Assembly: GCA_028285025.1 (NCBI GenBank) | Contig: JANQQH010000089.1 | Span: 1 to 19,626 of the forward strand | Origin: Hyphomicrobiaceae bacterium | GTDB taxonomy: Bacteria; Pseudomonadota; Alphaproteobacteria; Rhizobiales; HXMU1428-3 | Length of the DNA stretch: 19,626 nt | Reading direction: 5' to 3' | Shown here: positions 1-19,626 of the stretch, piece after piece | Numbering within the stretch: the first letter of the stretch is position 1 | Layout: each line of letters opens with the position of its first letter | The notes under the pieces: generated by a model | Databases searched by the model: none | Told to the model about the DNA's origin: nothing | Seen by the model: the letters and a program-made list of their open reading frames with translations, nothing else | Program-made: the position numbers and the translations under genes

Positions 1-2587
1 ATTCAATTGGATCATCAATGCGTTTATAGTTGATGTTTGTCTCAACAGCCGGCGATCCATGATAGTTTTTACCATCTGGAACATGTTGATGCTCTTGCAG
101 GCTTGAGGTGTGACCCAATTGGGTGTTGTTGCCCATTGAGCTGTTTATTTCAATAACCGTTCCTTGCCCAACAAAGACGTTGTCTCCAATTTTTACCGGG
201 CCAGTGTGGATATAACCATCTTGTGCTTTGTAGCCTGTTAAATAGCAATCCTTTTGCAAAATGCAGTTATCGCCTATTTCCAACATGTCTGTGCAGGTGG
301 GAACATACTTTGTGTTGATGACTGTGTTTTTGCCAATTTTTGCCCCCATAAGTCTGAGGTAAAAATTATAAGCTGGACTGCCTGCAAATAGAACAAAGAT
401 ACTTGAGCCCATAAAGCTGCGCGCTAGCCAAAAACGAAGATATGCAAGGCTCCAAATTGGAATGCGTTCTTCTTTCCATTTTCCGACAAGCACTTTTTTC
501 GCCAGAAACGGAATGCCAAGGGAGATGATAAAGAATGCCCACCCAAGACCGAGCATTCTCAAAAAGAAGTCCATCATTGATGGCGAAGCAATGACCCAAT
601 TCAGCAGTGTGATCCCAATGGCTACATTGTATGCGAGAAAAAACAGCATATATGCAATTTGTAATGCTCCGCACAAATAGTAGTCTTTGGCGCTTGCAAT
701 ATGTTGAGCATCACGACGCAATGGTAATGTCGCCTCGTTCTGTTCTTCTGATTGAGTGTCTATCAGAGTTGAAAGTTTGCGAATTGTTGGGTTTTGATAA
801 ATTTCTCTCATCGAAATTTCGATTGGTTTTCCCAACTTGTCTTTCGACATATTTTTTAGTTTCGCGGCAAACTGGGCCATTAACAGCGAATGGCTGCCAA
901 GGTCATCAAAGAAATGGTCGTCAATAGAAACACCTTCGATGCGCAAGGTCAGTGCCAGAGCTTGCGCCGTTAGTTGCTCGGTGGGGGTGCTTGGGGCAAT
1001 GTACTCATTTGAACTTCTTTGTGCCCGCTTGCCAGAAGGGGCGGGCAGTTTTTTGCGATCAGCCTTATCACTGGGAGTCAATGGAATGGCATCTAATTTT
1101 TCAAAATAGCCAGGGATCATATAACTTGGCAAAGCGCTTTTAAGGGCGTTGATTATATCCGTTGTTGGGATATCCTGACAGTCTTCTGCAAGCGCATAAT
1201 AAGCAACAAGTTCTGGCTCTCCTGGTTCCATTTCATATGTATCGACAACCGCTTGAGCAATGCCTGGAATTTGAAGAATGATGGATTCTATCTCCGTTAA
1301 CTCAATACGATATCCGCGAACTTTCACCTGGGTGTCAATGCGTCCAAGATATTCGATCTGATGTTGTTTGTTAAATCTGCCCAGATCTCCTGTGCGGTAG
1401 ATTTTACTTGAAGGGTTTTCAGGTAATCCAATAAAGTCTGAGATAAAGGCTTTTTCTGTTAATTCGGGTCTGTTGAGATACCCATTGGCCAAGCCGATAC
1501 CGCCAATGCAAATTTCTCCCACCTCGCCATCGGGAAGCTCTACATTTTCGTCTGCTTTTAAGATAGCGACTGAATAGGTCGGCAAAGGGTGCCCAATTGT
1601 TACAGGCTCATCTGGGTGGAGCTGGGTAAATGTGGCCGTTACGGTTGTCTCGGTTGGCCCATAAGCATTCAAAAAAGTGCGCCCTTTTTTATGCCATCTC
1701 ACAACCAAGTTATGAGGGCAGGCTTCACCTGAGACCAGTAGAAATCTTAATTTGGGTAGATCTTCTTCTATTGTTGCCAGTAGGGTTGGGCAGCAACACA
1801 ATGCTGTTACATCATTTTCTATCAGATAATCTGACAGATCTTTTCCAACCAGGTTTGTATCTCCCCGGCCCGGGACCAGGGTTGCGCCGGCAGCAAATGC
1901 AACCCATATTTCTTCAACGGAAAAATCAAAGGCAATGGTCATGCCTTGATACATACGATCTGTCTGTCGGACGCCATAAGCTTCAACGGCAACATGCACA
2001 AAATTGCAAATACTCGGGTGCTCGATCGTCACACCTTTGGGGTTACCAGTTGTTCCTGAGGTGTAAATTATATAACAAAGCTGTTCGCGGGCTTTTCCCT
2101 TTTCCTCGTCCGTTAGTCTTTTTTTGGATATTTTTTCAAGATCAATTTCTGGGTCATCTAAGGTTAGAATTGATGTATTAATTCCATCTAGAACATTTTT
2201 GAGCTCTTCTAGAGTTAGAACTTTTGTTACATTTGCGTCTTTTAGGATAAAGGCGATGCGATCTTGTGGAAACCCTGCATCTAAAGGAATGTATGCCGCG
2301 TTTAATTTTAAAACAGCCAGCAGTGATATATACGTGTAAATTGATTTGTTAAAGAGCAAACCAACCCGGTCTCCAGATTTTACGCCTTGTTTTGCAAGGT
2401 ATCTTGCGAACTGGTTGGCCTTTTCTTCAAGCTCTTTATAACTTATCGAATGTTCTGCATTATCAATAGCCAAATGAGAGCCTTTGCCCTCATTGATCAG
2501 TTTGTCGCAGGTTTTTTCAAAGACATTATCTAGTCTTTCCCCTTGTTGCCATCGGATGAAGTTTTCGTGATGAGGGGACATATACAT
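1..2587 (-). CDS. Pls/PosA-type single-module NRPS (3' end outside window)
   Basis: The frame is open from ATG at 2587 to the window edge, giving 862 residues without a stop. Residues 1-515 form an adenylation domain with the A3 core YTSGTTGNPKGV (175-186), A4 FDFS (220-223), A5 NAYGPTE (307-313), YRTGD (397-401), GRIDTQVKVRGYRIE (415-429) and A10 lysine K508. A carrier domain follows, with DDLGSHSL and phosphopantetheine Ser567. No condensation or thioesterase domain is seen. After residue 635 come hydrophobic segments (about 637-661, 680-695, 725-742), then hexapeptide-like turns from 744 (IGKNTV, IGDNC, IGDNVFVG). This order matches the Pls/PosA family, membrane synthetases making isopeptide homopolymers of basic amino acids such as epsilon-poly-lysine and delta-poly-ornithine; family members are about 1300 residues. 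It lies 80 bases downstream of an EctB-like aminotransferase on the same strand, so diaminobutyrate is the likely monomer (inference). ATG at 2581 is an alternative start. Confidence 0.9.
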   Translation of the reverse strand, partial: MYMSPHHENFIRWQQGERLDNVFEKTCDKLINEGKGSHLAIDNAEHSISYKELEEKANQFARYLAKQGVKSGDRVGLLFNKSIYTYISLLAVLKLNAAYIPLDAGFPQDRIAFILKDANVTKVLTLEELKNVLDGINTSILTLDDPEIDLEKISKKRLTDEEKGKAREQLCYIIYTSGTTGNPKGVTIEHPSICNFVHVAVEAYGVRQTDRMYQGMTIAFDFSVEEIWVAFAAGATLVPGRGDTNLVGKDLSDYLIENDVTALCCCPTLLATIEEDLPKLRFLLVSGEACPHNLVVRWHKKGRTFLNAYGPTETTVTATFTQLHPDEPVTIGHPLPTYSVAILKADENVELPDGEVGEICIGGIGLANGYLNRPELTEKAFISDFIGLPENPSSKIYRTGDLGRFNKQHQIEYLGRIDTQVKVRGYRIELTEIESIILQIPGIAQAVVDTYEMEPGEPELVAYYALAEDCQDIPTTDIINALKSALPSYMIPGYFEKLDAIPLTPSDKADRKKLPAPSGKRAQRSSNEYIAPSTPTEQLTAQALALTLRIEGVSIDDHFFDDLGSHSLLMAQFAAKLKNMSKDKLGKPIEISMREIYQNPTIRKLSTLIDTQSEEQNEATLPLRRDAQHIASAKDYYLCGALQIAYMLFFLAYNVAIGITLLNWVIASPSMMDFFLRMLGLGWAFFIISLGIPFLAKKVLVGKWKEERIPIWSLAYLRFWLARSFMGSSIFVLFAGSPAYNFYLRLMGAKIGKNTVINTKYVPTCTDMLEIGDNCILQKDCYLTGYKAQDGYIHTGPVKIGDNVFVGQGTVIEINSSMGNNTQLGHTSSLQEHQHVPDGKNYHGSPAVETNINYKRIDDPIE

Positions 2588-2667
2588 AATTTTTTACTCG
2601 TTATATGAGACTTGGTTTTGGTTCTCTTGATTTTTGTTGCTTTTAGAACAGCCAAGGGCTGAGCGGT

Positions 2668-3951
2668 TTATTCAGCCGCAAGGGGCATTTTCTCATGGAG
2701 GCATTCGAGAATGGCGTTTTCCAGAATATCAAGTCCCTCATTTAGCTGTTCAATTGTAATTGTTAGCGGCATAAGGCATTTAATGACTTCATCGTTTGGC
2801 CCTGCTCGCTCGATGATGAGGCCCTTGGTAAAGACCTTAGAAACAACGTCTTGTGCCATTGCTGGATCATAGAAGCATATTCCGCGCATCATTCCACGAC
2901 CACGGGTTTCTTTTATAATATGATTGAAGCTCGTCTTGATCTCTTCCAATCGCATCGACAAATGCCGAGACTTTAACTCTACGTTTTTTGAAAAAGTCAG
3001 GTCAGACCAATATTCTTTCAGCATGGCTGTTGCTGTTACAAACGCATGGTTGTTGCCTCTAAAAGTGCCGTTATGTTCACCTGGTTTCCACACATCCAAT
3101 TCACGTTTGAACAGGACGATCGATAGCGGTAAGCCATAGCCGGAGAGGGACTTTGACAAGGTTACAATATCAGGGACAATGCCTGATTTCTCAAAGCTAA
3201 AGAAGGTACCTGTTCTTCCGCACCCTGCTTGGATATCATCAACAATCAGCAAGATTTCATGTTTACGGCAAAGTTTTTGGAGACGCTGTAGCCATTCTAC
3301 TCTGGCAGTATTGAGGCCTCCTTCACCTTGTATTGTTTCAACAATGACAGCGGCTGGCAGATCAAGGCCGCTTGAATTGTCCTGGATAAGCGTGTCTAAA
3401 TATTTAATGGTATCAAAGCTGTCATCTAAATACCCATCAAATGGACAAAAGCTCGTGCCATGAAGGGGCATGCCCGCGCCCCCGCGGTGGTGTTTATTGC
3501 CAGTTGCTGCAAGTGCTCCAGCACTTACGCCATGAAAACCGTTGGTAAAACTAATAACATTGGTGCGGCCTGTAACTTTTCTCGCAAGCTTTAAGGCCGC
3601 TTCAACAGCATTTGTACCGGTTGGCCCTGTGAATTGAATGACATAATCTAGGTTGCGGGGCGCTAAAATGTTGTCCCGCATTGTTGTTAGGAATTCCTCT
3701 TTGGCCTTTGTGTGTAGGTCAAGCGAGTGCGTGATCCCGTCTTGTGCAATGAAGTCCAACAGGGCTTTTTTGAGGAAAGGATTATTATGGCCGTAGTTTA
3801 GGGAGCCTGCACCGGCTAAAAAGTCTAAATATCTATTTCCATTTACATCCCAAATTTCAGCCCCTTTTGCTTTTGATAAAGTTTTAGGAAAGCTACGAGC
3901 ATAGCACTGAACTTGTGATTCCAATTCGTTGAAAATTGAACCTCTAGACAT
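2668..3951 (-). CDS. ectB: L-2,4-diaminobutyrate aminotransferase, EctB type
   Basis: This is a 427-residue class-III PLP aminotransferase. EctB enzymes make L-2,4-diaminobutyrate from aspartate-4-semialdehyde, with glutamate as amino donor. Family hallmarks visible are NYGHNNP (52-58), QFTGPTGTNAVEAALKLARK (106-125), the PLP-phosphate region FTNGFHGVSAG (135-145), VDDIQAGCGRTG with PLP-contacting Asp238, TLSKSLSGYGLP with Schiff-base Lys267, and GEHNGTFRG. Length and motifs match ectoine EctB closely. However, neither the acetyltransferase EctA nor ectoine synthase EctC is present in the window; the next gene downstream on the same strand is a Pls/PosA-type NRPS. The enzyme probably supplies diaminobutyrate to that synthetase (inference). 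The upstream gene is divergent, so this is the first gene of its unit. The ATG at 3951 has only AGG about 11 bases upstream, a modest ribosome binding site. Confidence 0.92.
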   Translation of the reverse strand: MSRGSIFNELESQVQCYARSFPKTLSKAKGAEIWDVNGNRYLDFLAGAGSLNYGHNNPFLKKALLDFIAQDGITHSLDLHTKAKEEFLTTMRDNILAPRNLDYVIQFTGPTGTNAVEAALKLARKVTGRTNVISFTNGFHGVSAGALAATGNKHHRGGAGMPLHGTSFCPFDGYLDDSFDTIKYLDTLIQDNSSGLDLPAAVIVETIQGEGGLNTARVEWLQRLQKLCRKHEILLIVDDIQAGCGRTGTFFSFEKSGIVPDIVTLSKSLSGYGLPLSIVLFKRELDVWKPGEHNGTFRGNNHAFVTATAMLKEYWSDLTFSKNVELKSRHLSMRLEEIKTSFNHIIKETRGRGMMRGICFYDPAMAQDVVSKVFTKGLIIERAGPNDEVIKCLMPLTITIEQLNEGLDILENAILECLHEKMPLAAE

Positions 3952-4398
3952 ACCTTTTTCTACCTATTTAATATGATGCAACGTTTGATTTGGTTAATAA
4001 AGAACCGTTTCATCAGGTTTTGTTCATGAATGATTTGGAAAGTAGAGAGCAACATGCATGCCACTGATTATTTGGGGCTCACGGGGGAGTGCTGGGATGA
4101 TTTTATGATTAATCTCAATCTAGAAAATCATTAAGTCATTGATATTTATTGATATTTATTGGTATCTTTATGACGCTTTTGTGACTGCTTTTTTTTGCTG
4201 TTTTATGGGAAACTGTTTCTAAAATTATCCTTGTATCAAAAGATAACAGTTATTAAGAACTCTAACCAAAATAGTACAGTTCACCATATTTTGTGCATTA
4301 GCAGATCTTCTTTTATGGCTAAAAATTTTTGTATTCGCTTTCATATGACTTATATACTTATAGTTTAGGACTTTGAAAAAAGGTTTGTTTGCGTAACA
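3952..4398. other. Divergent intergenic region
   Basis: This 447-base AT-rich spacer separates the minus-strand aminotransferase/NRPS unit from the plus-strand ClpP-like gene, so it must hold promoters for both. I see no convincing ORF. The only clear structure is a short tandem repeat at 4138-4167. Confidence 0.7.
4138..4167. repeat. Three tandem 10-base units
   Basis: Two exact copies of ATTGATATTT are followed by a degenerate third, ATTGGTATCT. The spacing is close to one helical turn. It lies about 190 bases upstream of the aminotransferase start, in the divergent promoter region, so it could be an array of regulator half-sites. In such AT-rich DNA it could also be chance. Confidence 0.5.
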
Positions 4399-5049
4399 AT
4401 GAATGTCTTCAGACTATTTCATAATTGGATACCGAGCTTGCGGAATTTTCTCATTGGTGTTGTGTCTTTATTTTTAATTATCGTTTTCTTTTGCAGAGCT
4501 TGGAGTTTCAGTTTGGTCTCACTTCCAGATGATATGACTTTTACGCCGTCTGGTGATGCTTTAATCATTAATGGCGAAACTCAGTCTGACACTTTGGCTA
4601 AATTTAAGACCGCATTGGATCAATATCCTGGTACCCGCACCATAATTTTGAATATTGTACCTGGTTCAGATGATGATGACGTGAACTTGAAAATGGCTCG
4701 GGTTATTCGAAAAAAGAACTTATCCACCCATTTAACCAAAGACTCTATTATTGAATCTGGTGGTATTGAGCTGTTTATGGGCGGTGTTGAGCGTACCATG
4801 GAGCGAGGCGCTCTAGTTGGTGTTCACAGTTGGAGTGATGACGATTATGGTTATGAAGCGCATGAGCTACCGAAAGATCATAAGGATCATAAACCTTATA
4901 TTAAAACGTATCAAAAGCTAGGCATCCCCAAGAGTTTTTATTGGTTTGTCGTCAATGCTGCACCCTCAGATGGCATGCATTTTATGACAGAGGATGAGAT
5001 TGTGGGCTTTAATTTGCTTACCAAGCCTATTATAGAGCCCGATCAATAG
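4399..5049 (+). CDS. Membrane-anchored ClpP/crotonase-fold protein (COG3904-like)
   Basis: This 216-residue protein has an N-terminal membrane anchor (about 17-31) and a C-terminal domain outside the membrane. The order of elements resembles the COG3904 group of predicted periplasmic ClpP-fold proteins: the strand RTIILNIVPGS (80-90), the helix MARVIRKKNLST (99-110), then IIESGGIELFMGGVERTMERGALVGVHSW (117-145, written here across its conserved part). Ser120 sits where the ClpP-type nucleophile would be and His143 in GVHSW is conserved. The Cys residues that flank the serine in many relatives (CASAC) are absent. The C-terminal part, GIPKSFYWFV and DGMHFMTEDEI, also fits the family. Function and substrate are unknown. 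It is probably a single-gene unit: its left neighbour is divergent and a terminator covers its stop codon. The ribosome binding site is weak. Confidence 0.7.
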   Translation: MNVFRLFHNWIPSLRNFLIGVVSLFLIIVFFCRAWSFSLVSLPDDMTFTPSGDALIINGETQSDTLAKFKTALDQYPGTRTIILNIVPGSDDDDVNLKMARVIRKKNLSTHLTKDSIIESGGIELFMGGVERTMERGALVGVHSWSDDDYGYEAHELPKDHKDHKPYIKTYQKLGIPKSFYWFVVNAAPSDGMHFMTEDEIVGFNLLTKPIIEPDQ

Positions 5050-5077
5050 CTTTTTATAAACTCAAGCTATTTTTTTT
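5045..5077 (+). terminator. Intrinsic terminator overlapping two convergent stop codons
   Basis: AATAGCTT (5045-5052) pairs perfectly with AAGCTATT (5064-5071) around an 11-base loop and runs into a T tract ending at 5077. The left arm includes the TAG of the plus-strand gene, and the stop codon of the minus-strand gene (5062-5064) lies at the loop and right-arm boundary. It is a good terminator for the plus strand and lacks a matching T run for the minus strand. Confidence 0.75.
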
Positions 5078-5508
5078 ATGTCGATTGATAGCTTTGGAGT
5101 GAAAGCCAGAAAATTATGTCCAATAAGTGCCCCTGTTTCTTTGCTTGGATCGACCACCTTCCAGCCGTTCATTGATAATTCTTTAATCGCTTGGGTGTAG
5201 GAGGGCCTTTTATCCTTAACGGTCCCGATCAAAGCGTAACTATATTTTGCAATTGAGGGGCAGGATTTAAATTCATCAGAAGAGAGCACCACACCAATTG
5301 CAACGTTTGAGACTTGTAGCAATTTGATTAGTTTGGGGTTTGGGCATCCTTGAAACAAGATTAATGTTTCAGTTGCTCTTTGAAAGAATTTGTAACTGTT
5401 TGCGTCTCGGTCTGAAATTAGGTCAGAAATATTATCATTAATATTAGCAGACCCATTTTTTTGACTGGTATGTTGATGTATTGATTTTTTTGTTTCGTAG
5501 TTTGCCAT
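5062..5508 (-). CDS. Hypothetical protein, unrecognised family
   Basis: This 148-residue protein has no family I recognise. The first 35 or so residues are rich in Asn, Ser, Gln and Lys and look disordered. From about residue 40 the sequence looks like a compact alpha/beta domain: the strand ETLILFQGC, the helix NPKLIKLLQVS, the strands VAIGVVLSS and YSYALIGTV, and a final HNFLAFTP. There is no signal peptide and no membrane segment, so it is probably cytoplasmic. The ATG at 5508 has AGG eight bases upstream. Its stop codon lies within the terminator of the convergent gene. Nothing about the neighbours gives its job. Confidence 0.6.
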   Translation of the reverse strand: MANYETKKSIHQHTSQKNGSANINDNISDLISDRDANSYKFFQRATETLILFQGCPNPKLIKLLQVSNVAIGVVLSSDEFKSCPSIAKYSYALIGTVKDKRPSYTQAIKELSMNGWKVVDPSKETGALIGHNFLAFTPKLSIDIKKIA

Positions 5509-5752
5509 CTTAAACCTGCTATATATCCAGATGTGCTTTTGTAGATTAAGCAGTGTAGTTGGCCCAAATTTTATCCTTTATAATTCTTTAATAACAAGTA
5601 AGTTTGCATATTATGCTTAACGTAGACAATCTTGATTTTAGTTGTATAGACAAGATCATCAGCAATTATTTAACCATAAAAACTAAGGGGTAAGAGAGCT
5701 AGGCTCAGGACCTATTCATCTTATGTTTTCAGCGCGCTTAAACCAATCCAAT

Positions 5753-6202
5753 TTATGCTGAAATTTTCTCCAAAATACTCTTCCACCAGGGCAAACCTGT
5801 AACCTCTGGTGGCTCAGAAGTAGACGCATCATAAATGCCGCGTTCACCTACCATATTCGCATTACAGGCCAGCATCGCCTCCATCAGTTTTTGCGAGCCT
5901 TGGGCAAATGTTTCTCCGAATGACTCATCTCCCAATCCAAAAACTGCGAAATTTATATGACTTAGATCCGGTTTTTTTTCTAATAGATCATCATAAAATT
6001 CGTCAGCAGTGCTCGGGACATCTCCAGATCCAAATGTTGCACTTACAATAACGTAGAATGTATCACGATCAAGATTGGTCGGGTCGATACTATTCATCTC
6101 AGAAATCTCACATTCGAATGTCTGGGGCGATTCATCTTTAAAATCATCGCAGAGATACTGTGCATTGCCGCTTTCAGTACCGTAAATAAAATGTATTTTC
6201 AT
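5753..6202 (-). CDS. Flavodoxin domain protein, MioC-like
   Basis: This 149-residue protein is one flavodoxin-like domain. The FMN phosphate loop is YGTESGNAQ (7-15), followed by VSATFGSGDVPSTADEFYDDL in which ATFGSGD (about 55-61) forms the second FMN loop, and FAVFGLGDESFGETFAQGS (84-102) supplies the third. Flavodoxins of this short-chain type carry FMN and pass single electrons in the cytoplasm. The short length and acidic character resemble MioC and the flavodoxin domain of sulfite reductase or cytochrome P450 reductase. No reductase or partner enzyme is adjacent, so its redox partner cannot be read from the context. It appears to be monocistronic. Confidence 0.88.
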   Translation of the reverse strand: MKIHFIYGTESGNAQYLCDDFKDESPQTFECEISEMNSIDPTNLDRDTFYVIVSATFGSGDVPSTADEFYDDLLEKKPDLSHINFAVFGLGDESFGETFAQGSQKLMEAMLACNANMVGERGIYDASTSEPPEVTGLPWWKSILEKISA

Positions 6203-6604
6203 ATTTTTTCTATTTGTTAAAAGTTTTATAGGGTCAAGATCTATTAATTTTACTCATTTTGAGCCCACTCACCAGTTTACCAATAGGCAAAAAGGTGAAT
6301 GAATTGTAGTTCATTTTCAAGCCTTTCTATTACACTTTTAAAGGGATGATAAGGTGTACAAAGGATTGTGTTTGCAGGGTTCAGAATTTGAAAACAGCGC
6401 TAAGAATAAGGCATTAATCTGAGCAGTATATTGATTTAGCCAATGATTACAATAGAGTTGATTGGTAATAGATGCGCGGTTATGTCTATCTTCTTCTTGC
6501 CTTAAACATACGATCACCGACATTTAAATAAAACCCATTAATGCCTATTACGCTGTAATGTAAAAGTAAAAAACTTTCCGCTACAAATAAGATAGAACAT
6601 AGAC
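6203..6604. other. Intergenic region without a supported gene
   Basis: This AT-rich 400-base spacer holds the upstream region of the flavodoxin. A 61-codon open frame on the minus strand (6338-6523) lacks a ribosome binding site and a protein-like composition, and I do not accept it. An imperfect inverted repeat near 6332-6359 (TACAC and GTGTA ends) is the only other structure I see. Confidence 0.6.
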
Positions 6605-6638
6605 AAAAACAGGAGGCGAAAAGTCACCTCCTGTTTTT
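6605..6638 (-). terminator. Intrinsic terminator of the zinc-ribbon/LysR unit
   Basis: AAAAACAGGAGG (6605-6616) pairs perfectly with CCTCCTGTTTTT (6627-6638) around a 10-base loop. The 12-bp stem carries A and T runs on both sides, so it can work in either direction. It lies 20 bases past the stop of the minus-strand zinc-ribbon gene, and that is the gene it most likely ends. Confidence 0.85.
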
Positions 6639-6658
6639 TGAATATTTAATGTTTTGTT

Positions 6659-6955
6659 TTAAAGTTCAAACATATCAAAAAGATCTGAAAGCGGGTTTTC
6701 GCGCTCACGTTTTTTGCGCCCTAAATAGTTACGATTGGGCTTGTGATCCCTCATATCCATTGACTGTGCATTGTCATAGACAGCATCATTGGCGGCCTCT
6801 TTGGCTGTTTCTTCTTGCACATAATGGATTAGTTTTTCCACTTCACCTTTGTCAAACCAGACACCGCCAGATGCTGGACATAAATCAAGTTTAATGCCGT
6901 AGCGCTCGATTTCTTTCATTGGTGATCCGTCTATTGGGGACGTTAATAGTGGCAT
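6659..6955 (-). CDS. Degenerate TFIIB-type zinc-ribbon protein
   Basis: This 98-residue protein begins with a domain resembling zf-TFIIB proteins: TSPIDGSPMKEIERYGIKLD followed by LCPASGGVWFDKGEVEKL (25-42). The usual pattern has two CPxC pairs. Here three of the four expected zinc ligands are replaced (Ser6, Asp9, Ser29) and only Cys26 remains, so classical zinc binding is unlikely. The tail from residue 45 is charged, with a basic GRKKRERE patch, and probably unstructured. A strong site, AAAAGGAG, lies eight bases before the ATG. It follows the LysR gene by 48 bases on the same strand and ends at a strong terminator, so the two are probably cotranscribed. The function of the family is not known; a role in binding nucleic acid or protein is only a guess. 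Confidence 0.75.
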   Translation of the reverse strand: MPLLTSPIDGSPMKEIERYGIKLDLCPASGGVWFDKGEVEKLIHYVQEETAKEAANDAVYDNAQSMDMRDHKPNRNYLGRKKRERENPLSDLFDMFEL

Positions 6956-6981
6956 TCATTTGCTCCTTTTCTAATGGTTGC

Positions 6982-6991
6982 GGGGGGGGGG
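6982..6991. repeat. Homopolymer G10 (C10 on the minus strand)
   Basis: Ten G residues in a row lie between the LysR stop (7004) and the zinc-ribbon start (6955). On the transcribed minus strand this reads C10 in the short intercistronic gap. Such tracts are prone to slippage, but here a length change would alter spacing only, not a reading frame. Confidence 0.85.
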
Positions 6992-7003
6992 ATAAACTTA
7001 TTT

Positions 7004-7891
7004 TTACGCGGCTTGTATAATCGAGGGGTCGTTTTCAAGCGCAAACACAATATGTTCAGCCAATCGTTTTGCCGCGTCACTCATCACCTGTTCATTTTGC
7101 AACAAATCAATTTCTATTGCTGGGATGGGTGGGAGCCCTGACTCTTCCCCTAGTGATGTAAGGCCATGAACTTGTGAAAGCATTTCTTTGGGCACAACCG
7201 TAATACCAAGACCGGCTTTTGAAGCGGCAATGCGCCCTGTCATGCTGGCGCTGGTAAACACCGAGTTCCATTTAATTTTCTTTTTATCCAGGGCATCAAG
7301 AACTTTACTGCGGTAAACGCACGGATGAGGGGACAGAACAAGAGGGACAGTTTCGTTCATGTGGAATTTTGATTTTTCTCGGCCCGCCCAAACCAAACTT
7401 TCGCGCCAGACTTTGTTGCCATAAATCTTGGTTTTGCTATCTCGTTTGATCAAAATCAGGTCGAAATTTCCCTTTTCAAATTGGTCGACCAAGTTATGGG
7501 ATAAATCACAATGCACCTCCAAGGCCACTGTAGGGTGAGATTTTGCAAACTGTGCCAACACCTCAGGTAGGTGGTTTGTCGCAAAAGCCTCTGGTGCGCC
7601 AAGGCGTACAGTTCCAGAAATGTTGGGCTGGGAAATGCGACCAAAAACTTCATCATTCATAGATATGATCTGGCGGGCATAGGGTAGCAACACTTCGCCT
7701 TCTGTTGTCAGATTGACCGACCTGTTGTTTCGCAAAAAAACCTGATGGCCTAATATGTCTTCTAGTTTTTTTATTTGCTGACTAATGGTTGATTGGGTGC
7801 GTCCCAAACGTTCAGCAGCATGTGAAAAGCTGCGCGCCTCATAAATGGTGAGAAAGGCGCGCAGAAGGTCTATATCAATATTTCTAATCAT
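7004..7891 (-). CDS. LysR-family transcriptional regulator
   Basis: This 295-residue protein has the typical LysR layout. The N-terminal winged helix-turn-helix spans about 1-62 (DLLRAFLTIYEARSFSHAAE, then RLGRTQSTISQQIKKLEDIL). The effector-binding domain runs from about residue 88 to the end, starting GTVRLGAPEAFATNHLPEVL and containing VHCDLSHNLVDQFEKGNFDL. The arrangement suggests a dual-function regulator responding to a small molecule, but the effector is not readable from sequence. The gene faces away from the small-ORF cluster across a 440-base AT-rich gap, the usual arrangement for a LysR regulator and its target, so that cluster and the cotranscribed zinc-ribbon gene are candidate targets (inference). 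Confidence 0.92.
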   Translation of the reverse strand: MIRNIDIDLLRAFLTIYEARSFSHAAERLGRTQSTISQQIKKLEDILGHQVFLRNNRSVNLTTEGEVLLPYARQIISMNDEVFGRISQPNISGTVRLGAPEAFATNHLPEVLAQFAKSHPTVALEVHCDLSHNLVDQFEKGNFDLILIKRDSKTKIYGNKVWRESLVWAGREKSKFHMNETVPLVLSPHPCVYRSKVLDALDKKKIKWNSVFTSASMTGRIAASKAGLGITVVPKEMLSQVHGLTSLGEESGLPPIPAIEIDLLQNEQVMSDAAKRLAEHIVFALENDPSIIQAA

Positions 7892-8330
7892 GGTTCTTAA
7901 TATTATTTCCAGCTCGGAATTTTAGGTTGAATTGCTCACATTCATATATTAAAAAAAACGATAATATCAAGATATTTTATTTATTTTTTTAATTATTTTC
8001 ACTCTATTTTATATATTTATTGCGTTTAAATTTTGAATTTTTTGCTTAAATATATTGAATTTTATAAGCACAAGTATGCACTTTTTCCGCTTTTTCTAAA
8101 TCATTAAATTATTTAAAATCAATATGATGGATCAAAATAAACTCTCTCGTTGTTCTTGCGTTGGGTCTTTAAATTGCAAGACTAAAAATAGCAATTCCTA
8201 GGATCTAAATTTGCTCGATTTTTATTTATTTAAAATTTCGATATATTATCTTTAATTTATTAATTTAACAAATGAATGAAAATCTATATATTGAGATCAT
8301 AGCAAAACAACGAAAGGAGGAAATATTTAG
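7892..8330. other. Very AT-rich divergent intergenic region
   Basis: No gene is seen in this 439-base spacer, which is strikingly AT-rich (long runs of A and T around 7945-8110 and 8215-8300) compared with its neighbours. It separates the LysR gene from the first small ORF at 8331 and must hold the promoter for the small-ORF cluster. A short perfect inverted repeat, AATATC-AA-GATATT, lies at 7963-7976, about 75 bases upstream of the LysR start, and could be an operator or a chance product of composition. Confidence 0.65.
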
Positions 8331-8471
8331 ATGAGATCACTCGATAAAAAAGCGATCGCTTTTATTCTTTGCACGAGGATTATGAGAAGTGATCAAACTG
8401 TATGTCCAATCGCAGTCTGGGAAGATGATGGAGGTCGCCCTACCTCTGCCCCCTCACAGACCATCCATTAG
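8331..8471 (+). CDS. Small hypothetical peptide, 46 aa
   Basis: The ATG at 8331 is preceded by AAAGGAGG (8313-8320), a near-perfect ribosome binding site ten bases upstream, which is the main support for translation. The peptide starts MRSLDKKAIAFILCTRIMRS and continues DQTVCPIAVWEDDGGRPTSA to a final PSQTIH. It has two cysteines (14 and 25), one Trp (30) and a Gly/Pro/Ser/Thr-rich end. The basic start plus small-residue end is reminiscent of a precursor peptide with leader and core, but no modifying enzyme is adjacent, so this is speculation. I recognise no family. It opens a run of small ORFs on the same strand. Confidence 0.5.
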   Translation: MRSLDKKAIAFILCTRIMRSDQTVCPIAVWEDDGGRPTSAPSQTIH

Positions 8472-8485
8472 TCAAAGGAAAATAG

Positions 8486-8644
8486 ATGATGAATGACTTT
8501 GTATCCCAGATTTTGGATTTTATTGAGTGTAATGATGACATTGAGCCATCAACCATCGACCTTGATGACAGCGAGGATGAAGAATTACTTCCTGAAAACT
8601 CGTTGATTGATGAAAAATCGCTAAGACCTCATGATTCACAGTAA
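8486..8644 (+). CDS. Small acidic hypothetical peptide, 52 aa
   Basis: The ATG-ATG start at 8486 follows AAAGGA (8474-8479) by six bases and lies 14 bases after the previous stop. The peptide starts MMNDFVSQILDFIECNDDIE and is very acidic through IDLDDSEDEELLPENS, ending in RPHDSQ. It has one cysteine (16) and no signal peptide or membrane segment. The short amphipathic start with an acidic remainder could be a leader-like or partner-binding peptide, but the family is unknown to me. Confidence 0.45.
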   Translation: MMNDFVSQILDFIECNDDIEPSTIDLDDSEDEELLPENSLIDEKSLRPHDSQ

Positions 8645-8668
8645 CCATTTAAAAGAAAGGACACAAAC

Positions 8669-8698
8669 ATGAATCATCCTCGCGATAAACCTTTGTAA
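8669..8698 (+). CDS. Candidate 9-codon leader peptide
   Basis: The reading frame MNHPRDKPL starts at an ATG eight bases after AAAGG (8656-8660) and stops at TAA 8696-8698. A 9-residue product is too short to judge on its own. The well-placed ribosome binding site and the hairpin starting five bases after the stop make a regulatory leader peptide possible. Confidence 0.3.
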   Translation: MNHPRDKPL

Positions 8699-8702
8699 AC
8701 AC

Positions 8703-8722
8703 TTAAGGTCTCCCAACCTTAA
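8703..8722 (+). promoter_or_regulatory. Hairpin just after the 9-codon ORF
   Basis: TTAAGGT (8703-8709) pairs perfectly with ACCTTAA (8716-8722) around the loop CTCCCA. There is no T run after it, so it is not a plain terminator. Its place between the mini-ORF and the next small ORF would suit translational or transcriptional coupling, or RNA processing. Confidence 0.35.
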
Positions 8723-8768
8723 CCCAGAGAAGAGCTAAAAGTGAAAGAGAACTGGCAGGGCATCTGTC

Positions 8769-8891
8769 ATGAACAAGGACCTTAAAACATTGAAAACGAA
8801 ATTTAAACAAAGGTTTATTGGTTCAAGAGACAGAGCCCCCGCCTCAAACAAAAGGTGCGGTCATACAAAGTGTAGAAAATTTAATGTTTAG
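8769..8891 (+). CDS. Small basic hypothetical peptide, 40 aa
   Basis: The ATG at 8769 follows AGGG (8757-8760) by eight bases. The peptide starts MNKDLKTLKTKFKQRFIGSR and ends in RCGHTKCRKFNV. It is strongly basic, with an amphipathic-looking Lys-rich start and a C-x4-C pair (CGHTKC) near the end that could bind a metal or form a disulfide. No family is recognised. It belongs to the same plus-strand run of small ORFs. Confidence is lower than for the flanking small ORFs because the ribosome binding site is weaker. Confidence 0.35.
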   Translation: MNKDLKTLKTKFKQRFIGSRDRAPASNKRCGHTKCRKFNV

Positions 8892-8989
8892 ACCCTTTAC
8901 ACACGAGCTGCACGAAATCCAGGTCTCGCACCTTATTGTTTGAAACTTAAAATAGTAAAATTTGAATAACCAGATGAAAGGAGAACTCA

Positions 8990-9238
8990 ATGAAATATAA
9001 AATATTGGGCGCCATAACTATTATCGGCTTGTCCTCAAGCCCGGTGGTTGCAATGGAGACCAATAAACTGACGATGTCCAAAGATAATCTAATCCAAACT
9101 GACTCTATTACTGAGATCTTACCAATAATAGAATATAGCGGTGAGAACGATGATAAAATTCTTAACGATAAAAATAATGTATTCATCAAAGAGTCGGATA
9201 TTTTAATCCCAACTGTGCCTCCACAAACCGCACAATAA
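8990..9238 (+). CDS. Small secreted hypothetical protein, 82 aa
   Basis: An excellent ribosome binding site, AAAGGAG (8977-8983), lies six bases before the ATG. Residues 1-21 form a signal peptide: MKYK, the hydrophobic ILGAITIIGL, then SSSPVVA with probable cleavage before Met-Glu-Thr. The mature part is about 61 residues, mostly polar and acidic, without cysteine, ending IPTVPPQTAQ. It is therefore probably exported to the periplasm or beyond. No family is recognised. It is the last ORF before a strong terminator at 9277, and the largest of the small-ORF run that begins at 8331. Confidence 0.7.
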   Translation: MKYKILGAITIIGLSSSPVVAMETNKLTMSKDNLIQTDSITEILPIIEYSGENDDKILNDKNNVFIKESDILIPTVPPQTAQ

Positions 9239-9276
9239 TCTCTCTCTTCCCAAAAAACTTCAACGAACCCCTCTAT

Positions 9277-9306
9277 ATCGGGTGCCGAAAGGCACCCGAT
9301 TTTTTT
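9277..9306 (+). terminator. Intrinsic terminator of the small-ORF cluster
   Basis: ATCGGGTGCC (9277-9286) pairs perfectly with GGCACCCGAT (9291-9300) around a GAAA tetraloop and is followed by six T residues. It lies 39 bases after the stop of the secreted 82-residue protein, and confirms that this strand is transcribed. Confidence 0.95.
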
Positions 9307-9705
9307 ATAAAGTAGCGACCTTATGATTTTGCAATAAAGCTTACTGAAGAATATCACCCGCCATTTTTACGAAGATGGAGTTTTTTTTCGACAACGGTTG
9401 CTTTCAGAACAATCTAAACAATTTCTTCTGGTCTGATGTGGAGCTATCAGACAATTGAGGGCGTATGCATTGATGCGGTCACAGCGCAAGTGATCACAAC
9501 TTTACGCGAGGTTTAGTCATTTTTTGCCCCTCTCAGAATATTTTCTATTGCCTAGATGTTGTATTAGACCGAATTTAGCGTCCATGTTTGGCACTCAATT
9601 GTAGCTGAACGTTTCGGTTTGGTTGCGCAATTATTCAACATTCTTGATAAGCAGGCATTATTTTTCGCCTTAGCTTAAATTTGTTTTAGACTCTACCGTT
9701 GGGTC
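9307..9705. other. Intergenic region, mostly dispersed repeat
   Basis: No convincing gene is seen in this 400-base spacer downstream of both flanking genes. A frame of about 24 codons ending in TAG near 9517 looks faintly protein-like but has no ribosome binding site. Copy A of a dispersed repeat occupies 9520-9628. Confidence 0.6.
9520..9628 (+). repeat. Dispersed intergenic repeat, copy A
   Basis: The core TTGCCTAGATGTTGTATTAG (9548-9567) continues through TCCATGTTTGGCACT and ends at GTTTCGGTTTGGTTG. Copy C (15321-15430) matches it along the whole length with scattered mismatches; copy B (12334-12402) matches the first half. No reading frame is conserved between copies. Confidence 0.7.
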
Positions 9706-10422
9706 TTAAAAGCTGTATATAAAGGTAATCAGCCAATCCGGACTTATGGAGAGAAGAATTTTCTCCCATTCAGTCATCAAACCTGTTAAAATCAGTAAGC
9801 TGATCCCTATCAATAGTACTCCCAAAATAGGCTTGATCCAATTTGCTAAACTCGCCATCGCATTTTTGCGGGCGGCAATCACTTCTCTTGTGCCATACAT
9901 CAACCCAATTAATGGCGTTACAACCCCAATAGCAAATAAGAACATGATGGTTGCAGCATAGCCGATACTCTGTCCTTGAGCAGCCAACGCAATAGCTGCA
10001 CCTAATGTGGGGCCAACACAAGGTGTCCAAACAGCTCCCAGCAAAGCACCTAACAAAAACTGGCCAGGACGTGTGCTGGGAGAAAATGTGGACACATAAG
10101 AGCTTAACCCTGAGATTGAAGATTGTGCCATTACAGCAAACCGCGTCTGCAATGTCCCTGATAACATGATTAGACCTACGGCCAACATCAGAGCGGCTGA
10201 TATGTTGGTCAATATTTGCGGTGTCAAACCAAGACTAAACCCCAAAGTCGCAACAAACATACCAAAACCAGTGAAAGAAAGAACCAAGCCTGCGGCGAGT
10301 GCAATTGGCCCATGACGATGAGATTGCAAGGCACCGCCCAAAACCATTGGTAGCATAGGCAGTACACAAGGAGACAGAATAGAAACAAGACCTGCAATGT
10401 AGGCCATAATGAATTGGCTCAT
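9706..10422 (-). CDS. ccdA: CcdA/DsbD-type membrane thiol transporter
   Basis: This 238-residue protein is almost entirely hydrophobic, with about six membrane helices. CcdA proteins carry reducing equivalents from cytoplasmic thioredoxin across the inner membrane to periplasmic thiol proteins. The two redox motifs are present: LVSILSPCVLPMLPMVLGG with Cys19 in the first helix, and GAVWTPCVGPTLGAAIAL with Cys135 in the fourth. Length matches CcdA rather than full DsbD, which also has soluble alpha and gamma domains. The gene upstream on the same strand is a periplasmic thioredoxin that would accept the electrons, so the pair resembles a split DsbD. A hairpin lies between the two genes. A weak TAGGAT precedes the ATG. 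Whether the pathway serves cytochrome c maturation or repair of oxidised envelope proteins cannot be read here. Confidence 0.92.
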   Translation of the reverse strand: MSQFIMAYIAGLVSILSPCVLPMLPMVLGGALQSHRHGPIALAAGLVLSFTGFGMFVATLGFSLGLTPQILTNISAALMLAVGLIMLSGTLQTRFAVMAQSSISGLSSYVSTFSPSTRPGQFLLGALLGAVWTPCVGPTLGAAIALAAQGQSIGYAATIMFLFAIGVVTPLIGLMYGTREVIAARKNAMASLANWIKPILGVLLIGISLLILTGLMTEWEKILLSISPDWLITFIYSF

Positions 10423-10460
10423 TTTATCCTACCAATTTTTACTGCGCTTACGGAACACGA

Positions 10461-10503
10461 GAAAAAGGCCCATATCCCCGCAAGGTTTTGAGGATACGGG
10501 CCT
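10461..10503 (-). terminator. Hairpin between thioredoxin and ccdA genes
   Basis: AGGCCCATATCC (10466-10477) pairs with GGATACGGGCCT (10492-10503) with one non-Watson-Crick position, around a 14-base loop. On the minus strand it is followed by five T residues (10466-10462), a good terminator. It would cut transcription after the thioredoxin gene and leave ccdA at a lower level or under its own promoter. Confidence 0.7.
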
Positions 10504-10536
10504 GTTGGCTGCGTAATATAAATCTGCTTGTGCCAA

Positions 10537-10929
10537 TTAAACACCCTTGGCAATCGCTGCCAGGATCTTATCTTTGCCTGTTTCACCAACAAGGCGAGCA
10601 ACTTCATCTTTTCCTTTGAAAACGATGATTGTGCTTTGCTTGATAACCTTAAATTTTTTAACCGCTTCGGCATTATCTAGAAAATCAATGGATAAGAAAA
10701 CGGCCTCTGGATAGGTGGTTTTTGCTTTTTTGAGTGAGGGTTGTTGTGCTTTGCAGGTACCGCAACCTTGTTTAAATACTTCAACGATAATATGCTTTCC
10801 CTCTTTTTGAGCGGTAACAAATTTATCTGTCGAATAAGTGGCCGTAAACTCTGCAAAAGCAGGTACAGCTAAAATTGCCAGTCCCAAACTAACAGTAACC
10901 ACCCCAAGAAATTTAGAAAATAATGACAT
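10537..10929 (-). CDS. Periplasmic thioredoxin-like protein
   Basis: I place the start at 10929 because AAAGGAG lies 11 bases upstream and the 130-residue product then begins with a proper signal peptide (MSLFSKFLGV, hydrophobic core, AVPAFA with cleavage after residue 26). A longer in-frame start at 11034 would bury the signal sequence. The thioredoxin-fold domain has the active site FKQGCGTCKAQQPS with Cys56 and Cys59 (CGTC instead of CGPC). The position of the usual cis-proline loop reads KQSTIIVF, so the proline appears replaced by Ser99. It is probably reduced by CcdA, encoded next downstream, and in turn reduces envelope proteins (inference). It lies divergent from an ECF sigma factor gene, with a matching promoter candidate. 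Confidence 0.82.
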   Translation of the reverse strand: MSLFSKFLGVVTVSLGLAILAVPAFAEFTATYSTDKFVTAQKEGKHIIVEVFKQGCGTCKAQQPSLKKAKTTYPEAVFLSIDFLDNAEAVKKFKVIKQSTIIVFKGKDEVARLVGETGKDKILAAIAKGV

Positions 10930-10998
10930 AATTATTGGATCTCCTTTATAGATAACCGCTCGCGTAGTATGCTGAACCACGTTCGCTATACCCACAGG

Positions 10999-11024
10999 TT
11001 TCCCGCTGGGACGCAAATGGTTAC
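10999..11024 (-). promoter_or_regulatory. Candidate ECF promoter for the thioredoxin gene
   Basis: On the minus strand GTAACC (11024-11019) is followed after 15 bases by GGAA, or after 16 by GAAA. From memory, Caulobacter SigF-type promoters have GTAACC and CGAA about 16 bases apart; the match is good in the -35 and partial in the -10. The distance to the start codon is about 70 bases. Confidence 0.4.
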
Positions 11025-11060
11025 TATCGATCACAAATTTGTGAAAGGGTGTGAAGAAAT

Positions 11061-11086
11061 GTAACTTTTAAGGGAATTAAGGCAAA
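11061..11086 (+). promoter_or_regulatory. Candidate ECF promoter for the sigma factor gene
   Basis: GTAACT (11061-11066) is followed after exactly 16 bases by CAAA (11083-11086), close to the GTAACC-N16-CGAA form remembered for SigF-type sigma factors. It lies about 28 bases before the GTG start and would give autoregulation. Confidence 0.4.
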
Positions 11087-11113
11087 CCAGTAACAAGTAG
11101 GATTAAGTGTCCC

Positions 11114-11686
11114 GTGCAAATATCAAATGATAGCGAAGATATAAAAAAGCAATTTTTGAGTGGATTGAAAGGTGATCGCGCCGCTTATCAGACGGCTTTG
11201 CTTTTGCTTTCAAATCGCATCAGAGCCTATGTAAACAACAAACTAGGCCGGTTCCATTCTCAATGCGACATTGAAGATGTTGTTCAAAATATCCTCATCG
11301 CAATCCACGAAAAGAGATGGACATATGATACCAAAAGGGAGCTGATGCCTTGGGTATTTGGCATTTCAAAATATAAGGTCCTACAGTTTATTCGCTCTTG
11401 TCGTCGGCGAAGCGCAGTCATTACTAACTTTGAAGTTGATACAAATCATGAACTAGAAAACACCATCAAAATAGATCAAGAATATTTTGAAAACTTCTCG
11501 AAAACTGATCTGAACCTCCTATTGTCCCGACTAAGCAAGGAACAGCGCGAAGCTGTGCAACTAACAAAAATAAAGGGGTTGTCATTTTCTGAAGCGGCAG
11601 ATCAGGCCGGCGTTAGTCTGAGTGCAATGAAGGTCCGCGTTCATCGCGCTATGAAACGGCTGGAACAGGAAGCAAAGGAAATATAA
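11114..11686 (+). CDS. ECF sigma factor (SigF-like)
   Basis: This 190-residue protein has two sigma-70 regions and nothing else, as in ECF factors. Region 2 spans about 20-100, with CDIEDVVQNILIAIHEKRWT and PWVFGISKYKVLQFIRSCRR. Region 4 spans about 132-186, with LSRLSKEQREAVQLTKIKGL followed by the helix-turn-helix SFSEAADQAGVSLSAMKVRV. ECF factors direct RNA polymerase to stress promoters and are held by a membrane anti-sigma. The next gene, three bases downstream, encodes an NrsF/DUF1109-type anti-sigma, which points to the SigF-like group known from Caulobacter for heavy-metal and oxidative stress. The start is GTG with TAGGA 11 bases upstream. The divergent thioredoxin and ccdA genes are likely targets (inference). 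Confidence 0.92.
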   Translation: MQISNDSEDIKKQFLSGLKGDRAAYQTALLLLSNRIRAYVNNKLGRFHSQCDIEDVVQNILIAIHEKRWTYDTKRELMPWVFGISKYKVLQFIRSCRRRSAVITNFEVDTNHELENTIKIDQEYFENFSKTDLNLLLSRLSKEQREAVQLTKIKGLSFSEAADQAGVSLSAMKVRVHRAMKRLEQEAKEI

Positions 11687-11689
11687 ATC

Positions 11690-12292
11690 ATGCATACGCA
11701 AGACTTAATTGAAATGCTTGCCGCTGATGTTCAGCAAGGCACAAAACGTTCTGTTACTTGGAAACTGTTGGCGATAGCTTTGGTGGGCCTGTCAAGCTCT
11801 ATTCTGCTTCAATTCTTTAGCGCTGGTTTGCGCGCCGATGCACCGATAGCTTGGCCAGCAATTATTGTAAAGCTGATCGTTTGCATCATACTTGGACTTA
11901 TCTGGGCTGGGTATTTGCGCTCACTCAGTTCACCTGGTCGTAACAGCTGGGGTCACTTTGTTTTTGCTTTCGTTGCAATTGGATCAGTTGTGTTTTTAGG
12001 ATTGCTATCATCGTTCAATTTTTCCGGCCTAACCGGTTGTCTAATGCAAGTCTGGCTCCTTTCGATCCCAGCATTCATTGGGCTGGTTTGGCTGCTCCGC
12101 TCGGCAGCTCCGGTGCGCAGTGTTTCTACAGGGTTTGCCATTGGCATATTGGCTGGCATCATCGGGACATTTGGTTATGCATTTGGATGCATGACTGATC
12201 AACCATTCGAAGTTGCATTCAGATATGGTGGATCCATTTTAACACTTGGCGCGCTCGGTGCTATGCTTGGCCCTTTTATGTTAAAATGGTAG
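11690..12292 (+). CDS. NrsF/DUF1109-family anti-sigma factor
   Basis: This 200-residue protein has six predicted membrane helices (about 24-42, 55-77, 88-107, 117-136, 146-166 and 178-196) and a short cytoplasmic start, HTQDLIEMLAADVQQGTKR, typical of the DUF1109 family. Such proteins hold a SigF-type ECF factor at the inner membrane and release it when two conserved cysteines sense the stress. Here Cys117 (GLTGCLM) and Cys167 (YAFGCMTDQP) lie exactly 50 residues apart in the later helices, consistent with the paired sensor cysteines described for NrsF. The gene starts three bases after the sigma factor stop and is certainly cotranscribed with it. Cys65 is an additional, probably non-sensing cysteine. 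Confidence 0.88.
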   Translation: MHTQDLIEMLAADVQQGTKRSVTWKLLAIALVGLSSSILLQFFSAGLRADAPIAWPAIIVKLIVCIILGLIWAGYLRSLSSPGRNSWGHFVFAFVAIGSVVFLGLLSSFNFSGLTGCLMQVWLLSIPAFIGLVWLLRSAAPVRSVSTGFAIGILAGIIGTFGYAFGCMTDQPFEVAFRYGGSILTLGALGAMLGPFMLKW

Positions 12293-12333
12293 AGATCCTT
12301 ATTAACTCAAGCCGTCCCCGTTCCTTCTGGAGC

Positions 12334-12402
12334 CCCTTTTATCCTTTCAGGGCACGTTTCTTTGCCTGGATGTTGTCTTAGACAGTGGCCGTCTGATCCA
12401 AC
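12334..12402 (+). repeat. Dispersed intergenic repeat, copy B (shortened)
   Basis: The core TTTGCCTGGATGTTGTCTTA (12361-12380) with upstream TTTCAGGGCACG matches copy C (TTTGCCTGGAAGTTGTCTTA). It then continues GACAGTGGCCGTCTGATCCA, which instead matches fragment D at 15521-15540. The copy therefore joins the start of one version to the end of another. The 470-base spacer around it (12293-12764), between two convergent genes, holds no gene that I can support. Confidence 0.7.
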
Positions 12403-12653
12403 TCAGAAAGTTGTGCTGATCCTAGTTTCACCAGAAGGCCTCAAAATTTTTGTTAATTAGCTTATTCTTGAGAATGAGTCCTTGAAGCCTTAATTACTTC
12501 GGATATATAGCTGAAACTGGACTTCATTGATAATAAGCAAAGCTCGAAATCATTGGATGTTATAATCCGCTAGGAGAATTTTAACATCTTTTGCAGATGG
12601 TCATCTCGTTAAGTCATTGATTTTATTTGTAGCAGATTCTGCGATTGTCGAAA

Positions 12654-12684
12654 TATGTTACAAAATACCCCCTTTTGTAACATA
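12654..12684. repeat. Perfect 12-bp inverted repeat
   Basis: TATGTTACAAAA (12654-12665) and TTTTGTAACATA (12673-12684) are exact inverses around the loop TACCCCC. It lies between convergent genes, 80 bases past the chemoreceptor stop. The AT-rich stem lacks a T run beyond it on either strand, so it is not a standard terminator. It may stabilise an RNA end or bind a protein. Confidence 0.6.
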
Positions 12685-12764
12685 GAGTCTGCTATTTGTT
12701 TATTTTAAGCCTCAGAAATCCTTGAAGATAGTTCGAAAAACTATGGTGAAGGAACTGATCTAAC

Positions 12765-15092
12765 TTATGCAGCGTAATCTAGCCATTTAAGATCAGGGAC
12801 GGGTTCTTTAAATTGTACGCCGTAGCCGTTGTCATCTTTTCTCACGACTTTGGCTGTAATGGTGCGACCATCTGAAAGGACAAATGAGAATTCCTCTCCA
12901 ATTTTCATGCTATGAGTGCCTGAGATGAAAGCGCCTGTTTCACTCGCATTTTCAATGAGGAAATTATATCTTAAGCCCTTCATATCGATCATCGAAATTT
13001 TGTTGTTTTTTTCACGTAAGCTATTTCTGCGATCCTTGACGTCTTTGCTCACGTCTTCCAAGAAATTATTAACTGCGTTAGAGAGGTCTTGGCTGACTTT
13101 GCCAAGAGCTGTTGCAACTTCTTGTACCTGATTGGCTTGCATAGTTGTTTCGTCAACTGATTGGTTCACCAGTTCAACATTGTTTGCCACTTCATTGGTT
13201 TGCTTAGAGGCGGCTTGAATTGAGTTTGCGATTGAAGAGGTTGCGGCTTGTTGTTCTTCAACAGCTGAGGCGATGGTGACTGTGACATCGCTGATTTTTT
13301 GAACTTGGGTCAAGATGTTTTTAATCGCACCAACTGTGCCGTGTGATGATGTTTGCACCGCTGAAATGTGAGATGCGATTTCATCAGTTGCTTGTGCTGT
13401 TTGTTCAGAGAGTTGCTTTACTTCAGCAGCAACAACAGCAAAGCCTTTACCTGCATCACCAGCTCTTGCGGCTTCAATGGTTGCATTAAGGGCAAGAAGA
13501 TTGGTTTGTTCTGCAATTTCACGGATGAGGCCAACCACGTCACCGATTTTATCGGCCGCATCAGAAAGAGACATGACATCCTTGTTGGTTGTCTCTGTTG
13601 TTTCTGATGTTTTATTGACGATGTCATCTGCTTTTTGAACTTGCATTGCAATTTCTTGCATTGATGCTGATAGTTCTGAGGTTGCTGCTGCAACTGTTTC
13701 TACATTTTCTGATGCAATATTTGAAGATTGCTGCATGGCATCTGAGCTGTTGGCGGCTGATTTTGAGGCGTCATGTAATGTGTCAGCTGATTTTTGCATT
13801 GAGTTTGTTTGATCTTCAAGACTATCTCTAATATCATTTTGAAGATGTTTGAATTTATCAATGATTGATGAGATATAAGCTTGTTTCTGAGCTTCTTTTT
13901 CATTTTCTACAATGGCTTCACGCTCTAAACGGGCCCGCTCAATAGCATTTGTTTTAAAGACAGAGAGAGCTTTTGCCATATCACCTAAATTATCAGTTCT
14001 TTTTTCCATAGGAATTTTAATAGATGTGTTGGCTTTCGAAAGTTCAATCATAGTTCTTGTGAGTTGTTTGATTTGAGTGCTAATGGTGCGTGAAATCACA
14101 TAAGATAAAGCTGCTGTGATGGTGATCAAGCCGAGCAGGATAATGGTATAAAACCAAAAAGAGCGTGAGGCATAATCTGCGTGATCAATTGCAATTTGCA
14201 TGAGTTCATTTGAAATAAAGTCTTCGACCACTTTGAGCTCATTAATTCTTTGAGTTGAAAGAGCGAACCATTCTTTTGCTGAAACAGATGAGACATCTCC
14301 GCCGAAGGGATTTTCAAAAGCAATTTCGCGAACTTCTTTAATTTTCTTATGAGCTTCACCATTTAAAACTTTGTTCAAATTTTTCATGTGTACTTCGCTG
14401 GCATGGTGTCTGTAAGTTTCGAAATTGATATGCTGGTTCGCAACATAGCCGACATATCTTTTGTAAATAGTTCGGTTGAATTGCCCGGCGCCAAAGCCTG
14501 CTGCTCCCATTGCTCTTTCTAGACCGGCATATTCTTTCGCGCGAAGGAAGGAGGTGTAGATAATGAGCTCGCGAATGATATCAGCGTCGTTTGTTGCTTC
14601 TTCGAAGGTTTCTATCAAAGTGAGAAGATTATCAATAAGGGGGGTGTAGAAACTTGCCATTTGTTTAACTGAAGCAGAGAGGTTATCTACCGATTGTCTT
14701 TTTGCTTCCAGTTTTACTAATGCTTGTTTGACTTTTTTCAGAGGTTTTTGGAAATGGTCGTAAGTTAGATTTTTCTCTGAAAAAGGTAGTTTTTCATTGA
14801 AAACTTTCAATGCTTTATCTGTTTGTAAGCGGGTGTCTGGAATTTCGCTGGCGAAATTTTTCTTATTTGAGCCTATGAAACCGGCTGATTGACCACGTTC
14901 GACCTGGAGACTGTGAACAAGGTTTGAGATTGCAGGTGCGAGTTGAATGGCCTCAACAATATTATCTGACGCTGCTTTTTTGTTCCAAATATTATGAAGC
15001 TCTTCAGCACTTACCATCGACAAGCCTAAGAGTGGAACCAAAATTAAGATCATAATTCTACGAGTAATTGATAGTTTTGATATAAAACTCAC
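12765..15092 (-). CDS. Chemoreceptor with NIT sensor and C-terminal PilZ domain
   Basis: This 775-residue protein is a transmembrane methyl-accepting chemotaxis protein. Helix TM1 is at about 11-29 and TM2 at 313-335. The periplasmic part (about 35-310) is a nitrate/nitrite-sensing (NIT) type domain, with [19 protein letters not shown] (57-75) as its best motif. HAMP follows (335-390), then the signalling domain with the hairpin tip [20 protein letters not shown] (525-544) and [20 protein letters not shown]. The last 90 residues form a PilZ domain with RNSLR (689-693, RxxxR) and NASETG (715-720, N/DxSxxG), the two c-di-GMP-binding motifs. The receptor may therefore link small-molecule sensing and c-di-GMP level to flagellar behaviour. 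The start is GTG at 15092 with AAGGA nine bases upstream. No che genes are nearby. Confidence 0.93.
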
Positions 15093-15320
15093 GTTCTCAT
15101 TCCTTCAAATATAAATCTTTGCAGTAATTTTCAGTACCAAGAGTAATTTGATTATAGTAAATAAGAAATTAATATTGACATATTTCTGATAAGTCCCCTC
15201 AGGATGGTCCAGTTTGAAAGTTAATTATAGCTTAGATATGAACATGCGCCGAAGTTCGGATCACCCGCCTTAGGTAATAATTTACCCTTTTAAAACCTTG
15301 TGGTGGCAGCTTGCCTTAAG

Positions 15321-15430
15321 GCTTTTTTATAAACTCAGGGTACGTTTGTTTGCCTGGAAGTTGTCTTAGACTGAATTAAGAGTCAATGTTTGGCACTGAC
15401 GTAGGTCTGAAGGTTTCGGTTTGGTTGGCA
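15321..15430 (+). repeat. Dispersed intergenic repeat, copy C (fullest)
   Basis: It begins GGCTTTTTTATAAACTCAGG (15321-15340), passes through TTTGCCTGGAAGTTGTCTTA and AGTCAATGTTTGGCACT, and ends GGTTTCGGTTTGGTTGG. It aligns with copy A over the full length and with copy B over the first half. It lies in the 506-base spacer 15093-15598, in which I see no gene. Confidence 0.7.
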
Positions 15431-15460
15431 AAAGCAGGAGCTAGGAAACCACCTTCTGCT
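15430..15460 (-). terminator. Candidate terminator for the DUF5343-HEPN unit
   Basis: AGCAGGAG (15433-15440) pairs with CTTCTGCT (15453-15460) at seven of eight positions around a 12-base loop. On the minus strand it is followed by TTTT. It lies 139 bases past the HEPN stop codon, which is distant, so the assignment is tentative. Confidence 0.4.
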
Positions 15461-15505
15461 TATTTCGTTTTTTAACTTGTGAGGTTCGTTTTTTATTTTA
15501 GAAAA

Positions 15506-15545
15506 GACATTAGGGATTGGCTTAGACATTGGCCGTCTTTGACCC
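15506..15545 (+). repeat. Dispersed repeat fragment D
   Basis: GGCTTAGACATTGGCCGTCT (15519-15538) matches the end of copy B (CTTAGACAGTGGCCGTCT) with one mismatch over 18 bases. It sits about 80 bases after copy C, as if copy C and fragment D were the two parts that copy B carries joined. Confidence 0.5.
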
Positions 15546-15598
15546 TTAACGGAAATCTGTATTGCTTTAAATCGTAAAAAATTCAGTCATTACAAAAC

Positions 15599-16180
15599 TT
15601 ATTCCATTTGTCTAAACCAATCTCGAAGTGATAAATGGAGTCTGACAACTTCATCCTCTGCAAGTGATTTACAGTGGGCAATCGGTGCACGCAAAGTGTT
15701 TAGGTTTCCTAGAACCTTTTCTAGACCACGAATATCACGGAACATATCACCAAATATGTTCCAATTAGTCTTAATAATCTCGCTAAGTTCACCAAAATTA
15801 CTATAGTCGATAAGTTCATCTGAACGTGGCGTAACCCCTGTAGAAAGCTCTTTCTTTTTATTTTTTTCAGCATTTGTTCGCACAGTGTTAGGAACAGCAG
15901 CATCCCACCACTGTGACCCGTGAGCCTCTTCTAATCGTTGAGCAACAAGTTGTCTAATTGAGTTCTCTAAGCAGTAAAAGATCGTATAATGCGTGGCCAT
16001 TGCGGCTGCCTCGTGCCTTAACTGCTCAGGAAACTGCGGGTAGTAGTCGTGCTCAACTTGCTCAGGCCCCTCTGATTTTCGTCCAATATCCAAATCGTAC
16101 TCATGCGCAATGCGACGAAGGTCAGCTTCAATAGCAAAGTTGTTCAAGCTGAACAGTCGTAATGCATCTTCTTTTTTCAT
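15599..16180 (-). CDS. Swt1-type HEPN domain protein, probable ribonuclease
   Basis: This 193-residue protein resembles Swt1-like HEPN domains. After a charged N-terminal region (1-60) comes the helix THYTIFYCLENSIRQLVAQR (63-82), then HGSQWWDAAVP (87-97), a Lys/Glu linker, YSNFGELSEIIKTNWNIF (126-143), and NTLRAPIAHCKSL (161-173). The last holds the Rx4H motif, Arg164 and His169, that forms the metal-independent RNase site in active HEPN proteins. Such proteins act in toxin-antitoxin and abortive-infection systems. The ATG overlaps the stop of the DUF5343 gene by four bases (ATGA), so the two are translationally coupled. The likely reading is a toxin paired with its upstream partner, but it could also be a non-toxic RNA-binding subunit. 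Confidence 0.8.
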   Translation of the reverse strand: MKKEDALRLFSLNNFAIEADLRRIAHEYDLDIGRKSEGPEQVEHDYYPQFPEQLRHEAAAMATHYTIFYCLENSIRQLVAQRLEEAHGSQWWDAAVPNTVRTNAEKNKKKELSTGVTPRSDELIDYSNFGELSEIIKTNWNIFGDMFRDIRGLEKVLGNLNTLRAPIAHCKSLAEDEVVRLHLSLRDWFRQME

Positions 16181-16824
16181 TTTTTCAGCAAGTTCTCTTT
16201 GAGTGACTTAAAAATGGTATTAAATACTTCTGGGTTTGTTGTCTCAGGCAAAACTAAATTTATAGTGTAAGCAAGGTTCAGCCCAACATCCCCAGTTTGT
16301 TCCGCTAAATGTTGCGGATTGTTGTTTGCAGGTACAGTCTCTACGTTAATATCTTGGGTCAGCGTAATTGGATTATCGGATGCTTCCTCATACGTTTCGT
16401 CAAAATCAGCAAAATCTTTAAGTTTCAAAAAAGTAGATAGCGTCGCCTCTACCGTCCTATCATCGTGCGCTGCACCTGTAACTTCAACAATCAGTGCTCT
16501 CAATTTTTCCTTCGAAAGATCTCCCGCGTAACGATTTCGATCAAATAATTCCGCGTAAGCATTTCGCATTCCCTCAGCAATTGCTGTGCCTTGGGTAGTC
16601 ACATTTCTAAAACGGTCATAAAGGGACGTTGGGGTACCATCTGAGTTTAACAAGTCCATACGCTTGAGCAATGGAATTATCGGTTTTGCGCTACCACCCG
16701 AAAAACCAAGTTTAGTGTCAAGAAAGTCTTGGGTAAATCTATCTGGTTTACGTGCTTCCTGAATTTTAGTGAGAATCTTTGTTACCAAACCTGAAGACAA
16801 CATATATGGTAGCTTTGTCGACAT
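16177..16824 (-). CDS. DUF5343-family protein, partner of the HEPN protein
   Basis: This 215-residue protein begins with a DUF5343-like domain: LPYMLSSGLVTKILTKIQEA (5-24), RKPDRFTQDFLDTKLGFSGG (25-44), AKPIIPLLKRMDLLNSDGTP (46-65), then TSLYDRFRN and AYAELFD (about 89-95). The pattern suggests a winged-helix fold with unknown ligand. The later part includes NPQHLAEQTGDVGLNLAYTI (169-188), followed by NLVLPETTNPEVFNTIFKSL (189-208), which looks like an 'NI-x-LP-x-T' segment seen at the end of several regulatory proteins. It is the first gene of a two-gene unit with the HEPN gene and overlaps it by four bases. Regulator or antitoxin is a reasonable guess; the family's function is not established to my knowledge. 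Confidence 0.75.
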   Translation of the reverse strand: MSTKLPYMLSSGLVTKILTKIQEARKPDRFTQDFLDTKLGFSGGSAKPIIPLLKRMDLLNSDGTPTSLYDRFRNVTTQGTAIAEGMRNAYAELFDRNRYAGDLSKEKLRALIVEVTGAAHDDRTVEATLSTFLKLKDFADFDETYEEASDNPITLTQDINVETVPANNNPQHLAEQTGDVGLNLAYTINLVLPETTNPEVFNTIFKSLKENLLKK

Positions 16825-17052
16825 GTTTTCTTAACACCCATGTGAAGTTTATAGGATCAGAATTGTAAGTATATTTTTTGTGATGACGAATATTTCAACG
16901 TAATTATCCACAAATAAAAGTATAACTTTCACCAAGATTCAAAAATAAAATAAAGGTTTGGTGAGTCTCCAAACAGTAAACGACTTTCACATAGCTCAAC
17001 GACTACTGCTTATGGCACATAACCGAATTACAAAATCAAACATCAATATTTC

Positions 17053-17069
17053 CTCTTGTATTACAAGAG
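17053..17069. promoter_or_regulatory. Palindrome between trhO and the DUF5343 unit
   Basis: CTCTTGTA and TACAAGAG (17053-17060 and 17062-17069) are exact inverses around one T. No T run follows on the minus strand, so it is a poor terminator for trhO. It lies about 230 bases upstream of the DUF5343 start and could be an operator for that unit. The rest of the 294-base spacer 16825-17118 is AT-rich with nothing else recognisable. Confidence 0.4.
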
Positions 17070-17118
17070 CAGAAATAAGCATATTTTTCTAAGCCAGACG
17101 AACCAAACACCCCAGAGA

Positions 17119-18135
17119 TCAAACCTCACCCCGCTCCTTTTGGGCCTCTTTCATCTCTTTTTTTCGCTCTCGCATTTTTTGGGCATCAACGGCTGCGGCA
17201 TCTCCTAAATGTGCCAGGCCCTTTTCCTTGGCTAACTGCATTTGCTTTTGCCGTTCTCTGGCCCGGGTGCGTTCTTTGTCTGTGCGCTCATCTTTGCAAT
17301 AAGCGCACTGCACGCCCAATTCATAATCAGGATGAGCCCGGTCTTCAGGTCCGAGCGGCTGGCGGCAAGCATGGCATAGGAGATAGTCTTGGGGCACCAA
17401 ATCATGGCCGACTGCCACGCGCTCATCAAAGACAAAACAGCCCCCCTGCCATAAGCTGTCTTCTTCTGGCTGTTCTTCCAGGTAGCGCAAGATGCCGCCC
17501 TTTAAATGAAATACTTCTTCAAAGCCATGGGCCAACATATAGCTGGAGGCTTTTTCACAGCGGATGCCGCCGGTGCAAAACATCGCCACCTTTTTGTTTT
17601 CAGATGGGTCCAGGTTTTCAGTCACCCAGTCTTTAAAATCAGTGAAACTTTTGGTCTCTGGATCTACGGCCCCTTTAAAGGTGCCGATGGCCACTTCATA
17701 ATCATTACGCGTATCAATCACCACCATGTCTGGGTCGGATATAATCTCGTTCCAGTTTTCAGGGTCGACATAGGTGCCCACTTGCACATTCGGGTCAGCT
17801 TCGGGCGCGCGCAGAGTGACAATTTCTTGTTTCAAGCGCACTTTCATGCGCCGGAATGGGGCTTTGTCGCTATAAGAATATTTGACATCCAAACCAGCTA
17901 AGCGGTTTTTAAAGATATTGCCCGTTTTTAGATAAGTGATCAGCTCATCAATGGCTTCTTGAGAGCCTGCCAGCGTTCCATTAACCCCCTCGCGCGCTAA
18001 TAACAGCGTGCCCTTAATCTCACGGGTGTTACAAAAGTCGCTTAAAGGTGCTCGCAAGCCTTCAAAATCGGGCAAAGCAACAAAATGGTAAAGGGCGGCA
18101 ACCTTGAAAGCTGGGACCTGGTTCATTGTATTCAT
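17119..18135 (-). CDS. trhO: tRNA uridine(34) hydroxylase, rhodanese type
   Basis: This 338-residue protein matches TrhO (YceA). TrhO hydroxylates uridine at tRNA position 34 using oxygen, giving 5-hydroxyuridine, the precursor of cmo5U-type wobble bases. The N-terminal acylphosphatase-like part has ALYHFVALPDFEGLRAPLSD and GTLLLAREGVNGTLAGS (42-58). The rhodanese domain (about 118-225) has VIDTRNDYEVAIGTFKGAVD and the catalytic loop FCTGGIRCEKAS with Cys187 and Cys193. A C-terminal segment holds two CxxC pairs, Cys254/Cys257 and Cys277/Cys280, as in many family members, and then a long basic coiled region (284-338). A second in-frame ATG at 18126 is an alternative start. It is a single gene, divergent from the DUF2946-like gene across a 250-base spacer. 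Confidence 0.93.
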   Translation of the reverse strand: MNTMNQVPAFKVAALYHFVALPDFEGLRAPLSDFCNTREIKGTLLLAREGVNGTLAGSQEAIDELITYLKTGNIFKNRLAGLDVKYSYSDKAPFRRMKVRLKQEIVTLRAPEADPNVQVGTYVDPENWNEIISDPDMVVIDTRNDYEVAIGTFKGAVDPETKSFTDFKDWVTENLDPSENKKVAMFCTGGIRCEKASSYMLAHGFEEVFHLKGGILRYLEEQPEEDSLWQGGCFVFDERVAVGHDLVPQDYLLCHACRQPLGPEDRAHPDYELGVQCAYCKDERTDKERTRARERQKQMQLAKEKGLAHLGDAAAVDAQKMRERKKEMKEAQKERGEV

Positions 18136-18248
18136 CTTGGTAAGTTCACTTAAATTTTCTTAGCACATTTTGTGCTACTGACAATCATATCTGGATTTTG
18201 TCAAGCCTGAAAAGGTAAGCCTTTTAGTCTTTTGATTTTTACATCTCA

Positions 18249-18262
18249 TTGATTTAAATCAA
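18249..18262. promoter_or_regulatory. Perfect FNR-type box TTGAT-N4-ATCAA
   Basis: TTGATTTAAATCAA matches both half-sites of the FNR/FnrL consensus exactly. It lies 113 bases upstream of trhO and 122 bases upstream of the DUF2946-like gene. On the plus strand a TATGGT at 18281-18286 sits where a -10 element would be for a site at about -41.5, the classic activating position. The plus-strand genes are therefore the better candidates for control. Confidence 0.55.
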
Positions 18263-18383
18263 CACTTGCAAACTGACAGCTATGGTAAGACAGCAACATA
18301 ACTTTAAGGAAGTTACGAAAAAACACATCAGTCATGCTTTAACCCTTTGACGGGGCAATCTAATCAGGGCTAGGGTGCCACAC

Positions 18384-18773
18384 ATGCTAAAGCAAAAAAC
18401 ATCCAAACGTATCACAAGCTATCCTTTATTGCTTATTTTGGTTTTGCAATTGGGGTTTTCTAGCTTGCTGTGCGCTGTTGCCAGCTATCAAGCTGGTGCC
18501 AGCACGTTGATGATTTGTACCAGCTTTGGCATTCAAACCATCACTATAGACGAAAATGGTCAGCCGATTGAACAACAAAGCGACCATTCAGCTTTAGATG
18601 GAACCTGTTTTCACTGTGCCTCTGGTGGCTGTGGGTCTTTGGCCTTGTTGCCACAACAAACTGAAACTTTTGTGCAACGCCAAATTGCAACAAAGGTTGA
18701 AGGCTACCAAAGCATTTTAGCCAATGCGACCAGCCCGCCGCCGCCAACGCGCGCCCCGCCTTTCCTGGCTTAA
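18384..18773 (+). CDS. DUF2946-like small membrane/periplasmic protein
   Basis: With the ATG at 18384 (AGGG eight bases upstream; a GTG three codons earlier is possible), the product has 129 residues. A hydrophobic N-terminal segment, SYPLLLILVLQLGFSSLLC (about 11-29), is a signal anchor or signal peptide. The core resembles DUF2946 proteins: LMICTSFGIQTITIDENGQP followed by a cysteine/histidine cluster in GTCFHCASGGCGSL. The end is proline-rich (PPPPTRAPP). The cysteine and histidine cluster suggests metal binding, and relatives often lie near copper-handling genes (from general knowledge). The next gene on the same strand encodes a Met/His-rich outer-membrane-type protein, which supports a metal-related role. 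An FNR-type box lies upstream. Confidence 0.7.
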   Translation: MLKQKTSKRITSYPLLLILVLQLGFSSLLCAVASYQAGASTLMICTSFGIQTITIDENGQPIEQQSDHSALDGTCFHCASGGCGSLALLPQQTETFVQRQIATKVEGYQSILANATSPPPPTRAPPFLA

Positions 18774-18926
18774 AAAAATCTTTCAATATCAAGCTAATAA
18801 CAACGCGCCATTGTTAATAAATGGTGATGATTTTTTTTCGTTTTAGATGCTTTTATCCGAGCTGCTCTTTCAAAGGGAAGATCTGCACAGGACAAAAAGT
18901 ACATTTATGATTTGGAGTTTCAATAA

Positions 18927-19626
18927 ATGTTTTCCTTAAAGTTTTCTAGCAAACTGAGTTTGTTTGCAGTTCTGTCCTTTACAACACTCTCTCCGGCTTT
19001 GGCTGATGAGACCCATCCGTCTAGTTTTGCCATTACAGGCGGTGGTCATAATCATGGCATTCGCGCAGATGGTCATGCTCCCATCGGCGTTATGGGCGAT
19101 CATTTGCATAAAAAAGGGGAGTGGATGCTCTCTTACCGTTTTATGCATATGAATATGGAAGGCAACCAAATTGGTGATAATAACGCTTCACCAGAAACCA
19201 TTGCCACCACAGTGCCCAACCGCTTTTTCGGTATTCCTATGCAACCACCTACACTGCGTATTGTACCAACAAAAATGACCATGGATATGCACATGTTTGG
19301 CGGCATGTATGCGCCAACTGATAATCTAACTTTAATGGCCATGATTAATTATATTGAAAAAGAAATGGATCACATAACCTTTCAGGGCGGCATGGGCACC
19401 AACCGTTTGGGCACATTCACCACAAAATCTGAAGGCTTTGGTGACTTGAAATTATCTGGGCTTTATGGCCTTTATGATGATGGCACCACCAAGATCCACC
19501 TAAACGCTGGCCTTAGCGTACCAACTGGCAGCATTAAAGAGCGTGCCCAAATCCTAACCCCTATGAACGCTCAGCCTGTGGTTCGCATGCCTTATGCTAT
19601 GCAGTTGGGCACAGGCACTTGGGATC
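18927..19626 (+). CDS. Met/His-rich outer-membrane-type protein (3' end outside window)
   Basis: The frame is open from ATG 18927 to the window edge (233 codons). A clear signal peptide, MFSLKFSSKLSLFAVLSFTT and LSPALA, is cleaved after about residue 26. The mature protein is rich in Met, His and Gly: GGGHNHGIRADGHAPIGVMG, then DHLHKKGEWMLSYRFMHMNM, and MTMDMHMFGGMYAPTDNLTL. Alternating strands such as SYRFMHMNM and LSGLYGLYDDGTTKIHLNAG suggest an outer-membrane beta-barrel of the type often labelled 'transporter' or phenol-degradation-like meta-pathway protein. The repeated Met and His residues are typical of copper or silver handling, but this is inferred from composition. It follows the DUF2946-like gene by 153 bases on the same strand; no strong terminator separates them. 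Confidence 0.75.
   Translation, partial: MFSLKFSSKLSLFAVLSFTTLSPALADETHPSSFAITGGGHNHGIRADGHAPIGVMGDHLHKKGEWMLSYRFMHMNMEGNQIGDNNASPETIATTVPNRFFGIPMQPPTLRIVPTKMTMDMHMFGGMYAPTDNLTLMAMINYIEKEMDHITFQGGMGTNRLGTFTTKSEGFGDLKLSGLYGLYDDGTTKIHLNAGLSVPTGSIKERAQILTPMNAQPVVRMPYAMQLGTGTWD

What the first reader, a model, noticed from the sequence alone, without database searches (positions are those of the whole stretch)
1..3951. EctB without ectoine genes next to a Pls/PosA-type synthetase: candidate diaminobutyrate polymer pathway
Seen: an EctB-type aminotransferase is followed 80 bases downstream by an adenylation-carrier-membrane NRPS of the Pls/PosA type, with no ectA or ectC in view. Known: Pls and PosA make isopeptide homopolymers of lysine and ornithine, and EctB makes diaminobutyrate. 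Inferred: the pair makes a poly-diaminobutyrate or diaminobutyrate-capped product, which would be a self-contained polycation pathway in an alphaproteobacterium.
Basis: partly seen in the sequence, partly recalled or inferred. Interest (0 to 1): 0.75.

Follow-up and report, generated by a model that had tools for sequence, protein, structure and literature searches.

The report
EctB-fed poly-diaminobutyrate synthetase locus
This stretch of an alphaproteobacterial genome pairs an enzyme that makes the small amino acid diaminobutyrate with a membrane enzyme of the kind that strings such amino acids into positively charged chains, so it very probably makes poly-diaminobutyrate, a polymer that the papers seen here report from actinomycetes.

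Summary
EctB (2668-3951, -) lies 80 bases upstream of a Pls/PosA-type NRPS (2-2587, -) cut by the contig end. The other end of such an NRPS, with a PPTase, is on contig C204; about 250 residues between are unseen. No ectA or ectC was found in the 90%-complete assembly.

The pair is conserved: at least 15 of 397 order genomes (own included) and two Skermanella plasmids. None of the 15 has EctA over the cut-off; 12 have no EctC over it.

The adenylation pocket reads DFECLSAVTK. Phe at position 2 marks Dab/Dap enzymes in published work. The same ten residues occur in a distant Streptomyces enzyme beside dat and ask, genes named in published poly-Dab gene contexts. Among 55 NRPSs, all 17 with a Dab transaminase next door have DFE..S; 37 of 38 without one do not, but independent events are few. 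No PddB-like racemase was found, so the L-polymer is expected.

Best reading: a gamma-poly-L-diaminobutyrate pathway in Gram-negative bacteria, using EctB, apparently taken from ectoine operons more than once. The chemistry is known from actinomycetes: a new variant of a known kind. The product is untested.

The parts
2668..3951 (-). EctB-type diaminobutyrate--2-oxoglutarate transaminase, 427 aa; inferred supplier of L-Dab
   Evidence: TIGR02407 654.6 bits (cut-off 552.2), PF00202 280 bits; 56-62% identical to EctBs of five ectABC operons, L022-L026
2..2587 (-). Pls/PosA-type NRPS, first 862 residues (A domain, carrier domain, first part of the membrane/C-domain region); cut by the contig end
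   Evidence: TIGR01733 406.5 bits, PF00501, PF00550, PF13193, TIGR02353 positions 2-220; 54% to the same-genus homologue in G007
1064..1927 (-). stretch holding the ten pocket residues (D221 F222 E225 C264 L284 S286 A308 V316 T317 K508): code DFECLSAVTK
   Evidence: alignment of 57 NRPSs; offsets from the first Asp equal those of the eight pocket residues numbered for PosA in PMC10522769; coordinates
887..907 (-). carrier-domain attachment motif DDLGSHS, residues 561-567; phosphopantetheine Ser expected at 567
   Evidence: PF00550 28.8 bits; motif scan and coordinates
2588..2667 (.). 80-base gap between ectB and the NRPS gene, no terminator-like site
   Evidence: with the shared strand this suggests one transcript (inference)
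3952..4398 (.). region upstream of ectB, facing a divergent gene; expected to hold the promoter of the pair
   Evidence: the consensus scan of 2300-4450 found about as many promoter-like sites as shuffles do (7 against 5.2, sd 2.5); not tested further

Best explanation
ectB and the NRPS form a two-gene pathway for gamma-poly-L-diaminobutyrate. EctB turns aspartate semialdehyde and glutamate into L-Dab (established EctB chemistry). The NRPS A domain adenylates Dab and loads it on its carrier domain, which the PPTase on C204 activates. The membrane-embedded C1-C3 region then joins Dab units through the side-chain amino group and releases a polycation (known for Pls, PosA and PddA; inferred here). 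Shown here: gene identity, conservation of the pair, pocket code, no EctA, EctC or PddB-like racemase found. Inferred: substrate, L configuration, polymer, operon, joining of the two NRPS ends, release outside the cytoplasm.
For: (1) EctB over the curated cut-off, no ectA or ectC found in the genome. (2) An EctB gene adjoins this NRPS type in at least 15 of 397 order genomes (own included) and on two Skermanella plasmids; 15 of the 16 EctBs scored pass TIGR02407, the sixteenth (G025) being cut by a contig end. (3) EctA over the cut-off in 0 of 15 of these genomes; 4 of 4 EctAs sent, of 18 ectABC loci held, pass the same model. (4) Pocket DFECLSAVTK: Phe at position 2 is reported for Dab/Dap synthetases, Met for Orn, Ala for Lys (PMC10522769). 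(5) The identical ten residues occur in a Streptomyces NRPS beside a Dat transaminase and aspartate kinase, on a distant branch; a figure legend of PMC8117764 names pldA (poly-L-Dab synthetase), dat and ask. (6) Of 55 NRPSs, 17 have a Dab transaminase and code DFE..S, 37 have neither, 1 has the code alone, 0 the transaminase alone. (7) PPTase near the NRPS in 11 of 15 genomes. (8) No PddB-like second DapF in the own genome, and Ala/Thr where presumed PddA homologues have Cys/Ser: points to the L-polymer.
Against: No biochemistry. The window NRPS is incomplete and its link to the C204 half is inferred; about 250 residues are unseen. The transaminase/code association rests on related sequences: only 3 independent contrasts on well-supported branches, p 0.25. 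18 A-domain columns separate the EctB-linked rows from the DFE..G clade, only two of them pocket positions. Phe at position 2 does not separate Dab from Dap. One NRPS has the code without a transaminase nearby (Paenarthrobacter). Among the 120 listed relatives of the G064 NRPS, 29 have Gly at position 6 and their neighbours are unknown. Three of the 15 genomes have an ectC elsewhere, and absence is weak in the incomplete ones (G527 61%, G612 82%, G717 85% complete). Only 2 of 8 genomes of the genus searched have the pair.
Confidence: 0.78

Rival explanations
1. The NRPS activates another diamino acid (Dap, Orn, Lys) and EctB next door serves something else.
For: Phe at position 2 is shared by Dap and Dab enzymes (PMC10522769); the S. 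albulus Dap enzyme also adenylates Dab, more weakly (PMC4668381). A sister clade with DFEALG[T/S]VT[K/N] has no EctB.
Against: It leaves the EctB next door in 15 genomes unexplained. The published Orn code (PosA, DMEHNGTVSK) and the Ala at position 2 of Lys enzymes differ from this pocket. The Streptomyces enzyme beside dat and ask has the identical code.
Confidence: 0.1
2. EctB still serves ectoine or another Dab-derived metabolite, and adjacency to the NRPS is incidental.
For: ectC exists elsewhere in 3 of 15 genomes with the pair; orphan EctBs beside other gene sets exist in the order.
Against: EctA over the cut-off in 0 of 15 and EctC over its cut-off in only 3 of 15; adjacency is found in diverged sequences and in two gene orders, same-strand and divergent.
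Confidence: 0.05
3. The product is gamma-poly-D-Dab, as in Streptoalloteichus.
For: Same synthetase family and substrate class.
Against: Presumed PddA homologues (assigned by organism name only) read DFECLSCVSK, not DFECLSAVTK. DapF-family matches: one frame per genome in 12 of 15, one more on another contig in G025, none in G527 and G612. A racemase of another family was not looked for.
Confidence: 0.04
4. The locus is non-functional or makes only a Dab-loaded or short conjugate, not a polymer.
For: The gene is split over two contigs and about 250 residues are unseen.
Against: The full-length EctB-linked relative scored (G064) keeps the whole terminal domain (633.7 bits, cut-off 423.1) and shows six membrane segments in a crude hydropathy scan; the characterised products listed in the discussion of PMC10522769 are polymers.
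Confidence: 0.07

Closest known systems
pldA, dat and ask (gamma-poly-L-Dab synthetase context) as named in a figure legend of PMC8117764
   Same: Pls-type synthetase with a Dab transaminase in its context; the Streptomyces sp. NBC_01527 locus (NRPS, Dat, Ask) has the identical pocket code DFECLSAVTK
   Different: In the Streptomyces locus the transaminase is Dat-type (435.5 bits TIGR00709; 361.8 for TIGR02407, under its cut-off) and here EctB-type; aspartate kinase adjacent there, none found here; the NRPSs lie on distant branches. The published gene order itself was not seen
PddA-PddB-PddC-PddD (gamma-poly-D-Dab, Streptoalloteichus hindustanus; PMC8225329, passages)
   Same: Single-module membrane NRPS fed by a diaminobutyrate-2-oxoglutarate transaminase
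   Different: Has a DapF-like racemase and a pathway-specific aspartate kinase; presumed homologues of its synthetase read DFECLSCVSK
PosA (delta-poly-L-ornithine, Acinetobacter baumannii; PMC10522769)
   Same: Gram-negative member of the family, A-T-terminal domain, conserved Asp and Glu in the pocket
   Different: Single-gene operon, code DMEHNGTVSK, ornithine substrate
Pls (epsilon-poly-L-lysine, Streptomyces and coryneforms; PMC8117764, passages)
   Same: A-T-C1-C2-C3 with six membrane segments, no condensation or thioesterase domain
   Different: Lysine substrate (Ala at pocket position 2, PMC10522769)
EctB of Paenibacillus polymyxa (Dab for polymyxin E; PMC4454717, passages)
   Same: EctB supplies Dab to an NRPS rather than to ectoine
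   Different: Feeds a modular lipopeptide NRPS, not a homopolymer synthetase
ectABC ectoine operons
   Same: The EctB enzyme family (TIGR02407)
   Different: EctA and EctC were not found here

Membership tests
Pls/PosA cationic homo-polyamino-acid synthetases | Amino-acid adenylation domain followed by a carrier domain with phosphopantetheine Ser | tested here: met
   TIGR01733 406.5 bits, PF00550 28.8 bits, motif DDLGSHS
Pls/PosA cationic homo-polyamino-acid synthetases | Full terminal domain TIGR02353 over its cut-off (423.1 bits) | tested here: inconclusive
   Window has positions 2-220 (210.9 bits); C204 has 471-695 (186.8 bits); middle missing. Full-length relative in G064 scores 633.7
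Pls/PosA cationic homo-polyamino-acid synthetases | No condensation or thioesterase domain | tested here: met
   Pfam finds none in the window part or in the C204 piece; NCBIfam and precomputed Pfam find none in full-length G064/P0121. The unseen 250 residues are not covered
Pls/PosA cationic homo-polyamino-acid synthetases | Conserved pocket Asp (position 1) and Glu (position 3) | tested here: met
   D221 and E225 (rule from PMC10522769)
Pls/PosA cationic homo-polyamino-acid synthetases | Makes an isopeptide homopolymer | not testable with these tools
   needs culture or purified enzyme
Poly-Dab pathway (PddA-D; pldA, dat, ask) | Dab-forming transaminase adjacent to the synthetase | tested here: met
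   EctB 80 bases upstream
Poly-Dab pathway (PddA-D; pldA, dat, ask) | Dab/Dap-type pocket (Phe at position 2) | tested here: met
   DFECLSAVTK
Poly-Dab pathway (PddA-D; pldA, dat, ask) | Dedicated aspartate kinase near the pair | tested here: not met
   A Streptomyces Ask query finds a match over 60 bits only in its own locus L083, not in the window, C204 or the 16 EctB-type loci
Poly-D-Dab pathway (Pdd) | DapF-like Dab racemase PddB | tested here: not met
   The two DapF-family matches in G000 lie next to each other in a 295-aa frame on C214, as expected of DapF itself, not near the pair
EctB (TIGR02407) | Score over the curated cut-off | tested here: met
   654.6 vs 552.2 bits
Ectoine pathway | EctA and EctC present | tested here: not met
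   No match in G000; assembly 90.4% complete

The most novel reading that the evidence does not exclude
Gram-negative bacteria make gamma-poly-L-diaminobutyrate, and the two-enzyme pathway was put together repeatedly: Pls-type synthetases captured an EctB from ectoine operons more than once among alphaproteobacteria, and a Dat-type transaminase in actinomycetes, each time with the same DFE..S pocket. When one alphaproteobacterial branch lost EctB, its pocket changed to DFE..G, so partner gene and pocket together act as a readable substrate switch.
Probability: 0.5. Interest if true: 0.62.

Novelty: new variant of a known kind. Interest (0 to 1): 0.47.

Why it matters
If true, poly-Dab, a polycation that the papers seen here report from actinomycetes, is also made by alphaproteobacteria, including named species with deposited sequences (Hartmannibacter diazotrophicus, Skermanella rosea, Skermanella mucosa) in which it can be tested. 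It explains EctBs in genomes without ectoine genes, which annotation may otherwise read as partial ectoine pathways. It also suggests a simple rule (partner transaminase plus Ser at pocket position 6) for predicting Dab among the many uncharacterised Pls/PosA-type enzymes.

Tried and rejected
Tried and left: reading residue-level alignments to the solved epsilon-poly-lysine synthase (7wew) and 8g95 A domains; the tool printed only top-ranked linear gramicidin synthase chains, so the pocket was placed by spacing against the residue numbers in PMC10522769 (the sixth PosA position is not numbered in the passages seen and was filled in by me; that 8g95 is PosA is recalled). Structure prediction and fold search were not used. 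A first ORF table chose antisense ORFs in high-GC loci and missed some EctBs and NRPSs; it was replaced by an all-frame search. The hydropathy scan is crude: six segments in L033, but nine overlapping peaks each in L029 and L032.

Rejected: ectoine synthesis (no ectA or ectC found in G000); poly-D-Dab as first choice (no PddB-like protein found); Dab-capped product (no evidence either way). Left open: the substrate of the DFEALG[T/S]VT[K/N] clade. By product name, the annotated neighbours in Shinella, Phyllobacterium and Aureimonas include no Dap-forming genes; three neighbours in L034 have no Pfam match; the other loci of that clade were not annotated.

Rows dropped or not fetched: L138 and L139 (partial A domain) before the tree and the 2 x 2 table; L028 and L038 have no NRPS over 300 bits and are not in the 57. 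Of the 46 order genomes with a match, long regions were seen for 42; G572, G696, G745 and G768 were not fetched, nor were G246 and G048, G087, G092. Skermanella mucosa (L186) and the shorter Streptomyces and Pseudonocardia NRPSs (L184, L185, L187) were fetched after the table and are not in it. In the EctB census 2 of 32 places had no locus and were not examined. The genus and order names are not told by the tools; that G064 is Hartmannibacter diazotrophicus rests on a 100% protein match on a contig of equal length. GrsA pocket numbering is recalled.
Full report
OBSERVATION. The window is contig C417 of a 549-contig, 2.41-Mb assembly, 90.4% complete. EctB lies at 2668-3951 (-), 427 aa, 654.6 bits against TIGR02407 (cut-off 552.2). 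The NRPS lies at 2-2587 (-), 862 aa and open at the contig end; it has an adenylation domain (TIGR01733 406.5 bits, cut-off 317.4), a carrier domain and positions 2-220 of the 695-position Pls/PosA terminal domain TIGR02353. The gap is 80 bases, with no terminator-like site.

THE MISSING PART. TIGR02353 has just two matches in the genome: C417 (positions 2-220) and the start of C204 (positions 471-695). The C204 piece is most similar (52%) to the C-terminus of an EctB-linked NRPS, in G717. It is followed by a PPTase (PF01648, 57.5 bits), as in several relatives. So the two contigs very probably hold the two ends of one gene, with about 250 residues unseen. No condensation or thioesterase domain is seen in the window part or the C204 piece (Pfam), nor in the full-length homologue of G064 (TIGR02353 633.7 bits, cut-off 423.1), in which a crude hydropathy scan gives six membrane segments. 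That is the A-T-C1-C2-C3 layout described for Pls (PMC8117764, passages).

NO ECTOINE PATHWAY. ectC (PF06339) and ectA (TIGR02406) have no match in the genome. Among the 15 order genomes with the pair, EctA passes its cut-off in 0 (best 31.4 bits, cut-off 120.6), and EctC in 3 (G044, G527, G714), on other contigs than the pair (G717 has one match under the cut-off). As a control, 4 of 4 EctAs sent, of 18 ectABC loci held, pass the same EctA model. G527, G612 and G717 are 61, 82 and 85% complete, so absence there is weak.

CONSERVATION. A profile of seven NRPSs (alignment A1) matches at E <= 1e-200 in 46 of 397 order genomes, 6 of 385 class genomes and 13 of 398 phylum genomes; the sets overlap. 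I had long regions for 42 of the 46, plus loci from other calls: 59 loci in all, 57 with an NRPS over 300 bits. An EctB-type ORF adjoins the NRPS in 15 order genomes, own included (G000, G007, G025, G044, G064, G527, G612, G619, G691, G714, G717, G718, G723, G729, G770), and on a Skermanella rosea plasmid; Skermanella mucosa adds one more by its annotation. Of the first 16 EctBs, all scored, 15 pass TIGR02407; that of G025 is cut by a contig end (479.4 bits). In G691 and G718 the two genes are divergent, otherwise same-strand with EctB upstream. A PPTase lies near the NRPS in 11 of the 15 (C204 counted for G000; in G527 it is 4.2 kb away). In a census of EctB in 297 order genomes at E <= 1e-140, 32 places were found in 27 genomes: 8 beside this NRPS, 13 in ectABC, 9 beside neither within 1.5 kb, and 2 not examined.

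POCKET. The ten pocket residues are DFECLSAVTK. Their spacing from the first Asp equals that of the eight residues numbered for PosA (PMC10522769, abstract, passages and sections 9, 10 and 14). That paper assigns Phe at position 2 to Dap and Dab synthetases, Met to PosA, Ala to Pls. Codes found next to EctB are DFE[C/A/P][L/I/V]S[A/V]V[T/S]K (16 of 16). The sister clade without EctB reads DFEALG[T/S]VT[K/N] (14 rows). More distant Pls-type enzymes read like PosA (DMEHNG), have Ala at position 2 (DAES) or bear other codes. A Streptomyces sp. NBC_01527 NRPS followed by a Dat-type transaminase and aspartate kinase has exactly DFECLSAVTK. A figure legend of PMC8117764 names pldA (gamma-poly-L-Dab synthetase), dat and ask among the genes of its synthetase contexts; the drawn order was not seen. 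Proteins of Amycolatopsis anabasis and Actinokineospora enzanensis, species for which PMC8225329 reports PddA homologues coupled to PddB (passages), read DFECLSCVSK (P0111, P0120; assigned by organism name, neighbourhood not seen). Among the 120 listed relatives (of 6,484 under the E-value limit) of the G064 NRPS, all have Phe at position 2, 91 have Ser and 29 Gly at position 6; their neighbours are unknown.

TREES. On an NRPS tree built without the pocket columns (55 rows; L138 and L139 dropped), 17 rows have a Dab transaminase (16 EctB, 1 Dat) and DFE..S, 37 have neither, one (Paenarthrobacter) has the code alone, none the transaminase alone. The Streptomyces enzyme is on the other side of a fully supported branch. 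This is strong by counts but weak by independent events: 3 contrasts on supported branches, p 0.25, and six would be needed to reach 0.05. Eighteen A-domain columns separate the EctB-linked rows from the DFE..G clade, two of them pocket positions, so the pocket change is not the only lineage difference. On the EctB tree (44 rows) the NRPS-linked EctBs need 3 changes of state, at least 2 forced by supported branches; such changes may be gains or losses. The Skermanella one nests among alphaproteobacterial ectABC EctBs. That of the same-genus relative G007 lies in a supported five-row clade that leaves out the window's, although the two NRPSs are neighbours with weak support. EctB was therefore most simply taken in, or exchanged, more than once; one early gain followed by losses is not ruled out.

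MECHANISM. EctB makes L-Dab from aspartate semialdehyde (established). The A domain activates it, the PPTase-primed carrier holds it, and the C1-C3 membrane region joins units through the gamma-amino group (by analogy with Pls, PosA and PddA). DapF-family matches come as one frame per genome in 12 of 15, with a further one on another contig in G025 and none found in G527 and G612, and none lies near the pair, so the L-polymer is expected. EctB feeding an NRPS outside ectoine synthesis has a precedent in polymyxin E (PMC4454717, passages).

WHAT IS KNOWN. Poly-Dab, both enantiomers, and a transaminase feeding its synthetase are known from actinomycetes (PMC8225329, PMC8117764, passages; the primary paper, Yamanaka 2020, was not seen). 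PosA is presented as the first such polymer from outside actinomycetes (abstract of PMC10522769). The main text of that paper has no occurrence of ectoine, transaminase or aminotransferase. Searches for the EctB pairing in print showed none in the listed titles and abstract openings of this open-access library; most listed papers were not opened, and subscription papers are not covered. Hence a new variant of a known kind.

LIMITS. No biochemistry; the gene is incomplete; Dab and Dap are not separated by Phe alone; the pair is in only 2 of the 8 genus genomes searched; mis-binning of C417 was not tested beyond the presence of the pair in G007.

On re-reading the calls I corrected two coordinates (pocket stretch, carrier Ser), scored six more EctBs, and softened the statements on the published dat/ask layout and on repeated EctB capture.

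Noticed in passing
window 15599-16824 (-): Overlapping gene pair: DUF5343 protein (16177-16824) and Swt1-like HEPN protein (15599-16180); possibly a toxin-antitoxin or defence-type pair, a guess from the families alone.
   Followed up: no
window 11114-12292 (+): Sigma-70-family (ECF-like) factor followed by an NrsF-family negative regulator of a sigma factor, beside a thioredoxin-like and a CcdA/DsbD-like gene.
   Followed up: no
G590:C74 (L197) and G050:C1 (L198): EctBs without ectA or ectC within 1.5 kb. In G590 two lie either side of a WelO5-family (halogenase-like) protein, with an IucA/IucC siderophore synthetase near; in G050 one lies by a weak WelO5 match (under the cut-off), a methionyl-tRNA-synthetase-like protein and a methyltransferase.
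   Followed up: partly
G603:C21 (L196), also G639:C26 (L177): A second EctB beside a PPTase; in L196 also a PALP enzyme and two ABC transporter genes, and no ORF over 571 aa in the 16 kb seen, so no Pls-type NRPS there: another possible Dab-using cluster.
   Followed up: partly
L076, L078, L079, L080, L034, L118, L119, L121, L125-L130: Clade of Pls-type NRPSs with pocket DFEALG[T/S]VT[K/N] and no EctB next door, nested among EctB-linked ones; substrate unexplained.
   Followed up: partly
L081 (Paenarthrobacter aurescens TC1 plasmid pTC1): NRPS with the Dab-type code DFECLSVVTK but no transaminase within about 7 kb; the one exception to the rule.
   Followed up: no
L082 (Pseudonocardia alni plasmid): Pls-type NRPS with pocket read as DLERVSTVTA, the usual last Lys read as Ala (the alignment may be off there), with a TauD/TfdA-family gene next door.
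   Followed up: no
G007:C30 (L030): The same-genus relative carries a second Pls-type NRPS with code DGESVSVVNK, one residue from the Methylomarinum code DGESISVVNK that PMC10522769 lists as possibly new.
   Followed up: no
P0121 (Hartmannibacter diazotrophicus, G064): The full-length homologue is named 'Linear gramicidin synthase subunit D' by a source, a misleading name.
   Followed up: yes
L120 (G527) 2672-6635 and L031 (G044) 1-990: Downstream of the pair in these two same-genus genomes lies a PALP-family enzyme, in G527 followed by two beta-lactamase-family (PF00144) proteins, possible modifying or degrading enzymes.
   Followed up: partly
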